Source: a bacterium (GTDB taxonomy: Bacteria; UBP15; UBA6099). Taken from it: a DNA stretch of 64,000 nt. A model generated the notes under the pieces. The model was not told where the DNA came from. It did not search any database and saw only the letters and a list, made by a program, of their open reading frames with translations. This document shows, piece after piece, positions 1 to 64,000 of the stretch (within the stretch, counting starts at the first letter, position 1; each line of letters begins with the position of its first letter). The position numbers and the translations under genes were made by a program. The DNA lies in the NCBI GenBank assembly GCA_029564595.1, contig JAKQPS010000113.1, positions 62,001-126,000 on the forward strand. The letters are read 5' to 3'.

Positions 1-1
1 G

Positions 2-76
2 TCTCCGGACATCGTCGGCGAAGCCATCGTCTTCAGCCGCAAAACCAAACTCAACGAGCGCCTCGGCATATCCTGA
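2..76 (+). CDS. 3' end of a truncated gene, product unknown
   Basis: An open frame enters from the left edge and stops with TGA at 74-76, giving a 24-residue tail that ends KLNERLGIS. The tail is too short to assign a family. It is read as coding because the frame is open to the edge and the following 365 bases are plainly non-coding repeat sequence. It converges with the minus-strand gene at 443-1351. Confidence 0.45.
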   Translation, partial: SPDIVGEAIVFSRKTKLNERLGIS

Positions 77-147
77 GATTTATGTTGCGCTGAAGCAATA
101 ATGCGCCGCTCATGGGCGCGGCTGATGTTAGCAGGTAAAACGGTTGC

Positions 148-172
148 CGCTTTCGCGGGAATGACGGCAATA
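148..172. repeat. REP-like palindrome, copy 1
   Basis: The sequence CCGCTTTCGCGGG followed by AATGACGGCAA forms a short GC hairpin. A second copy with the same core and flank lies at 58181-58208. Small palindromes of this kind recur in intergenic DNA of many bacteria; no function is implied. Confidence 0.6.
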
Positions 173-178
173 AATAAA

Positions 179-357
179 CCCGAATCCGTCATTAGGATTC
201 GGGAGCGATTGTTTAGAGCGGATGAAATGCTAGGCGCAAGGCGCATTTTTGCAGTGAATAGAACTTATTGTTCATGAACAAAAAAATGTGGCGGCAACGA
301 AGCAGTTCGCCGCTATGAAAATCGCCCCGGTTCGTCGGCTCTATCGACGAATCCGGG
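179..357 (-). repeat. Dispersed multi-hairpin repeat, copy A (inverted)
   Basis: This is the reverse-oriented and shortest copy of a four-member family (others at 9218-9440, 23930-24152 and 60798-61040). One end is a 9-bp hairpin, CCCGAATCC (179-187) with GGATTCGGG (195-203). The other end is the TTCGTCG/CGACGAA hairpin near 331-352. Between them lie the shared 'gagcggatgaaatgc' segment and the GCGGCAAC/GTTCGCCGC hairpin. The central GC-rich hairpins of the other copies are missing. It fills the space between two convergent genes. Confidence 0.8.
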
Positions 358-442
358 ATAAATGTTGCTTTTTTCTCTCTTGGCAGTATTCGGTTTAACG
401 CGCAGTTTGAAATAATCCAGCGAAATCAATGCCGTTTCATTA

Positions 443-1351
443 TTAACGTTCATCGAAACGGATTATCGTTTCCATCCCGTTGTGATCGCTAATCAGTCGT
501 CCCGAAACCAACTCGTCGAACACCCACCGCGCTGATTCTATGGTTATTTTCCAGTCCGACCCGTTCTCGTCGTAGAAAAGATGGTCCACATGGTCGAGAT
601 GAGCGCTGGCCATTTTTAGTTTTGAATTCTGAAGGAGCCAATCGCAATCCTCTTCACCGGGATTGCAGTTGAAATCGCCGTGGATGATAACCGGCCGCCG
701 CGTACCGCCTGAAAACCTCTCGACCGCCGCCATCATCTGCTTATAGTTCTCGATTCTCGGCTTGGGACCGAATCCCGCCTGCGCGTGCAGCGTGTAAATG
801 TCTATCTCCAGCCCGCCGGGCAGAACCGTGGTCGCGCCGAGAAATCCTTTATGGCTGAAAGCGTCAACTCCGAACTGCTCTTTCCATCTCTCGAAAACCG
901 ACCTCTGTATTTCGCCTTTTGAGAAAATGTACAATCCGCTTCCTGTCGGGGACGTCGGCGAGCCTGTCCCCATGGCCACGAAATGGTTTTTCAGCCTGCG
1001 CGGAAAAACCTCTCTCTCCGGAATGAACGCTTCCTGCAGCCCTATGACATCATAGTCTTTGATGAGCTTGGCGATGAGCGTGGCCCTTTTTTCCGTCGGA
1101 ACCAGCAGGTTGCGGTCAAATGTTATGAAATCCGGGAGCATACAGACGTTGTACGTCAGGAATTTCAAAGTGTGAGATTTCTTCGGCGACTGTTCCGCTG
1201 TTTCAGACGCCGACGCCGTCAACGGAACCAAAACCGCCATTGCCGTAAAAACAGCGGAAACAATCAAAGCGATGCCATGTCTTTTCAGATTGGAGTTCAA
1301 GAGTCGGCAACCATCCTTTTCAACCATGCGCTTCGGCGATGGCGATTTCAT
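443..1351 (-). CDS. Secreted endonuclease/exonuclease/phosphatase (EEP) family protein
   Basis: The protein is a 302-residue member of the EEP superfamily (sphingomyelinase C / DNase I-like fold). The hallmarks appear in order: TYNVCMLP, LQEAF with the metal-binding Glu, HGDFNCNP (GDFN motif) and C-terminal SDHNGMETI with the catalytic Asp-His. The N-terminus carries a basic stretch and a hydrophobic segment (about residues 27-47, ending in TASA) typical of a signal peptide, so it probably acts outside the cytoplasm. It would hydrolyse a phosphodiester; whether the substrate is a sphingomyelin-like lipid, a phosphoinositide or nucleic acid cannot be told. It starts 12 bases after the ornithine aminotransferase gene and may be cotranscribed. 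No clear Shine-Dalgarno precedes the first ATG; the ATG eight codons further in is an alternative. Confidence 0.8.
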   Translation of the reverse strand: MKSPSPKRMVEKDGCRLLNSNLKRHGIALIVSAVFTAMAVLVPLTASASETAEQSPKKSHTLKFLTYNVCMLPDFITFDRNLLVPTEKRATLIAKLIKDYDVIGLQEAFIPEREVFPRRLKNHFVAMGTGSPTSPTGSGLYIFSKGEIQRSVFERWKEQFGVDAFSHKGFLGATTVLPGGLEIDIYTLHAQAGFGPKPRIENYKQMMAAVERFSGGTRRPVIIHGDFNCNPGEEDCDWLLQNSKLKMASAHLDHVDHLFYDENGSDWKITIESARWVFDELVSGRLISDHNGMETIIRFDER

Positions 1352-1363
1352 TGTTAAGAGCGA

Positions 1364-2560
1364 TTATTTGAAAACTTTTACAATAATGCCCAAGGCCTCT
1401 TCTATCTGGTCTTTCGTAATTATAAGAGGCGGAGCGAATCTGATGATGTCGGGCCGGGCGTCTTTGGCCAGCAGCCCGGCGTCGAGCAACTCAAGCGATT
1501 TGTCATGAGCGACAGGTTTTTCAAGAACCACGCCGACAAGCAGTCCTTTGCCACGAACCAGAGAAACGCCGGGAAGCTTAAGCTCCCGAAGGCGGGACAT
1601 GAAAAATTCTCCCATAATCGCGGAGTTCTCGACCATTTTTTCATCCCGCAGCGCGTCCATCGCGGCTATCGCAACAGCGGCGGCGAGAGGGTTGCCGCCG
1701 AACGTGCTTCCATGCGTGCCATGAGTGAAAACGCTCATCACGTTCTCGTTCGCGCAGACTGCGGACACCGGAAGAACGCCTCCGCCCAGAGCTTTTCCGA
1801 GCGTGACTATGTCGGGCCGGATTCCGTAATGCTCGAAGCAGAACATTTTTCCCGTGCGCCCGAGCCCGGTCTGAATCTCGTCTAGGCACAAAAGAACGTT
1901 GCGCCTGTCGCAAATCTCCCGTACGCGGGCCAGATAGTCGTCTGGAGGGACCACCACCCCGCCCTCTCCCTGTATCGGCTCAAGCAGAACGCCCGCCGTG
2001 TCCTCGGTAATAGCGGCCTCAAGAGCGGCGGCGTCCCCGAACGGGACGATGTCGATTCCGGGAAGAAGCGGGCCGAAGCTTTTCTTAGTCGTATCGCTGG
2101 TGGACATGCTGATGGCGGCTATGGTGCGGCCGTGAAAGTTGTTGGCGGCGGCGATAATTCCAGCGCGGCCGTCGGGGACGCCCTTGATTTCGTGCGCCCA
2201 TTTGCGCATCGCCTTAAGCGCCGTCTCGACCGCTTCCGCCCCAGTGTTCATGGGCAACGCCTTCTCGAACCCCGTCAGCGCGCACAATTTTTCGAGGAAC
2301 GGCCCAAGCATGTCATTGTGAAACGCCCTAGATGTGAGGGTCGCCCGCCCGGCCTGCTCTATCAGCGCCTTAACTATTTTAGGATGCCTGTGCCCGTGGC
2401 TCATCGCAGAGTACGCGCTCAGCATGTCCATATACCTGCGCCCCTCCGGATCCCACACGTATACGCCTTCGCCTTTCGATATGCACACCGGGAGTGGCTC
2501 ATAGTTTCGCGCGCACCACTTATCCGCAAGCTTCATCAGTCTTTCGCTTTCGCTGCCCAT
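1364..2560 (-). CDS. rocD: Ornithine--oxo-acid aminotransferase
   Basis: The 398-residue protein is a fold-type I, class III PLP aminotransferase. The N-terminal block NYEPLPVCISKGEGVYVWDP and the following DMLSAYSAMSHGHRHPKI are characteristic of ornithine aminotransferase rather than acetylornithine or GABA enzymes. The PLP lysine is in TLGKALGGG (about Lys256) and the cofactor-binding Asp in CLDEIQTG (about Asp227). It would transfer the delta-amino group of ornithine to 2-oxoglutarate, giving glutamate semialdehyde (arginine/ornithine breakdown or proline synthesis). Length is normal for the family. It is divergent from the DUF362 gene at 2690. Other omega-aminotransferase activities are possible but less likely. 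Confidence 0.9.
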   Translation of the reverse strand: MGSESERLMKLADKWCARNYEPLPVCISKGEGVYVWDPEGRRYMDMLSAYSAMSHGHRHPKIVKALIEQAGRATLTSRAFHNDMLGPFLEKLCALTGFEKALPMNTGAEAVETALKAMRKWAHEIKGVPDGRAGIIAAANNFHGRTIAAISMSTSDTTKKSFGPLLPGIDIVPFGDAAALEAAITEDTAGVLLEPIQGEGGVVVPPDDYLARVREICDRRNVLLCLDEIQTGLGRTGKMFCFEHYGIRPDIVTLGKALGGGVLPVSAVCANENVMSVFTHGTHGSTFGGNPLAAAVAIAAMDALRDEKMVENSAIMGEFFMSRLRELKLPGVSLVRGKGLLVGVVLEKPVAHDKSLELLDAGLLAKDARPDIIRFAPPLIITKDQIEEALGIIVKVFK

Positions 2561-2689
2561 GCAAAGTTGATCCCATCTTAAAATATTAGGCCGCGCAGAC
2601 CTTCGCGCGACCCCGAATAATATACATCATTGATGGTTTTTTTTCATCAATTCCGCGTTCCGCGGCGTTCACGGTCTATAATTTCGATT

Positions 2690-4042
2690 ATGAGCGAACC
2701 GAAAGTGATATTGAGGCGCTGCGAGACCGCCGACCCGGCGAGAATCAGAGCCATCATAGCGGAGTGTTTTGAGGAACTGCAGTTTCACCCGCGCGGGCGA
2801 ACTCTCATAAAACCCAACGTCGTCACCGCAAACAGGCAATACATACATCACTCGCACACTCACCCGGCAGTGACGGAAGCTCTAGCTCATCACCTGAAAA
2901 CCCGACCCGAAGTATCGCAGATTACCATCGGCGAATCCTCCGGCTTCGGCATACCTCCCGGACTTTTCATGCATGAGGCCGGTTACGACGCCCTCGCTCG
3001 TCGGCTCAAAGTGCGACTTGTCGATTTTAACGAGGACCGCGCGACTTGGGTGGACTTGAAGAAAGCCGTCGCTCAGAAAGGGTTCCACGTCCCCCGCTCC
3101 ATCCTCGAAGCCGACACGAAAATCTGGGTCCCGAAACTGAAGTATCATATCTGTTGCGAAGTGACGAACGCGCTGAAGCTCAACATAGGAATCCTACAGC
3201 ACCGGGACCGGATGGCCGTCCACGACAACCGGCTCAACGACAAGATAGTGGATATGCTGGAAATCGGATATCCTGACTGCGTCGTCACGGACGCGATACA
3301 CATCGGGCACGGGTTTGAGAGCGCGCCTCAGGGATTCCATCTCGGCCTGCTGCTGGTGTCGAACAATCCGCTAGCCGCAGACGCGGTCGCCGGCGCGGCC
3401 CTCGGTTACAAACCCGAAGAAATCGTTCATCTGCGCATCGCGCGCGACAGAGGCTACGGCTCAATTGACCTCGACGACATCAGTATTTCAGGGGACTATC
3501 CGCTGGATGAAATCATATCCAAGACAAAGGGGCTGACAAGCGAATATCAGGACATACTAGCGGTGGACACGCCGATAAAGTTTTATTGCGGAGACGCGCC
3601 GGAACACGAGCCGGAGAACGCTCCCTCGCCGAACTGTTCGCCGTCCGTGCGCAGGGAGTCCGACAGCGAGAACTTCTGTTACGGGGGCTGCCTCGCGGCG
3701 GTCAAAGGATGCCTCGGCACGATAGACAAACGCCGCCCCGGCTCCGTCGCGCGCGCCCGCCCCGGCGCTGTCGTCACCGGCATCTACAAAGGCGATGTCA
3801 TACATCCCGGCCAGACGGCTTTTCTCATCGGCGACTGCTCCCGCGTTGACGGCAGGCTCGAAGCGAAACGCGTCATCAGGCTCGCCGGATGCCCCATAGG
3901 AGCCTCCAAGCTGCTGATAAAAATGCCGAGCGTCTTCAAGATGCCTTCCCCCATGAGCGACGCGCGCTCAGCCGCCCAGTTCATCTACTTCACCCTCCGC
4001 CACGCCCTAAGAAAACTCGCCCTCAAAATCATCCCCGGCTAA
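2690..4042 (+). CDS. DUF362 domain-containing protein
   Basis: The 450-residue protein belongs to the DUF362 family, whose biochemical role is not established. Supporting blocks are IKPNVVTANRQYIHHSHTHP near the N-terminus, KTKIWVPKLKYH-like and LKLNIGILQHRDRMAVHD in the middle, and LLLVSNNPLAADAVAGAALGY, which is typical of the family. A Cys cluster (CYGGCLAAVKGC, about residues 345-356) could bind metal. There is no ferredoxin domain of the type fused to some family members. The ATG at 2690 is preferred because the 20 residues upstream (from 2630) are low-complexity and match no family N-terminus. It stands alone, divergent from rocD. Confidence 0.75.
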   Translation: MSEPKVILRRCETADPARIRAIIAECFEELQFHPRGRTLIKPNVVTANRQYIHHSHTHPAVTEALAHHLKTRPEVSQITIGESSGFGIPPGLFMHEAGYDALARRLKVRLVDFNEDRATWVDLKKAVAQKGFHVPRSILEADTKIWVPKLKYHICCEVTNALKLNIGILQHRDRMAVHDNRLNDKIVDMLEIGYPDCVVTDAIHIGHGFESAPQGFHLGLLLVSNNPLAADAVAGAALGYKPEEIVHLRIARDRGYGSIDLDDISISGDYPLDEIISKTKGLTSEYQDILAVDTPIKFYCGDAPEHEPENAPSPNCSPSVRRESDSENFCYGGCLAAVKGCLGTIDKRRPGSVARARPGAVVTGIYKGDVIHPGQTAFLIGDCSRVDGRLEAKRVIRLAGCPIGASKLLIKMPSVFKMPSPMSDARSAAQFIYFTLRHALRKLALKIIPG

Positions 4043-4267
4043 CAGCGCCGGTATCCGCGATTCGATTGTTCGAACCTGACTCGAACGCAAAACAAGCCCT
4101 ATCAGGCAAGCATGTAAATGCAAAGTATGTTATAACTCATCAGGCCATCGGCAAGCCCAATTCTCAACCGCAAAAACAATCTGAATTCCTGTTTCTCATA
4201 TATAGTTCCCAAATGGTATGATCAATCAACATGATATAGTAAAATATGAAATGAGAAACAATTGATT

Positions 4268-4717
4268 ATGAAAGATGACTTTGACATAAGTTTTCATATT
4301 CTTACTCAAATATCTGACGATTTTCAACTTGAATATGAATTGTATTTTTGGCATTTGCAATATATTCACCTCAAAAAACATATTGGTTGCAAAGAACAGT
4401 ATTTTGAATGCCGTTGCGGTTACGATTCTTTGAAAGATCTTCTAAATGAGCTTTTCGACGATATGAATACTGATTTCAACACTTTCTTGTCATCACAAAA
4501 AGAAGTTCGCATTCTCGACGGTTTGTCAGAAGTTTTTGAAGACGCGCTCTCAGCATATGATTGGATGCAACTATTATACAAAGATGGGAAATGGAGAATT
4601 TCAAGTTTTTATAACATTGAAAAATACAATAATAGTCAGATGAAAAATATGTCTACTAACTGGGATTTATCATTAAAAACCCTCTTGAGCAATTTGCCTT
4701 CTTTCGATGACATATGA
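4268..4717 (+). CDS. Hypothetical protein in an AT-rich patch
   Basis: The 149-residue acidic protein is not recognised. It is rich in Asp, Phe, Tyr and Leu, has no signal peptide or membrane segment, and contains a small Cys group (residues about 41-50, CKEQYFECRC). The gene is much richer in A/T than the genes around it and uses A/T-ending codons, suggesting acquisition from elsewhere. The ATG at 4268 is preferred over the in-frame TTG two codons upstream. A toxin-antitoxin pair follows about 190 bases downstream on the other strand, making this a small accessory patch. It may be an immunity or defence-type protein, but nothing in the sequence proves that. Confidence 0.6.
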   Translation: MKDDFDISFHILTQISDDFQLEYELYFWHLQYIHLKKHIGCKEQYFECRCGYDSLKDLLNELFDDMNTDFNTFLSSQKEVRILDGLSEVFEDALSAYDWMQLLYKDGKWRISSFYNIEKYNNSQMKNMSTNWDLSLKTLLSNLPSFDDI

Positions 4718-4905
4718 CCTTTCCTCACAAAAGATTAAATCATTATTCAAACCACTCTAACCTCAACCGATATATTTGTTGTTTTGTCCGTTTCTGTGTT
4801 TTCATTTCTGCAACTATAAGATTCATCATTGTGCGCGGTGATCGTTCTGGTTTTTGCGGGCTATGAAATTTGATTTTGGAAACAGTAATATAATGATGAT
4901 TTCTA

Positions 4906-5274
4906 TTATAGCGTCATATTATCGCTTCGTCGTTGCAAATGGTCTGTAAGTTTTTTCAGAATATTCTCCAAGCGTTCATCGCTTATTCTTCCTAAGACGC
5001 CCTCAAGAAGGGCGGCTTCGACTGTCGCTAGTTTTCCTATGCGTATCAAGGACGCAATTTTCAAACCCGACGAATTAAAATCTGAATCATCCGTCGAAAT
5101 CAATTCGTCCCAATCCTTGATGCTGTGTCGAAGTTGTGAGGTAACAGCGCATATCAGCCAGTCGTCGTATGGACCGGGCAAAGACGCCAGAACGACAATT
5201 GGATGGAATTTTCCTTTGTGAAGATCGGACTGAGGAAATCTTATGAGTGAAACTATGCCGGGACTTATGTTCAT
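4906..5274 (-). CDS. Type II toxin, MazF/PemK family
   Basis: The 122-residue protein matches the MazF/PemK endoribonuclease pattern. It has an N-terminal GIVSLIRFPQSDLHKGKFHPIVVLA strand pair (P-x-S-D ... K-x-R/H-P-x-V-V), a middle DWLICAVTSQ strand and a C-terminal LIRIGKLATVEAALLEGVLGRIS block with the usual helix. Such toxins cleave RNA or mRNA at short sequences. Divergence from textbook MazF is clear at the N-terminal loop. Its ATG overlaps the stop of the upstream antitoxin (ATGA, 5271-5274), so translation is coupled. Toxin function is inferred from family and operon structure. Confidence 0.8.
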   Translation of the reverse strand: MNISPGIVSLIRFPQSDLHKGKFHPIVVLASLPGPYDDWLICAVTSQLRHSIKDWDELISTDDSDFNSSGLKIASLIRIGKLATVEAALLEGVLGRISDERLENILKKLTDHLQRRSDNMTL

Positions 5275-5495
5275 TTTCTTTCTTTCAGGTCATCAATAGC
5301 GTATTCAACTTCCTCGGGATTGCGCCAGAAATCAAAAGCTCCGGATTCGAGAGCAAGAATTCCCCACTTCGTTTCTCCCGCTGTTCCGGGCGCGGCGCTT
5401 TCTTTTTCAAGAGAAATGATGAACTTAAGAACAGCGCCGAGCCTTTCTTCCGTCATCCTTTCAATTTCGCTGATGACTCTATCCTTTATTCTCAC
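5271..5495 (-). CDS. Antitoxin partner of the MazF-like toxin
   Basis: This 74-residue protein precedes and overlaps the toxin gene by four bases, the classic arrangement. It starts with GTG at 5495, preceded by GAGGTGA five to six bases upstream. The N-terminal half is a helical segment (residues 1-32), and the C-terminal half ends in the acidic tail DFWRNPEEVEYAIDDLKERK, the sort of flexible region that wraps around MazF-type toxins. There is no obvious AbrB or MetJ/ribbon-helix-helix signature, so DNA binding by autoregulation is uncertain. Identification rests mainly on context. Confidence 0.72.
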   Translation of the reverse strand: MRIKDRVISEIERMTEERLGAVLKFIISLEKESAAPGTAGETKWGILALESGAFDFWRNPEEVEYAIDDLKERK

Positions 5496-5516
5496 AATTT
5501 ATCACCTCATAATGGC

Positions 5517-5545
5517 ATTATACAACGCAAGTCCCGATGAAGCAA
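5517..5545 (-). promoter_or_regulatory. Predicted promoter of the toxin-antitoxin operon
   Basis: Reading on the minus strand, a -10 TATAAT (5517-5522) with upstream TTG is separated by 17 bases from a weak -35 TTGCTT (5540-5545). Transcription would begin just upstream of the antitoxin ribosome site. Confidence 0.55.
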
Positions 5546-5675
5546 AAGCATTACATTTTCTGCAGAGATATCATCCTTCCGCTCCCTATGCTTAGACATA
5601 ATCGATTTGTTATTGTCTTTGGTGAGAGGCTGAGGCAATCGGCGAAGCAGACGCGCGCGGAGGGACGACTAACAG

Positions 5676-5712
5676 AAAAGCTTCGCGACTGTTCGGTCGC
5701 GAAGCTTTTTGA
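5676..5712 (-). terminator. Strong intrinsic terminator after htrA
   Basis: A perfect 14-bp stem (5676-5689 with 5696-5709) with a 6-base TGTTCG loop is flanked by A-runs and T-runs on both sides, so it can act in both directions. It sits about 50 bases beyond the htrA stop codon. Confidence 0.85.
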
Positions 5713-5758
5713 TAGATTGCGCTATGTCAATGTTTGCGTTTTGCCGGGCGATGCTCGG

Positions 5759-7309
5759 TTATTTCGGCATCTCGACGACGATGAATCTGTTGTAGCCTCT
5801 TCGTTCGATTACGAGAAGAATTTCAACTGGCTCGTCGCCTTTGCGGCCCTTCGAAACGTCTTTGATAATCTCGCGCAGGTCGGAGGGCGTTTCGACTTCT
5901 TTTCTGTCGGCTTTGATGATAATGTCGCCCTGCATGATGCCGGCTTTGTCCGCCGGGCCGTTCGGCTCGACCCCCGCCACGACGACGCCTTTTTCCGTTT
6001 TCGCTTCAAGCTGCTTTGCCGTCTTCGCATCCAGCGACTGCAACTGCATTCCGAGCGAAGTCTTTGCGTCGTCTTTTTTAGGTTGCGAGGCGTCGGCGGT
6101 CTCGTCGGGCCGTTCGTCGAGTTTTACGTTCAGTTTCACTTTTTTGCCGTCGCGCATGACGGTCACTGTCGCCTTTGCGCCTTTGCCGAGTTTCGCCACT
6201 TCTTTCTGTAGCTGTTTGACATTCTTGATGTCGATGTCGTTCAGCTTGATTATTACGTCTTCGACCTTCATGCCTGCTTTGTCAGCGGGAGCGTCGGGGA
6301 TTATGTTTGTGACGATGGCGCCGTCTTTTGATTCAATCTTCAACGCGCGAGCCAACTGTTCGGTAATGTCGTCAATGTAGATGCCGAGATATCCGCGAGA
6401 AACCGTTCCTGTCTCAATAAGCTGCTCGAACACTTCGCGGGCCATGTTGATTGGGATGGCGAAGCCGATGCCGATATTGCCCGAACCGCCGCCCATAATC
6501 CCGCCGCCGTTGGAGTAGATGGCGGTGTTGACGCCGATGACCTCGCCCCGGATGTTCACGAGCGGTCCGCCGCTGTTGCCGGGATTTATGGCGGCGTCGG
6601 TCTGTAGAAAATCGTCGTAAGGCCCCTGCCCTATGACGCGCCCGCGCGCGCTGATTATCCCGGCGGTCACCGTGCTTTCCAGCCCGAACGGGTTGCCGAA
6701 CGCTATGGCCCACTCGCCGATTCTAACCTTGTCGCTGTCGCCTATCGGCGCGGCGGCAAGCTGCCTGTCCGCCTTTATCCTTATAACCGCAATGTCCGTC
6801 AACTGGTCGGCTCCGACCAGTTCTGCGTCATATTCTTTTTCGTCGCCGGGAATTTTAACTATGATTTCATCGACGTCTTTGACGACGTGGGCGTTGGTGA
6901 GGATATAGCCGTCCGACTTGATGATGAAGCCGGAACCGAGGCTGGTCTGTTTGAATTCCTGTTTCTGGTTCTGCTGCTGGCGTCTGCCGCCGAAAAACTT
7001 TTCCATCATGTCGTCGTCTTCGCCGAAGGGGTTTGAAAACCCGAAGAAAGGATGCGAGCGCATCTCGACGATTTTGGCCGTGTTGATGTTGACCATGCTC
7101 GGTTTAATAAGGTCTGCGACCCGAACGAAATCGTTCTGGACGTCGAGAGCCGCCGCCGAGGGTTGCAAGGCTTTGCCGTCCACGCCGCCCTTTGACGCGT
7201 CCGCCGCGTTGGAAATCGGTATCAGGTCCAACCGCGCCGCAATCACAAGGCCGATCATAATCCCCATGATCAGCGTCGCCACCAATGCAATTCTCGTCTT
7301 CGTTTTCAT
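5759..7309 (-). CDS. HtrA/DegQ-family periplasmic serine protease
   Basis: The 516-residue Do-type protease has one N-terminal membrane segment (about residues 7-25) that anchors it or serves as signal, a trypsin-like domain with triad His141 (TNAHVV), Asp172 (TDIAVI) and Ser246 (NPGNSGGP), and two PDZ domains (about 310-395 and 425-510). Residue spacing matches DegP/DegQ, and a glycine/methionine-rich LA-type loop precedes the catalytic core. It would degrade or refold damaged envelope proteins. The ATG at 7309 is chosen because GGAGGAGAATGAC lies just before it, inside the upstream response-regulator gene; one base separates that gene's TGA from this ATG. The in-frame start 15 codons upstream has no such site. 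A terminator follows at 5676. Confidence 0.93.
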   Translation of the reverse strand: MKTKTRIALVATLIMGIMIGLVIAARLDLIPISNAADASKGGVDGKALQPSAAALDVQNDFVRVADLIKPSMVNINTAKIVEMRSHPFFGFSNPFGEDDDMMEKFFGGRRQQQNQKQEFKQTSLGSGFIIKSDGYILTNAHVVKDVDEIIVKIPGDEKEYDAELVGADQLTDIAVIRIKADRQLAAAPIGDSDKVRIGEWAIAFGNPFGLESTVTAGIISARGRVIGQGPYDDFLQTDAAINPGNSGGPLVNIRGEVIGVNTAIYSNGGGIMGGGSGNIGIGFAIPINMAREVFEQLIETGTVSRGYLGIYIDDITEQLARALKIESKDGAIVTNIIPDAPADKAGMKVEDVIIKLNDIDIKNVKQLQKEVAKLGKGAKATVTVMRDGKKVKLNVKLDERPDETADASQPKKDDAKTSLGMQLQSLDAKTAKQLEAKTEKGVVVAGVEPNGPADKAGIMQGDIIIKADRKEVETPSDLREIIKDVSKGRKGDEPVEILLVIERRGYNRFIVVEMPK

Positions 7310-7310
7310 G

Positions 7311-7694
7311 TCATTCTCCTCCGTTGCCACCGGATTCAAAGTCCGGTTCCACAATCTGCCTGACCGCGCTAATGAGCGGGTCGGTGTTCGAGCTTTTTTC
7401 CACCCAAGACGTGGCGTGGTGCGCCCTGAAATCCATCTTGAACAGCGGATAAGCCGTGTTCACAATCACCGGAGTGCCCCCGTTAAGCCTCGATATCTCC
7501 CCGATGACTTCAAGCCCGTCCTTTTCCGGCATCCCGATATCAAGAATAACAAGGTCGGGGCAATGAATCTTGGTCATTTGCAGAGCTTCCACGCCGTCCG
7601 CCGCCGTCACCACCGCATATCCCTCGCACTCGAATTCCATCTTGTACAGTTCCCTAATATCCCTGTTGTCGTCCGCAATCAAAAGTGTCGCCAT
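7311..7694 (-). CDS. Stand-alone response regulator receiver protein
   Basis: The 127-residue protein is a CheY-like receiver domain with no output domain. The acidic pocket (Asp8, Asp9), phospho-acceptor Asp52 (LDIGMPEKDG), Thr80 and Lys100 are all present, so it should be phosphorylatable. The ATG at 7694 is chosen because AAGGGA lies before it and the receiver fold begins directly there. It is cotranscribed with htrA, suggesting a link to envelope stress sensing, but no histidine kinase is found in the window. It probably acts by protein-protein contact. Confidence 0.9.
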   Translation of the reverse strand: MATLLIADDNRDIRELYKMEFECEGYAVVTAADGVEALQMTKIHCPDLVILDIGMPEKDGLEVIGEISRLNGGTPVIVNTAYPLFKMDFRAHHATSWVEKSSNTDPLISAVRQIVEPDFESGGNGGE

Positions 7695-7802
7695 TTCAAT
7701 CATTTCCCTTAATCTGACAGCCGCGCGGGCAGAAAGTTTCGCGCGCCGCAATCTTTTTCAGACAAATTCCCCGAACCGTCTGAAGTGTGAACGCTGTGAT
7801 AG

Positions 7803-7830
7803 ATTATAAAATCAAATCAGAAAATGTAAA
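7803..7830 (-). promoter_or_regulatory. Predicted promoter for response regulator-htrA operon
   Basis: On the minus strand, TTTACA (-35, 7825-7830) and TATAAT (-10, 7803-7808) are separated by 16 bases, a near-consensus sigma70 promoter. The start would be near 7797, leaving a leader of about 100 bases. No heat-shock or sigma-E type motif was evident. Confidence 0.7.
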
Positions 7831-7887
7831 ATGCATCGGTCTTGCGGGCGGAGCAAGAGAGCCGTAGGAATCTCCGGATATTTAGGT

Positions 7888-7916
7888 TTGACACCGCCTG
7901 CGCCCTGTGCTAGATT
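7888..7916 (+). promoter_or_regulatory. Predicted promoter of the aroF leader
   Basis: A perfect -35 TTGACA (7888-7893), a 17-base spacer ending in TGC and a -10 TAGATT (7911-7916) give a strong sigma70-type promoter. Transcription should begin near 7923, about 20 bases before the leader-peptide ATG and inside the window needed for attenuation. Confidence 0.8.
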
Positions 7917-7942
7917 GACTGCGAAAAGGATTGGAAGCTGAA

Positions 7943-8044
7943 ATGAGCGGAACAACAATGCAACCGGATAATAGGCGCGCATTTTGGAGCGGCTATTATT
8001 ATTATTTCTGGGGTCACCCCACGGTTGCGCGGTTGAGCCGCTGA
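7943..8044 (+). CDS. Aromatic-amino-acid leader peptide of aroF attenuator
   Basis: A 33-codon frame starts with ATG at 7943, has GGAAG five bases upstream, and ends with TGA at 8042-8044. Residues 14-23 read FWSGYYYYFW, so eight of ten codons are for Phe, Tyr or Trp. Such a run has essentially no chance of occurring at random 120 bases ahead of the first enzyme of aromatic synthesis. The role is to make the ribosome pause when aromatic aminoacyl-tRNAs are scarce. The stop codon lies within a small hairpin (CGCTGA/TCAGCG, 8039-8053). The peptide itself needs no function. Confidence 0.88.
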   Translation: MSGTTMQPDNRRAFWSGYYYYFWGHPTVARLSR

Positions 8045-8102
8045 GATTCAGCGCCCGACCGAAAACACAACCGCGGGGCGGCATCAAACCCCGCGGTTTT
8101 TT
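8028..8102 (+). promoter_or_regulatory. Transcription attenuator of aroF (terminator / antiterminator)
   Basis: The terminator stem AACCGCGGGG (8069-8078) pairs with CCCCGCGGTT (8089-8098) around a 10-base loop and is followed by six T (8097-8102). A competing antiterminator can form by pairing CGCGGTTG (8028-8035) with CAACCGCG (8068-8075), which uses the 5' arm of the terminator. GCGG (8029-8032) can also pair with CCGC (8038-8041), a possible protector that frees the terminator. A ribosome stalled on the Tyr/Phe/Trp codons (7982-8011) would leave 8028-8035 free to form the antiterminator. The mechanism is inferred from these pairings and from the known trp/phe/his attenuators. Confidence 0.82.
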
Positions 8103-8162
8103 CGTTTGTAAAAAAAAACGCGGGGAGAACGACTCCGTCCCGGGCGCAAATGGAGGCGCGAA

Positions 8163-9188
8163 ATGATTATCATTCTTTCTCACAAGGCAACGGACAACAA
8201 CAAGAATTCGGTGATCGACCGGCTCAAAAAAATGGGCTACAAAGTCGATATCTCAGAAGGCAAAGAGCGTACCCTTATCGGCGCGGTCGGCTCGAACGTG
8301 GAGAACAAGAACGAGGTCATGGCGCAATTCATGTCTTTGCCCTTCGTGGAAAACGTCGTGCCGATTCTCAAGCCGTACAAAATGGTGAGCCGGGAAATAA
8401 GGGAGCGTTCCGTTATCAAGGTGAGGGACGGGATAGAAATCGGCGGAAAAGAGATAATGCTGATGGCGGGGCCGTGCGCGGTGGAAGGCGAAGCGCTGAT
8501 GATAGAGTGCGCTCACATGCTCAAAGCCGCCGGGGTAAAAATCCTCAGGGGCGGCGCGTACAAACCCCGCACTTCCCCGTACAGCTTTCAGGGCTACGAG
8601 GAGAAGGGATTGAAGATGCTGGCAAAAGCGAGCGAGGAAACCGGGCTGGCTATTATCACCGAAGTCATTCAGGGGCGGGACGTGAAAAAAGTCGCCAACT
8701 ACGCTGACATACTGCAAATCGGGGCGCGCAACATGCAGAACTTTAATCTGCTCAAGGAGTGCGGCAAAGTGGATAAACCGGTGCTGCTGAAGCGCGGGTT
8801 GTCGGCGACAATCGAGGAATGGCTGCTGGCCGCCGAATACATCGTCAAAGAAGGCAACCCGAAGGTGATGCTGTGCGAACGCGGGATAAGGACTTTCGAG
8901 ACTTATACGAGGAACACGCTGGATTTGAACGCGGTGGCGGCGGCGAAATCGCTCACGCATCTGCCGGTGGTCGCCGATCCGAGCCATGGAACGGGACGCT
9001 GGGAGCTTGTGTCGCCTATGGCAAAAGCCTCCGTCGCGGCGGGCGCGGACGCTCTTATAATTGAAGTCCACCCCCGCCCGGAAGAGGCTTTCAGCGACGG
9101 ACAGCAGACGCTTAACTTCAAACATTTCAAACAGATGAAAAAAGAGTTGAAACCTGTGGCGGCGGCCGTCGGAAGAACGCTAAAATAG
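8163..9188 (+). CDS. aroF: 3-deoxy-7-phosphoheptulonate (DAHP) synthase
   Basis: The 341-residue enzyme condenses phosphoenolpyruvate and erythrose 4-phosphate, the first step of the shikimate pathway. It is a type I-beta DAHP synthase with an N-terminal ferredoxin/ACT-like regulatory domain (about residues 1-70), as in Thermotoga maritima. The (beta/alpha)8 barrel contains [23 protein letters not shown], a metal-binding Cys in [13 protein letters not shown] and [13 protein letters not shown]. The start is well set by GGAGG six bases upstream. Expression is likely controlled by the attenuator directly upstream, so transcription and enzyme activity may both respond to aromatic amino acids. It is a single-gene unit followed by a dispersed repeat. 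Confidence 0.95.
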
Positions 9189-9217
9189 GTTTGCTTTCGC
9201 GGGCTAACCGGCATTAT

Positions 9218-9440
9218 CCCGGATTCGTCGGTAGAGCCGACGAATCCTGTGCGATTTAGATAGCGGCGAACTGATTCGTTGCCGCCACATTCTTAGTTCA
9301 GTAGGGTCGCGGTTTCCGCGCCCAATGACTACGACAATTTGGGGCGGGGCAACCCCGCCCCTACTTCAGAAATGCGCGTTGAGCTTTGCATTTCATCTGA
9401 TCTGAATAATCGCTCCAGAATCATAATGAAGGATTCAGGA
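9218..9440 (+). repeat. Dispersed multi-hairpin repeat, copy B
   Basis: This full-length copy lies between the convergent genes aroF and the C45 hydrolase. In order it has the TTCGTCGG/CCGACGAA hairpin (9224-9244), the GCGGCGAAC/GTTGCCGCC hairpin (about 9262-9287), GGGTCGCGG-type hairpin (9304-9323), a perfect 9-bp GGGGCGGGG/CCCCGCCCC hairpin (9341-9361) and a degenerate terminal GAATC/GATTC hairpin (9418-9440). Compared with the other copies the ends are decayed. Confidence 0.82.
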
Positions 9441-9457
9441 TTTCCCACCAATGCGGG

Positions 9458-10600
9458 CTAAAACGCGAACTCGGCGTATTCGTATTCGCAAGGGTGTCCG
9501 TAAAGGACTTTGAATTTTTTCGACGCCGGATAGAGTATCACGGACAATGTGGTGCAGAAATAATCGCTGTGCCTGCACACCGTGTTGTCCGAGCCGATGC
9601 CGTCCGCGCCGTGGTCTGAAAAAATCCTGATAAGGTCTTCCTCAGAAAACTTCTGTTGCTTGGAGAGAAGTTCCTCAAGCCGGGCTAGCCTGACTTCGGA
9701 GGACTCTCTGCATCTCTTGCCGCGAAGAGCCGGCACGTTGGTCCTCGAATATACGGCGGACGGCGGAACGTCAACTTTCGCGAGCCTTTCAGTCAGATAG
9801 TGGTTCGTGTGGGCAATGACGCCTTCCTTCGGCTTACGCTCATCCACCATAGTCTTCGAGATTTCGACCGAGCGCAGGTCGCCCTGAGCATCGCAAATCA
9901 TCCAAAGCGCGCACCCGTTATACTTGCTTTTTCTCAGAAACACTATCGCCTCGGCTGTTGTTTTGCACTTCTCTAGAGTGTCCTGAAGAGCCATAGTCAT
10001 GGGAACCGAATTTGAGGAGGCGTCCTGCCCGTAGCCGTAGTTGTAAGTAATGGAAAGACCATGCTCGTTAATAGAGTCGTGGCTGCCCGCCAGAGGGGCG
10101 TTAGTCGCTGCTAGAACGCGGTATCCGTCGCTCGGAACGTCCATGCGGACAAGATGTGTGGGGGAGAAAAATTCGGGATAGTCGAAATTTTTGATAATAA
10201 TCGGCTCGCCGGATGCGGACCTTTCAGAGGCGACGGCCGCCGCGCTGCACGCGCCGCCTATAAAATGAGTCTTTGCCATCTCTATTTCCATCGACTGAAG
10301 GAAAATCATGTGCTTCATACCTTCGCCCGCGCCCTCTGCTATGCCTTCGAGCCGGGCGTGCTGACGAGGCGAATCCTTCTTGATTCCCGCCGCGAAATCT
10401 CCCCACATTTTCATTTTTGCCAGTTTGAGGAACAGCCCGGTCGGAAGAAAGAAAGGCTTGATGGCTTTTAACTCAGGAGAAGTCGCCAACATTGAATGGG
10501 AGTGTTTAATGATGTCCACGCAAGCGCGCCCCTGCTGGGCGCCCATTTCTTTATGCGAGCCTTTGAATATTTTTATTTGTATGTCCGACTTCTTTCTCAT
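9458..10600 (-). CDS. C45-family autoproteolytic (Ntn) acyltransferase/hydrolase
   Basis: The 380-residue protein resembles the acyl-CoA:6-aminopenicillanate acyltransferase group of Ntn hydrolases. The probable nucleophile is Cys118 in FIGGACSAAAV, where the family self-cleaves between Gly/Ala and Cys to expose the catalytic amine. Downstream blocks IIIKNFDYP, INEHGLSITYNYGYG and AHTNHYL fit the conserved alpha-beta-beta-alpha core. It would cleave or transfer an amide-linked acyl group; the substrate is unknown. There is no signal peptide. GGAGG lies before the ATG. It is monocistronic and followed by a repeat. A phospholipase-B-like amidase role is a possible alternative. Confidence 0.75.
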   Translation of the reverse strand: MRKKSDIQIKIFKGSHKEMGAQQGRACVDIIKHSHSMLATSPELKAIKPFFLPTGLFLKLAKMKMWGDFAAGIKKDSPRQHARLEGIAEGAGEGMKHMIFLQSMEIEMAKTHFIGGACSAAAVASERSASGEPIIIKNFDYPEFFSPTHLVRMDVPSDGYRVLAATNAPLAGSHDSINEHGLSITYNYGYGQDASSNSVPMTMALQDTLEKCKTTAEAIVFLRKSKYNGCALWMICDAQGDLRSVEISKTMVDERKPKEGVIAHTNHYLTERLAKVDVPPSAVYSRTNVPALRGKRCRESSEVRLARLEELLSKQQKFSEEDLIRIFSDHGADGIGSDNTVCRHSDYFCTTLSVILYPASKKFKVLYGHPCEYEYAEFAF

Positions 10601-10735
10601 GGTTCCTCCATCGGCAGGGCCGCTTTTCGAGTTTATTCATTATATGTCATTATCCAGAGTTGTTTGAAATATTTTTGACGCTGCCGGTTCGACGCGAAGC
10701 TTTTATCTTAAAATAGACGCGCGGAGGGTTTCCTA

Positions 10736-11263
10736 ATGTACAAATTCAAAGTGATCGAGCCGTTCGCGTGCGATAAGGAAAAAGCGTTCGAAACAACGAC
10801 GCGGGATTTCGACGGTCTGGAGAAATATATAAAAAATGTGACTATGATAAAAACGGAGACGCATGAGAAATCCCCGGAAGGCGTCGAACGCTGGATGCTC
10901 ATGTTTCACGGCGACGGAGCGATACCGCTGATAGCGCGAGCGGTTGTGAAACCCGACATGCTGCGCTGGCGCGAGGAACTCATCTGCGACCCCGCCGACT
11001 TGACAATCAAATGGAAAATCATCACCAACCATTTCACAGAATATTTTCATTGCGACGGAGTGACACATTACATCGACGCGCCCGAAGGCAGTCGCGTGGA
11101 AATCGACGGCAGGCTGTGGGTCGATCCAATGAAAATCCCCGGAATATCGGAAAATCTTGTGCGCCGGGCCATAGAAAAACTGGAACCGTTTATCGGCGCG
11201 CTAATCTCGCCCAACCTAAAAGTGTTTTACAAGGCGATAAAAAAGAGAGAGAATATCAAATGA
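10736..11263 (+). CDS. SRPBCC-fold protein (DUF2505-like)
   Basis: The 175-residue protein has the layout of a START/SRPBCC lipid-binding fold: an N-terminal strand and helix (YKFKVIEPFACDKEKAFETTT), antiparallel strands through THYIDAPEGSRVEIDGRLWVDP, and a long C-terminal helix (ISENLVRRAIEKLEPFIGALI). It is related in layout and in the motif 'KPDMLRWRE' to the second such protein at 61134-61646 ('RPEMLNFIE'). Ligand and function are unknown. A GGAGGG site precedes the ATG. It is followed 44 bases later by a YkgJ-like gene, probably in one operon. Family naming is moderate; the fold call is more secure. Confidence 0.65.
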   Translation: MYKFKVIEPFACDKEKAFETTTRDFDGLEKYIKNVTMIKTETHEKSPEGVERWMLMFHGDGAIPLIARAVVKPDMLRWREELICDPADLTIKWKIITNHFTEYFHCDGVTHYIDAPEGSRVEIDGRLWVDPMKIPGISENLVRRAIEKLEPFIGALISPNLKVFYKAIKKRENIK

Positions 11264-11307
11264 CGGCGCGCGGACTCAGCCGCGACCGATAAGGAAGCCG
11301 CAAGACT

Positions 11308-11748
11308 ATGGCTGAAAAAAGAGAAACTGAAAAACACGTTGCCGATGGACTCCGATTCGAGTGCAAGCGAGGCTGCGTGAAGTGTTGCGAGATTCCCGGC
11401 GCGGTGTTCGTGCATGAGCGCGAAATTCCCGCAATGGCCAAGTTCTTTGAAATGTCTCCGGAAGAATTCATAAGCGCGCATCTGAACAGACATCTGGGTG
11501 GCGTCTATCAATTCAATTTCGACGACGACGAGCCTTGCAGGTTCCTCCAGCCTTCCGGTTGCTCGATATACGAGGTGCGCCCCGCGCAATGCAGCTCGTT
11601 CCCGTTCTGGCCAGAAAATATTTCAAACCCCGAAGAATGGGAAAAATTGAGAGCTATGTGTCCGGGCATAGGCCGCGGACGAGTCTATTCTATTGATGAG
11701 ATTACTGAAATCATGACCACCGTCTGCTACGGCCCGTTCATTTACTGA
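11308..11748 (+). CDS. YkgJ/UPF0153-family cysteine-cluster protein
   Basis: The 146-residue protein has the CxxxCxxCC cluster (Cys19, Cys23, Cys26, Cys27) followed by CRFLQPSGCSIYEVRPAQCSSFPF, the defining pattern of the family predicted to bind zinc or an iron-sulfur cluster. No enzymatic function is established. It follows the SRPBCC gene by 44 bases on the same strand and is likely cotranscribed. Length is typical for the short form. A long AT-rich gap follows. Confidence 0.85.
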   Translation: MAEKRETEKHVADGLRFECKRGCVKCCEIPGAVFVHEREIPAMAKFFEMSPEEFISAHLNRHLGGVYQFNFDDDEPCRFLQPSGCSIYEVRPAQCSSFPFWPENISNPEEWEKLRAMCPGIGRGRVYSIDEITEIMTTVCYGPFIY

Positions 11749-12172
11749 TTTGTTTCGCGCATGCCGATGACTTTGGACATGTCAGTTTGATTGAAAAAGG
11801 TTCCCAGCAAACTTTTCACTAGAAGACAAAATACAATCGGCTGTCCTATATGTCGTAATTGTGCTATTTGGCGCTTTATCATCATTGATATTATCAATAA
11901 TAAGCGATAGCGCAATCACGATTCAGCAAATATGCTTATTGCTATTGTGTTATTTGCTTAATAGATATTGTTTGGCGTTAACCCTAACGAATAAGCTTTT
12001 CGTATCGTTTCGCATGACAGAATAACTGCAAAAATAAATAAATGACACAATAAAAACATTTTGCACATGCGGTTTTTTATTGTAACATATTTTTAGATGT
12101 CGATTCTAGCGATTCGGCGTCGCGATCTTTTTCGCGAAGCTTGCGAACTAAAATCGAGGACAAAGGCCAAAC
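11749..12172. other. AT-rich intergenic region upstream of pilin
   Basis: These 424 bases hold no convincing reading frame. The stretch is distinctly AT-rich, with loosely repeated 'ttattgctatt' and 'tatttgctta' tracts around 11900-11970. No clear promoter could be fixed, although the pilin gene must be served from here. It may hold regulatory sites or decayed sequence. Confidence 0.5.
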
Positions 12173-12520
12173 ATGAAGAATAATGCATCCGGGTTCACCG
12201 CTATCGAGGTCATTTTAATAGTAATCGCCATCAGCATACTTGCGGCAATAGTGATTCCCCGGTTCATGGTCAACACCCGCATGGCTAGAGTTCAGTCCTG
12301 CGAGATGAACAGGGCGATAATCAACACTCAAGTCGAGAGTTATTATCAGTTCGAGGCCACATGGCCGATGGACACGCTTGACGATATAAAAATCAATCCG
12401 AGATATTTTCCGGACGGGATACCGACCTGCCCGCTCGACGAATCTTCATACCAGCTTATTACATCGCCGCACCACAGAGTTTCCGGTCACCGAGAAGGAG
12501 CCGGCACTCACGTTTTTTGA
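12173..12520 (+). CDS. Type IV pilin-like prepilin
   Basis: The 115-residue protein has a short leader MKNNASG followed by FTAIEVILIVIAISILAAIV, the N-methylated hydrophobic helix of type IV pilins and pseudopilins. Prepilin peptidase would cut after Gly7, and Glu at mature position 5 is present. The small globular part contains CPLDESSYQL...HRVSGH, resembling short pseudopilins with one Cys pair (Cys43, Cys84). Its partner pilT lies 35 kb away at 47392, and no other pilus assembly genes are near. It could be a minor pilin or a secretion pseudopilin. Spacing to a weak SD (AAAGG) is acceptable. Confidence 0.82.
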   Translation: MKNNASGFTAIEVILIVIAISILAAIVIPRFMVNTRMARVQSCEMNRAIINTQVESYYQFEATWPMDTLDDIKINPRYFPDGIPTCPLDESSYQLITSPHHRVSGHREGAGTHVF

Positions 12521-12720
12521 TTTAAAAAACACGTTTGAAACAGTTCTCGACATCGGCGTTTTGGATCCACAATTGAAAAAGTTGTTTAACCACTTTGCTA
12601 GAGCTTAATGCTTATATTCGTTTTTCGATGGCGAATCAGACGAATCGGTTTGAATCATTTCAAATAGCGGCGATGAATCGCCAAAATTCAAGGGTGTGAT
12701 AGTTTTACCAGTTCTTAATT

Positions 12721-12784
12721 GATTTTACCTATCGAACACCCACAACTGGGTTGTGGGCGCCCACCCAGCACAATGGGTAAAATC
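12721..12784. repeat. 64-bp imperfect hairpin element
   Basis: The ends GATTTTACC (12721-12729) and GGTAAAATC (12775-12783) are inverted repeats. They enclose CCCACAAC/GTTGTGGG (12739-12757) and the palindrome TGGGCGCCCA (12754-12763). No other copy was noticed in the window. It may be a miniature mobile element remnant or simply a structured spacer. Confidence 0.45.
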
Positions 12785-12832
12785 CTTTAATGCCTCGTAC
12801 ATGTATACCATATGGAAAACGGAGAAACATGC

Positions 12833-12868
12833 AAAAAAGCGGATCCCATATAGAGGACCCGCCTTTTT
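12833..12868 (-). terminator. Intrinsic terminator of glnA
   Basis: On the minus strand GCGGGTCC pairs with GGATCCGC (one G-U pair) and is followed by TTTTTT. It lies about 90 bases past the glnA stop codon. Confidence 0.75.
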
Positions 12869-12957
12869 GAAGTTTATCTTGCCGTAAAACCCCTGTATCG
12901 TCGGCGTCTTACATTCAGCCGAAAACGCGCGAGGGGAAATCTTGATTCCTCAACTTT

Positions 12958-14289
12958 TCACAGAATCGGCAGCAACTTGTCAAGTTCGTATCTGGTGACC
13001 TGCATCCTGTATTCTTCCCATTCCGCTTTCTTGACGTTGATAAACCTTGTAAACGCGTGATCTCCGAGTGCGCGCCTGACAAGCTCGCTTTCCTCTGCGA
13101 TCGCCACCGCTTCTCCGAGGTTGTCCGGAAGAGACTTTATGCCTAGCTGTTTTCTCTCTGCGGAAGTCAACTCGTAAAGATTCTTTTCCATCGGCTCGGT
13201 GAACTCGTAGCCTTTCTCAATGCCGTCAAGCCCGGCATGGAGCATCACCGCGAAAGTAAGGTACGGGTTGCAGGCGGGGTCCGGGCAGCGCAACTCGATG
13301 CGAGTGGCGTTCTCCCGTCCGGGATGATACATCGGAACCCTTATGAGCGCCGACCTGTTTCTCATCGACCATGCGATGTAAACGGGAGCCTCGTAACCGG
13401 GGACCAGCCTCTTGTACGAGTTCACCCACTGCGCGAAAATCGCGCTCATCTCTCTGGCGTGCGTCAACTGTCCGGCGATAAAATGCTTTGCTTCTTTGGT
13501 CAGATTGTATTTTTCTTCAGGCGCGAAAAACGCGTTGCGTCCGCCTTTGAACAGAGACTGATGCACGTGCATTCCGCTTCCGGCTTCGCCGAACAGCGGT
13601 TTTGGCATGAATGTGGCGTGAAGGCCGTGCTTGCGCGCCACTTCTTTTACTACCACTCTGTACGTTATCACATTGTCCGCCATGTCCAGAGCCGGGCCGT
13701 ACCTCATGTCGATTTCATGCTGGCTCGGACCGTTCTCATGGTGGCTATACTCGACTTTGATTCCCATTTCCTCAAGGGCGAGCACCGTCTCGCGCCGCAC
13801 CTCGCTGGCGGAATCGAGGTCCAGATCAAAATAAGTCCCCTTATCGAGCGGGTCCAGTTCGGCGGACTGCTTCAGATAGAAGAACTCAGGCTCCGGGCCG
13901 ACGAAATAGTTGTCAAAGCCCATTTTCTGGGCGCGCTCGACGGCCTTCCTCAGAATCTGCCTCGGATCCCCGTCGTAAGGCTCCCCTTGCGGGGTCTTAA
14001 CGTCGCAGATCATGCGGCCCACCGGTTTTTCCTTAGGCCGCCACGGAGCGAGCCTGAACGTCGTCGGATCCGGAAACGCCACCATGTCGCTCTCTTCGAT
14101 GTCCTGATACCCTGTCACCGAAGACCCGTCGAACCCCATCCCGCTTTCCATCGCGTTCTCAAGCTCTCTTCTGGTTATCTCGAAACTTTTTACGCGGCCC
14201 AGTATATCCGCGAACCACATCCTTACGAACTTCACATCCTCGTCCTTAATTATCTTAAGGACCTCTTCATTGGTTTTAGCGGTGACCAT
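12958..14289 (-). CDS. glnA: Glutamine synthetase type I (alpha-like)
   Basis: The 443-residue enzyme makes glutamine from glutamate, ammonia and ATP. Diagnostic blocks are GMGFDGSSVTGYQ near residue 51, VGPEPEFFYL, HHENGPSQHEIDMRYGPALDMADN, KPLFGEAGSGMHVHQSL, the ATP-site region NSYKRLVPGYEAPVYIAWSMRNRSALIRVP and the Glu-flap/Arg region RIELRCPDPACNPYL. The length of about 440 residues, without the roughly 25-residue insertion, points to the GSI-alpha group, normally controlled by feedback inhibition rather than adenylylation. The ATG is set by AAGGAG six bases upstream. It is monocistronic with a terminator downstream. No adjacent GlnR-type regulator was seen. Confidence 0.95.
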   Translation of the reverse strand: MVTAKTNEEVLKIIKDEDVKFVRMWFADILGRVKSFEITRRELENAMESGMGFDGSSVTGYQDIEESDMVAFPDPTTFRLAPWRPKEKPVGRMICDVKTPQGEPYDGDPRQILRKAVERAQKMGFDNYFVGPEPEFFYLKQSAELDPLDKGTYFDLDLDSASEVRRETVLALEEMGIKVEYSHHENGPSQHEIDMRYGPALDMADNVITYRVVVKEVARKHGLHATFMPKPLFGEAGSGMHVHQSLFKGGRNAFFAPEEKYNLTKEAKHFIAGQLTHAREMSAIFAQWVNSYKRLVPGYEAPVYIAWSMRNRSALIRVPMYHPGRENATRIELRCPDPACNPYLTFAVMLHAGLDGIEKGYEFTEPMEKNLYELTSAERKQLGIKSLPDNLGEAVAIAEESELVRRALGDHAFTRFINVKKAEWEEYRMQVTRYELDKLLPIL

Positions 14290-14431
14290 TTTACACTCCT
14301 TCTAATAATATTGTTTTTGCGAACATCTTCGGATGGCTCAAGTCCGTCCGGCGCGCGCATTCCAACATAATATCCATATCGTCCCGGCTAACAAGCGCCG
14401 GGGTGAATTAAATGCCTTTTAAAACAGTCGC

Positions 14432-15880
14432 TCATTTCTTTGCTTCTTGGATTTCTTTCTCTGTTGAAACTTCTTTTCCTTCAAACTCCTCTTCGGGAGC
14501 GGGAAGGAATTTCCTTTCCACCATAAACTCTCCCGTGCTCTGGTTCATCCGTATCAGATCGACATGGTCGAAAACGAAAGCTCCATTTTCGTCTACATGC
14601 AGGGTTATTAAAGCGGCGGAATAACTCGGCTTTTCCTCTGATTCGATATATCTGGCTCCGGCGGCTCCCGTCGTTCCGGCAACAATCAAAACGGAGTCCC
14701 CTATCCTTTCTGCGCTTATCGAATGAGCGTGGCCGCTCAATACAACCGGCGCCAGCCCCGCCGCAGCCGCCCCTATTTCAGGATTGTGAACCATCAAGAC
14801 ATCTGGCTTTTTCTTCAACTTCGATAGTTTCTCGATTATCCTTCCTGTCGCCTCAAGCGTCTCTTCAGGGTCCACTTCCGCGTCGAATGAAACCTTGCCT
14901 TTGGGGTCGCCGAATCCGATTATTCGCAGTTTGCCGTGAACCGCGATATCGCCGTCCAGAACCCGCAGTCCGAAATCCCGTTTCAACTCTTCGACGACTT
15001 CCGGCGAATCATGGTTTCCTGACACGAAAAAGTGCGGCTTGCTGATGCCTTTTAAAGAATCCATCAATTTAAGCTCAAGGGCGGTTCCCATGTCCGTCAT
15101 ATCGCCTGTGTTCATTATCAAATCCGGCGAAAGGCCTTTGACGAGAACTTTCACGAAGTCGCCCGCGAGAGGATTATTATGGATATCCGAGATGTGAAGG
15201 ATTCTGATTCTGCCGGCATTTTCCTTCTCGCTGTAACGGTCCAACTCGACATAGAACGACGACATGTTGGCCGCCATATCCCGCACATATTTGCGAAGGT
15301 TCCTGCCTCCTTCGACGCTCCTGTTAATGTTGTCCACAATCTCCGGCGCGTATGTTATTAGACCCCGGTATGTCGGCTGTCTGAAAGCGTCCAACTGATA
15401 TTGGGTTAGCACAACAGCGCCCAAAGCCGCCGCTGACGCGAGTCCGATCCCCGCTCCTAAAATGATTTCAATTAGTCTGATTCTTCTTCCTATAGAAGCT
15501 CCGGCGGCTCCGCCTACGGCGGCGAGAGCTAACACTACTAGGATAAATTCTCCTACCGCCTTCTGCGCATTATCCTTCATTGTCTCAAGAAGGTCGTCGA
15601 ATCCGACGCCGTCTGCGATTATCTCGTCGATGGACTCCTCGTGAATTCTTTCCAGCCCGACAATGATTTTTACAGGGGCTGAATGCGTTTTTGCTGAAAC
15701 CTCGCCGAACGGGTAAATCGCAAGGAGAGTCTCGCCGCTCGCCGCGGGAGCAATTGAAAACCGGGCGCGGATAATCCCTAATTCTGCGGTCCGGGACGCT
15801 GACATAAACACAAACGCAAGCGAGAACATAGCGGATGTCGCCGCAAGAACCGCAAGCGAGAGTATTTTCTTTTTGTTCAT
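14432..15880 (-). CDS. Membrane-anchored calcineurin-like metallophosphoesterase
   Basis: The 482-residue protein has an N-terminal membrane segment (about residues 5-27), a roughly 70-residue extracytoplasmic stretch, two more hydrophobic segments (about 112-128 and 138-160), and a C-terminal metallophosphoesterase domain. The metal motifs occur in order: ISDIHNN, NTGDMTD, SGNHDSP, VLMVHNP and LSGHAHS, so the two-metal site should be active. The C-terminal tail is Glu/Lys-rich. Substrate is unknown. It follows korC by 34 bases on the same strand and could be the last gene of that operon. This arrangement resembles YkuE-like phosphoesterases, but the N-terminal part is different. Confidence 0.8.
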   Translation of the reverse strand: MNKKKILSLAVLAATSAMFSLAFVFMSASRTAELGIIRARFSIAPAASGETLLAIYPFGEVSAKTHSAPVKIIVGLERIHEESIDEIIADGVGFDDLLETMKDNAQKAVGEFILVVLALAAVGGAAGASIGRRIRLIEIILGAGIGLASAAALGAVVLTQYQLDAFRQPTYRGLITYAPEIVDNINRSVEGGRNLRKYVRDMAANMSSFYVELDRYSEKENAGRIRILHISDIHNNPLAGDFVKVLVKGLSPDLIMNTGDMTDMGTALELKLMDSLKGISKPHFFVSGNHDSPEVVEELKRDFGLRVLDGDIAVHGKLRIIGFGDPKGKVSFDAEVDPEETLEATGRIIEKLSKLKKKPDVLMVHNPEIGAAAAGLAPVVLSGHAHSISAERIGDSVLIVAGTTGAAGARYIESEEKPSYSAALITLHVDENGAFVFDHVDLIRMNQSTGEFMVERKFLPAPEEEFEGKEVSTEKEIQEAKK

Positions 15881-15914
15881 TCGGAATTCCGCCGCGTTTC
15901 AGCCCGATTCAATG

Positions 15915-16520
15915 TCAATCGTTCATCAGAATAAGCCTTGAGAACTTCGCCGGGGCGCGATTCTTGGCTCGCCCCACTGCCTTTTTGCCTTCGAGAAATC
16001 CTATTTCCAACGCCTTCATATTTAACGCTTCGGTTCCTTTCGGGGAACGCGAAAGAACCGCCGCTTTAATGGCGTTTTTCGACACCACTCCGGTCGCTTC
16101 CGCAAGAGCGCCGAGCGACAGGGAGTTCATCGCTTGCAAAGAACCGGCTTTCTCCCTTGCAAGCGAAGTCATCGGAATCTCGTATGCCGTCGAGATCGGT
16201 ATCTGAGAGCATAAATCCGAATTGACGATAAGCGTTCCCGTCTCTTTAAGGTCCATAAAATACTCGTCTAGAGAAGCCTGATTGTAGCACATCAGAATAT
16301 CAAGATTCTTCGCTTTCGGGTAATCGATGTAACTGTCGCTGATGACCACCTCGGCCTTGCAGTTGCCGCCTCTGGCCTCCGGCCCGTAACTCTGTGTCTG
16401 GCACACGTATCGCCCGTCGTGAATCCCGGCCGCTTCAGCAAGAATTATCGAGGCCAGAATGACCCCTTGGCCTCCTGAACCGGCTATCCTTATTTTTATT
16501 CTCTCTTTTTCTATTTTCAT
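15915..16520 (-). CDS. korC: 2-oxoacid:ferredoxin oxidoreductase, gamma subunit
   Basis: The 201-residue subunit carries the N-terminal IAGSGGQGVILAS motif and QTQSYGPEARGGNCKAEVVIS, which define the gamma domain of 2-oxoacid:acceptor oxidoreductases. With the alpha and beta subunits it decarboxylates a 2-oxoacid (here most likely 2-oxoglutarate) to its acyl-CoA and passes electrons to ferredoxin. It begins two bases after korB ends, so the two are translationally coupled. Length is normal. Substrate (2-oxoglutarate versus a branched-chain or other oxoacid) is not settled by sequence alone. Confidence 0.9.
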   Translation of the reverse strand: MKIEKERIKIRIAGSGGQGVILASIILAEAAGIHDGRYVCQTQSYGPEARGGNCKAEVVISDSYIDYPKAKNLDILMCYNQASLDEYFMDLKETGTLIVNSDLCSQIPISTAYEIPMTSLAREKAGSLQAMNSLSLGALAEATGVVSKNAIKAAVLSRSPKGTEALNMKALEIGFLEGKKAVGRAKNRAPAKFSRLILMND

Positions 16521-16522
16521 CT

Positions 16523-17350
16523 TTATGCGCCGCCTCCGGATTTCCGGATTACCTCGTCATACATCTCGCAATACTCCGGATAATCGAAGTCGGCAAGAAT
16601 CCCAATCTCCATCTTGCCCATCCTCTCTTCATCCGAGAGTTTCTGAAACGCCTCTGTCCTTACGCTGTTGTCGCGCATCCAGCGCATCATGTCAGTCGGC
16701 TTTCCCATCTTGTTCCTTCTTCCGAAAGTGGTGTGGCAATAAGCGGCTACTTCGAGCATACAGAACCCTTTTTTCGTAATCGCGCTCATTATCAGATTGT
16801 CCAGCATGGGGACGTGATAGACGGTTCCGCGGGCGACCCAAGAGGCGCCAGACCCGCGCGCAAGCTCGCAGATGTCGAACGGGCGCTCGATATTGCCAAA
16901 CGCGGAGGTGGCGGACTTCGCTCCCATCGGAGTCGTCGGCGAATACTGTCCTCCCGTCATTCCGTACACGTTGTTGTTTATCACTATCGCGCAAAGGTCG
17001 ATGTTGCGCCTCGCGGTGTGTATGAAATGGTTGCCGCCTATCGCCGTCGCGTCTCCGTCTCCCATCACGACTATCACGGTCAGTTTCGGATTGGCAAGCT
17101 TTATGCCGGTGGCGAAGGACAGCGCCCGGCCGTGCGTGGTGTGAAGCGTGTTGAAATCCACATACACAGGGAGCCTCCCCGAACACCCTATGCCAGAAAC
17201 CACCACCACGTTGTCCTGATCCAGCCCCAGCCTGTCTATCGCCCTTATCATCGCCCCCATCAGAATCCCGTCTCCGCAGCCGGGACACCACAAATGAGGG
17301 AATTTCTTTTCGGATCGGAGGTATTTGTGAACCAGTTTCGTGCGCTCCAT
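16523..17350 (-). CDS. korB: 2-oxoacid:ferredoxin oxidoreductase, beta (TPP) subunit
   Basis: The 275-residue subunit binds thiamine pyrophosphate. It has the N-terminal WCPGCGDG cysteine motif, the TPP/Mg site VVMGDGDATAIGGNHFIHTARRN with a downstream INNNVYGMTGGQYSPTTP, and the usual C-terminal helix-rich end. WCPGCGDGI with GMTGGQ(Y/F)SPTTP is typical of KorB-like proteins rather than the larger PorB. It starts one base after the korA stop codon. Together with KorA and KorC it forms the catalytic core. Confidence 0.93.
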   Translation of the reverse strand: MERTKLVHKYLRSEKKFPHLWCPGCGDGILMGAMIRAIDRLGLDQDNVVVVSGIGCSGRLPVYVDFNTLHTTHGRALSFATGIKLANPKLTVIVVMGDGDATAIGGNHFIHTARRNIDLCAIVINNNVYGMTGGQYSPTTPMGAKSATSAFGNIERPFDICELARGSGASWVARGTVYHVPMLDNLIMSAITKKGFCMLEVAAYCHTTFGRRNKMGKPTDMMRWMRDNSVRTEAFQKLSDEERMGKMEIGILADFDYPEYCEMYDEVIRKSGGGA

Positions 17351-17351
17351 C

Positions 17352-18587
17352 TCACTCTACCTCCAGAATTGCGTGAAGTATCTCTTCAGGCTCTATCATC
17401 GCTCCGTCGAACCTGTTGAGCGGCACAACTGAACAACGACCGCATGCGTGCCTTTCGACTTCTCCCACCAACTGCCCCTGATTCATCTCAGGCACTATTA
17501 TCGCGTCCACATGCTCCGACAGCCTCTGCACGGCTCTGACCGGGAACGGCCACAGCGTCAGCAGTCTGACTATCCCGGCCTTGGAACCGCCCTTTCTGGC
17601 CATCGTCACCGCCCGCCGCGCGCTCCTCGATGTTGAACCATACGATAGCACCGCCACCTTCGCGTCGTCGATAAACTCCGTCTCGACCATTATCAGTTCT
17701 CTGCGCGCCTTCTCTATCTTGGTTGTTAACCTCGTAAGAAATTCCTTTATCTCGTCCTGCCTCTGTGTCGGGAAACCGTGCTGGTCGTGAACCAGTCCCG
17801 TAATGTGATAGCGGTATCCGTCTCCAAATGCGGCCATAGGAGGAACGCCAGTCGGCGTGTTTTCATACGGGATGTGCCATTCCGGAGGCACTGACGGCTT
17901 GACACGGTTGACCACCGGTATGTTCGCCTCAGCGGGCAGAGTCATTTTCTCTCTCATGTGCCCCACGATTTCATCCATCAGCAGTATCACCGGCGTGCGA
18001 TACTTCTCAGAAAAATTAAACGCTTTTATGGTAAGCGTGTAACACTCTTCAACTGAATTAGGGCAGAGAACTATTATCCGCTGGTCTCCGTGACGGCCCC
18101 ATCTGGCCTGCATGACGTCGCCCTGAGCCGGATTGGTCGGCAAACCCGTGCTTGGGCCTCCCCTCATCACGTTGACAACCACGCACGGAACTTCCGCGAT
18201 TATTCCGAACCCTATGTTTTCCTGCATCAGGGAAAACCCCGGCCCGCTTGTCGCCGTCATGGATTTCAGTCCGGCTATGGACGCCCCGATTATTGCCGCC
18301 ATGCTGGCTATCTCGTCTTCCATCTGTATGAATTTGCCACCCACCGCAGGCAGCCGTGTGGACAAAACTTCAGATATTTCAGTTGCCGGAGTTATCGGAT
18401 AACCGGCGAAGAAACCCAAACCGGCTGCAAGCGCGCCTTCAACGCACGCTTCGTTGCCGCTTATCAGAACGATCTGGCCGGCGTCGCTCTTGGAAGCGGC
18501 GGCGCGTTTGGCCTTTTGTTGAGGCTGTTGCCGCGACGTTCCCTTATTCTTTCCGTCTTTTGCTTCAGTCGCTTTTTTCTCCATTGC
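17352..18587 (-). CDS. korA: 2-oxoacid:ferredoxin oxidoreductase, alpha subunit
   Basis: The 411-residue protein has the transketolase-pyrimidine-binding domain with GNEACVEGALAAGLGFFAGYPITPATEISE, MEDEIASMAAIIGAS and TSGPGFSLMQENIG, and the C-terminal domain II (TLWPFPVRAVQRLSEHVDAIIVPEMNQGQL). The ATG at 18587 is chosen because GGGGGA precedes it; an upstream in-frame ATG at 18623 would extend it by 12 residues. The first 37 residues are an unusual Lys/Gln/Ala-rich extension before the conserved domain. Its start overlaps the end of korD by 23 bases. The subunit binds substrate and, with KorB, forms the active site. Confidence 0.92.
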   Translation of the reverse strand, partial: AMEKKATEAKDGKNKGTSRQQPQQKAKRAAASKSDAGQIVLISGNEACVEGALAAGLGFFAGYPITPATEISEVLSTRLPAVGGKFIQMEDEIASMAAIIGASIAGLKSMTATSGPGFSLMQENIGFGIIAEVPCVVVNVMRGGPSTGLPTNPAQGDVMQARWGRHGDQRIIVLCPNSVEECYTLTIKAFNFSEKYRTPVILLMDEIVGHMREKMTLPAEANIPVVNRVKPSVPPEWHIPYENTPTGVPPMAAFGDGYRYHITGLVHDQHGFPTQRQDEIKEFLTRLTTKIEKARRELIMVETEFIDDAKVAVLSYGSTSRSARRAVTMARKGGSKAGIVRLLTLWPFPVRAVQRLSEHVDAIIVPEMNQGQLVGEVERHACGRCSVVPLNRFDGAMIEPEEILHAILEVE

Positions 18588-18861
18588 CGCTTCCCCCTTT
18601 CTTTTTTGTTCGCGTGATGGCAAAATCAGGGCATCTCAGTTCGCACACGCCGCAGCTTACACAATCCGATGGCTTGGCCAGTTTTGCTTTCTGCTTGGCT
18701 TCGTCTAGTATCAGAGCGCCCTGAGGACAGAACTCGACGCAAATTCCGCATCCCTTGCACCATTTCTCGAACACCACTATCGGAAGGTCTACGCCGTTGA
18801 CTTCGTCCTGTTCGACGCGTCCCACAAGGTCGGGTTTTCTCCGACTCTTCGCTTTAACCAT
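18565..18861 (-). CDS. korD: 4Fe-4S ferredoxin subunit of 2-oxoacid oxidoreductase
   Basis: The 98-residue ferredoxin has two complete 4Fe-4S motifs, CKGCGICVEFCPQGAL and CVSCGVCELRCPDFAI, preceded by a roughly 30-residue basic N-terminal segment. It is the first gene of the korDABC operon and would carry electrons from the TPP centre to external ferredoxin. The ATG at 18861 is preferred: GGGGAGG lies about eight bases upstream, whereas the reading frame further upstream shows no ferredoxin-like features. The order D-A-B-C matches many anaerobe kor operons. Confidence 0.9.
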   Translation of the reverse strand: MVKAKSRRKPDLVGRVEQDEVNGVDLPIVVFEKWCKGCGICVEFCPQGALILDEAKQKAKLAKPSDCVSCGVCELRCPDFAITRTKKKGGSGNGEKSD

Positions 18862-19038
18862 GCATGCGCCTCCCCTGTCGTCGTCTCCGCATATTATACT
18901 ACCGGGAAAACTTAAATACATGTCGAAAAACGAATTCAACCATATCATGCCCAGACGCGAAACGATGCCGCCGATTATCCGCGCCCGCGTATTGCCTGTC
19001 CGCAATGCATTACACAAATTTCAATATTTTTAAAACCC

Positions 19039-19068
19039 TTGCCCGCGCGCTTAAAATTCTGCTAAACT
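19039..19068 (+). promoter_or_regulatory. Predicted promoter of the SDR gene at 19117
   Basis: TTGCCC (-35, 19039-19044), an 18-base spacer ending in TGC, and TAAACT (-10, 19063-19068) fit an extended -10 sigma70 promoter. The gene starts about 45 bases downstream. Confidence 0.6.
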
Positions 19069-19116
19069 ACTAATCGCAAGGCGCATGTGAAAAAAATAAC
19101 AAGGGGGCCGGGTTTT

Positions 19117-20163
19117 ATGAAAAACGAGATAGTTCTCGTTACAGGTTCTGGCGGTTTCAACGGTCGTGTCGTTCTGGAAATGCTGAAAGAAAAAGGATAT
19201 AAAGTGCGCGCGACGGACCTCGAAGTCGGCGAACGCACCGCAAGCAGAGATTATTACGATTCTCTCGGAGTGGAGTTCATCCCTTCCGATCTCACGAAGC
19301 CTGAAACGCTTCCCGCAGTTCTGAAAGGCGTCAAATGCATTATGCATACTGCGTCGCTCTTTGACTACAGCGCCACGCTGGAAGCCAACAACGTTATCAA
19401 TGTTGACGGCGGGCGCAACCTTCTAGAAGCGTGCGTTGCCGCGGGCGTGGACAAAATTATCCTCTGGGGCACAATCGGCGTTTACGGCGTGCAGGAGATA
19501 TTCCCCGTTACCGAAAAGAATCCGCCCAACCCCGGAAACGCTTACGAAATTTCCAAATATGAGCAGGAAAAGCTCTTTCTCGGTTATGCCGCAGAAGGAA
19601 AAATCAAAGTGGCGGTGATGCGCCCCGCTCCTGTTTACGGGCCGCGCAACAGGTACGGCTTCATCAACATAGTCAAACTTGCCACAGCCGCCCCAGCGAT
19701 ACCGGTGCCGGAGAAGCTTGAAGTCAGACTGCCTTCCATCCATGTCAAAGACGTGGCTCGCGCCGGCATATTCCTATTCGAAGCGCCGGACGAAAAGACA
19801 AACGGAGAAGTCTTCACGCTCATCGACGATTCCTGCATCCGCGTGTCCGACTTCCTGTACCTCATAGCCGGTCTTCTCGGCAGACCCACCATGCCGATTA
19901 AAATCAGCTTGGACAGAAACATCCTGATTAGCATCGGCCATCTGGCCGCCAAGATATCCGCCGCAGGCGCAATCCACCTCACTCACAAACGCCCCATCCT
20001 CGAAGACGCGACCGTCGGCTACCTTCAGTACGATTACATTTTCTCCAACCAGAAGCTTAAAGACATCGGGTTCAAGTTCGCATACCCCGACGTCCGCGTC
20101 GGACTCATTGAAATGACGGACTGGATAAAAGAAGAAAATTACGAGCCTTTGAAACTTTTTTAA
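19117..20163 (+). CDS. NAD-dependent epimerase/dehydratase (extended SDR)
   Basis: The 348-residue protein has the Rossmann motif VTGSGGFNGRVVLEML at the N-terminus, D-L-T-K-P after strand 3, the active-site triad region WGTIGVYG ... YEISKYEQEKLF, and RPAPVYGPRNRYG. It belongs to the extended short-chain dehydrogenase group (sugar epimerases or 3-beta-hydroxysteroid-like enzymes). The ATG at 19117 follows AAGGGGG; the GTG at 19087 is unlikely. A paralogue lies at 39194-40363, sharing the FKYPDFRVG-like end (here FAYPDVRVG). Substrate is unknown. A terminator follows. Confidence 0.85.
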   Translation: MKNEIVLVTGSGGFNGRVVLEMLKEKGYKVRATDLEVGERTASRDYYDSLGVEFIPSDLTKPETLPAVLKGVKCIMHTASLFDYSATLEANNVINVDGGRNLLEACVAAGVDKIILWGTIGVYGVQEIFPVTEKNPPNPGNAYEISKYEQEKLFLGYAAEGKIKVAVMRPAPVYGPRNRYGFINIVKLATAAPAIPVPEKLEVRLPSIHVKDVARAGIFLFEAPDEKTNGEVFTLIDDSCIRVSDFLYLIAGLLGRPTMPIKISLDRNILISIGHLAAKISAAGAIHLTHKRPILEDATVGYLQYDYIFSNQKLKDIGFKFAYPDVRVGLIEMTDWIKEENYEPLKLF

Positions 20164-20186
20164 TTTTAGTCGCAACACGCAACCGA

Positions 20187-20219
20187 AACCGCGAGCGCAT
20201 TCAGCTCGCGGTTTTTTTT
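20187..20219 (+). terminator. Intrinsic terminator after the SDR gene
   Basis: A 10-bp perfect stem AACCGCGAGC (20187-20196) with GCTCGCGGTT (20204-20213), 7-base loop, followed by eight T. Confidence 0.9.
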
Positions 20220-20303
20220 GTTGCGCGTTTTAATCAAAATGTCATTTTGTCTAATCGCAGCATTCTCAAGCGCGCATTTTATTGTTTTAATGCGCCATGT
20301 TCC

Positions 20304-20312
20304 TGTTATAAT
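20304..20312 (+). promoter_or_regulatory. Predicted extended -10 element upstream of lipoprotein
   Basis: TGT followed directly by TATAAT (20307-20312) forms an extended -10 element; no good -35 is seen. The lipoprotein gene starts 49 bases further on. Confidence 0.5.
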
Positions 20313-20360
20313 ACTTCAGGCGTTCGCAGGCGGCCGCATAAACTGAAAGGCGGAACTAAA

Positions 20361-21290
20361 ATGAAATTTAAGTTGTTTAATCGGTTTTCATTCATATTGT
20401 GTTTATCTATTGTCATGGCGCTCTTTTCTTTTCTCCTTACAGGATGCAGACCTGATTCGTCTTCCGGTCAAATTGAAAAATGGATGGGAGACTACGCCTC
20501 CGAGATGTCCGAGCGAGGTTTGAATCTACAGGCTATACAAGCATACGAAAGAAGCCTTTCGGTGTCAGGGCTGACCGCTTCGGACAAAGCGGAAATCCAT
20601 TTTGCCATTGCGGAAATATACAGAGAAAAGATGTCTGACTGCGACAATGCTCTGGCCCACTACGTAATGATCGACTATATCCAACCGGACGGGAGTTTTG
20701 CAAAGAAATCCGCGCCGCTGATTTCAGAGTGTATGGAAAAAACCGGACGCTTCATGGACGCGCGCCGCGCCGTTGAAGGCGAGAAAACGGACGCCGAAAA
20801 GGAAACTATCGTAGCGGTGGTCAAAGGCGTGGAGATTACGCTGTCGGACTTGGATCAGATTGTCAGAGACACGATGATGGACCCAAGCCAGTTATCAAGA
20901 GAAGAAAAAATCGAACTGCTCAGCGCAAGAATATCTCAGGAGCTTATGGCCGACGCCGCTTTGCAAAAAGGTTATCATAAAGACCCGGATATTCAGAAAA
21001 AAGTCGAAGAATTCAGGCGCGCTCAACTCGCCAACAAGGTTTTTCAGGAGGAAATACGCGGAAAATCGAGAGTGTCGCCGGAAATCGTAAAAAGGTATTA
21101 CGATGAGAACAGGAGCCTTTTTACTGATGAAAACGGCAACATCGCCCCATTTGAACTGGCAAGCTCCCAGATATACGCAAAATTAAATCTCGACGCGCAA
21201 CAGAGAGCTGCCCAGACGTATCTGCAAAGCTTGCTGGCTTCTGAAAAAACAGAGATATTCAGAGACAGAATACCCGACAAAGCGAAGTAG
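20361..21290 (+). CDS. SurA-N-like lipoprotein with TPR segment, no PPIase domain
   Basis: The 309-residue protein is a predicted lipoprotein: basic start, hydrophobic segment (residues 10-27) and lipobox LLTGC with Cys29 as the lipidated residue. Residues about 45-130 form a tetratricopeptide-like helical hairpin pair (MGDYASEMSERGLNLQAIQAYERSL...AEIHFAIAEIYREK). Residues about 150-290 resemble the SurA N-terminal chaperone domain (VAVVKGVEITLSDLDQIV... LSREEKIELLSARISQELMADAALQKGYHKDPDIQKKVEEFRRAQLANKVF). The parvulin-type isomerase domain that normally follows is absent. It probably helps envelope protein folding. The ATG at 20361 has AAAGGCGG upstream and starts the lipoprotein signal. 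Confidence 0.8.
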   Translation: MKFKLFNRFSFILCLSIVMALFSFLLTGCRPDSSSGQIEKWMGDYASEMSERGLNLQAIQAYERSLSVSGLTASDKAEIHFAIAEIYREKMSDCDNALAHYVMIDYIQPDGSFAKKSAPLISECMEKTGRFMDARRAVEGEKTDAEKETIVAVVKGVEITLSDLDQIVRDTMMDPSQLSREEKIELLSARISQELMADAALQKGYHKDPDIQKKVEEFRRAQLANKVFQEEIRGKSRVSPEIVKRYYDENRSLFTDENGNIAPFELASSQIYAKLNLDAQQRAAQTYLQSLLASEKTEIFRDRIPDKAK

Positions 21291-21435
21291 TTTGAGCGGC
21301 TATCGACGTCCTGAATGTTACATGTTTAATTAACACACAAAATAATCTGGAACCTGCGGAATCGTCGCTGAGAAGCGCGTATGAATTTTAGTTGTGTTTT
21401 ATAGCTTAACCATCTATCCATATAAACGGCTCGTA

Positions 21436-21444
21436 TGTTATAAT
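21436..21444 (+). promoter_or_regulatory. Predicted extended -10 of purC
   Basis: TGT plus TATAAT (21439-21444) forms an extended -10 about 40 bases ahead of the purC start; the -35 region is weak. No PurR- or purine-riboswitch-like structure was evident. Confidence 0.5.
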
Positions 21445-21484
21445 CACACTCCAAAATATTGACTGCCGACGGAGGGTGGGAACA

Positions 21485-22276
21485 ATGTCTCTTGATTTCA
21501 GCAAAATGGAAGTTATCAATCAAGGCAAAACAAAAATCATATATCAGAACCCTGACGACGCAGGTTCGGTGTACATGGCGTTCAAGGACGACATCACCGC
21601 CGGAGACGGAGTCAAGCGCGACGTGATTGAAGGCAAAGCGCTTATCGACTGGAAAACGAACCGGGACATTTTCGAACTGCTCAACCGCAGAGGCGTTCGC
21701 ACTCACTACATCTCCAGCCCCGCCGAAAAAGTCTCGCTGGTCAAAAAATTGGACAGAAAAATCAACCTCGAAGTGATAGCGCGCCGCGTCGCCGCCGGCT
21801 CTATCCTTAAATGGAGCAATGTGGCGGAAGGCGACCGCTTCGATCCGCCCTCCGTTCAATTCCACTATAAAGACGACCCTCTCCACGACCCGATGCTCGA
21901 CGAGGCTTATATCGATTTTATGATCCGCGAAAAGAATTCCTTCGAATACGCCGACATGCGGCGCATCAATGTCGAGGTCTTCCTCATCCTTGAAGAGGCA
22001 TTCGCAAAGTTCGGCGTCCAGCTTGTCGACTTCAAGCTCGAATACGGCATAATCGACGGAAAAACCACGCTGATAGACGAAATCACGGGCGGGTCTTTCA
22101 GGCTGTGGCCGTACGCGAAGGAAAATCCAAACCTGAACCAGCCGAATGTCATTTCAGAACTTAATCCCGCAGGCAGGCTCGACAAGGATATCTACCGAAT
22201 GGGCGGAGACCTTGCAGTCGTGTCGAACAAGTTCGCTGAAATCGCGTCTATAACCGAAAAGTTCAAGGACCTCTGA
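21485..22276 (+). CDS. purC: Phosphoribosylaminoimidazole-succinocarboxamide synthase
   Basis: The 263-residue SAICAR synthetase joins CAIR and aspartate using ATP in purine synthesis. Its blocks are QGKTKIIYQ, the AFKDDITAGDG substrate/ATP loop, VIARRVAAGSILKW, PSVQFHYKDDPLHDPML, QLVDFKLEYGI and LIDEITGGSFRLWP. The ATG at 21485 follows GGAGGG by eight bases; the GTG at 21476 would overlap that site. Length is normal for the short bacterial form. It stands alone with its own promoter rather than in a pur operon. Confidence 0.95.
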   Translation: MSLDFSKMEVINQGKTKIIYQNPDDAGSVYMAFKDDITAGDGVKRDVIEGKALIDWKTNRDIFELLNRRGVRTHYISSPAEKVSLVKKLDRKINLEVIARRVAAGSILKWSNVAEGDRFDPPSVQFHYKDDPLHDPMLDEAYIDFMIREKNSFEYADMRRINVEVFLILEEAFAKFGVQLVDFKLEYGIIDGKTTLIDEITGGSFRLWPYAKENPNLNQPNVISELNPAGRLDKDIYRMGGDLAVVSNKFAEIASITEKFKDL

Positions 22277-22341
22277 GACTTCTCTTTGCGCGCGGTTTTC
22301 TGCTGACTATTCCCGGTTTTGCCCCGGAACGCGTTCGTATA

Positions 22342-22350
22342 TGTTATACT
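22342..22350 (+). promoter_or_regulatory. Predicted extended -10 upstream of 22450 gene
   Basis: TGT plus TATACT (22345-22350) forms an extended -10, giving a leader of about 95 bases before the next gene. No -35 is clear. Confidence 0.4.
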
Positions 22351-22449
22351 TCTATCTGCCGGGGACGGACGCGATAGTGTATTCAGGCTCCATTCTCGAT
22401 GCGTAATTCAGCGGTTTCTTTTTGACGCATTACATGCCGGAGCGAAAAC

Positions 22450-23847
22450 ATGCCGCATCATGAACAAAAAGACGAACTGAGAGTCGATGAAAAATTCTAT
22501 AATAAACTCGGCGTTGACGACGATAAAGCGCTTGCCAACATAGAGAGCGCGATTGAGTTGTATCAGGGCAAACACGACCGCGCCGGTAGAACCGACGCCG
22601 CCATAAATTTCGAAAAATCGCTCAGCATACTGTCGGTGTCGTTCGTGAGGCTGTGTCAGGAAATCCTTCGCGCCACTGACGGAGCGTTCTCGCCCGAACA
22701 AAGGCTTTTTTTGAATTTCGGCGTGGTGGATCCGAGGCTTTTTTCGAGTTTGACCGTAATCGGAGACCTTGTGGCGGAGATAGATTCGCGTCAACCCTCC
22801 GAAAGATTCGAATCCTACTATATGGATGAATGGCTTGAGAGAATAGCGCGCGGCGCTATTGCTCCCACTTCAGAGGCCGCCAAAGTCAAATCAAAGACAA
22901 AAAGTCAGGAAGTGGAAGACGCCCGGCGCGAAAAGAAAAGGAAACTTGAAATTGAGCTTGAGTCTCTTTCCGGAGAAGAGCTTGACGCGTTCGTGATATT
23001 CAAGGATTTATACGGAAACTATTACCCCGACGCCGACCAGAACGGCAAACTCAAGGAATTGGCAGATATAAGAAAAACCGTCTCTAATCTGGAGAGAATC
23101 ATCAAAGAACAAAATGCCAAGATGGCGGAAATCGAGTCGCTTACGGTCAAGGAAACCGCCGGAGGCGGCACTATCGCTGAAAGCCGCCGCTCGACAAGAT
23201 TCGCCAGAATGCGAGAGGAATTCGACATCCTAGTGACCGTGATGAGAAGCTGCGCGGCTAGAGGCGGTCTTGTGAAAAACACTCCCGCTCTCATAGATAA
23301 ATGGATTCCTATGGACTCCCGCGTCAGCGTAAACACGATCGCTCACGTTGAGAGCAAATTCTCGGAGTTTGAAAGTCTTGATTACACCATTTTCACGGAC
23401 GCGAAGGGCGCTCGCAAGGCTCCAAAAGTCCTTGTTCTACCGGGCGTCGGAGCGGGCATGGCATGGAAAGACCGCATTATGGTTTCGTTGTTCCCGCCTC
23501 CAGCCACTCAGCCGGACATCAGCCTCATCAAGACCTTCGCCGGCTACCGCTGGCACATCGCCACTTCGTCTTTTAACTGGAAACACCTCCCCGGCGAACT
23601 CGGCAGCATGTATCAGCTTATTTACCCCGACCTGACATACAACAACCTCGAAAAATCTTTCACAGACGACTACGTGAACTGGATGACGAAAGAAGCTCAA
23701 GGGTTTCAGGTTCTTTCCGCTCAAACCCGGATACTGTTCTGGAAGAAAATCCCCTTCCCCGCCGAATACAAGCGGAAGCTCTCCAAACGCGCTGCGGCCT
23801 ATGCCAAGCTCTACGCCGAAGACCTCGCCCGCGGAATATCAAGCTAA
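22450..23847 (+). CDS. Large cytosolic protein of unknown function
   Basis: The 465-residue protein is not recognised. It has no signal peptide or membrane span. Residues 1-130 are helical; 140-180 are Lys/Glu-rich linker (VKSKTKSQEVEDARREKKRKLEIE is split by charge); 200-235 form a short coiled coil (KELADIRKTVSNLERIIKEQNAKMAEIE); and the C-terminal half (270-465) is more globular with conserved-looking blocks VLVLPGVGAGMAWKDRIMVSL and AGYRWHIATSSFNWKHLPGELGSMY. The Lys/Arg-rich end suggests nucleic-acid or membrane contact. GGAG lies before the ATG. It is transcribed alone after purC and has no informative neighbours. Confidence 0.7.
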   Translation: MPHHEQKDELRVDEKFYNKLGVDDDKALANIESAIELYQGKHDRAGRTDAAINFEKSLSILSVSFVRLCQEILRATDGAFSPEQRLFLNFGVVDPRLFSSLTVIGDLVAEIDSRQPSERFESYYMDEWLERIARGAIAPTSEAAKVKSKTKSQEVEDARREKKRKLEIELESLSGEELDAFVIFKDLYGNYYPDADQNGKLKELADIRKTVSNLERIIKEQNAKMAEIESLTVKETAGGGTIAESRRSTRFARMREEFDILVTVMRSCAARGGLVKNTPALIDKWIPMDSRVSVNTIAHVESKFSEFESLDYTIFTDAKGARKAPKVLVLPGVGAGMAWKDRIMVSLFPPPATQPDISLIKTFAGYRWHIATSSFNWKHLPGELGSMYQLIYPDLTYNNLEKSFTDDYVNWMTKEAQGFQVLSAQTRILFWKKIPFPAEYKRKLSKRAAAYAKLYAEDLARGISS

Positions 23848-23929
23848 ACAACAATGTTTTATCGCCCTGTTTAGCGGATGTTTTTGATTCGACCGGCTTT
23901 GTTCTTTAGTTGTATATACCTTCATTAAA

Positions 23930-24152
23930 CCCGAATTCGTCGATAGAACCGACGAACCGGGGCGATTTTCATAGCGGCGAACCGCTTCGTTCCCGCCTCG
24001 AAAATTTGTTCAATAGGGGCGCGGTTTCCGCGCCCGACAACTGCTGCGATTTGGGGCGGGGCAACCCCGCCTCTACTGCGAAATGCGCTTTGCGTTCCGC
24101 TTTTCATCCGCGCTGAACAATCGCTTTCGAATCCTGATTAAGGATTCGGATT
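23930..24152 (+). repeat. Dispersed multi-hairpin repeat, copy C
   Basis: This full-length copy lies between convergent genes. It has the TTCGTCG/CGACGAA hairpin (23936-23956), the GCGGCGAAC module (23973-23998), GGGCGCGG/CCGCGCCC (24017-24035), GGGGCGGGG/CCCCGCC (24053-24071), the shared 'gaaatgcg' to 'tgaacaatcgct' tail and the terminal GAATCC/GGATTC hairpin (24129-24148). Confidence 0.85.
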
Positions 24153-24268
24153 AAAGCATAAAAAGCTGTGATATCCTGCCGGGTTCGCGCTGACGGAATG
24201 AAGGTGGATAAGAGCATCTCGCCGCTTGGAAGATACTGATTGCCGCGCGCCATTATTCCTATCTTATC

Positions 24269-24829
24269 TTAGCCGTTTGACATAAAAAAAGCCGAACTGC
24301 TGAGAGCGATCTTCGGGCGGTCCGTCAATTTGAAACCAGCCTCTTCGATTGTCTTTATCGTTTCATCGAATTGTCGCAAAGAAACATGAAACTTAGGCTC
24401 CATAATAAGGAATCCTGCTCCCGGCTTTAGACATGCCCGCAAACGGCTGAGAAATAGCGGCAGGTTATCCACCTCGTGAATAACCCAACTGGCGACCGCG
24501 AAATCAGCCTGAATAGGAAGCTCCGGCCCGTCTGAAGGCGCAAGCGCGGTTGTTATGCGGTCGCCCACGCCGGCCCGCGCGGCGCGTTTCGCAAGCACGT
24601 CCAGCATCGGCTGTTGTATGTCGCAACTATAGACGCGTCCGCGCGGCCCCGCGACTTTCGCAATGGCTATTGAAAAAAAGCCCATGCCACATCCCAAGTC
24701 CAGAGAGACAGCTCCTTCATTGATATATGGACGGACTATCTGCTCAGGATTTTGGAAAAGCCGCCTCAGCGTGTTGTCGAAAAAATACGCGTTCCTCCAC
24801 GGACACACACGATGACTGTCAACAGACAT
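24269..24829 (-). CDS. Class I SAM-dependent methyltransferase
   Basis: The 186-residue protein has motif I VSLDLGCGMGFFSIAIAK, an acidic motif II region (VYSCDIQQPMLDVLAKRAARAG), and ADFAVASWVIHEVDNLPLFLSRLRACLKPGAGFLIMEPK for motifs III/IV. It resembles small UbiE/type-11 enzymes; the acceptor is unknown. The ATG at 24829 is set by GGAGGA eight bases upstream. It follows the PPDK-fusion gene (stop at 25036) after about 200 bases on the same strand and may or may not share its transcript. Confidence 0.85.
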   Translation of the reverse strand: MSVDSHRVCPWRNAYFFDNTLRRLFQNPEQIVRPYINEGAVSLDLGCGMGFFSIAIAKVAGPRGRVYSCDIQQPMLDVLAKRAARAGVGDRITTALAPSDGPELPIQADFAVASWVIHEVDNLPLFLSRLRACLKPGAGFLIMEPKFHVSLRQFDETIKTIEEAGFKLTDRPKIALSSSAFFMSNG

Positions 24830-25035
24830 AAATGTTTCCTCCGCATTCAAAACAACCATGTTTTGCCTTGTCAGGATATTTGAAACAAAATAGATGATAT
24901 TCTGTCCGCGTCAAACAAGAACGAAGCGACAAGCCGCTTCGTATGTAACCGAGTTCAAGTCGACTATTCAAGACCATATAGCTCTCTTGTTTTTGTTTGG
25001 TTCGTTTCTTCAGTTGAAAAGTCTGTCGCGCGCGA

Positions 25036-27654
25036 TTATTCGCGAGCGATGTCCGCATATAGCGACGTTTTCTGCTCCATGACATTGGCGTTGAGTTTTA
25101 TCGGACGGTTGAACAGAGAGCGGGCTTCTATCAGTTTCACCGCGCGGCTCATAGAAGAGTCTTCAGGGAGAAGCTCTTCGAGCATGTTGCGCGCGGATTC
25201 CAGAGCCTGCGCGTTAAACAGGTTTCCTTCGACATTCGGGAAGTAAGCGATGTACAGGATGTCCATCTCCACCAAGTCGTTGAAGAAATGAGTGCCGAGA
25301 GAAACTTCGGGGATAAGGTTGTCGTTCATAGCGACAAGTTCGCAGATAACAGAGGCGGCGTTGATTTCGGTGAAGGAAACCGGAAGCCCCAGTTCGGGCA
25401 TGGAAGACCCCCAACGGCCGGGGCCTATCATCATGATGTTGCCGCCGGATTTGAGTTGCGGGAGGCGGGCAATCTTTCCTATGAGTCTGGCGGCGGCGTA
25501 CCTGTCCGAGCGAGGAAGCTCTCCGTATACCGAGGGAGGCACATAGATTATCCAGTCTATGTTGATATCGCGGCTTTTTCCGATGACAGCGCCGGTGGAC
25601 TTCATAATCAGATTTTCGACGGGGATAACGGGAGTCTCGGCGACTTCCCCGACCCCTTTGATGTTCAGGGGACGACATTGCAAAAGATTGATTCTGAGAG
25701 CGCCGTCGTCAGTGAAGTTGCCAGTGAACTCGATGTCAACGTCGGCGCCGTAAGCCTCACGCAGGATTGACATCATCTCGCGCATATCATCGGCGAAAGA
25801 GGTTTCCTTGAGGAGTTTGTTGAAAGTGAGGGCGCGGGAGGAAACATTTTTCATGCCGGCGGCTGCGGCGCGCCTGTCTGTTTCGGAGTCCCGCGAAGAC
25901 ACCATCTCAAGAGGAATGTCCTCGCACCTATTGGCAATTTTCTCAAAGGACATGAAGACCAGTTGGTTGGAATCAAGGTCGATCACGTCAGCTCTGCGCT
26001 GCGCGTATTTTCTCACTTTGTCGAAGCTGGATTCCGGGCGCATGCCGGGCATGTTGAGGGCGACGATTCTGGTGTAATCGTCGTCCACGCGGTCGACGGC
26101 GCGTGTTCCCAACCCGAACACGAGCCTGAGCATTCCCGCCTCCGGCACGATGCGTTTGTCCCAGACATAAGGATTGTGGGAGTAGCCGACGCCCGCGATG
26201 TGCGGGAAGAAAAGCCGGTTGTGGAAGGAGCCGGACACGCGTTGAACGAGCAGAGCCATCTGCTCATCCTGTTGGAGAAGTCCGCGCCTCGCGCGGTATG
26301 AAAGAGCTTTCTCGCTCATTGAGCTGGCATAGATGGACAACGCGGCGGAGATGAAATCTTCGAGCCTTTTCTCGCGAGGCCCCTGATTGGCGCAGAACAC
26401 GCTTTCGTATTTTCCTGAAAACGCATTCAGATAATTGTCTTCAAGAAGACTGCTCGACCTTACGATTATCGGCGACTGCCCGAAGTAGTCGAGCATATCC
26501 GCGAACTGCTTAATGATGGAATCCGGGAACTGGCCGACGAGCATCCTTCTGCGCGCCTGTCCCGCTCCTTCCATGAACCTTTCAGGGTCTTTCTGTTTTT
26601 CTCTGATGTGCCAAAGTCCGTTATGAACGATAAATGAATAGAAGACATCCGAGCCGACGTAAAAAGAATCGTGCGCTTCAAGAAGGTCGGGCCACCGTCC
26701 GCCTTGTTTGCGAAGTATAGCGCGGGATATGAGCATGCCGACTGACTTGCCGCCTATCTGTCCGCTGCCTATCATCCTCGATTTTATCTGCAACACATCG
26801 GAAAGAGTCAGGCATGAGCGAGCCAGTTCGAGAACCCGCGCGTCGCGGGATATCGTTATCCCGGCCAGTTTCGAGAGAGCGTCCGCCGCGTCGCTCTCAG
26901 GCCGTTCACCGCGTTTCACCGCATCGTTGATTTCTTTCGCCTCAGCGTAAATCCTTTCAAGGTCGCCCAAAGCGGCTTCGTTTTCTCCGGGGTTGACGCC
27001 CGGAGCGGACATCATAACGTCTGAAATGGAAGCGCTGTTTGTGACGGGTTGGAAACCTGAGCCGTCCCATACGTGCAGCATGTACATGGTGGGCGAATAT
27101 CTGCGCTGTACTTTCAGAGGATGGAGATACAATTCTCCGCTCTGTCTGAAAACGTTTATTATCACTTGGGCGGTGTTGTGTATGCGCTGGATGACGTCCG
27201 AAGAGTTGCGTCCACGCAACAACGCAAAATAGGCGATAGCTTCAACATCCAGAAGGTAAGGGCAAATCAGCACGAACATGTTGCCGAGCATCTGATCGCT
27301 GTGCCAGCGCTCCGAAAGGTCGGTCAGGCTGTCGAAGATATAGAAAGCGCCGCGGCCGTTCTCCCGGATTACGGCGTGGAGGTCGGAAATAAATTTCTCA
27401 AACCCGGCTTCCAGAGCGGGGCGAACGATGTCCACGCCTGAATCCTCCGGCACAAGAGGCCGGTGGGAGCCGAACCGGAAATACACCACCTTGCGCCCTT
27501 TGGCCCTCGCGCTCTGCCAGTACGGAGCGAGAAAGAACTCATAATCCTCAAGGGTGTCAGCGCGCCAAACGATGTTGTCTCCGGGGATAAGCCCGCGCAA
27601 CGTGTTGTCCAGACCGGGAAGCCCGGTGCTGAGTTGGGAATCTATCTGAGTCAT
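25036..27654 (-). CDS. KaiC-like/PEP-synthase ATP-grasp fusion protein
   Basis: The 872-residue protein joins two domains. Residues 1-230 resemble a RecA/KaiC-type module (TGLPGLDNTLRGLIPGDNIVWR, then VVYFRFG) but the Walker A loop GxxxxGK[ST] is missing: IPGDNIVWRADTLEDY occupies its place. Residues about 285-680 match the ATP-grasp domain of PEP synthase / PPDK (GQIGGKSVGML, PIIVRSSSLLEDNYLNAFSGKYESVF, LVFGLGTRAVD, LLQCRPL). No phosphohistidine swivel domain (TGGxxSHA) or PEP-binding barrel follows; a C-terminal block MMIGPGRWGSSMPELGLPVSF ends in SLGTHFFNDLVEMDILY. It probably transfers or senses phosphate rather than making PEP. Function is unknown. It lies 61 bases downstream of the 27716 gene on the same strand. 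Confidence 0.75.
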   Translation of the reverse strand: MTQIDSQLSTGLPGLDNTLRGLIPGDNIVWRADTLEDYEFFLAPYWQSARAKGRKVVYFRFGSHRPLVPEDSGVDIVRPALEAGFEKFISDLHAVIRENGRGAFYIFDSLTDLSERWHSDQMLGNMFVLICPYLLDVEAIAYFALLRGRNSSDVIQRIHNTAQVIINVFRQSGELYLHPLKVQRRYSPTMYMLHVWDGSGFQPVTNSASISDVMMSAPGVNPGENEAALGDLERIYAEAKEINDAVKRGERPESDAADALSKLAGITISRDARVLELARSCLTLSDVLQIKSRMIGSGQIGGKSVGMLISRAILRKQGGRWPDLLEAHDSFYVGSDVFYSFIVHNGLWHIREKQKDPERFMEGAGQARRRMLVGQFPDSIIKQFADMLDYFGQSPIIVRSSSLLEDNYLNAFSGKYESVFCANQGPREKRLEDFISAALSIYASSMSEKALSYRARRGLLQQDEQMALLVQRVSGSFHNRLFFPHIAGVGYSHNPYVWDKRIVPEAGMLRLVFGLGTRAVDRVDDDYTRIVALNMPGMRPESSFDKVRKYAQRRADVIDLDSNQLVFMSFEKIANRCEDIPLEMVSSRDSETDRRAAAAGMKNVSSRALTFNKLLKETSFADDMREMMSILREAYGADVDIEFTGNFTDDGALRINLLQCRPLNIKGVGEVAETPVIPVENLIMKSTGAVIGKSRDINIDWIIYVPPSVYGELPRSDRYAAARLIGKIARLPQLKSGGNIMMIGPGRWGSSMPELGLPVSFTEINAASVICELVAMNDNLIPEVSLGTHFFNDLVEMDILYIAYFPNVEGNLFNAQALESARNMLEELLPEDSSMSRAVKLIEARSLFNRPIKLNANVMEQKTSLYADIARE

Positions 27655-27715
27655 GCCCGCCCTCTAAGCGCTCCGGTATTGAATATCAAAATGCTCATTA
27701 ATTCCGAAACCGCCG

Positions 27716-29746
27716 TCACAGATATGACGGGATGTAACCGAAATAACGCCCCATCCAGTAAGGAGTAATCATGTCGACGCCGGCGAAGTTGCGGCCGTGG
27801 TCGTGTTCGGGATATGAAAGATGAGGGTCGTACGGGCTGCGCTGCCACTGGAAGTCCTGCGGCCGCCTGTATTGGATGGGAACAGGCTCGCACGTCCAGT
27901 CGTCATGTCCGGGAACTGTTTTGAATTCGACAGGTTCGGCCGGGATGTAAGGAGCGCGAGGCCCGCGAGGAAACGCCATCAACGTGTCGACCGCATTGAA
28001 CACCGCGCTCGCGTCACGGTCGCCCATAGCTCCGAGGTACTGCCAAGTGAAATGCGGGTTGCCTTCATGCTCGGTGCGTCTCTTCTCGGGAGCTTGGCAA
28101 CCGTCTTCCATCTTCACCTTGTCCTTCCAGAGCCATTGTAGCGTCTCGCGGTATCTCTCTCTTATCTTCGGATGCCGCTCGAACCTTGCAAGATGGAAGT
28201 AGTTGTTGTGGAGCAGATTCAGGTTGAACCATAAGGTATCCCAATAATCGTTATAAGCCTCTCCGTAAACGTAAACTTTTTTCAGGATCGACAGGTAGTT
28301 GCGCTCGAACGAACGTTCCGGCTCCGGATTGGGGTCTTTCGAGATAAGGTTAATGTATCTCTGCCGCCAGAGTTTGCGAGTGTCGTCGTCTTGGGCAACC
28401 GTGGCGGCCATATTAAACCAGTTGAGTATAAGCGCGGCGTTGAATCCGTTGGCCATGCGCGCGGGGCTTGTGTAGGGGTCGTAAGTGAGGTCTCCGCCTT
28501 CCGAGCCTTGAATGCCGTATCCGGACATTATGCCGTGCCGGGTGTGCTTGCCGTCCACATCCTGTATGCGCATCCTGTTGTCCCAGATATGAAACGACAT
28601 CGACACTATGTTTTCAGAGGCTTTCCTTCTGAATTCAGGCTCATCGAACAAGTCGAAAACCGTGGCGTTGCCCCAGTAGACGCCAGTGAACTGGTCCCTG
28701 CTGGCGGTGCTCAGAAAACGCCATCCTTTGTACGGACCTTCGGTTATCTCAAACTGGAACCGCGAGGGGTCCGGCTTTATGTAAGGCTCATCCCTGTGGC
28801 CTATCCATTCGTCGTTTTCATAGGCCCTGCCGATAAGGCCGGGAACGCCTGTGATTTCTCTAAGTCGGGTTGTGGCGTCGAGCGACTTCAACATGTTGGC
28901 GCGGGCGTAATCTTCGCCCGTGACCGCGTAGAAATATGCCGCTCCGGCCAGATACGTTCCCGTCCAGATGGCCGAATCGCCGTAGTGCTGATACGCCCCT
29001 TTCGGGTCGATTTCAAGCGTCAGTCCATAAGGAGAAAACCTGTCCTGATAATCCTTGTTGTACTCGCGCGCCTTCAACTCCATCCACCCGGGGGCCGAAG
29101 TGTCCGCAGACGAGCGCAGCGCGTAGAACTCGCTCGCAGTCGCGCCCGAAGCGTCGGATGCTTCGATAATCAGCAACACAACCGCTTCTCTGTCGGGAGA
29201 GGCCGCCAGTTCGCAGGCCGGGGACACCGACAGCCACGCGGGGGCGGCATCTTCCGCCGGGGCTTTCATGCCCGGTTTCGCCGCTCCTTCGAAATATGTT
29301 CTGGCCCTGACGACGCGGCAGTCTCCGTAAGGAGCTTGCCCCCCCTGCCCTTCGAGCCTGACTTTTACCGTCTCTCCAAGCTTCGCCACAGGAATTTCCC
29401 TGTATACCAGCCTGAAATCCGTTGACGACACCACAAAGGAAATGTCAGACTCCGCGAAAGAGCCGTCCGCTTTCTTTGCCCGCAGCCTCGCGGTCGTCCT
29501 CTCGATTCCCGCAGGATATCCCTCTATCGTGTTCCGCGAGGTCAAGCGAAGCCCGTGAGGAAGAGAGCCGGAAACGATTTCAAATGTCTCCCCGGCTGCC
29601 GCGCCGTCCATCAGCGCCTGCGCTTCAAAGTATTCGCCCAAAGGAATAGCATCCGCTCCGGGGACGGATATCCCAGCAAGCGCGCCTGAAACAGCTCCAG
29701 CTAAGAAGAACAGAGCAGCAATCGCAGAAATTATTTTCGTTTTCAT
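27716..29746 (-). CDS. Large secreted protein, Ig-like domain plus helical toroid-like region
   Basis: The 676-residue protein starts with a signal peptide (MKTKIISAIAALFFLAGAV, cleavage after ALAG-like). Residues about 30-110 look like an Ig-fold putative domain of the He_PIG type (TFEIVSGSLPHGLRLTSRNTIEGYPAG). The remainder is rich in Trp/Tyr/aromatic blocks such as YNKDYQDRFSPYG, WTGTYLAGAAYFYAVTGEDYARANMLKSLDA and YVYGEAYNDYWDTLWFNLNLLHNNYFHLARFERH, suggestive of an alpha/alpha-toroid as in glycoside hydrolases, but no catalytic motif could be assigned. The ATG at 29746 follows GGAGGCGG. It is exported; substrate and role are unknown. The PPDK-like fusion follows on the same strand. Confidence 0.65.
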   Translation of the reverse strand: MKTKIISAIAALFFLAGAVSGALAGISVPGADAIPLGEYFEAQALMDGAAAGETFEIVSGSLPHGLRLTSRNTIEGYPAGIERTTARLRAKKADGSFAESDISFVVSSTDFRLVYREIPVAKLGETVKVRLEGQGGQAPYGDCRVVRARTYFEGAAKPGMKAPAEDAAPAWLSVSPACELAASPDREAVVLLIIEASDASGATASEFYALRSSADTSAPGWMELKAREYNKDYQDRFSPYGLTLEIDPKGAYQHYGDSAIWTGTYLAGAAYFYAVTGEDYARANMLKSLDATTRLREITGVPGLIGRAYENDEWIGHRDEPYIKPDPSRFQFEITEGPYKGWRFLSTASRDQFTGVYWGNATVFDLFDEPEFRRKASENIVSMSFHIWDNRMRIQDVDGKHTRHGIMSGYGIQGSEGGDLTYDPYTSPARMANGFNAALILNWFNMAATVAQDDDTRKLWRQRYINLISKDPNPEPERSFERNYLSILKKVYVYGEAYNDYWDTLWFNLNLLHNNYFHLARFERHPKIRERYRETLQWLWKDKVKMEDGCQAPEKRRTEHEGNPHFTWQYLGAMGDRDASAVFNAVDTLMAFPRGPRAPYIPAEPVEFKTVPGHDDWTCEPVPIQYRRPQDFQWQRSPYDPHLSYPEHDHGRNFAGVDMITPYWMGRYFGYIPSYL

Positions 29747-30006
29747 TTTCCGCCTCCGAATCATCCCGGCGTATTTAAAACCGCCGACATGAGATTATAA
29801 CTCCGAGGCTGCATTTTTTTATATAGAGAGCGAATTGAGACAACCAATAGTTTTCCGTTATCCGCAATTACGTGGCGAAATATGAGTTGCAACCCGGATT
29901 TTCGTATATAATATCGCGTGATAAAAGCGGGAAAGAGCGGCGCATTTAGTAAAGCGAACGGCGTTTATGAAACACATAAACCCCGCCATCGTTCGAAAGG
30001 AGATAT

Positions 30007-30645
30007 ATGAGCCAATCTTTGAATAAAAGCGATTCGCTAGGGCTAGATAGTGGAGGACTTGCGGCGGCGGGACCATCAGCGGCCATATCATACCCGAAAG
30101 CAAAAGAGCCGATGGGGTTGAACAAGCTGTTCTCTCTGAGCTATCCGGTTAAGAGCGGCATAGCGCGCGTGGCGCTGCTGGCTCTGGCCGTTGGGTTTGA
30201 ATACTTGTCGCGAAATTGCGACAAGTTGAAAAAAGAGATATCGACATGGGAGGAAGGCCGGGTTTTCGCCCTCAGCGTCCTCAGCCAAGGCCCGTCTGTT
30301 GTTTTAAGAAAAGAAAACGGCGCGATCCGATATATCGGCGGCAATCTCAAAGACTCCGAAATAGTGTTTTATTTCAAGAACATTGATTCGGCGTTGATGC
30401 TGTTCGCAGGGTTGATCGGAGCCCACACGGCTTCCGCCCAGCATCGCACGATTGTTCACGGCGACATCGGGATCGCTATGGAGGTCCTGCGGGCGATGAA
30501 CATCGCGCAGTCCTACCTCTATCCCGGAATAGTGTTGAAGAAAACATTCAAGCGCGCGCCTAAGTTGTCATTCAGCGAGCAAATATTGAAATTGAAACTT
30601 ATGCTCGCGCTTTTGCCCGGCATAGCCGCGGCCGCAAAAAAATAG
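30007..30645 (+). CDS. Unknown protein, SCP2-like segment, partner of Fe-ADH
   Basis: The 212-residue protein is not securely identified. Residues about 95-145 (PSVVLRKENGAIRYIGGNLKDSEIVFYFKNIDSALMLFAGLIGAHTASAQHRTIVHGDIGIAM, read in pieces) have the strand pattern and 'F..NxDSA..L..G.......A.....I.GDI..AM' spacing of SCP2-type lipid-carrier domains. A hydrophobic segment lies at about 49-66 (IARVALLALAVGFEYL). The last 15 residues are also hydrophobic. AAAGGAG precedes the ATG. The iron alcohol dehydrogenase begins about 24 bases downstream, so the two are probably one operon, which suggests a lipid- or long-chain-substrate role. Confidence 0.55.
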   Translation: MSQSLNKSDSLGLDSGGLAAAGPSAAISYPKAKEPMGLNKLFSLSYPVKSGIARVALLALAVGFEYLSRNCDKLKKEISTWEEGRVFALSVLSQGPSVVLRKENGAIRYIGGNLKDSEIVFYFKNIDSALMLFAGLIGAHTASAQHRTIVHGDIGIAMEVLRAMNIAQSYLYPGIVLKKTFKRAPKLSFSEQILKLKLMLALLPGIAAAAKK

Positions 30646-30668
30646 TCAAAACATCGGGAGACATGATA

Positions 30669-31844
30669 ATGAAATCGGATTTCTACGAATTCTTCTGTCC
30701 AGTGAAAGTAATCAGCGGAAAGCAGGCGCTCTCCAACCTGCCGCACGAAATGGATCAGTTGAACGTCAAGCGGGCGCTGGTCGTGACGGATAAAGGGGTG
30801 GCGGGAGCGGGCCTGATAAGCTACGTCCAAGACGCGTTTCAAGGCTCATCCTGCGAGATAGGCCATATTTTCGACGAGACGCCTCCTGATTCAAGCAATA
30901 TGGTGGTCAATCAGGTGGCCGAACTGTTCCGGCAGAAGAACTGCGACTGTTTCGTGGCGGTCGGCGGAGGAAGCTGCATCGATACCGCTAAGGGAGCAAA
31001 CATCGTGGTTACGGAACAGACGGACGACCTGATGAAGTTCAGAGGAGCGGAAAGGCTGAAAAAAGCGATGAAGCCGCTACTGGTTGTGCCGACGACCGCC
31101 GGGACAGGTTCGGAAGTCACGCTTGTCGCCGTCATCAGCAACGTTCAGGCTGGCGTTAAAATGGCCTTCACGTCGGACCGGCTTTATCCGAACGTGGCGA
31201 TTCTGGATCCGAAGATGACGATGACAATGCCGCCGAAAATCACCGCCGCCACAGGGATGGACGCTCTGACTCACGCAATCGAAGCATATTATTGCCTGCA
31301 GAAAAACCCGATTTCCGATTCGCTGGCAATCACAGCGATTAAGCTGGCGATGGGGAACCTTGTAAAATGCGTCGAGAACGGAAAAGACGAATCCGCGCGT
31401 CTGGCGATGGCAAACTCTTCGCTCATCGCCGGGATGGCGTTTTCAAACTCGATGGTCGGAGTGGTTCACGCGCTGGCGCACGCGACCGGCGGCGTATGCC
31501 ATGTGCCCCACGGGGTAGCCAACGCAATCCTGCTTCCATTCGGCATGGAAAACAACCTCGCAAAGAGAGCCGCCGAAATAGGCGAGCTTGCGCCATACCT
31601 TTGCGAACGGGAGATACAGGGAGACGACCGAGCTAAAGCCGGGGCCGCGATTCAGGCCGTTAGAGACCTCAATAAAAAGTTGAACCAGTTGAGCGGTCTT
31701 CCCAACAGGCTGCGGGATGCCGGAGTGACCGAAGACAAACTAGAAGCGATTGCAAAAGTGGCCGTAAACGACGGGGCTTTGATATACAATCCGGAAGAAG
31801 TCACATTTGAAGAAGCGCTTGAAATATTGCGGCGAGCATTCTAA
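30669..31844 (+). CDS. Iron-containing alcohol dehydrogenase
   Basis: The 391-residue group III alcohol dehydrogenase has the NAD-binding AVGGGSCIDTAKGA and VPTTAGTGSEVT blocks and metal ligands in TGMDALTHAIEAYYCLQKNP, GVVHALAHATGGVCHVPHGVANA (Asp and His residues). It would interconvert an alcohol and an aldehyde or ketone with NAD(P). Substrate is unknown; fermentative butanol or 1,3-propanediol type reactions are the common ones. The ATG at 30669 is preferred over 30663 because GGAG spacing is better. It follows the SCP2-like gene closely; a bidirectional terminator follows. Confidence 0.9.
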   Translation: MKSDFYEFFCPVKVISGKQALSNLPHEMDQLNVKRALVVTDKGVAGAGLISYVQDAFQGSSCEIGHIFDETPPDSSNMVVNQVAELFRQKNCDCFVAVGGGSCIDTAKGANIVVTEQTDDLMKFRGAERLKKAMKPLLVVPTTAGTGSEVTLVAVISNVQAGVKMAFTSDRLYPNVAILDPKMTMTMPPKITAATGMDALTHAIEAYYCLQKNPISDSLAITAIKLAMGNLVKCVENGKDESARLAMANSSLIAGMAFSNSMVGVVHALAHATGGVCHVPHGVANAILLPFGMENNLAKRAAEIGELAPYLCEREIQGDDRAKAGAAIQAVRDLNKKLNQLSGLPNRLRDAGVTEDKLEAIAKVAVNDGALIYNPEEVTFEEALEILRRAF

Positions 31845-31872
31845 CCTCGCATTTTTTCGAAACAACGCCAAA

Positions 31873-31912
31873 AACCGAAAAGCCTCCCTGATGGGGAGGC
31901 GATTCGGTTATA
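31873..31912. terminator. Bidirectional terminator, Fe-ADH / phasin genes
   Basis: GCCTCCC (31882-31888) pairs with GGGAGGC (31894-31900), extended by AACCGAA (31873-31879) with TTCGGTT (31903-31909). On the minus strand it is followed by a T-run, so it serves best for the phasin gene and also ends the Fe-ADH transcript. Confidence 0.75.
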
Positions 31913-31933
31913 TATGCCTGCGTATCTGAAAGT

Positions 31934-32305
31934 TCAGGCCTTTTTGGACGGGGTCTGAGCCTTTTTGATCGCCCTTTGAAGCTTGGAGATTTTGTCTTCG
32001 AGGTCTTCGATGTCTTCGCGGGTGACGAGACCGATCTCAGAGAAAATCTTGTTCGCGCGCTCTTTAAACTTGTCGGCTACTTTCTCGCGGCTCTCTTTGC
32101 CCTTGTCCAGCCATTCGTCATAGCGTTCCTCGCCTAGCTCTACGAGCTGCTCGAAGCGCTCCTGCAGGTTGACTTCCTTCGCCTCTTCCACAACCGGTTC
32201 CGCTTCTTCTTCCGTGCGGCCTTCCACGAAGTCCTCGATCAGGTCCTGCATCTTCGCCAGCAAACCTATCCCCGCGTATCCTACCTTGTCCAGTTCCAGC
32301 GCCAT
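31934..32305 (-). CDS. Phasin-like, polyester-granule-associated protein
   Basis: The 123-residue protein is helical throughout. It starts with a hydrophobic helix (ELDKVGYAGIGLLAKMQDLIEDFVEG) followed by an acidic linker (EEEAEPVVEEAKE), an amphipathic helix with GxxxRxEx-type repeats (YDEWLDKGKESREKVADKFKERA) and the EDIEDLEDKISKLQRAIKKA end with a Lys-rich tail. This pattern matches the PhaF/PhaI and related phasin superfamily. It would coat polyhydroxyalkanoate granules or act in granule or membrane regulation. No PHA synthase is in the window. A near-consensus promoter and GGAGGAAAG ribosome site suggest high expression. Confidence 0.8.
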   Translation of the reverse strand: MALELDKVGYAGIGLLAKMQDLIEDFVEGRTEEEAEPVVEEAKEVNLQERFEQLVELGEERYDEWLDKGKESREKVADKFKERANKIFSEIGLVTREDIEDLEDKISKLQRAIKKAQTPSKKA

Positions 32306-32358
32306 TTCTCTTTCCTCCTCAATTTTTTCGACCAGTTTGTTTGGTCTTTATGCCACTA

Positions 32359-32386
32359 ATTATAAACGCGCCATTAACTTTGTCAA
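32359..32386 (-). promoter_or_regulatory. Near-perfect sigma70 promoter of the phasin gene
   Basis: On the minus strand TTGACA (-35, 32381-32386), a 16-base spacer and TATAAT (-10, 32359-32364) match the consensus exactly. The start would be near 32352, with a leader of about 45 bases. It is one of the strongest promoters in the window. Confidence 0.85.
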
Positions 32387-32591
32387 GCAATATTTAAATA
32401 ATTATTAAATAATTCAATCTATAAATAAATTTACCACATACAAAGGCATTATTTGTCGAGCGATATTGATTAATTTAATTTGTTTTTTAATAATCTTGAA
32501 CTATTCAACTCGATTTTAGACGTCGACACGAAGCAAAAGAGGTTGTTTTATGATGATTATTTAAAGGTTATTAATATTGATTAAAAAAAAA

Positions 32592-34883
32592 TCACATCAT
32601 ATTCTGAGGATTAACATCTACGGATACGCATTTGCGGGATGTGGCTGGAAGAGCTTCCATAGCTTCGCGCGCGACAGCAAGAACGACTTTGATTGACGCT
32701 CCCCTGAGTAGAACAAGATATCTGAATCTATTGTGCATCTTAAAGAAAGGAGCTTCTGCTGGGCCGAGCAATCCGATGTATTCATTTTTTTCCGCGTTTT
32801 TAGCAGCTTTTTCGAGCGCGGCCAGCATTTCGTTGGCAACCGACGCGGATTCTCTTTCATCTTCGGAAGAAATTATAAAGTTAGCCATCTGTGTGAAAGG
32901 GGGATATAGAGCTTCGCGGCGTATCTTAAGTTCAAAGTCGTAGAAATCGTCCGGGTCTCCGCCTGCCGCGGCGCGGATGGCGGGATGGTCGGGATTGAGG
33001 GTCTGAATTATCACGCGTCCGGGTATGTCTCGCCTGCCCGCGCGGCCCGCGACCTGTGTGAGCAGTTGAAATGTCCGCTCTCCGGCTCTGAAGTCGGGCA
33101 TATTGATTATGCTGTCCGCCGAGATCACGCCGACGAGCGTGACGCCGGGAAAATCCAGCCCTTTTGCTATCATCTGCGTGCCGACTAGGATGTCTATCTC
33201 GCGCTCCTCGAAAGCGTTTATTATGCGGCGGTACTCGCCGCGCCGGGTCACGGTGTCTCTGTCCATGCGCTCAATGCGGGCGTCTTTAAACTTCCTCTTA
33301 AGCTGATTCATAACCCTTTCTGTGCCGAACCCGTAGTAGCGCAGAGCCGACCCGCCGGCGCCGCAGTTCGGGCACCGCTCCGGTTTCGTCTCGCTGTGAC
33401 CGCAGATATGGCATTTCAGCAGGGCTTCCATCCTGTGGTACTTCATGTTCACCGAACAGAGGGGGCACTTAATAGTCTCGCCGCAACTGAAACACTGGAT
33501 ATATTGAGCGTATCCCCGGTGGTTGAGGAAAATCATGGACTGCTCGTTTTTCTCGAAAGTTTCCGCCACCGAGTTGATGAGAGCCGGGCTGAAAAGAGAG
33601 GTGACGCGCGAGGGCTGAACCCTGCGCATATCAATGATGGCGATGTCGGGCATCTCGCTGGCTCCGACGCGGCTTGGCAAAGTGAGCCTTTTGATTTTTC
33701 CGCTCCTGACCATGTGGATGGTTTCAAGCGAAGGAGTCGCCCCGCCGAGCACGACCGGGCATCCGACTAGTTTGGCGCGCTGGACGGCCGCGTCCCTTGC
33801 GTGGTACATGGGTCTGTGTTCCTGTTTATATGACGATTCATGTTCTTCGTCGACCACAATAAGCCCGATGTTTTCGAGCGGGGCAAACACCGCGGACCTT
33901 GCCCCTATCACGATATCCACTTCCCCGGAAACGATCCGGTTCCACTCGAAGAGGCGCTCGGACATCGAGAGCGAACTGTGCCAGATTGCGACGCGTCCAG
34001 CGAAACGCTTCATAAACCGGGCGATTATCTGCGTCGCAAGCGCAATTTCAGGGACAAGGATGAGAGCCTTTTTCCCATTGCCTATGCAACACCTCGCGGC
34101 TTGCATGTAAATTTCTGTTTTTCCGCTTCCGGTGACGCCCTGAAGCAGAAAGACCTGATGTTTCTGCGGAATTATCGCCGAGCAGACTGAGCCGAACGCT
34201 TCTCTCTGATCTGGATTCAGAGTGTGGTCGTTTTCGGACGGCGCGGTTTCGTCTTCACCCGAAGGGGACATGTCTTTGGGCATCCAGCCGACGAAAACAA
34301 GGCCCTTTTTCTCAAGTTCCTTGACGGTCTGCATGGTGGCGTCGGCGATGCGGACGAGAGTGCGGGCGGGAAGGCTTCCTCCCTCTCGCAAAAGGGTCTT
34401 CATGACTCGGCGCTGCGCGGGGGCGCGTTCCAGTCCGGCGAAGTCGTCCGCGTCAGCCATCGTGAACGCGCCCTTCATGACGGTCACGTTCTTTTCAAGC
34501 GAGGTGCGCCTCTGCAACGCTTGGAACGCCGTGCGGTCTATCCCCTTCCCGCTCATCTTCCGATGGAACGGAAAGGCTGTCTCAAGAACCGCGTTCAGCG
34601 GGCAAAGGTACATCCGGGACATCCAGAGGCATAAGGATAGAAGGTCGGACGGCATCGACCTGAAGTCGTCCACGACGCTCTCGACGAATTTTAGTTGCCT
34701 TTCCGGTTTAATGTCGGTGATGCGGGCGACGACGCCGAATATGCGGCGTTTGCCGAACGGGACGACCACCATTGAGCCGGCTGTAACGGCATCCGTAAGA
34801 CGCTCCGGAACGGCATAGTCGAACGACTTGTCCACAGGAACAAGCAGCGGGGACACCGTTACATATCTCTGCCGGGCAACCAT
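32592..34883 (-). CDS. priA: Primosomal protein N' (replication restart helicase)
   Basis: The 763-residue protein restarts stalled replication forks. It has an N-terminal DNA-binding domain (VTVSPLLVPVDKSFDYAVPERL), the helicase motif I QGVTGSGKTEIYMQ, the DEEH box (VVDEEHESSYKQEHRPMYHARD), GGATPSLET, and two zinc-binding Cys groups (QCFSCGETIKCPLCSVNM and CHICGHSETKPERCPNCG). Motif V/VI is FDGFGTERV-like then QVAGRAGRRD. Length is normal. It appears to follow the NfeD gene (gap 129 bases). No strong ribosome site was seen for the ATG at 34883. Confidence 0.95.
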   Translation of the reverse strand: MVARQRYVTVSPLLVPVDKSFDYAVPERLTDAVTAGSMVVVPFGKRRIFGVVARITDIKPERQLKFVESVVDDFRSMPSDLLSLCLWMSRMYLCPLNAVLETAFPFHRKMSGKGIDRTAFQALQRRTSLEKNVTVMKGAFTMADADDFAGLERAPAQRRVMKTLLREGGSLPARTLVRIADATMQTVKELEKKGLVFVGWMPKDMSPSGEDETAPSENDHTLNPDQREAFGSVCSAIIPQKHQVFLLQGVTGSGKTEIYMQAARCCIGNGKKALILVPEIALATQIIARFMKRFAGRVAIWHSSLSMSERLFEWNRIVSGEVDIVIGARSAVFAPLENIGLIVVDEEHESSYKQEHRPMYHARDAAVQRAKLVGCPVVLGGATPSLETIHMVRSGKIKRLTLPSRVGASEMPDIAIIDMRRVQPSRVTSLFSPALINSVAETFEKNEQSMIFLNHRGYAQYIQCFSCGETIKCPLCSVNMKYHRMEALLKCHICGHSETKPERCPNCGAGGSALRYYGFGTERVMNQLKRKFKDARIERMDRDTVTRRGEYRRIINAFEEREIDILVGTQMIAKGLDFPGVTLVGVISADSIINMPDFRAGERTFQLLTQVAGRAGRRDIPGRVIIQTLNPDHPAIRAAAGGDPDDFYDFELKIRREALYPPFTQMANFIISSEDERESASVANEMLAALEKAAKNAEKNEYIGLLGPAEAPFFKMHNRFRYLVLLRGASIKVVLAVAREAMEALPATSRKCVSVDVNPQNMM

Positions 34884-35012
34884 CAGTCTAAAAACGCGGA
34901 ATGAGGATTTCCGCTCTTGCTCGAAACGCAGATATTCATCTTGAAATAGCTTTAACCTTTCGCGTTGTAGCGCCGCGGCGCGCCCGTGCGCCGCCGCTCA
35001 TAAACCTGAAAA

Positions 35013-36536
35013 CTATGCTTTGATTTTTTCTATCACAAGCTCCATTCCATCTACTTCTACAACTATAGCGCTCTCACCGGCGAGTATCGGGTCGCCTGAT
35101 TTCGAGCGGGCGTTCCATATTTCGCCCCGGACGGAAAATTTCCCTTCCGTATTGACGTCAGTTAGGGTTTTTCCCTTAATGCCGATCATGCCCCGGCGTC
35201 CGGTGGACACCTTTTTTCGGTGGGTCGCAATCACGGCCGCTATGGCCACCCCGAAGAGGAAAGCGGTCGTGCCAGCAGTTGAAAGAATCAGCCAGATGTT
35301 GATTTGAAGCGCGGGGTCCGTGGAGTCCACAAGCATTAGAGAACCTACGACCATCAAAGCCACACCTCCCAGAGCCAGCAAACCGTGGCTGACTATGAAT
35401 ATTTCCAGCACGAACAGAACGAAAGCGCCGACGATTAGAGCAAGCCCGACTGTGTTTATCGGGATGACCTGAAAAGCGGTGAACGCGATGACGAGGCAGA
35501 TAGCGCCAACCACGCCGGGGAATATCGCTCCGGGATGCGTCACCTCGAATATGAGAGCGTAAACGCCTATCATGAACAATATGTAGGCTATCTGCGGGTG
35601 GCCTATCATCTGGAAGAAGAGTTCGCGGAAAGACATCGGAAGTTTTTCCACCGGAGCGCCGTCCGTGCGCAGAGTGAATCGGCCGGAATCGTCGTCGAGC
35701 AGTCCGTGCGTCTTGAAAAGCTCGCGAATGTCCTCATCCGTTTCGTTTAGGTCGAAAACGATAGTTTCGCCGCCGTCGATATCCTCCATGCCCCGCGCGC
35801 GCAACTCGTCGAGCAACTCCGGCTCTACCTCGCCGGGAGTAAACTCGACTGTCTTCTGTCCGCTTTTTGAGATCGTCCAGCCGTCGATTTTTGAGAGCAG
35901 ATCATCGACGTCTTCGGCGATAATCTCAATCACGCCTTTGTCGAGGGCTTCTTGAGAAGTGACGGAAATGCTGCGCAGAACTGCGTCGCGAGCGACGTCG
36001 ATGTTTCTGCCGCGCCGCTCGGCGTACTGTTCCATGAGTTTGACGGCGTAATTGGCGGCCTTTTCCTTCATAGTTTTATCCATCTGCTGGCCGCCCATCG
36101 CCACCGGATGAGCGGAGCCTGCGCTCGTGTTCGGGGCCATCGCCGCCACGTCCGACGCCATCAGCAGGAAAAAACCAGCCGAGGTCGCGGTGGCTCCCGA
36201 CGGATAAACATAAACCACGACCGGGACTTTCGAGTTTATCATCGCAGTTGCGATGTCCTTCATTGAGTCCATCATGCCGCCGGGGGTGTCAATGGTAATA
36301 AGCACGGCGGCCGCATTTGTTTTTTCGCCGTGTTTGACGCCGCGAGTGACGTAATTCTTCGTCGCGTGGCCGATTACTCCCTTGACTTCAAGCAAGACAA
36401 CCGGGCCTGCGGCGGCTTCCGGGGTTTTCTCGGTGGAAAACGCGAGAGAGGCCAGCAGGAGAGCCGCCAGCAGAGCCGTCCGCGCGGCGATTCTTTTTGT
36501 CCATGAGCGTTTGAGATCAAATTTGTTTATTTTCAT
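35013..36536 (-). CDS. NfeD-type membrane serine protease (long form)
   Basis: The 507-residue protein is a long-form NfeD. It starts with a membrane segment, then a ClpP-class Ser-Lys protease domain (VVLLEVKGVIG, TIDTPGGMMDSM, the Ser in YPSGATATSAGFFLLMASD, and Lys in MDKTMKEKA), four to five transmembrane helices (about residues 330-440) and a C-terminal OB-fold NfeD domain (GMIGIKGKTLTDVNTEGKFSVRGEIWNARS). Such proteins are believed to work with stomatin-type membrane proteins and to act in envelope or lipid-raft homeostasis. It overlaps the stop of the M48-TPR gene by four bases, so translation is coupled. Confidence 0.88.
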   Translation of the reverse strand: MKINKFDLKRSWTKRIAARTALLAALLLASLAFSTEKTPEAAAGPVVLLEVKGVIGHATKNYVTRGVKHGEKTNAAAVLITIDTPGGMMDSMKDIATAMINSKVPVVVYVYPSGATATSAGFFLLMASDVAAMAPNTSAGSAHPVAMGGQQMDKTMKEKAANYAVKLMEQYAERRGRNIDVARDAVLRSISVTSQEALDKGVIEIIAEDVDDLLSKIDGWTISKSGQKTVEFTPGEVEPELLDELRARGMEDIDGGETIVFDLNETDEDIRELFKTHGLLDDDSGRFTLRTDGAPVEKLPMSFRELFFQMIGHPQIAYILFMIGVYALIFEVTHPGAIFPGVVGAICLVIAFTAFQVIPINTVGLALIVGAFVLFVLEIFIVSHGLLALGGVALMVVGSLMLVDSTDPALQINIWLILSTAGTTAFLFGVAIAAVIATHRKKVSTGRRGMIGIKGKTLTDVNTEGKFSVRGEIWNARSKSGDPILAGESAIVVEVDGMELVIEKIKA

Positions 36537-39151
36537 TTTTTTAGAGCCGCCGCCATTCCGGCCAGAGATTCGTTGGTGGGATCAAGTTCGAGAGCCGACT
36601 CGAACATGGCAAGAGCGTCAGCCAACTTGCCTTCGCGATAATACACGAGGCCGAGGTTGACAATCGTCTCCGGCCGCGAGTCCCCCAGACTCAGAGCCTT
36701 TTTAAAGTTCTCGCTTGCGCTATTCAGTTCGCCTTTCATTGCGAAAGCTCGCCCCGTCGCGCTGAACGATTCGGGCCTATCAGAAGCCAGCGCCGAGGCG
36801 GCTCCGTATTCGTTCAACGCGTCGTCATATCTTTCCAAGTCGGCGAACGCGTTGCCGAGGGCGAGCCTCAACTCGAATATGTCCGACCGCTTGTTGAGAG
36901 CCCGCTTGAGTTCGACGACGGCGGAATCCGAGTCGTCGCGCATTTTGTGCGCCGCCGCCAGCAGAGCGTGGGAGGCCATTGTGGCAGGCAGCTTCTTGCC
37001 GCGCTCGCTTATCGCCTCCACGGCTTTGTCCGGTTCACCCGCTTCGAGCGACGCCGCCGCGCTCTCAAGCGCTTCGTCTCCGCTCTCATTTTCCAAGAAC
37101 GAACGCGGAGAAGGGTCGGGTTCGGGACTTATATGCGCCGAGGGGAACCTGCCCGTTGCCGCTTTGATATCGTCCTCAAGGAGTTTCAGCAGAAGAGCGT
37201 TTCCGCTCGCTTTTGTTTCGCCCGAGAAAAAATCGTCTTCGCGGAGGTCCTTGCCGGGATTGAAGCCGTAAGCGAACTCCACAGGGTCTTGGGCCGCTGA
37301 AGCCGCCATATTGTGAATCAGAACGGCGTCCGCCGCTCCGAACCCTTTGCCAAGCAGCGAGCGCATCGTTTCGGCTTTCATCCCGAACCTGCGCTCAACC
37401 TGCCTCAACAGCAATCCCTTTTCCGTTTCCGACATGAGAGCGGCGTTGAGGTTTGCGCTAGCGCGCCTCATTCCGGCCACGCTCCTGTCAATGGACTCGC
37501 TTATCTTCTCTGTGGAGGAAAACGATTTATCCAAAGAGTCCAACTGGTCGACTGTGCGATTGAAAAGAATCGAGCCGGTGAAGTTGTCAATCGGCTCCTC
37601 TGAAGCGAACAGAGAGAAATCAAGCTCGCGCATCGTGGCGCTCGTCGTTTCATATCCTTTTTGCGCGATTTCAGCGGTTTCTACCACTCGCGACAAAAGG
37701 AAATCCGAGTCCGAAGCCATGCGAAGAATGGCGCGTTCCAGTTCGCGAGCCGCCTGAGCCGCGTTTGCGCCGGACTCCTCCGCGCGGGACAGTTTATAAG
37801 CGGCGATTCTGGCGTTCACTTTCATCTCATCGGCGGCTTCGAGGAGCCTTCTGCCAGTCTGCTTGTAATAATCAAGAGCGGCGAGATATCCGCCGAAGAA
37901 ATTCGAAGCCTGTTCGAGAATCGCGGACCTGCCCCGGTCGTTGCTTCTGACTTTATCCGCAGTGGTTCGGAAAGAGGAAAGGTCTCTGTAAAACGCCTCT
38001 TGCATGTCATCGAGTCTGGATGCCAGCGCTTTAAAATTATAGGCTGCCGGGCCTGCGGCTTTGTCGAGTTCGTCGGCGGCGCTCGTCAGAGCCGAGGAGA
38101 GAGAGTGTCTTTCATCCGCAGGCAAGGACGCAAACCCGGGTGAACGCCGCGCCGCCGCTGCCGAGCCGCGCAGTTCTTCGATGCGTTCCAGTCCATGCGC
38201 CGCTGCGGCGTCTTCGGGGTCGTTCGCCAAAATGTCCTGATAGCGCCTCTCAGCTTCGTCGAACTCTCCGAGTTCCGTCAGAGCGGAGGCAAGCCCGTTG
38301 AGAGCGCGCGCGTCCGATGGAGCCAGAGACAGCGCGGCCCTGAACTCTCCTGATGCCTCGCGATAGTAATGACGCGCAGCATATCCCATCGCTCGATAAA
38401 TCCTCTCTTCCGGCGTTTCGGCGAGCGCCGGGTTTGCCGAGAGACTGTTGATGCGCCCGGTCGTCTTGGGGTGGGAAGATAGCGCCACTTCCAGTTTCGA
38501 CAGATTTCCGGACGGGTTTTCTTTTTCGAGTTTGCGGAACATCGACGCTAGCGCTCTGGGGTCGTACCCTGCGTCTCTTGAATAAGCCGCTCCAAGAGCG
38601 TCCGCCTCGTACTCGTCCTCCCGGCTGTAATGAAGCTGGGCAAGAGACAAGGCATACTCCGCGATTCTGGTCGTCCTGTCGTCCGTATTTGACGCGAGAA
38701 TGCCCATTCCGATAAGGATGAACGGAAGTTTCTTTATCCTTTTAGCCCCGTGTTTTGCGGAGATATGAGCTACCTCATGTCCGATCACTCCAGCGATTTC
38801 GTCTTCTGATTCCGCTTCTTCCAACATTCCTCTAGTGATGAAAACGAAGCCTCCGGGGGCGGCGAACGCGTTCACCTCGTCGGTGTCGACGATGAAGAAT
38901 TCATAGTTGATGTCCGTCCTGTGGCCGACGCTCGCTATAGAGCGTCCCATCCTATTGACATAGTCCGAGAGCGGAGCGTCCTCTATGTAGCCGTAGTATT
39001 GCCCTATCTGCTGAACAGTAGCGTTGCCGTAATGCTTTTCGGTCTTCCATTGAATTTTGTCGAGCAGCGACGCGCGCGCCGCCGTAGCCGCCGCAAGAGT
39101 GAGCGCCGCTATCAACACAACCGCGATTCTTTTTATTTGAGCAATATTCAT
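36533..39151 (-). CDS. M48-family metalloprotease with TPR repeats (oversized)
   Basis: The 872-residue periplasmic protein has a signal peptide (about residues 1-27), an M48 peptidase domain (about 45-250) with zinc motif HEVAH (His125, Glu126, His129) and a third ligand near Glu180 (REDEYEADALG), TPR repeats before and after a central alpha-helical insert of roughly 300 residues (about 340-640), and a terminal TPR block (about 740-870). It resembles BepA, which degrades or assembles outer-membrane proteins, but is almost twice as long. Its stop overlaps the NfeD start; it follows the SDR gene by 42 bases. Function of the insert is unknown. Confidence 0.85.
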   Translation of the reverse strand: MNIAQIKRIAVVLIAALTLAAATAARASLLDKIQWKTEKHYGNATVQQIGQYYGYIEDAPLSDYVNRMGRSIASVGHRTDINYEFFIVDTDEVNAFAAPGGFVFITRGMLEEAESEDEIAGVIGHEVAHISAKHGAKRIKKLPFILIGMGILASNTDDRTTRIAEYALSLAQLHYSREDEYEADALGAAYSRDAGYDPRALASMFRKLEKENPSGNLSKLEVALSSHPKTTGRINSLSANPALAETPEERIYRAMGYAARHYYREASGEFRAALSLAPSDARALNGLASALTELGEFDEAERRYQDILANDPEDAAAAHGLERIEELRGSAAAARRSPGFASLPADERHSLSSALTSAADELDKAAGPAAYNFKALASRLDDMQEAFYRDLSSFRTTADKVRSNDRGRSAILEQASNFFGGYLAALDYYKQTGRRLLEAADEMKVNARIAAYKLSRAEESGANAAQAARELERAILRMASDSDFLLSRVVETAEIAQKGYETTSATMRELDFSLFASEEPIDNFTGSILFNRTVDQLDSLDKSFSSTEKISESIDRSVAGMRRASANLNAALMSETEKGLLLRQVERRFGMKAETMRSLLGKGFGAADAVLIHNMAASAAQDPVEFAYGFNPGKDLREDDFFSGETKASGNALLLKLLEDDIKAATGRFPSAHISPEPDPSPRSFLENESGDEALESAAASLEAGEPDKAVEAISERGKKLPATMASHALLAAAHKMRDDSDSAVVELKRALNKRSDIFELRLALGNAFADLERYDDALNEYGAASALASDRPESFSATGRAFAMKGELNSASENFKKALSLGDSRPETIVNLGLVYYREGKLADALAMFESALELDPTNESLAGMAAALKK

Positions 39152-39193
39152 TTAATTTATTCTAAGAATCGAACGCGACGCGTTCAAGGCATG

Positions 39194-40363
39194 TCAGCCA
39201 CGCGTTGCCGCAATGAGGCGATAGTCGGCGAACGGACGCTCTTCGGGACGCAGAGAAGACCAGTATCCGCTCCAGTCTGAATGTGTCATGCGCCAGATGG
39301 AGGGAAGCGCCCCGTTTCGGGCATACCAGTCGAGCGCGCCTTTTATGCCGACGCGGAAATCAGGATATTTAAAAACGTATCCCGCCTTCTTCAGCGCGGT
39401 CGTGTCTAGGGAAAAATCCTTAAAAAGATCGTTGAACTCTTCAGGGTCGGAATCGAAGAACGGCACGCGTTTTCCTTTAGGCAAGACGCCGCCGAGAAGT
39501 TTGAACGCGGCCCGCGGAAGCTTCAGGCTCGGTGAAGACGCTCTAAGCTCCGACGCGACCGCGGACATGACGGTCTTGACGTCCGCAGGGGAGTCATCCG
39601 CAACATTGAATATTTTGCCGGACAGCTTCTGATGTTCCATTACGTAAACTAGGTGCGTCGCCGCGGCGGTGACATCGTCTATGTGAACGAGATGGGTCAC
39701 AGCAGAACCGTCGCCGGGCAGAGGAGCCACGCCCAATGATATCGGCCTCAACATGCGGTACATCCTGTAGAAGTTCCTCGGACCGTAAACGTTCGCCGGG
39801 CGTATCACTATGACGGGAAGGCCTTTGCGCTCGAATTCGAGAGCCACCTGCTCCTCTTCGAGCTTCGATCGGGAATACAGAGTCGTTGGATTTGGAACCG
39901 CGTCTTCGGAAATGCGGGAGGCGGAGGCGTCGCCGTACACCTGAGAAGTGCTCCAGACCGCGGCGCCGAGAAGTTCCGGCGCGTGTTCGGAGGCGGCTTC
40001 GAGGAGGTTGCGAGTTCCCTCCACATTGACCGCCCAGAGCGCTTCTTTCGCCGCACCCATGCTGAACAGCGCGGCAGGATGCAGCAGATATCTTACTCGC
40101 CGTCCCTTGAACAGCGCGGCGGCGTCAGACGGTTTTGTAAGGTCCGCCGGAACAATCTCCAAAGAAACGCCACGGTACTGATTGGGGTTGTCGCGCATGA
40201 AACGCTCATGCTCGCGCGCTGCGCTGAAATCGCGTCCCCTCATGTCCGTGGCGAGAACTGAATATCCGTTAAGCAAAAGAAAATCGACGGCGGTCGATCC
40301 GGCAAATCCGGACGCTCCTGTGACGCAAACCACGCAGTTGTCGTCTATGCGGTTCGTCGGCAT
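39194..40363 (-). CDS. NAD-dependent epimerase/dehydratase (extended SDR), paralogue
   Basis: The 389-residue protein has TGASGFAGSTAVDFLL (Rossmann motif), DLTKPSDAAALF, WSTSQVYG with YSRSKLEEEQVAL (Tyr-x3-Lys) and RPANVYGPRNFYRMYRML. It is the paralogue of the SDR at 19117. The ATG at 40363 with GGAG upstream is preferred; a longer frame to 40465 would overlap the coiled-coil gene. It lies between the PRC-barrel/coiled-coil gene and the M48-TPR gene, apparently in one operon. Sugar-nucleotide, sterol or hopanoid-type substrates are all possible. Confidence 0.82.
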   Translation of the reverse strand: MPTNRIDDNCVVCVTGASGFAGSTAVDFLLLNGYSVLATDMRGRDFSAAREHERFMRDNPNQYRGVSLEIVPADLTKPSDAAALFKGRRVRYLLHPAALFSMGAAKEALWAVNVEGTRNLLEAASEHAPELLGAAVWSTSQVYGDASASRISEDAVPNPTTLYSRSKLEEEQVALEFERKGLPVIVIRPANVYGPRNFYRMYRMLRPISLGVAPLPGDGSAVTHLVHIDDVTAAATHLVYVMEHQKLSGKIFNVADDSPADVKTVMSAVASELRASSPSLKLPRAAFKLLGGVLPKGKRVPFFDSDPEEFNDLFKDFSLDTTALKKAGYVFKYPDFRVGIKGALDWYARNGALPSIWRMTHSDWSGYWSSLRPEERPFADYRLIAATRG

Positions 40364-40412
40364 TCTACAAGCGCTCCACGGCGGCCGCGCCGCCTTGAGT
40401 TTCCGTCCGGAC

Positions 40413-43400
40413 TCAGGCGTCTTTTGACTGTCCTTCTCCGGACTTGAAATCGAGCGAAAGCTCAATAAATTTCCCGTAGTCCCGCGCCCGGCGCAAAACC
40501 TCTTCGGTCAGAGCTTCGCCCTTCTGAACGACGCGCACGTTATCATCCGTGTAAATGTCCCTCGGCGCGCGTTTTCCGAGCATCGCGGAGGCATGTTGCC
40601 CGCCGAAGAAATCCGCGACATTCTCCTCAGTGGCTTTTTCAGGGAACCCTTCCGCCCTGCGCGCGAGCCGGGCCGGGTCGAACGCGAGCTTGATCATTCC
40701 GGGACCGCCCGCCGCTTCCATCAAATCCTTTGTCACTTTCATCCTCAGCGCGTCTTCGTCAACCGGTTTGGGCCGCGCTTCCGCCACTTTTTTCTCTATT
40801 TCCCTCTCCATCTCCTCGCGAAGTTTCTCCAGCCCTCCCTCAAAAACCCTTTCAGCGGTCTCCGCTATCGCCCCGCTTTCGTCCGCGCTCTTCCTCTCAG
40901 CTTCCTCGGCAAGTTTTTCCAACTCCGCGAAACGGATTCCCATCTCCTTGTTGACGCTTTCCTGCAAATCTTTTTTCCATTTTTCGAATTTCTCTTCCGC
41001 AAGCGCGGACACAGAGTCGCTATCGATCCGCGCGATTCCCGCGCCCTCCCCTGATTCAATCTTTTTCACAGATTCGGAAAGTTCGCTTATTTGCTTCTTC
41101 AGTTCCTCAATTTCCAAAATCTCCGGAACCGCGGAATTATCTTGGACAGGCTCTGATTCTATCAACCTTTCAATAGTCGTAAGTTTCTCGTCAAGGTCGA
41201 TTAGTTTGCGGTCAAGCCCGTCCTCGCCGCCGCCGCTCAAAGAAGAAACCTCTTCCAACACGCTCGAGAAACGCGATTCAAGAGAAGCCACGCTCGCTTT
41301 TAAATCCTGAACATCGGCAGCGGCGCGCGCTCCCTCCGCCACAACCTTCCCTATTTCAGATATTTTTCCTTCGATACTATTCAGCGCCTGCGCCGCGTCT
41401 TCCGCTTTAGATATCGAAACGGTCAACCCGTCGATTTTTTCCAACATCTCTTCTAGCGCTTCATCCATCTTCTCGGATATTTCAGAGAGAACAGAGCGCC
41501 TCGACTCTTCCAACTTGGCGGAATCCACATACGGCGCTAGAGAACCCATCAACTCCCCGCGCAATCTCTCCTCTACTCCAGAGACATTCGAAATCGAGTC
41601 AGTAATGTTTTCTATCCTTTCGCTAACTTCCTTGGCAAACCCTTCTATTTTCTCGGATATTTGAGAGAGAACAGAGCGCCTCGACTCTTCCAACTTGGCT
41701 GAGTCCACATACGGCGCGAGAGAACCCATCAACTCCGCGCGCAATCTCTCCTCGGCCCCGGCGATGCCGGCTTCCATGTCCTCGAAACTTGCAAGTTTTC
41801 CTGTCATTTCCTCAAATTCAGTTTTTATCCTGTCCAGTTCGCCTTTATCAGCCGTCCTTTTCAACAAGGTTTCCAACTCCTTGACGGCTGATTCCACTTC
41901 GTTCTTCTCGGCAAAAGCGCCTAACTTCGAGCGAATCTCCGACAATGACGATTCGGCGTCTGTTTTTGAAATAAAACTATCCGCGCGGGAACTGATTTCG
42001 GCTAGAGCCGACTCCAAAGAATCCTTTTCAGCGAATGCGGCGAGCCGGCTTTCCAACAAAGTCTCATGCTCGTCCTTCAAGCTCTCAAGTTGCGATTGAA
42101 TTACGCTCAAAGATTTCTCGAAAACGCCCTTCAAGGATTCGGAGGCAATCCGGGTTTCTTCCGAAACGCGCTCTGTTTCCCCTGAAAGTTTCTCATAAAT
42201 CCCAATCCTGTCCGCTTCATAATCGGCGGTTGTCACGACCGCTTCCATGAAAGATTCGACTTCTTCTTTCGACATCCTGAAAATCTCGAGAGCGTTCTCC
42301 AATTCGGATTTGTCCGCCGCGTCCTCAAGCTTCGTTTCCGCTTCGCGCAGCGCAGATTCCGTCGCCGCCGACTTCTCCGCCATCCCGTCCATCCGGGCTT
42401 CCATTTCTGCCATCGCGGACGATAACGCTTCTTTTTCGGCGAATATTTCCATAAGAGAAGTCAACCGGGCCGATTCATCTTTTATCGCGGCCTCAAGCTT
42501 TGCCGACGCTTTCTCCAACTCGGATTTGTCCGCCGCGCCCTCAAGTTTCGTTTCCGCTTCGCGCAACGCCGATTCCGTCGCCGCCGACTTCTCCGCCATC
42601 CCGTCCATCCGGGCTTCCATTTCCGCCATTGCGGACGACAGTTCTTCTCTTACATCGGCGGGATCAAGCGCGGGGATTCTCATCTCGACCGATTTGATTT
42701 CTTCCTTAACCGCGCGCATTTCATCATTCATCCTGCCGAATAATTCATCTTTTAATGACCTTATTAACTCCGCCGTTTCAGCTTTTGCCTCTGTGATCGC
42801 CGAACCGATTTTTGAATCGGACTCCTTGGCCGCGCGAGAGATTTCTTGTTTGGCGGCCTCGGATTCCTGTCTGATTTTTGTGATTTCAGCTTCGATATTC
42901 CGCTTGAACGACGCGAAAGCCGAGGAGGATTCCTTTGCCGCCCTATCGAGAGTTTCCGAGAACTTCGCGCGGGCTTCTTCGAGTTGAGCCGACATTGCGG
43001 CCATCGCCTGCGACACTTCATCGGACACAAAAGCGCGGGTTTGTTCTATTGAGGCGCGCAAAGACTTCTCGAAATCGCGAGCGCCCGCGTCGATCTTCAA
43101 CAATCTCGTGTCGGCCGCTTGGGAAGCGTCTTCCACTCTGGCCGCTATCTCATCGGACAACGTTCTCAGTTTCCTGTCAGTCGCAGATTCCAACTTCGAG
43201 GCCATCGAATCTATGACGGATTCCAGCGAGCGCCGGGTTGATTCATCCTCAGCCCTGATTGCGTCCGACAAGCCCGCCTTCGCCGCAGCCAACTCATTCC
43301 TGAGCGCTTCGACTGAAGATTCCATGCGCGACGATAATTCGTCGTTTATTCGCTTTGCGTCGTTCCCGGCGGCGGCCATCCTCGTCTCAAAATTCTCGCC

Positions 43401-44234
43401 CTTAACCAGCCCGCGCGCGGTTTCCATGAGCAATTCCCTGAACGCGCGCGCCGCCTCGTTGAATTTGTTCTCGTATACCGCCTCAATTGAGCCTTTAAGT
43501 TGAGCGAGCAGCTCCGATGCCATCGGTTCCTTGTGCTTTGAAAGAAAATGGCGCTCAAACTCGAAGCCGAGAGCAGAGCGCAGACCGGACATCACCTTCT
43601 CCATCTCCTCGCGCACTCGTTCGTTCATCGCCTCCGCGAGCTTGTGTTCCTCGATCACGAGAGGAACAAGCGCCGCGCTGTCGGCCCCCGCCGATCCCGC
43701 CGCGCTCATCTTCACATATCTAAGTCTTTCGTCGCTCTTTATCACCACGGTGTCCCTGTCCGCCGAAACAACCGCGCCGTAAGGTATGGATGCGCGGTAC
43801 GGAGAGGTGAACCCGGCGTCGCTTGTGATCGTCAGCAGGAGCAACTCCCCGTCCTCCACGCTGACTCCGACGTCTTTGACGAATCCGATCGTCTTGTCCA
43901 CGTTCTCTACGAACACCTTCGAGCCGAGAAGCGGAACGTCTTTTTCGAAGAGGGAAAGAAGATACGGGTCTCCGATAAGGTCAACCGCCTCCCCGTCCCT
44001 TTTGAGGGTCATGGCGAAACTTCCGAAACTGCTCACCGCCGAAAGAGGCACCACGCGTACGCCGTGCCCGCCCGGCTTCGACGCCAGCACGAATCCCGCC
44101 AGCTTCCCTTGTTCAGTGTCGATCAGAAAACTGTTCACCGCTCCGAGTTCGTTGCCGTCCGCCACATTAACAACCGGCAGATTGCGGAACTCTGTCAGGC
44201 GCTTCATTCTTTTACCGGTTCTTGCCTCAGACAT
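40413..44234 (-). CDS. PRC-barrel plus giant coiled-coil protein
   Basis: The 1,273-residue protein starts with two PRC-barrel-like repeats (LPVVNVADGNELGAVNSFLIDTEQGKLAGFVLAS and VLLGSKVFVENVDKTIGFVKDVGVSVEDGELL-like segments, residues about 10-170). Most of the rest (about 200-1,180) is Ala/Glu/Ser/Lys-rich coiled coil. The C-terminal 90 residues are more compact (GPGMIKLAFDPARLARRAEGFPE, then DDNVRVVQKGEALTEEVLRRARDYGKFIELSLDF). There is no signal peptide or membrane span. Internal duplications are visible in protein and DNA (42294-42424 with 42510-42640; 41470-41574 with 41650-41754). It heads the operon that leads to the SDR, M48 and NfeD genes. The ATG at 44234 follows AAGGA; a GTG at 44273 is an alternative. 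A scaffold or organiser role is plausible but unproven. Confidence 0.75.
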   Translation of the reverse strand: MSEARTGKRMKRLTEFRNLPVVNVADGNELGAVNSFLIDTEQGKLAGFVLASKPGGHGVRVVPLSAVSSFGSFAMTLKRDGEAVDLIGDPYLLSLFEKDVPLLGSKVFVENVDKTIGFVKDVGVSVEDGELLLLTITSDAGFTSPYRASIPYGAVVSADRDTVVIKSDERLRYVKMSAAGSAGADSAALVPLVIEEHKLAEAMNERVREEMEKVMSGLRSALGFEFERHFLSKHKEPMASELLAQLKGSIEAVYENKFNEAARAFRELLMETARGLVKGENFETRMAAAGNDAKRINDELSSRMESSVEALRNELAAAKAGLSDAIRAEDESTRRSLESVIDSMASKLESATDRKLRTLSDEIAARVEDASQAADTRLLKIDAGARDFEKSLRASIEQTRAFVSDEVSQAMAAMSAQLEEARAKFSETLDRAAKESSSAFASFKRNIEAEITKIRQESEAAKQEISRAAKESDSKIGSAITEAKAETAELIRSLKDELFGRMNDEMRAVKEEIKSVEMRIPALDPADVREELSSAMAEMEARMDGMAEKSAATESALREAETKLEGAADKSELEKASAKLEAAIKDESARLTSLMEIFAEKEALSSAMAEMEARMDGMAEKSAATESALREAETKLEDAADKSELENALEIFRMSKEEVESFMEAVVTTADYEADRIGIYEKLSGETERVSEETRIASESLKGVFEKSLSVIQSQLESLKDEHETLLESRLAAFAEKDSLESALAEISSRADSFISKTDAESSLSEIRSKLGAFAEKNEVESAVKELETLLKRTADKGELDRIKTEFEEMTGKLASFEDMEAGIAGAEERLRAELMGSLAPYVDSAKLEESRRSVLSQISEKIEGFAKEVSERIENITDSISNVSGVEERLRGELMGSLAPYVDSAKLEESRRSVLSEISEKMDEALEEMLEKIDGLTVSISKAEDAAQALNSIEGKISEIGKVVAEGARAAADVQDLKASVASLESRFSSVLEEVSSLSGGGEDGLDRKLIDLDEKLTTIERLIESEPVQDNSAVPEILEIEELKKQISELSESVKKIESGEGAGIARIDSDSVSALAEEKFEKWKKDLQESVNKEMGIRFAELEKLAEEAERKSADESGAIAETAERVFEGGLEKLREEMEREIEKKVAEARPKPVDEDALRMKVTKDLMEAAGGPGMIKLAFDPARLARRAEGFPEKATEENVADFFGGQHASAMLGKRAPRDIYTDDNVRVVQKGEALTEEVLRRARDYGKFIELSLDFKSGEGQSKDA
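41470..41754 (-). repeat. Internal direct repeat pair, 180-bp period
   Basis: Two stretches of about 105 bases (41470-41574 and 41650-41754) are nearly identical and are offset by 180 bases (60 codons). Each encodes a block containing GSLAPYVDSAKLEESRRSVL within the coiled-coil gene, a recent in-frame duplication. Confidence 0.85.
42294..42640 (-). repeat. Internal direct repeat pair, 216-bp period
   Basis: Two stretches of about 130 bases (42294-42424 and 42510-42640) are nearly identical and offset by 216 bases (72 codons). Each encodes a unit with SAMAEMEARMDGMAEKSAAT. Few substitutions separate them, indicating a recent duplication. Confidence 0.88.
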
Positions 44235-44440
44235 CAGCGCGTTTTCCTTTCGCAAAGCCGCGCGCGAACACACAGCCGCATCTTTTGGAATACGAACATC
44301 AAAACTTATATATTATATACTATTTAGCTGAATTAATATAACTAATCAAGAAGTAGCGTCGAATGAAACTCGCCGCTACGACATGAAAAAAACGGCTTTT
44401 TCAACAAACTGTCAATAAAACTCTAATCGACGCTTATTTT

Positions 44441-45532
44441 TCAGACATTTATCGGATAAGCGCCATATTTTTTCGCCGCCTTCGTCATCGCGATGAAATT
44501 CTCCGGTTTGACGTCCGGATGTATGGAGTTCGAAGATGACAGAATGTATCCACCGCCGGGAGCGGCGACGCGTATGGTCTGTTTGACATATTCATCCACA
44601 TCGTCAGGCGTTCCGTCGACAAGGACGCCAATGCAGTCGATATTGCCGAGCACTGCCGCTCTGCCGGCGCAATGAGCTTTCACTTCCCCAATGTCCATAC
44701 ACTGCGGCTGGATGGGATGAATGCCGTCGAATCCGGCTTCTATAAGGTCGTCCAGAATCGGCCACAGATTCCCGTCCGAATGCTTTGCTATAAGCCCTCC
44801 GGCGGCATGCACGGCGTCGGTTATCTCCTTGTGATACGGCTTGATAAATTCCCTGTAGTGTTTGGGAGACATCAGAGTGTTGTTATTCATCGCAAGGTCG
44901 CCTTCGAGGATAACCGCGTCCGCGCCGCATTTGAGAGCCAGCGAGAACACTTCAATGCAATAGTCCGTGACCATGCGCGCCAGACTGTGCGCCAGCGTCG
45001 GATTCAGCGCAAAATCGGTTAGCAGAGCTTCCATGCTGCCCCTGAGGCTCCAGCTTACTTTGAAAGTGCCGGGCGAGTGGAGAACCACCGCCCTGCGGCC
45101 CGCAAACTGAGCCGACGCAAACCGGACGGCCATCATAAACGAATCATCCGGCTTCGGCATCTTGTACCCCGACAGATCGCTCTCGCTCTTTATCGGGCCG
45201 TCCACAGGGAACGGCTCCCCGTGCGGCGTCACGTGAGACACCACGCCAAGCTTGTCCCGCACTTTGTTTCCGCCCAAATCCTCCCTGCCGGTGAGCGTCG
45301 GCATCGTCACTCCGTCCATATCCAGAGTGTCCAGAAGCTTCACCAGAGTGTTGAGCAGGGCCAGTTGCTCCGCCATGTTCATTTCATGGATTAGTTTTCT
45401 GGCGGGCAAATCGGTGAAGAAGTGCTTCGCCGCGTCTATGATGCAAACCTCGTTGATGCCCATCTCCCAGATGGGGACGGCGTCGGGCTGCCCTCCCTTG
45501 AGCGCTGTAAGAAACCGTTCTTTTCCTGTCAT
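44441..45532 (-). CDS. Uroporphyrinogen-decarboxylase/methyltransferase-family protein
   Basis: The 363-residue protein belongs to the UroD superfamily (HemE/MtaA/MtbA-like TIM barrels). It has the N-terminal MTGKERFLTALKGGQPDAVPIWE and the C-terminal IAKHSDGNLWPILDDLIEAGFDGIHPIQPQCMDIGEVK with HSDG in place of the HGxG-type pocket. Missing HemE-specific arginines and its distance from heme genes suggest a corrinoid-linked methyltransferase or unknown O-/N-demethylation role. GGAGG precedes the ATG. It follows the membrane spermidine-synthase-like gene by 17 bases, so they are probably cotranscribed. Confidence 0.78.
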   Translation of the reverse strand: MTGKERFLTALKGGQPDAVPIWEMGINEVCIIDAAKHFFTDLPARKLIHEMNMAEQLALLNTLVKLLDTLDMDGVTMPTLTGREDLGGNKVRDKLGVVSHVTPHGEPFPVDGPIKSESDLSGYKMPKPDDSFMMAVRFASAQFAGRRAVVLHSPGTFKVSWSLRGSMEALLTDFALNPTLAHSLARMVTDYCIEVFSLALKCGADAVILEGDLAMNNNTLMSPKHYREFIKPYHKEITDAVHAAGGLIAKHSDGNLWPILDDLIEAGFDGIHPIQPQCMDIGEVKAHCAGRAAVLGNIDCIGVLVDGTPDDVDEYVKQTIRVAAPGGGYILSSSNSIHPDVKPENFIAMTKAAKKYGAYPINV

Positions 45533-45549
45533 GTCCGCCTCCGAATAGT

Positions 45550-47184
45550 TTATCGGCTGATTCGCCGTTTTTTGCTTTCGATAATTCCGAACACCTTTCG
45601 TATCGTGGTGTCCGTATAATACTCCACCGGAGCAAGGTCGTCGGTGAACGGGTTCCCTGCCCCGTCGGACGAATAGCTGTGAAAGTGCTCCGCGTTATCC
45701 TCCGTCAACTCGCGCGGGATAATCTCCGTTCTCGACAAAAGGTTTCTTTCAAGCTCGTTCATATTCGCTCTCGACTTCGACGCGAACAACACCGTGTTCA
45801 GCCGGTTCGGCATCGTCCTGATGAAAACCGAAGGAAAAACCGCGTCGAGGGTGTCGGCGCAACGCCTCAGCAAAGCCCAGTCGTCGAAAGAGCGCCACGC
45901 GACGTTGAACGCCACCACTCCCCTGTCGGTCAGCCTGTCCTTTGCGAGATGAAAAAATTCTTTCGTCGTCATGTGAAAAGGAATATAGGTCTGTGAATAA
46001 ACGTCCAGAACGATGAGATCGAACTTTTCGCCGGACGATCTGAGAAAAGCTCGCCCGTCGCCTACGACCTTCCTGTCAATGTAATCGTCCAATCCCATGT
46101 GGCGGCTGCCCAGTTCAAGCAAACCGGGGTCGATCTCGACGCCTGTCACGCGCGCATTCGGATAAATATGTTTCAGAACTCTTGCGTCCGCGCCTCCTGC
46201 CGCGCCGAGTATGAGTATCTCAGCCGGGAAATCCTCGTCAGGCGAAAACATCCCCGACAGCGCGAAATAATCCCTGTAGGAATCCGTCAGCGCCTTGCCC
46301 TCGATAATCTTCGAGTACATGAACCATCCGTTGTCAATAAGCATCCGCACTTCCGGCCCCTCGCGGGTTATCTGCGAATAGTTGTACAGAGTTTCTTTCT
46401 CCGCCAGCCTGATTTCCGGGAGAGGCGGAGGCGATTTCATTGGGACTCCGGCGGTGGCGTATCCCAGAAGAGGGAAAGCCGCCGCGGCAACCGGCAGAAA
46501 TTTGGCTCCCGCCATGCCGACTATCGAAACGGCGGCCAGAACGCCCGCGAAAAGGATGAACGTCAATCGCGTCCCGATTGTCGGCAATGTGAAGAGAACT
46601 GGAGCGAACACGCCGACCACGCTCCCGACGGTGGACACGGCGTACAGCCCGCCCGCCACCTGACCTGCGTCGCGGTCGCTCCTGCTGAGTATCCCCGTCG
46701 CAAGCGGCAACACGCATCCCAGCGGAATAAGAGTCGGCGCAAGAGCCGCCGCCGCCGCGATAATTATCGCCGGAAGAAGGCTGTCGGCAGGCCCCGCGTT
46801 AGCCGTAAGAGCCGCCATCACGGGCCGCGCGGCAAACGGAGCCGCCGCCGCGGCAACCGACGCCGCTAGCGTTATCCCGAACAGAACTTTGCTCCCGAAT
46901 CCTCTTCGGCTCAACCGGCCTCCCGCGTAATACCCTATCGCCAGAAACACCAGAAGCGCCCCGATTAGCCCTGACCAAACGAACACTGTGGTTCCGAAAT
47001 AAGGCGCAAAGAGCCGCGACGCCGCCAATTCGACCGCCATCACCGTCATACCGGAGAAAAAAACAAGCGCATGGATTAGAACCGAACTTGCGCCGGACGC
47101 CGTCCGTTCGGCCTTGAAGCTCTTTGCGCCGCCGCCGGGATTGCCGCCCCTCGGCATTGTTTTTGTTTTTCCTCTGTTTTTCAT
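45550..47184 (-). CDS. Membrane protein fused to spermidine-synthase-like domain
   Basis: The 544-residue protein has about seven to nine predicted membrane helices in its first half (FFSGMTVMAVELAASRLFAPYFGT, VWSGLIGALLVFLAIGYYAG and others), then a cytosolic methyltransferase-fold domain with ILILGAAGGADARVLKHIYP, VTGVEIDPGLLELGSRH, VVGDGRAFLRSS and FDLIVLDVYSQTYIPFHMTTKEF. This layout matches fused MFS-type/spermidine-synthase-like proteins; whether it makes polyamines is uncertain because key substrate residues were not checked. The start at 47184 and the ATG nine codons in (with AGAGGA upstream) are both possible. The UroD-like gene follows. Confidence 0.75.
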   Translation of the reverse strand: MKNRGKTKTMPRGGNPGGGAKSFKAERTASGASSVLIHALVFFSGMTVMAVELAASRLFAPYFGTTVFVWSGLIGALLVFLAIGYYAGGRLSRRGFGSKVLFGITLAASVAAAAAPFAARPVMAALTANAGPADSLLPAIIIAAAAALAPTLIPLGCVLPLATGILSRSDRDAGQVAGGLYAVSTVGSVVGVFAPVLFTLPTIGTRLTFILFAGVLAAVSIVGMAGAKFLPVAAAAFPLLGYATAGVPMKSPPPLPEIRLAEKETLYNYSQITREGPEVRMLIDNGWFMYSKIIEGKALTDSYRDYFALSGMFSPDEDFPAEILILGAAGGADARVLKHIYPNARVTGVEIDPGLLELGSRHMGLDDYIDRKVVGDGRAFLRSSGEKFDLIVLDVYSQTYIPFHMTTKEFFHLAKDRLTDRGVVAFNVAWRSFDDWALLRRCADTLDAVFPSVFIRTMPNRLNTVLFASKSRANMNELERNLLSRTEIIPRELTEDNAEHFHSYSSDGAGNPFTDDLAPVEYYTDTTIRKVFGIIESKKRRISR

Positions 47185-47312
47185 CCACGGAAATATTATA
47201 TGATAAGCGCGCGCGGGGCAACCGCCGGATATCCGAGAACGGCGACGCAGAAAATCGCCTTTCTCCGGCTCGCGCTTATAAATGTCGGGTTGTTCAGTTT
47301 TTACGGCGCGAT

Positions 47313-47321
47313 TGCTATAAT
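47313..47321 (+). promoter_or_regulatory. Predicted extended -10 of pilT
   Basis: TGC plus TATAAT (47316-47321) forms an extended -10 element about 70 bases ahead of pilT; the -35 is weak. Confidence 0.5.
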
Positions 47322-47391
47322 AGCTTAATTATATTTACTTTATTGTCGGCAAGAGCCGGCGCGGAGAACGCGCGGAGAACGTCTTAACATA

Positions 47392-48471
47392 ATGAAGCTG
47401 GACGAACTTCTGAAAACCATGGTGGATAAGAAGGCTTCCGACCTTCACCTTAAAGTGGGGCGTCCTCCTGTAATCCGCCTGCACGGCGACCTCACTCCTC
47501 TCGAAGAGTATCTTAGAATCAAACCGAACGACATGGACGATTTCATCTTCGACGTGCTCAACGACGAAGACCAGTTGCGGTTGAAAAAGAACAAAGGCAT
47601 TGACGTGGCGTACAGCCTGCCCGGAGTATCACGATTCAGAGTGAATATCCTGTATCAGCGCGGCACTCTCGCGATGGTCATCAGAACGATACCGTTCGAC
47701 ATTCCCTCGATAGAAGACCTCGGACTTCCCGCCACCGTGACCAACCTTGCGAGGATGAACGCAGGGCTGGTAGTTGTCACCGGCCCCGCAGGCAGCGGCA
47801 AGTCCACCACGCTGGCCGCGATGATCGACTACATCAACAAAAATTACCACAAACAGATTATCACCATTGAAGACCCGATCGAATACCTGTTCCGGGACAA
47901 CCTTTCATCCATAGTGCAGAGAGAGGTCGGAGCTGACACGCTGACCTTCGCCGAGGGTCTGCGAATGGTGTTCAGGCAGGACCCGGACGTGATTGTAATC
48001 GGAGAAATGAGAGACCTTGAAACAGTCTCGGCGGCAATGAGCGCGGCGGAGACGGGACACCTTGTGCTGTCCACCCTCCACACTCTTGACGCCGCGCAGA
48101 CGGTCGACCGCATAGTTGACTCATTCCCCCAGAACCAGCACCGACAGATAAGAATTCAGTTGAGCCAGACGCTCCGGGGCATAGTCGCCCAACGTCTGGT
48201 TCCTATGAAAGACAAGAAGGGCCGCGCGGCGGCTGTGGAAATCATGACCAACTCGCCCGCGATATCAGACCATCTGCTCAACGGCAGAACAGGCGACCTT
48301 TACGACAGCATCAGGGCTTCGGTCGAGAATTTCGGAATGCAGACTCTTGAACAGTCCATTGTCGCCCTCATGGTTCATGATAAGGTAGACTACGAAACCG
48401 CGCGCAATTCCTGCCAGCGCATCTCCGAACTTGACTCGGCTCTGCGCGCCCTCTACCTAGACTACGTCTGA
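47392..48471 (+). CDS. pilT: PilT-family type IV pilus retraction ATPase
   Basis: The 359-residue hexameric ATPase powers retraction of type IV pili (twitching). It has the N-terminal ASDLHLKVGRPPVIRLHGDL domain, Walker A GPAGSGKSTT (residues 131-140), the Asp box IITIEDPIEYLF, Walker B region DVIVIGEMRDLET and the His box GHLVLSTLHTLDAAQTVDRI. The C-terminal retraction motif reads SIRASVENFGMQTLEQSI in place of the usual AIRNLIREGK, a PilU-like difference. No pilus structural genes are beside it; a pilin is at 12173. It is followed 14 bases later by a coiled-coil gene, probably cotranscribed. Confidence 0.9.
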   Translation: MKLDELLKTMVDKKASDLHLKVGRPPVIRLHGDLTPLEEYLRIKPNDMDDFIFDVLNDEDQLRLKKNKGIDVAYSLPGVSRFRVNILYQRGTLAMVIRTIPFDIPSIEDLGLPATVTNLARMNAGLVVVTGPAGSGKSTTLAAMIDYINKNYHKQIITIEDPIEYLFRDNLSSIVQREVGADTLTFAEGLRMVFRQDPDVIVIGEMRDLETVSAAMSAAETGHLVLSTLHTLDAAQTVDRIVDSFPQNQHRQIRIQLSQTLRGIVAQRLVPMKDKKGRAAAVEIMTNSPAISDHLLNGRTGDLYDSIRASVENFGMQTLEQSIVALMVHDKVDYETARNSCQRISELDSALRALYLDYV

Positions 48472-48485
48472 CGGAGGAAAATAGA

Positions 48486-48845
48486 ATGGCCGAACAGGAA
48501 AAACAAGAATCAGGCGCTCCGAGCGACTATTCAGCTCTGCTCAAAAGCGTCAGAAACACTGAAAACCTCAAACTCGAGATTCATCAGTTGCGAAACCAGA
48601 TCAAGACCGCCCAGACGCGAGTCATCACTCTCGAACAGCAAGTAAAAACTTTCGAGGAAAGCATAAAAGAACGAGACACGAAAATCGAGGAGTTGTCATC
48701 TCAGGTCGGCGACAAAGGCAAAGGGCTTGTGTCCATGCTAAAACAGAAAGACGAGACTATAGCGCGCCTTCAGGCCTCGTTGCAGAACAAACACCGGGAA
48801 CTTGAAGACCTCAAGGCGAAGACGGGATTTTTCAAGAAAAAATAG
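48486..48845 (+). CDS. Small coiled-coil protein downstream of pilT
   Basis: The 119-residue protein is almost entirely a Gln/Glu/Lys coiled coil (residues about 20-110: LKLEIHQLRNQIKTAQTRVI, LEQQVKTFEESIKERDTKIE) with a short acidic N-terminus and a Lys-rich end. There is no signal or membrane span. It starts 14 bases after pilT with GGAGG upstream, so it probably belongs to the same transcript and may bind PilT or the cell pole, but no family is recognised. Confidence 0.7.
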   Translation: MAEQEKQESGAPSDYSALLKSVRNTENLKLEIHQLRNQIKTAQTRVITLEQQVKTFEESIKERDTKIEELSSQVGDKGKGLVSMLKQKDETIARLQASLQNKHRELEDLKAKTGFFKKK

Positions 48846-48916
48846 CGGCGGGTCCCGGCGCGACAGCCGCGCCTCGGCCCGTCACGCTCATAAAAAAACG
48901 AAAGCGGGTGCATCCA

Positions 48917-50059
48917 ATGGATTTTAACTTAAGCGACGAACAACGAATGATTCAGGAAATGGCGAAGAATTTCGCCGTCAAAGAAGTCGCCCCGAAAGCC
49001 GCCGAGATCGACCAGAACCACAGGTTCCCGTCAGAACTGGTGGCCAAAATGGGCGAGTTGGGACTTATGGGGATAATGGTCGATCCGGCCAGCGGCGGCG
49101 CGGGCATGGACACCGTCTGTTACGTGCTTGCCCTCGAAGAAATCTCCGCCGCCTGCGCGTCCACCGGCGTCATTATGTCGGTCAACAACTCGCTGGTTTG
49201 CGACCCGGTCGAACGCAACTCCACTCCGGAGCAGAAAGAAAAATTCCTCAAGCCGCTAGCGAGCGGAGCCAAACTAGGCTGCTTCGGCCTCACCGAACCG
49301 AACGCCGGCTCGGATGTCATCGGCCAGCGCACACGCGCCGTCCTTGATGGCAACGAGTGGGTCCTCAACGGCACGAAAAACTTCATCACGAATGGCAAAG
49401 AAGCCGACATCGCGGTCGTGTTCGCGATGACAGACGCTGAAAAGAAGCACAAGGGAATGTCCACGTTCATAGTCGAAAAAGGCACGCCCGGATTCTCCAT
49501 TGGAAAAGTTGAAGACAAACTGGGCATCTGCGGCTCATCAACCACTGAACTGGTGTTCGAAGACTGCCGCATCCCCGCTGAAAACATCCTCGGCAAAGAA
49601 GGCGACGGATTTAAAATCGCCATGCAAACGCTGGATGGCGGACGCATTGGGATAGCCTCCCAAGCGCTCGGCATTGCGCGCGCCGCTCTCGAAGCCTCCA
49701 AGAAACACGCCCGCGAACGCTTCCAGTTCGGAAAGCCGCTCGCCGACATTCAGGCCATTCAGTGGATGATCGCGGACATGGCCACCAAACTCGACTGCGC
49801 CCGGCTGCTCACTCTCAGAGCCGCCTTCGAGAAAGACCAGAAAGTCCGCTTCTCCCGCTCATCGGCAATGGCGAAACTCGCCGCCGCCGAGGCCGCCATG
49901 TGGATAGCCACAAAAGCGATTCAGGTTCACGGCGGTTACGGCTACACTAAAGAATACCCCGTGGAGCGCAATTTCCGCGACGCCAAAATTACGGAGATTT
50001 ATGAGGGAACCAATGAAGTGCAGCGCCTCGTGATTGCAGCCGCCGAACTTAAAGGCTGA
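48917..50059 (+). CDS. Acyl-CoA dehydrogenase, short-chain type
   Basis: The 380-residue flavoprotein has the ACAD blocks LMGIMVDPASGGAGMDT, GCFGLTEPNAGSDV, WVLNGTKNFITNG, GGRIGIASQALGIARAALE, RFQFGKPLADIQAIQWMIADMATKLDCARLLTL and QVHGGYGYTKEYPVERNFRDAKITEIYEGTNEVQR, with catalytic base Glu363 in IYEGT as in butyryl-CoA dehydrogenase. It oxidises a short- or medium-chain acyl-CoA and needs an electron-transfer flavoprotein; no ETF genes are nearby. The ATG at 48917 is chosen over the GTG three codons upstream. A strong terminator follows. Confidence 0.93.
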   Translation: MDFNLSDEQRMIQEMAKNFAVKEVAPKAAEIDQNHRFPSELVAKMGELGLMGIMVDPASGGAGMDTVCYVLALEEISAACASTGVIMSVNNSLVCDPVERNSTPEQKEKFLKPLASGAKLGCFGLTEPNAGSDVIGQRTRAVLDGNEWVLNGTKNFITNGKEADIAVVFAMTDAEKKHKGMSTFIVEKGTPGFSIGKVEDKLGICGSSTTELVFEDCRIPAENILGKEGDGFKIAMQTLDGGRIGIASQALGIARAALEASKKHARERFQFGKPLADIQAIQWMIADMATKLDCARLLTLRAAFEKDQKVRFSRSSAMAKLAAAEAAMWIATKAIQVHGGYGYTKEYPVERNFRDAKITEIYEGTNEVQRLVIAAAELKG

Positions 50060-50090
50060 TTATCAACGGCATCGTTTTGAAGTCGAAATA

Positions 50091-50120
50091 AAAGAGCGCC
50101 CTTCAAGGGCGCTCTTTTTT
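50091..50120 (+). terminator. Intrinsic terminator after acyl-CoA dehydrogenase
   Basis: A perfect 11-bp stem AAAGAGCGCCC (50091-50101) with GGGCGCTCTTT (50107-50117), loop TTCAA, followed by T-run. Confidence 0.9.
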
Positions 50121-50155
50121 CTTCTCTCAAAATATGAATTTATACAAAGTCATAA

Positions 50156-51661
50156 TCAAATGTCTTTTGGCGAATCTTCATGTTCGGCAAGTTCGGGAGC
50201 GCTTATCTGACGAGTCATACGCTCTATCGGCGCTAATTCCGGAATCTCGTCTTTTGTTGAAACCCCCATGTTTTTAAATCTTCTCGCGCTCGTCAGAACA
50301 TTTCTTTCGAGAGAGCCGACGGATTTGTTGTAAGACTCGACGGCCGACTCCAGACTTTTCCCCATCTTCGTCCAGTGTTCGCTCAACACCCTGATTCTAT
50401 CGTAAAGCTCTATGCCCAGCTTGCTTATCTGAACCGCGTTCTCCGCCATTACTTCCTGCTGCCAGCCGTAAGCGACCGCTTTAAGCAGGGCAATGAGAGT
50501 GGTGGGAGACGCCGGGATAACTTTTTGCAGAACGCCCTCTTCAATTATTGACGGATCGTGCTGAACAGCCGCGCTGAAAAGGCTCTCGTACGGAAGGAAC
50601 ATAACGACAAATTCAGGCGCGGGCTGAAACTGATCCCAGTACGCCTTTTTTCCGAGATCCGACATGTGCGCGCGCACCTGACGGGCATGGTCCCGCAGTT
50701 TTTCCGTTTTCACCGTCTCGTCCGTCGCGCCCTGCGCGTCATGATAGGAATTGAACGGAGCCTTTGCGTCCACGATGATTTTCTTCCCTCCGGGCAAATT
50801 CACAATCATGTCCGGCCTAAGCCGTCCGTCTTCCGTAGTCACGCTCTGCTGCTGCTCGAAATCGCAATGCTCCTGCATCCCGGCAAGCTCCACAACCCGC
50901 TTAAGCTGAATCTCGCCCCAGCTTCCGCGCGCTCCCGGCGACTTCAACGCATGCACCAGCCTCGACGTTTCGCCCTCCAGTTTCAACTGCGTGTCGTTCA
51001 GCGATTTCACCTGCTCCATCAATGTCGAGTACGAGCCTACTCTCTCCTTCTCCAACAGTTTTACTGACGCGTCGAACTTTTCAAGCGCGCTCGCCACAGG
51101 CTTAATCATCTCGGAAATGTTCGTCTGCCGCTGCTCAAGGTCGATCTTGGATGACTCATGAAACTTCAGCATCTCGTTCTTCGCGAGAACAAGAAATGCC
51201 TCGTTATTACATTTAAGCGCCTTGTCAGACAACGCCTCGAACGCCGCCATCAGCTTTTCCTTGGCGTCTTCGAGGGCGGCTAGTTTTTCCTCTGCCGCTT
51301 TCCTTTCACCTTCAAGTTTCGTCTCAAGCTCTTTTTTTGATTCTTTCAGGTCGGTAATAGCGTTCTGGAGCCTAAGCGTTTCATCAGTTTTTTCCGCTAT
51401 TATGTTTTCGAGCGCCGGAACTCTCAAAGCGGTCTGCTCCAAAGCGGAGGTCCTTTGCATCTCTGAAGTCAGGGAGTCGCGAATCGATGAGAGTTCTTTT
51501 TCGGCCAATCCGGCGCGCTCTTCAGCTTGAGTCGAGCGCGACCGCTCGTTGTCCAGTCTTTCCTTCGCCACAGCCGCGCCAGACGCCGCCGTCGCCCTGC
51601 CCGCCGCCGCTCCGAGCGCCAACCCCACTATTAGAAAAATCAAATAAAAAGCGATTTCCAT
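50156..51661 (-). CDS. rmuC: RmuC-family recombination-limiting protein
   Basis: The 501-residue protein has an N-terminal membrane anchor (IAFYLIFLIVGLALGAAAG), a coiled coil of about 170 residues and the RmuC nuclease-like domain (SPGARGSWGEIQLKRVVELAGMQEHCDFEQQ, RPDMIVNLPGGKKIIVDAKAPFNSYHDA, FVVMFLPYESLFSAAV and ASPTTLIALLKAVAYGWQQE). RmuC limits inversions at short inverted repeats in E. coli, which may matter in a genome rich in palindromic repeats. The C-terminal tail is acidic. GAGAGGA precedes the ATG. Confidence 0.9.
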   Translation of the reverse strand: MEIAFYLIFLIVGLALGAAAGRATAASGAAVAKERLDNERSRSTQAEERAGLAEKELSSIRDSLTSEMQRTSALEQTALRVPALENIIAEKTDETLRLQNAITDLKESKKELETKLEGERKAAEEKLAALEDAKEKLMAAFEALSDKALKCNNEAFLVLAKNEMLKFHESSKIDLEQRQTNISEMIKPVASALEKFDASVKLLEKERVGSYSTLMEQVKSLNDTQLKLEGETSRLVHALKSPGARGSWGEIQLKRVVELAGMQEHCDFEQQQSVTTEDGRLRPDMIVNLPGGKKIIVDAKAPFNSYHDAQGATDETVKTEKLRDHARQVRAHMSDLGKKAYWDQFQPAPEFVVMFLPYESLFSAAVQHDPSIIEEGVLQKVIPASPTTLIALLKAVAYGWQQEVMAENAVQISKLGIELYDRIRVLSEHWTKMGKSLESAVESYNKSVGSLERNVLTSARRFKNMGVSTKDEIPELAPIERMTRQISAPELAEHEDSPKDI

Positions 51662-51722
51662 TATCCTCTCACCTCGCAGGCGACATTATATCATACGGAT
51701 TGCGACATTATAGACGGGCATT

Positions 51723-51758
51723 AAAAAGGCCGCCCCGGACGATTCCGGAGCGGCCTTG
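51723..51758 (-). terminator. Intrinsic terminator of the secreted protein gene
   Basis: On the minus strand AAGGCCGCTCCGGA pairs with TCCGGGGCGGCCTT (one G-U pair) and is followed by TTTTT. It lies about 25 bases past the stop codon at 51783. Confidence 0.85.
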
Positions 51759-51782
51759 AAACGCTTCTCTTTGACTTCTAAA

Positions 51783-52892
51783 TTACTTGACCTCGAAATA
51801 GGTGTCTTCGGTGAACTGGGCGGCTGTCCAGCGCGCCACATCCATCGGTCTTCCGTCAAACTTCATCGCGCCCATGTCGAGCAGAGTAACCTGAACTCCC
51901 AGCGGTATGAACTGGAGAACGCCGCTCGGATTCGCTCCTATCGACTCGATTCTGGACCATTTCGTCTTCATTATCAGGTGGTTCGTGTTCCTGCTAATGC
52001 AGGTGGTGTTCTTCGTGTCGACCGCCCACGCGCCAGCCCTCTGGTAGCCGAAGAAGCAGTCGCTGATGTAGCCCGTGCTCTCGAACTGCTTGAGAAGCGG
52101 CGAATAAGCGAACAGTCCGCCCGCTTTCAACATCGCGTCCATGCTGGTGTCTCCGCCCATCACATCGGGATTGACCATCAGCGAACCGTATATCCTGATG
52201 TCCGTCGGGGTCATCGAGCCGCCCACAATCGTCTCTCCTGCAACCATATCAACATAAACGAACTCTTCGTCGAATCCGATCCTTAGATCGTGCAACCTTC
52301 CGAATGCGGGAAGATTCTCATCCGGGGAATCATTCAGCGCCATCTGCATCATGCAACCCCTCGGCAAGAAACTCTCGCAGCTTTTCAAATCGCCGCTGTT
52401 GACGCAGTCTCCCGCGAAATATTCCTTCGTCATTACTTCATTCTCAGCTTCCACCATGCAGGGAACCTGAATGAATATATTTCCTGAAGAGTCCATAGCG
52501 CGAACCGAGTAAACCACCTCGTCGCCGCTCTGGAAAGCCGGTAGCTGTCCAGTCCATGTCTTTCCGTTGCTTGAAGACAGCTTCACGCTCTTCCAATCCA
52601 TTTCAAAGTTGGCCATGTATAGCACATACACTTCGGATGTTTCATCGCTCGTTTTCTTCGCGTCGTTATAGATTTCGACGGTTATCGAGGTGGGCTGTCC
52701 GCCGACCGGAGCCGCCGGGTTCAGTGTGATGCTTTTCAATTCAGGGGGGAACCTTGTGTCCAGCCTGTCCTGCACGATCTCCTGCGCGTCCGCAGGCAGG
52801 ATGCTCAGGTCAAGCTCCTGAGCGGGAGCCGCAACGGCCATAATCATCACTGATGCCGCCGCCGCCGCCAACTGTTTCACTAATTTCTTCAT
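51783..52892 (-). CDS. Secreted protein of unknown function, Ig-like N-terminal part
   Basis: The 369-residue protein has a signal peptide (MKKLVKQLAAAAASVMIMAV, cleavage near PAQ). Residues about 55-140 look like an Ig-fold strand set (ITLNPAAPVGGQPTSITVEIYND, VYSVRAMDSSGNIFIQVP). The rest has four to six Cys (NSGDLKSCESFLPRGCMMQM, YISDCFFGYQRAG, TTCISRNTN), probably forming disulfides, and no enzymatic motif is seen. It carries a promoter and a terminator, so it is a single transcription unit. An outer-surface or periplasmic binding role is plausible. Confidence 0.65.
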   Translation of the reverse strand: MKKLVKQLAAAAASVMIMAVAAPAQELDLSILPADAQEIVQDRLDTRFPPELKSITLNPAAPVGGQPTSITVEIYNDAKKTSDETSEVYVLYMANFEMDWKSVKLSSSNGKTWTGQLPAFQSGDEVVYSVRAMDSSGNIFIQVPCMVEAENEVMTKEYFAGDCVNSGDLKSCESFLPRGCMMQMALNDSPDENLPAFGRLHDLRIGFDEEFVYVDMVAGETIVGGSMTPTDIRIYGSLMVNPDVMGGDTSMDAMLKAGGLFAYSPLLKQFESTGYISDCFFGYQRAGAWAVDTKNTTCISRNTNHLIMKTKWSRIESIGANPSGVLQFIPLGVQVTLLDMGAMKFDGRPMDVARWTAAQFTEDTYFEVK

Positions 52893-52922
52893 ATCTCCTC
52901 CTCCTTTTTAATTTCGTTGTGC

Positions 52923-52952
52923 ATTATACATACCATGCTTCAAAATTGTAAA
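52923..52952 (-). promoter_or_regulatory. Predicted promoter of the secreted protein gene
   Basis: On the minus strand TTTACA (-35, 52947-52952), an 18-base spacer and TATAAT (-10, 52923-52928) match the consensus well, about 30 bases ahead of the start codon. Confidence 0.7.
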
Positions 52953-53072
52953 GTCATTTTTGCCCAAAACCTTACACATTTTCCATAAAATCATTTAGCC
53001 GCGCGGCAATTTCCTTCCGGATTTCTTACATTATTATTCGAACCACCCGGAATACTTAGGAGAAAATAATTA

Positions 53073-54809
53073 CTATTTATAAGAACTTTTCGAGAGCTTA
53101 TATATTTTTATCTCCGGCCCTAGTCCCGCCTTTGGAGAAGATGAAAATTCCTTTAATAGTTCGGCTTTTTCATCCAGAGACCGATAAAATGCGACAGCTT
53201 CGGGATAAAAATCCTCCGCCGCAAAGAATCTTTCGTAAATATGACCGCTAACGACGATATACTCGAATCCTTCGCGCTCGTAAATTTCAATCGGATACTC
53301 CGCCAGTGAAAAAGAAGAAGTCAACCTGTATTTTGGTTCGATTTTTTCAAGCGCGGCCAGATGGTACTTTTTGGGTGAATTTTTTTCCGCGTCCGACGGA
53401 CTCCGGGTGTCATACGCAGGAAGCGGAACCGCGCCTGCCACTCGTTCATTAGCCATCCTGTCCTTCAACTCCTGAGCGCCCAACAGTGATTCGGGAGTCG
53501 GGGCAAGCAGAGGCCCTCCATATTCCACTGCAACCGCCGCTCCTGTCGGAACGTTCTCTTCAATCCACTCGCGAGCCAGCGTGCGGGTGTCTTTCGCTAA
53601 AAACAAAGTGTTTTGTGCGATAACTGTTTTTAGAGGCAGCGCCATAATAGCGACCGCCGCCAGCGCTGCTAGCTCCCGCCTTCTTGCTTTGAATATTCCC
53701 GAAGCCGCATCGAGAGCCGTCGCCGCAAGAAAACACAAAGCCGGAAGCGCGCCAAGCCAATGTCTTGAGAAGCCGAACTGCGAGAACTGTCCGTTTATCG
53801 CGTAAAAAACCGCTATGTAACAAAGGAAAACGAGTTCATGAGGTCTGCGGCGCATTGCCGCGTATATTATTCCGCAGCCCGACGCGGCCAGCAGCGGAAT
53901 TCCCATTCCATCTTTTAAATATACGACAATCGAATGCAGCCACATGTTTACCGGCGTTTCCATCCCGAACCAGCCGTCGTTCATCAGGGTCTTTTGAATA
54001 TTGATGTCGCCGATGAAGCTTTTAAAATCAAGAACGCTGTACGGCGCGCCTGCCAGATAAGCCGCCCCGAAAGCGAAAAACATCGCAAATGGAGCGATTG
54101 AAAACAGCGTTCCCGCCTTCGACCCGCTCTTTGCGCGCATAGCAAAAATTAAGTGGGCGAAAAGCATCGTCGCAAGAAGTTGGGCGGCGGTGTATTTGGT
54201 TGCGGTTCCCAACCCCGCTACAATCCCGCAAAATACGTAGTTGCGAAGTCCGCCTTCTGTTGCCAGCCGCGCCGCAAGATATAGGGCAAGAGTCATGAAA
54301 AACGTAAGCGGAATATCCGTAATCGCAAAATGAGACTGTTCCACATGCAACGGGGTCAGAGCCAAGAAGAACGCCGCAAGAAGCCCCGCGCGCTTGTTTA
54401 CAAACCTCGCGCCGGCCGCCGCCGCGACATACGCCGCGCCCGCCCCGAACGCTGCTGCCGTCACTCGCGCGATTAAATAAAACATTGTCGGGTCTATAAA
54501 ATACTGAATCCCGAAATCTGCCGCCGACGGAAAAAAACCGAACACATGCCCGACGATATACGCCGCGCCGTATAAACCGAACAGCAGATACATGAAAAAT
54601 GCCGGATAATAAAAGAAATGCGGGTTAAAATCCCCCGATCCGAACCTGATCGCGTGTGAAACTACATGTACCTCGTCCAAATGCAACTGGTCGGGAAGGC
54701 CATACCTGATTCCGTGAACGCGGACGACAAAAGCGATAAGCATTACAAGCGACAACGCCGCGTTTTCCTCGAACCATTTTAAAAAACGCTTCAACCTGTG
54801 ATTCTCCAT
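53073..54809 (-). CDS. GT39-like membrane glycosyltransferase
   Basis: The 578-residue protein has about ten to twelve membrane helices and a C-terminal soluble part (about 430-578). The first outside loop carries HLDEVHVV, the Asp-Glu pair typical of dolichyl-phosphate-mannose or ArnT-type (GT39/GT83) transferases, followed by FNPHFFYYPAFFMYLLFGLY. The family moves a sugar from an undecaprenyl- or dolichyl-phosphate carrier onto protein, lipid A or other acceptors; donor and acceptor are not known here. The ATG at 54809 is more likely than a TTG at 54845. It is divergent from the methyltransferase at 54987. Confidence 0.82.
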   Translation of the reverse strand: MENHRLKRFLKWFEENAALSLVMLIAFVVRVHGIRYGLPDQLHLDEVHVVSHAIRFGSGDFNPHFFYYPAFFMYLLFGLYGAAYIVGHVFGFFPSAADFGIQYFIDPTMFYLIARVTAAAFGAGAAYVAAAAGARFVNKRAGLLAAFFLALTPLHVEQSHFAITDIPLTFFMTLALYLAARLATEGGLRNYVFCGIVAGLGTATKYTAAQLLATMLFAHLIFAMRAKSGSKAGTLFSIAPFAMFFAFGAAYLAGAPYSVLDFKSFIGDINIQKTLMNDGWFGMETPVNMWLHSIVVYLKDGMGIPLLAASGCGIIYAAMRRRPHELVFLCYIAVFYAINGQFSQFGFSRHWLGALPALCFLAATALDAASGIFKARRRELAALAAVAIMALPLKTVIAQNTLFLAKDTRTLAREWIEENVPTGAAVAVEYGGPLLAPTPESLLGAQELKDRMANERVAGAVPLPAYDTRSPSDAEKNSPKKYHLAALEKIEPKYRLTSSFSLAEYPIEIYEREGFEYIVVSGHIYERFFAAEDFYPEAVAFYRSLDEKAELLKEFSSSPKAGLGPEIKIYKLSKSSYK

Positions 54810-54986
54810 AAATGAGCAACGGCTTTCATCTACCGTCGCAATCAATTCAGCGCCCCGCCACTCTTTCCATTTTATTTTATGCCATTTCTCCGCAAGATGG
54901 AAACGGGTTTATTTTCAAACTCGTTATTTGAAACAATAATAATCAATATAATCATATTATCGCGGCGACGGACGCGAACCACGAAT

Positions 54987-55991
54987 ATGAACGATAATTG
55001 CGAAGACAGAAAACACGGGACTGAAAACGGAGTCGAGCTTGTTCACGCCGATTGTGATCTCTGCGGCTCCGCTGAGAGCAGTCCTCTATATAAAAAGGAC
55101 GGCTTATACATAGTTAGATGCGACGGGTGCGGATTGTCGCGAGTCAATCCCAGACCCACCGAAAAATACCTGAAAGATGAAGTCTATAATGAGGGATATT
55201 TCAACGCCGAGAAAGGCTTCGGCATAGAGAACGCTTTCGGGAAAGAAGCTGGCGGGGACAATTCTAGAGCGGAAAGAATTTTCAAGCGCATCGAAAAGCT
55301 GGTTGCGCCGGGAAGGATGATTGACATCGGATGCGCTTCCGGCGTTTTTATGAGAGAAGGGCGTCGCCGCGGCTGGTCAGTCCGGGGCGTTGAGATTTCC
55401 GAATACGCCGCCGAGCAGACTCGAAAAAGATTCGACCTTGATGTGTCATCATGCGATTTCATTCAAGCCGACCTTCCCGCCTGCGAATTCGACCTTGTGC
55501 TGATGATGGACCTTATCGAGCATCTTCCGTCGCCCGGAAAAGGCGTCCGTAAAGCCTATGAAATACTGAAGCCCGGCGGACTTCTGGTCGTTGAGACGCC
55601 TAATCTTGATGGAGCGGCGGCCAGAGTCCTCGGAGTCGAGTGGGGGCTTATCGCCCCTCTGCACCACCTTTATTATTTCACGCCCGCCACCCTGAAAAGA
55701 CTAGTTTCGGAATGCGGATTCAACATCGCGTCCGTCGAATTTCCGTTCTGGGGGCTTTCCGATCTTATCTTTTCAGCCGGCTCTTTCAAAAAAGCCGGTC
55801 TGCCGATAGGCGAAAAACAAAAGCATATCGCTAGAACCAAACTTCGGTTTGCAAGAGACGCCGCGCGCTTAGCGGCCAACGCCGTCGATCGCGCCCTGCT
55901 CTCTCCTTTCACCCGCTCTTCAAACGGAAACTCCATCAGCATGATTTGCGTCAAGCCGATGAATCATTCATCCGGAGAGAATCACAAATGA
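54987..55991 (+). CDS. Methyltransferase with N-terminal zinc ribbon
   Basis: The 334-residue protein has a zinc-ribbon-like start (CDLCGSAESSPLYKKDG...CDGCGLSRVNPRPT), then a class I methyltransferase fold with MIDIGCASGVFMREGRRRG, VRGVEISEYAAEQTRKRF and DLVLMMDLIEHLPSPGKGVRKAYEILKPGGLLVVETPN. This is the usual layout of type-11 methyltransferases in surface-sugar clusters. The C-terminal half is hydrophobic and basic. Its stop overlaps the start of the metallophosphoesterase gene (ATGA), so they are cotranslated. The ATG at 54987 is the better start because the 36 residues before it are AT-rich and unrelated. Confidence 0.85.
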   Translation: MNDNCEDRKHGTENGVELVHADCDLCGSAESSPLYKKDGLYIVRCDGCGLSRVNPRPTEKYLKDEVYNEGYFNAEKGFGIENAFGKEAGGDNSRAERIFKRIEKLVAPGRMIDIGCASGVFMREGRRRGWSVRGVEISEYAAEQTRKRFDLDVSSCDFIQADLPACEFDLVLMMDLIEHLPSPGKGVRKAYEILKPGGLLVVETPNLDGAAARVLGVEWGLIAPLHHLYYFTPATLKRLVSECGFNIASVEFPFWGLSDLIFSAGSFKKAGLPIGEKQKHIARTKLRFARDAARLAANAVDRALLSPFTRSSNGNSISMICVKPMNHSSGENHK

Positions 55992-56797
55992 GCAAAAAAA
56001 ACTTCAAACCTTATGTTTTCTTTTCCGATCTTCACATCGACAGATGGGACAGATTGAAAAAAGAGCGTTTTTTCGAGTTCATTGAGCGGGTCGAAGAAAC
56101 GGCGGCGGGGGTTTACATATTGGGAGATATTTTTGATTTCCCGGCGCTGAAAGGCGATTCCATCTGGCCGAGGCATAAAGACACCGTAAATCGCATTCTC
56201 GGCCTATCCCGCGCCGGTTTGCCGGTCAACTACCTTATCGGCAATCACGACATTTCCCTCAGGGGCATTGAAATCGAAGAGGTTAACTTCAGGCTGACAT
56301 ATCCGGACAACAAGCATCCTTTCGAGGTCGAACTGTTCGGAAAAAAGGTTTATATGGAGCACGGGCATTATTACGACCCGCTCTTTCTGGAACATATATA
56401 CGACGCGGTGGACTTTTTGAGAGCAGTGACGGGGAAAGCGGTTGACCAGAGCGCGACCGACTTTCTGCGAGACGTGGTAAGAATTTTTCAGAGGAAACCG
56501 AAACACGACGCCGAAAAAGCGGCTACGAAAGAAAAAACAGAGGTCGGAGTGCCGGAAAGATTCCTCAAGCTGTGGGAGGAAGCGGCCGAACAACTTCTCA
56601 AAAAACGCAGATGCGACATAGCAATGTTCGGCCACACGCACGGCCCCGCCCTGTCACGAATGCTCGGCGGGCCTCAGTTCTATGTCAACACCGGAGACTG
56701 GGTGACGCATTCCACATACGTCGAGATGACGGAAACCTCAATCTCTCTTATGGACTGGATAGAAGGCGCGACAATAAGACAAGAGAAACTTGATTGA
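55988..56797 (+). CDS. LpxH-like calcineurin-type phosphoesterase
   Basis: The 269-residue cytosolic phosphoesterase has all metal motifs: FSDLHID (Asp14, His16), LGDIFDFP (Asp47), IGNHDIS (Asn86, His87), EHGHYYDP and FGHTHGPA. Layout and spacing resemble LpxH, the UDP-2,3-diacylglucosamine pyrophosphatase of lipid A synthesis, but a lipid A role is not certain, since generic LpxH-like enzymes exist. The ATG overlaps the upstream methyltransferase stop and follows GGAGAG. Overlap with a surface methyltransferase supports an envelope sugar or lipid function. Confidence 0.82.
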   Translation: MSKKNFKPYVFFSDLHIDRWDRLKKERFFEFIERVEETAAGVYILGDIFDFPALKGDSIWPRHKDTVNRILGLSRAGLPVNYLIGNHDISLRGIEIEEVNFRLTYPDNKHPFEVELFGKKVYMEHGHYYDPLFLEHIYDAVDFLRAVTGKAVDQSATDFLRDVVRIFQRKPKHDAEKAATKEKTEVGVPERFLKLWEEAAEQLLKKRRCDIAMFGHTHGPALSRMLGGPQFYVNTGDWVTHSTYVEMTETSISLMDWIEGATIRQEKLD

Positions 56798-56803
56798 CAG
56801 GAA

Positions 56804-58051
56804 TCATTTTTTTAGAGACGCGCCTGAACTGCGCGACGTCTTTTTATCCGCGTAATCGCAACGCGAGAACTCGCATAAAAGAATCGCGATATCGTCCGTA
56901 ATAGGCTGTCTGCCCGCGAATTTTTTCACGTTTCTGTGCAGTGTTCCGACGATATCCTTCTCGCCGCGCGCGCTTAGAGCCTTGAAGTTATCAACAAACC
57001 TTCTGTCTCCGTACATCCTTTTCTTTGAGTCTTTCTGCTCGCTGCAACCGTCCGTGAAAAGCAACAGCTTGTCGCCCGGCCTAACCTGCGTCTTGCCTTC
57101 GACGTACTCCGTGCCAACGCGGATGCCGATCGGCATGTTTCCCGGCTGCAGAGGGCTTGCGCGGAATTTGTCGCACCTCAAAAGAACAGGTCTGGGAAGC
57201 CCGAACTGGGTGTAGTTCATCTCCAGCGTCGATATGTCAACTATCCCGTAAAAACCCGCGACGAAGAAGCCTTCCGGCATCAGCGGGATGAGTTCCTTGT
57301 TCATCTTGCCTATGACTTCCGAGGTGGAAAGCCGGCCCTCGGCGATGAAGTTAAGGTTCATTTTCACTTCTAAGGCTATCATCGCGGAAGTGATCCCGTG
57401 ACCCATAACGTCTGCGACGAATATCCCCACATGGCCTTTCCCTATTCTGCTTACGGAGAAGAAATCGCCGCCAAGATGCAGAGATTGCTCGTACACGTGC
57501 GAGAATCTCATTCCGGGTATTCTGGGATATTTCTTCTCGACCAGATGCTTCTGGAATTTGCCGGCATGATACATTTCCCGCTCTATAGTATTGAGGGACT
57601 TCATCAACTGCTTGCTGGTTTCCATCAACTCGGATGTTTTCTCGTTCACTTTCTTCTCTAGGGCGCGTTCCCTGTGCCTGATCAAATCCTTGACGGATAT
57701 GATTCCTTTCATGCTTCCGTTTTCGTCCGTGACGATAAGGTGTCTGAAATCGCCGCTCATCATAATCTCATGGGCGTCGTCGAGGCTGCTTCCTGAGCCG
57801 ACTGACACAATGTCGCGCGTAACAACCTCGCCCACCGGCAGAGAGGCCGGATCAAGATTCTTAAGAACTATCTTGCTGAACAAATCTCTGTCGGTGAATA
57901 TGCCCAACGGTCTGTCGTCGCCGTTGGTCACGACGATAGAGCCGACGCCGCGCACGGCCATCATCCTCATCGCTTCGAGCGTGGATACGTCAGGCCGAGC
58001 GGTTAGAACATCCGCGCTCATAACTTCGTCCACAAGTATCGCTCCGGGCAT
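56804..58051 (-). CDS. CBS-domain SpoIIE-type serine phosphatase
   Basis: The 415-residue protein has a CBS pair (about residues 8-60 and 72-125), a short coiled coil (RHRERALEKKVNEKTSELMETSKQLMKSLN is split by heptads, about 128-160) and a PP2C-type SpoIIE phosphatase domain (170-400) with the metal Asp residues in GGDFFSV, VADVMGHG and TDGCSEQKDS, plus PITDDIAIL near the end. It would dephosphorylate an anti-sigma antagonist, probably the STAS protein encoded next to it at 58325-58699, in response to a nucleotide-type ligand at the CBS domains. No RsbW-like kinase is in the window. Confidence 0.88.
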   Translation of the reverse strand: MPGAILVDEVMSADVLTARPDVSTLEAMRMMAVRGVGSIVVTNGDDRPLGIFTDRDLFSKIVLKNLDPASLPVGEVVTRDIVSVGSGSSLDDAHEIMMSGDFRHLIVTDENGSMKGIISVKDLIRHRERALEKKVNEKTSELMETSKQLMKSLNTIEREMYHAGKFQKHLVEKKYPRIPGMRFSHVYEQSLHLGGDFFSVSRIGKGHVGIFVADVMGHGITSAMIALEVKMNLNFIAEGRLSTSEVIGKMNKELIPLMPEGFFVAGFYGIVDISTLEMNYTQFGLPRPVLLRCDKFRASPLQPGNMPIGIRVGTEYVEGKTQVRPGDKLLLFTDGCSEQKDSKKRMYGDRRFVDNFKALSARGEKDIVGTLHRNVKKFAGRQPITDDIAILLCEFSRCDYADKKTSRSSGASLKK

Positions 58052-58324
58052 ATATCAGACGGCCTCCCGCCGCGCGACTAGTTTACCACAGATTCAAAAA
58101 CAGAGGCAACGCTGAAACTAAACCGTAGCTTGAATATCAATATTACCGCTTGCTGCAATGAGCGCTTTTATTTAAAATGGGTTCCCGCTTTCGCGGGAAT
58201 GACGGCAAATAAGAGGAATGACGGCAAAAGCAATGACTAAAAAGTAGGAATAACAGAAGTTATGGGAATTATGGTTATAGGATTTTTGCGCTTTTGGAAT
58301 TAATCAACAAGATAGTTTCGCGGA
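58052..58324. other. Intergenic region between phosphatase and STAS genes
   Basis: No gene is seen in these 273 bases. A REP-like palindrome lies at 58181-58208. The rest is AT-rich with two GAATGACGG half-copies. Confidence 0.55.
58181..58208. repeat. REP-like palindrome, copy 2
   Basis: CCCGCTTTCGCGGG with flank AATGACGGCAA matches the element at 148-172; the flank is repeated as a half-copy at 58215-58228. Confidence 0.65.
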
Positions 58325-58699
58325 TTAATGCACTGTCGAATCGTCGCTATGGAAACTTCCGACAGCCGCTTCTTCGGTTTTCATGATTGAAAAAACATCG
58401 GTCAGGTTCATAACTGAAAAGACGTTAAGATTCCTAGGCGTTATGCCAATAATACGAAGGCCGCCCTTGATGGGATTGATTATCTTCTGGGCGTATATGA
58501 GAGAGCCGACCCCGGTGCTGTCTATGAATCCGACATCCGACAGGTTCAGGACGATCTTCTGATGTCCGAAGTTTACAAGAGAGTCCAGCCTGACTTTCAA
58601 AGTCGGAGCGGACTGTGTGTCGAGATTGCCTCGAACGTCGAGCACTACCACGTCGCCTTGGCTTCTCTCCTCCAGTTTGAATTCCATGCTATTATCCAC
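58325..58699 (-). CDS. STAS-domain anti-sigma factor antagonist
   Basis: The 124-residue protein is a single STAS domain (VVVLDVRGNLDTQSAPTLK, KIVLNLSDVGFIDSTGVGSLIYA). The phosphorylatable Ser is Ser61 in DSTG, as in SpoIIAA/RsbV. When dephosphorylated it would bind and neutralise an anti-sigma kinase. The GTG start at 58699 has GGGAG at good spacing; an internal ATG at 58687 is possible. It lies upstream of the CBS-SpoIIE phosphatase gene on the same strand, separated by 273 bases, so the two may be functionally paired even if not on one transcript. A promoter is at 58727-58756. Confidence 0.9.
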   Translation of the reverse strand: MDNSMEFKLEERSQGDVVVLDVRGNLDTQSAPTLKVRLDSLVNFGHQKIVLNLSDVGFIDSTGVGSLIYAQKIINPIKGGLRIIGITPRNLNVFSVMNLTDVFSIMKTEEAAVGSFHSDDSTVH

Positions 58700-58726
58700 G
58701 TTCCGCTCCCATTGCCTCGCAAAGCT

Positions 58727-58756
58727 ATTATACCTTCAACGCCAGTTTGTCCACAA
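58727..58756 (-). promoter_or_regulatory. Predicted promoter of the STAS gene
   Basis: On the minus strand TTGTGG (-35, 58751-58756), an 18-base spacer and TATAAT (-10, 58727-58732) fit a sigma70 promoter. Confidence 0.6.
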
Positions 58757-58809
58757 CACGCAGGATGATTTTGAGATTCCTGCCTGAAGTTATGCGTTGC
58801 TGATTCGTA

Positions 58810-58818
58810 TGGTAGAAT
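58810..58818 (+). promoter_or_regulatory. Predicted extended -10 of lnt
   Basis: TGG plus TAGAAT (58813-58818) fits an extended -10 element about 25 bases before the chosen lnt start; no clear -35. It overlaps the longer alternative reading frame, supporting the later start. Confidence 0.4.
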
Positions 58819-58841
58819 ATCCGCTGGACGGAAACACGGAC

Positions 58842-60413
58842 ATGGGAAAAAACAAAAAGAAGAAAAAACCCGTCGTGGCGGTCAAAACAGAGCCGCGCGC
58901 GTTGTGGAAGAAAGCGGTTGAACTTGCCGCAATGCCGATTTCCGGAGCGGCGCTGGTATTGGCTTTCGCGCCTTACAATCAGTTCTATCTGGCATGGGCG
59001 GCGCTAGTCCCGCTTTTGTGGACGTTGGGTCGCGCAAATTTCGCGGGAGCCGCCCTGCGCGGATATCTCTTCGGCATGGGGTATCTTGCCGCTCTTTTCT
59101 GGTGGCTTATGGTGGTGCGCTGGCCCGCCCCGCTCGGTTACGCGGCTTTTGTCGTCCTTGTGCCGGCAATATTTATCCCGTGGGCCTGTCTGACGGCTTT
59201 CTTCATAAAAAAAACGAGCGCCGCTCTCCGAATCTTGACTCCTGCATGCCTGTGGGCGTTGCTTGAATTCGCCATGTCTCACGGGACTTTCGCTCTCCCA
59301 TGGTGGTCTCTCGCATACACCCAGACATCCAACCTTGTGACGGCGCAGCTCGCTGCCATCGGCGGGATTTATCTCGTTTCATTCATGGTTGTGCTTGCGA
59401 ACATGTTCGTTCTGGCGCTCGCAAAGAAAAACGTCGCAACAGATAAAAAAACATGGGCGGGGATAGGCGTTCTTGCCGTGGCGCAGATAGTTTACGGAAT
59501 CTACGGCATGACGGCCTCGCACACAACAGCCGAGCCTGTCTCCGTCGCCCTCATTCAAGCCAACTTCGAGGAGCAGGAGGAAAAAGAGGACCAAAGTATT
59601 TTCACCGACATGTACTCGACTCATTTCGAGATGACCGACGAAGCCGTCCGCGAGAAAGAGCCGGATATAGTGGTTTGGAGCGAGAGCATCACATTCTTGT
59701 CATGGCTCGCCGGAGAACGGAATCTTGAAAGCGTGAAAAATGCGCTCTCCGCGCTTGGAATAACGCTCGTCGCGGGGGTTTACGACTGGAAAGACGACAC
59801 CGAAAACTACAATTCAGTTATCGCCATAGACCCTGAAAAAGGATTGATAGGAAAATACGACAAGATTCAGATAGTGCCGTTCGGAGAGATGTTCCCCTAT
59901 CGGAAAACTATCGAGAAGATAAGCCCGGCGGCCGGCGCGTGGATAACAGATCAGGCCCTCTCATACGACACCACGCCGGGAAAGAGCTATACCGTCTTCG
60001 ATTCCCGCAGCGGCAAGTTCGGCGCGATGGTGTGTTTCGAGTCGGTGTTTCCGGGGCTTACGAGAAAACTTGCCAACGATGGGGCCGAATTTTTATTCGT
60101 CCTAACGAACGACGCGTGGTTTCTGAACACGGCGGCGATACACCAGCACGCTTCGATGTCCGCGCTCCGGGCTATCGAGACGAGAAGATATGTGGCGCAG
60201 GCGTCCAACACGGGAGTATCGGCAATATACGACCCGTCGGGACGCCTCTCGGCGACCGTTCGGCCTCTAACAAAGAGCATCCTTTACGGAGAGATGCGCC
60301 CGAACCGGGCAAAGACTTTCTACATGATGTTCGGCGATTTGTTCGCATGGCTCTGCGCCGCCTTCTCGGCCACGGCTCTGGCGCTTGCTTTCCCTCGGAA
60401 AAAGAGAAGTTGA
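58842..60413 (+). CDS. lnt: Apolipoprotein N-acyltransferase
   Basis: The 523-residue inner-membrane enzyme adds the third acyl chain to lipoproteins. It has about six to seven membrane helices in the first 220 residues, then a carbon-nitrogen hydrolase domain with the catalytic triad Glu281 (VWSESI), Lys341 (YDKIQIVPFGE) and Cys398 (MVCFES). The block LTNDAWFLNTAAIHQHASMSALRAIETRRYVAQASNTG is typical of Lnt. A short Lys-rich tail begins and ends the protein. The ATG at 58842 is preferred; an upstream TTG or ATG extends it by 11-15 residues. It confirms a diderm envelope. Confidence 0.95.
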   Translation: MGKNKKKKKPVVAVKTEPRALWKKAVELAAMPISGAALVLAFAPYNQFYLAWAALVPLLWTLGRANFAGAALRGYLFGMGYLAALFWWLMVVRWPAPLGYAAFVVLVPAIFIPWACLTAFFIKKTSAALRILTPACLWALLEFAMSHGTFALPWWSLAYTQTSNLVTAQLAAIGGIYLVSFMVVLANMFVLALAKKNVATDKKTWAGIGVLAVAQIVYGIYGMTASHTTAEPVSVALIQANFEEQEEKEDQSIFTDMYSTHFEMTDEAVREKEPDIVVWSESITFLSWLAGERNLESVKNALSALGITLVAGVYDWKDDTENYNSVIAIDPEKGLIGKYDKIQIVPFGEMFPYRKTIEKISPAAGAWITDQALSYDTTPGKSYTVFDSRSGKFGAMVCFESVFPGLTRKLANDGAEFLFVLTNDAWFLNTAAIHQHASMSALRAIETRRYVAQASNTGVSAIYDPSGRLSATVRPLTKSILYGEMRPNRAKTFYMMFGDLFAWLCAAFSATALALAFPRKKRS

Positions 60414-60469
60414 CACTTTTTCTTTCAATACTTATTATCTGATTGAGAAACGAATGAGAGGCTTGGGAC

Positions 60470-60712
60470 ATGGACTGCAAAGAAGCCGAGTTGCTGTTGC
60501 ATGAGTATCTTGATTGCGACATGTGCGAGGACGGCAGGCTGAAGATACAGGCTCATCTGAACACATGTCCCAAGTGCAACGGCAAATTCAGTTTCGAGCA
60601 GGGCCTTCGCGAAATGGTGAAGAAATGTTGCAAAGCCGAGTTGCCCTCAGACCTTTGCTCTCGAATATCAAAAATGCTGGATTGTGAAAAGAACTCCGAC
60701 CTGCGCGCCTGA
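60470..60712 (+). CDS. Orphan zinc-finger (zf-HC2) anti-sigma-type protein
   Basis: The 80-residue protein carries the HxxxCxxC zinc motif (His29, Cys33, Cys36; HLNTCPKC) with a further Cys near the start (Cys3), the signature of putative zinc-binding anti-sigma domains. No membrane helix follows, so it is a soluble type. The usual neighbouring ECF sigma factor is missing; lnt precedes and an intergenic repeat follows. It may sense thiol oxidation, as RsrA-type proteins do, but that is inference. A weak ribosome site precedes the ATG. Confidence 0.8.
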   Translation: MDCKEAELLLHEYLDCDMCEDGRLKIQAHLNTCPKCNGKFSFEQGLREMVKKCCKAELPSDLCSRISKMLDCEKNSDLRA

Positions 60713-60797
60713 TTTTATTCTTATTATCACAGTCTTCAAACTTCTGATATAAATGAACAAATCATTTTTTATCTTAATTTTTTCGTCTGTTCAATTA

Positions 60798-61040
60798 AAC
60801 CCGGGTTCGCCGATATAGCAGGCGACCCGGTGCGATTTTCATAGCGGCGAACTGCTTTTCACGCACAAATTAAGTTTGCGAGCGCCACCCGTCATTTTGC
60901 CGTAGGGGCGGGGCTTGCCCCCGCCCTGCCTCTGTTATCGGGCGGGGGCAAGCCCCGCCCCTACAAAAAATATTCGCCTTGCGTCTCGCATTTCATCCGC
61001 TCTGAACAATCGCTACCGAATCCTATTTATGGATTCGGGT
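60798..61040 (+). repeat. Dispersed multi-hairpin repeat, copy D
   Basis: This largest copy lies between co-directional genes. It has the GGGTTCGCC/GGCGACCC hairpin (60801-60829) with base changes that preserve pairing relative to the other copies, the shared 'gcgattttcatagcggcgaa' segment, and a central 25-bp perfect inverted repeat (60902-60926 with 60940-60964, 13-base loop). It ends in the 'catttcatccgctctgaacaatcgct' tail (split by position) and the ACCGAATCC/GGATTCGGT hairpin (61016-61040). Confidence 0.88.
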
Positions 61041-61053
61041 TGAAAGGTTTTTT

Positions 61054-61081
61054 ATGACAAAATCTACTAGATTGTTATAAA
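61054..61081 (+). promoter_or_regulatory. Predicted promoter of SRPBCC gene at 61134
   Basis: ATGACA (-35, 61054-61059), a 16-base spacer ending TGT and TATAAA (-10, 61076-61081) make a plausible sigma70 promoter directly downstream of the repeat. Confidence 0.55.
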
Positions 61082-61133
61082 ATATGTAAGCTCTCATCGG
61101 CCAAGGCCGATATTTTTTAATGGAGGAAGCTCG

Positions 61134-61646
61134 ATGAAGTTTAAAATGACCCATGATTTCAACTGGCCGCTCGAAAAACTTATCCCGGTTCTCGCGGGAG
61201 ACGAAGAAGTCCTCAACATGGAAGACATGCCGAACGTCAGTTCGAGAAAAGAGATAGAGCGCCGATGGGAGGGAAAAAAGCTTTTTAAGAAATTTGCATG
61301 GAATGTGCATGGTCAGATACCGCAGGTCGCGCAGAAAATCATCAGGCCGGAAATGCTGAACTTCATAGAACACAGCGTGTGGGACAACGAGAAATACATG
61401 TTCGACACGAAGATCGAGCCGCACTTCCTCAAAAAACAAATTACTTGCTCAACCACGAGCAGGTGGGCGAAACTGACCGAAGGGAAATCCAGAAGGCAGT
61501 TCGAAGGAACGCTTGAAATAAAGATTCCGCTCATCGGCCAGTTGGTCGAAGGGGCAATCATAGACCATTTGAAGAAAAACGTTGAAAAAGGAGCCGTTGA
61601 CCTAAAAAACGTTTTTGTCACAAAAGTCGGGCCGCCGACTGAATGA
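61134..61646 (+). CDS. SRPBCC-fold protein (DUF2505-like), second copy
   Basis: The 170-residue protein has the same layout as 10736-11263: MKFKMTHDFNWPLEKLIPVLA, beta-strands through RPEMLNFIEHSVWDNEKYMFDTKIEPHFLKK, and a C-terminal helix (PLIGQLVEGAIIDHLKKNVEKG). PLIGQLVEGAI strongly resembles the DUF2505 family end. Ligand unknown; such proteins bind hydrophobic molecules. GGAGG precedes the ATG. The aldolase gene follows after 30 bases, so they may be cotranscribed. Confidence 0.75.
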   Translation: MKFKMTHDFNWPLEKLIPVLAGDEEVLNMEDMPNVSSRKEIERRWEGKKLFKKFAWNVHGQIPQVAQKIIRPEMLNFIEHSVWDNEKYMFDTKIEPHFLKKQITCSTTSRWAKLTEGKSRRQFEGTLEIKIPLIGQLVEGAIIDHLKKNVEKGAVDLKNVFVTKVGPPTE

Positions 61647-61676
61647 ACCGCAGCCGCTTGTCGAAAGGAAAACATC

Positions 61677-62540
61677 ATGTCGCTGAAAACCAACAAAGAG
61701 CTTCTTGACAGGGCCAAAGCTGAAGGATACGCGGTGGGCGCGTTCAATGTGAACAATATCGAGCAGACCATCGCCGCGCTCGAAGCCGCCGAAGAGGAGA
61801 AATCGCCGATAATCATCGCTGTCACTGAAGGCGCGATAAAGTACGCGGGGGAGCCGTTTTTTTTCGACGCCGTCCCGAAGATGCTCAAGGCCGCCGGCGT
61901 CCCCGCCTCGCTTCATCTGGATCACGGCAAGAAAATGGAAATGATAATGAAGTGCGTCGGAAAAGGTTTCACTTCTGTGATGTACGACGGCTCGTCGCTG
62001 AGTTTCGAGGCGAACGTCGCCGAAACGCGCAAAGTTGCGGAGGCGGCGAAAGCAAGGCGCGTTAGCGTTGAGGGAGAAATAGGGCGCGTCGGCGGAGTCG
62101 AGAGCGGCGTTTCCTCCGCTCCGGGAGGCGACGAAGAACTGCTGACGGACCCTGAAGAAGCAAAGAGATTCGTCGAACTGACGGGGATCGACTCCGTCGC
62201 AGTGGCTGTGGGCACAGTGCATGGAATGAGGAAGCAGACGGCGAAAATCGATCTCGACAGGATTTCCGCAATAGCCGCTCTCGTGACGGTTCCGTTGGTT
62301 CTTCACGGGGCGTCGGGCGCTCCTGACGAGACCTGCGTCGAGGTCGTCAAGAGAGGCATACATAAGATAAATATCGGGACGGAACTTCAAAAGAGTTTCG
62401 CGCGCGGCGTGGCGGATTTCATAGCGTCGAATCCGGACGTCATCGATCCGAGGAAAATTCTAAGGCCGGGCATGAACACGATGAAGGAAGCTGTAAGAAA
62501 TAAAATCAGATTGTTTGGAAGCGCGGGCCGGGCATGGTAA
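61677..62540 (+). CDS. Class II fructose-bisphosphate aldolase family protein
   Basis: The 287-residue zinc aldolase has HLDHGKKMEMIMKC (Zn ligand His83), MYDGSSLSFEANVAETRKV, SVEGEIGRVGGVES, AVAVGTVHGMR, LVLHGASGA and HKINIGTELQKSFA. This is the FbaA/GatY/KbaY group; the length of about 285 residues favours the GatY/KbaY or short FBA type. It splits fructose- or tagatose-1,6-bisphosphate. Exact substrate is not settled. It follows the SRPBCC gene and overlaps nothing; the secreted phosphoesterase starts about 15 bases downstream. Confidence 0.9.
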   Translation: MSLKTNKELLDRAKAEGYAVGAFNVNNIEQTIAALEAAEEEKSPIIIAVTEGAIKYAGEPFFFDAVPKMLKAAGVPASLHLDHGKKMEMIMKCVGKGFTSVMYDGSSLSFEANVAETRKVAEAAKARRVSVEGEIGRVGGVESGVSSAPGGDEELLTDPEEAKRFVELTGIDSVAVAVGTVHGMRKQTAKIDLDRISAIAALVTVPLVLHGASGAPDETCVEVVKRGIHKINIGTELQKSFARGVADFIASNPDVIDPRKILRPGMNTMKEAVRNKIRLFGSAGRAW

Positions 62541-62554
62541 AGGGGGATTTCAAT

Positions 62555-63787
62555 ATGATCGACATAAAGCGCAGCCGAGTATGGGCGACGGCGTTTATTG
62601 CGACGATAGTTCTGGCATCGACGGTCGCGATGGCCGCTCCTGTCCAGAGAATCAAAGAGATTCAGATGCCGTTGATGAGCTTTCCGGCAATAGTTAAAGC
62701 CGGAGAGAGTTTCAAGCTGGACGCGGCGCTAGGCGGCAAGGAGGTCGTGAAAGCCTTCCTCATCCTTTCAAACGCCAAAGACGCTTCTTCCACGCTTGAA
62801 CTGCTCAACCCTTCAGATTATGAAGGCCTCCGGACATGGCGCGCCGTCGTCCCGGAACCGACGCCGGAATCTCTTTATGATCTCGTTCTCACTTTTGAGG
62901 ACGGCACATTCGACAGGCAGCCTAATTCGGTCAAGGTTATAAAGGAGTTCAAGAAGAAATACATTTTCGTGCACATGACGGATATACATTTCAATCTCGG
63001 ATTGGGCAATCCCGCCGACAAAAGACATCTCATCCGAGAAAGAATCCTCAATGAAATAACCGCGCTGAATCCGGAATTTGTCCTTTTCGGAGGAGACCTC
63101 GGCCTTTATCCTGAGACATACGACAGGGATTATATTACCGGTTATGAGAATTTCAGGGACAAGTTGAAGGTTCCGGTTTTTATGACGCCGGGCAACCACG
63201 AGATGTACATCGACCGCAGAGGCCCCTCCGTCATCGACGGAATAGACTATTGGAAAGCCGCCTACGGGCCGCTTTATCATTCATTCAATTACGGCAAACT
63301 CCATGTTCTGTCAATAAACACGTTCGACTGGCCGGCGAGGTGGAGGGACAGATACGACAAAGACGTGATGGCCACAGGATCAGTCGGCTTCGCTCTCATC
63401 GATGACGCGCAGTGGGAATGGATAAGAAAAGACGTCGCGAAAGCTTCTGCTCAGGGCGACAACATAATCGCGTTTACCCATATACCCGTCGAGCTGCTTC
63501 AGGGCGGAAACCGGTTCGGGATAGAGAAACCTGAAAAACTTGGAGGGCCGTCCTCGTCGTTGTTTATCAAATTCCTCGACAAATACAAGATTTCGCACGT
63601 GTTCGTGGGACACATCCACATGGATTCGCTGCGCCAACTGACGGACAATGTGATAGAGGCGGTGACGCTTGGCGCGGGGCATAACAGCAAACTCGAAGAA
63701 GAGTTGTGGGGATACCGCATAGTTTATGTTGAAGACGGCAAGATTGTTGACATGAAAACCATATCAATAGGAAAAGACGACATTTGA
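62555..63787 (+). CDS. Secreted calcineurin-like metallophosphoesterase
   Basis: The 410-residue protein has a signal peptide (VWATAFIATIVLASTVAMA), an N-terminal Ig-like strand region (about 30-125) and a metallophosphoesterase domain with FVHMTDIHFNLG, LFGGDLGLYPE, TPGNHEMYIDRRG, FTHIPVELLQG and FVGHIHMDSLRQL. The ATG at 62555 is chosen because AAGGGGGA precedes it and it starts the signal peptide; the ATG at 62534 overlaps the aldolase end. Substrate unknown. It is the third phosphoesterase of the window and the only clearly exported one. Confidence 0.85.
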   Translation: MIDIKRSRVWATAFIATIVLASTVAMAAPVQRIKEIQMPLMSFPAIVKAGESFKLDAALGGKEVVKAFLILSNAKDASSTLELLNPSDYEGLRTWRAVVPEPTPESLYDLVLTFEDGTFDRQPNSVKVIKEFKKKYIFVHMTDIHFNLGLGNPADKRHLIRERILNEITALNPEFVLFGGDLGLYPETYDRDYITGYENFRDKLKVPVFMTPGNHEMYIDRRGPSVIDGIDYWKAAYGPLYHSFNYGKLHVLSINTFDWPARWRDRYDKDVMATGSVGFALIDDAQWEWIRKDVAKASAQGDNIIAFTHIPVELLQGGNRFGIEKPEKLGGPSSSLFIKFLDKYKISHVFVGHIHMDSLRQLTDNVIEAVTLGAGHNSKLEEELWGYRIVYVEDGKIVDMKTISIGKDDI

Positions 63788-63833
63788 AGCCGTAAGAAAA
63801 GAAGCAGACAACTGAGAAAAGGCGGATTGAACA

Positions 63834-64000
63834 ATGAGCATATCAAGAAGAGAGTTTCTGAAAACGACGGGGGCCGCAGTAGCGGGGCTGCCGCTTGGAA
63901 TCGCAGCGTTCGCGCCAAGAGAGGCTGCCGCGTTCGGAGCGCCTCTGGCTCCGGTTCCGGGCGCGCCGGTTCTGCGAGTAAACCAAATCAAGGCTCCCCT
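63834..64000 (+). CDS. Start of a Tat-exported protein (partial)
   Basis: The frame runs off the right edge after 55 residues. It begins MSISRREFLKTTGAAVAGLP, a textbook twin-arginine signal (S-R-R-x-F-L-K), with a hydrophobic core and a Pro/Ala-rich stretch, then VLRVNQIKAPL, which looks like the first strand of some FAD-dependent oxidoreductases. Tat export implies a folded, probably cofactor-bearing enzyme. It starts 46 bases after the phosphoesterase and is likely in the same unit. Product not assignable. Confidence 0.75.
   Translation, partial: MSISRREFLKTTGAAVAGLPLGIAAFAPREAAAFGAPLAPVPGAPVLRVNQIKAP

Follow-up and report, generated by a model that had tools for sequence, protein, structure and literature searches.

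What controls the DAHP synthase gene that lies at 8163..9188 (+) in the 64,000-nucleotide stretch of DNA analysed here (the window, which belongs to a 4.4 Mb draft genome)? The sequence-only reading had placed before the gene a promoter, then a 33-codon leader peptide containing FWSGYYYYFW, then an antiterminator and finally a T-tailed terminator, and had proposed ribosome-mediated attenuation that responds to Tyr, Phe and Trp. We could locate every one of these parts, and in that order. Taken together, their anatomy, conservation and position-dependent folding strongly support ribosome-mediated attenuation before DAHP synthase, and with the help of modelled RNA structures we put the probability that 7888-8162 is a classical transcription attenuator of this kind at nearly nine in ten.

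Parts of the leader region and their conservation

Transcription would start from a sigma-70-type promoter, TTGACA-17-TAGATT (7888..7916, +). The leader ORF (7943..8044, +) is short, appears to be translated, and encodes MSGTTMQPDNRRAFWSGYYYYFWGHPTVARLSR in 33 codons, closing with a stop codon at 8042-8044 (+). Its regulatory codons, F-W-S-G-Y-Y-Y-Y-F-W, are codons 14-23 (7982..8011, +), and these served as the modelled stall positions. In the MFE fold, segment 1 (7960..7974, +) forms a protector hairpin (1:2), in which GCAACCG pairs with 8022-8028 and GATAATAG pairs with Tyr codons. Segment 2 (8017..8027, +), with the sequence CCCCACGGTTG, is the antiterminator strand within the leader ORF, and segment 3 (8068..8078, +), CAACCGCGGGG, is the 3' strand of the antiterminator and, from 8069, the 5' arm of the terminator. 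The small hairpin CGCUGA-GAU-UCAGCG (8039..8053, +) contains the stop codon and forms the apex of the antiterminator. The intrinsic terminator (8069..8102, +) sits between the leader ORF and the DAHP synthase gene, and comprises a GC-rich stem of AACCGCGGGG/CCCCGCGGTT (arms 8069-8078 and 8089-8098) and a T-run at 8097-8102. The Shine-Dalgarno sequence of the gene, GGAGG, lies at 8152-8156. A second, strong promoter-like site (TTTACA-16-TATAAT, matching at 11/12) is found at 7830-7803 (-), divergent from the attenuator, and probably serves a response regulator (7751-7311) and a Do-family HtrA protease (7354-5759).

Chance is a poor account of this region. Across all six frames of the 64-kb window, the leader is the sole stretch with at least 8 aromatics in 10, and 20 Markov-simulated windows gave 0.0 such stretches. 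The MFE of the 183-nt leader RNA (7923-8105) has a z-score of -6.8 against shuffles. When the window's own genome was scanned for runs of five aromatic codons, matches were no commoner than in a reversed control, and the 30 loci retrieved yielded no second leader.

The relatives available for comparison are unclassified metagenome bins (‘bacterium ADurb.Bin236’, USCA_metabat.19, RA.bin91 and DeMMO6_30), and the order of promoter, leader and terminator is kept in four related loci (L004, L005, L006 and L007). The leaders of two sister genomes (L004 and L005) are near-identical to that of the window. In L006, from the same family and with a DAHP synthase 75% identical, the leader is MEAMWSKHFRGIADEGFYGYYFYFYYQPKTPGGAAS, with the aromatic cluster FYGYYFYFYY; in L007, from the same order and with an enzyme 66% identical, it is MQQHTHNNAFAFSGYYFIWTSAGPRLWMRMEA, with the cluster FAFSGYYFIW. 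Conservation within the order thus rests on three diverged lineages. The DNA of these loci has diverged, but order and spacing are constant for the -35 box (TTGACAC, whose position every related locus shares), the G-Y-Y aromatic cluster, the stop codon and the terminator, the terminators of L006 and L007 standing at the same distance as that of the window. The terminator stem is retained, with a compensatory double change from A-U to G-C in L007, and in the consensus fold of the three lineages both partners have changed in 7 pairs, a part of which are weakly aligned. The proposal had staked itself on conservation in close relatives, and we see that leader, terminator and competing pairing are indeed conserved, the pairing more weakly so in L006.

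A search of seven related genomes for attenuators at trpE/pabB, pheA, hisG, HMGL-family (leuA-type), tyrA, tyrS/trpS, pheS and ilvB found none comparable, and thus does not show attenuation to be usual in the group. Elsewhere in the window's own genome (L147 931-2892 (-), G000:C143) is a gene for a 653-aa O-phosphoserine-tRNA ligase (SepRS, TIGR00470 over cut-off) that has an N-terminal ThrRS-editing-like domain, an oddity also reported for bacterium ADurb.Bin236 (PMC5424206); from its sequence, this gene may point to RNA-dependent cysteine synthesis in a bacterium.

Competing structures and ribosome position

In the folds, the leader RNA has two mutually exclusive structures, antiterminator and terminator, which share the terminator 5' arm and switch with ribosome position as attenuation requires; support for this exclusivity is weak in L006. 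The strongest antiterminator joins CCCC-A-CGGTTG (8017-8027) to CAACCG-C-GGGG (8068-8078), by pairing 8017-8020 with 8075-8078 and 8022-8027 with 8068-8073 around one A·C mismatch. This is not the register that had been put forward earlier, which paired CGCGGTTG (8028-8035, +) with CAACCGCG (8068-8075). The complementarity of those strands is real and perfect over 8 bp, but the pairing is weaker, shuffles reach 8 bp in 14% of cases, and we list it as an alternative register of segment 2. The codons of segment 2 seem chosen for their pairing, as none of 3000 synonymous recodings paired as well with segment 3. The corresponding fraction is 0.03 for L007 and 0.47 for L006, where the pairing is no better than in synonymous recodings. 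The small stop-codon hairpin inside the antiterminator is found in all three lineages of the order.

For nascent-RNA folding, all RNA was masked up to 12 nt past the A-site codon's first base. Upstream pairing of the terminator 5' arm was 0.90 with the A site at Tyr18-21, 0.70 at Phe22, 0.44 at Trp23 and 0.21 at the stop codon, and fell to 0.00 with no ribosome on the leader. The values for a stalled ribosome versus one at the stop codon were 0.70 and 0.06 in L006, and 0.89 and 0.00 in L007. In silico, a ribosome at the regulatory codons frees the antiterminator strand, and one at the stop codon blocks it. The full-length equilibrium fold of L006 prefers the terminator even with the ribosome stalled, so that a kinetic (co-transcriptional) argument is needed; more generally, the mechanism leans on the order in which the RNA emerges and folds.

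The proposed mechanism runs as follows. If charged tRNA-Tyr (and probably also tRNA-Phe) were scarce, the ribosome behind RNA polymerase would stall at codons 18-22 and leave segment 2 free to pair with segment 3 as it emerges; this pairing would take away the terminator 5' arm, and transcription would enter the DAHP synthase gene. With plentiful charged tRNA, the ribosome would reach the stop codon and cover segment 2, opening the stop-codon hairpin, which a terminating ribosome must disrupt because it lies within the antiterminator. The terminator at 8069-8098 would then form and transcription would stop. Where the leader is not translated, the long 1:2 hairpin would hide segment 2, making termination the default in the window's own species; the model of L007 lacks this default for an untranslated leader.

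Amino acids probably read and the enzyme encoded

The idea that the attenuator responds equally to Tyr, Phe and Trp is drawn from the mixed codons of the leader, which include Trp15 and Trp23; of the 23 leader cores collected across lineages (see below), 13 contain Trp. We consider it unlikely, as the conserved signal is Tyr/Phe. Trp23 has been lost in both sister genomes (G001 and G003), where TGG is replaced by GGG (Gly), and it is badly placed, being so near segment 2 that a ribosome stalled on it would cover part of the antiterminator and leave a pairing of only 0.44. The aromatic cluster of L006 is free of Trp, and Tyr and Phe together make up 125 of the 142 aromatic residues in the 23 leader cores. 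Every lineage of the order has Tyr codons within a G-Y-Y motif, with Phe coming next. Judging by its codons, we infer that the leader reads Tyr and Phe.

The enzyme is a type I-beta DAHP synthase of 341 aa, with matches over cut-off to PF18152 (E 1.2e-17), PF00793 and TIGR01361. It is homologous from end to end with the Thermotoga maritima type I-beta DAHP synthase (PDB 1RZM, 3PG9; E 5e-108) and has the same N-terminal ferredoxin-like domain. Of the second layer of control that had been claimed for this domain, the domain match itself stands and the regulation is predicted. The T. maritima enzyme is inhibited by Phe and Tyr (PMC6362186), ligands that would fit a leader sensing Tyr and Phe; by analogy, transcription control is probably paired here with an enzyme carrying its own feedback domain. 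As the next downstream gene lies on the other strand, the DAHP synthase gene is probably transcribed alone; that convergent gene (9458-10600, -) encodes an Acyl-CoA:6-aminopenicillanic acid acyl-transferase family protein (PF03417). The same genome holds a second DAHP synthase paralogue, 47% identical and without a leader (L002, G000:C131:223136-224146), which suggests differently controlled isozymes in one genome. The DAHP synthase gene of G005 (L032) also has no leader. Pairs of paralogues of which only one has an aromatic leader were seen in G030 (L293/L315 and L008), G038 (L244/L313 and L012) and G254 (L282/L311 and L322).

Arrest peptides of the TnaC/ErmCL kind raise the question of whether the nascent peptide itself senses something in the exit tunnel, in place of tRNA charging sensed through codon stalling. 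The leader peptides here are rich in aromatics, and a short ORF ahead of a terminator fits both modes. Arrest peptides are usually sequence-specific, however, and beyond the clustered aromatics the peptide sequence is not conserved here, even among close families. The leader codons also match the product of the pathway, and we regard exit-tunnel sensing as very improbable.

Spread across lineages and comparison with known systems

To what extent do such leaders occur elsewhere? We sampled 169 upstream regions of DAHP synthase genes from many lineages, the enzymes being about 47% or more identical to that of the window, and scored those with a short ORF in which 4 or more of 9 residues are aromatic and whose stop codon lies no more than 80 nt from a T-tailed hairpin. 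An aromatic leader with terminator was present in 23 of these regions, compared to 0.17 expected from dinucleotide shuffles and 0 on the antisense strands; with a stricter cut of at least 5 aromatics, the counts were 19 and 0. On another account, the terminator is constitutive or responds to a protein or ligand, and the aromatic ORF is there by accident. In its favour, translation of the ORF is a prediction, but this is the least probable account of all given that the leader recurs across lineages far above chance, that the window's segment 2 codons are fitted to pairing, and that covariance-model searches gave no match to a T-box or other Rfam riboswitch at gathering threshold or with a credible E-value.

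In the models of these leaders, terminator-arm pairing drops by more than 0.3 from the stalled ribosome to the stop codon in 16 of 22 testable leaders (four of them from the window's order), and in the other six the partner of the terminator arm appears to lie beyond the stop codon. The leader-bearing loci outside the order fall into about 15 family-level lineages, labelled as having no taxonomic rank below domain in common with the window. Examples are MKNVKAYFNFFFSSYYFYFFFGEAA (L228), MLGRLFYGFFFGYFYFFSHRGVAV (L282), ...FYFWFGFYF... (L204), ...WRYFYCFYF... (L013) and, from Kiritimatiellota, ...EQFWFTYGRAGW (L043). A profile of the window's order matches L228 (2.5e-7) and L293 (1.5e-5), mainly across the terminator, which could reflect shared terminator composition rather than one homologous RNA family. 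On a tree of 78 DAHP synthase proteins, from which some loci (including L013 and L043) are absent, about 10 changes account for the distribution of the leader, at least 4 of them forced, compared to a mean of 18.6 for shuffled labels. These changes rule out that the leader arose once and was never lost or transferred, and the leaders outside the window's order rule out confinement to it.

According to a 2010 survey, leader-peptide systems were unproven outside Proteobacteria and Actinobacteria until it added Firmicutes (PMC2965389). The present locus is neither proteobacterial nor a one-off: it belongs to an unclassified bacterium, and similar leaders stand before DAHP synthase in many other lineages. 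The balance leans towards aromatic leader attenuation of ferredoxin-domain DAHP synthases being widespread and repeatedly gained or lost (or laterally spread) in many phyla outside those three. If so, translation-coupled attenuation would be a general way for bacteria to control entry to the shikimate pathway. The arrangement is found in an unclassified order, in one member of Kiritimatiellota and in about 14 other family-level lineages, each time before the committed enzyme of aromatic synthesis, and the set of leaders offers a comparative system for the origins of attenuators and the amino acid that they read.

The familiar layout of the E. coli trp and phe leaders (trpL/pheL) shares with the present locus the logic of segments 1-4, regulatory codons in a leader ORF and a T-tailed terminator. 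Unlike those leaders, the window's has segment 2 within the coding region and an antiterminator whose apex contains the stop codon, and it precedes DAHP synthase rather than trpE or pheA. The uORFC-13-1 motif, predicted upstream of aroF only in Acholeplasma and in unassigned or environmental sequences, is based on a U-run that includes one or more Phe codons (PMC8632094); compared by layout, it and the present locus both have a promoter, a short ORF with Phe codon(s) and a terminator before aroF, predicted in each case. Judged from open-access papers, the spread of aromatic leaders before DAHP synthase seems undescribed so far. Attenuation at DAHP synthase is not itself new, given the precedent of aroR upstream of aroF in C. 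glutamicum (Neshat et al. 2014, as related in PMC11802643 and PMC4046766). As described there, an aromatic leader (Phe-Tyr-Phe, FYF) attenuates a DAHP synthase gene by ribosome stalling, as proposed here, but C. glutamicum responds to Phe and not Tyr, whereas the window's aromatic cluster is longer and dominated by Tyr, and the two organisms are unrelated.
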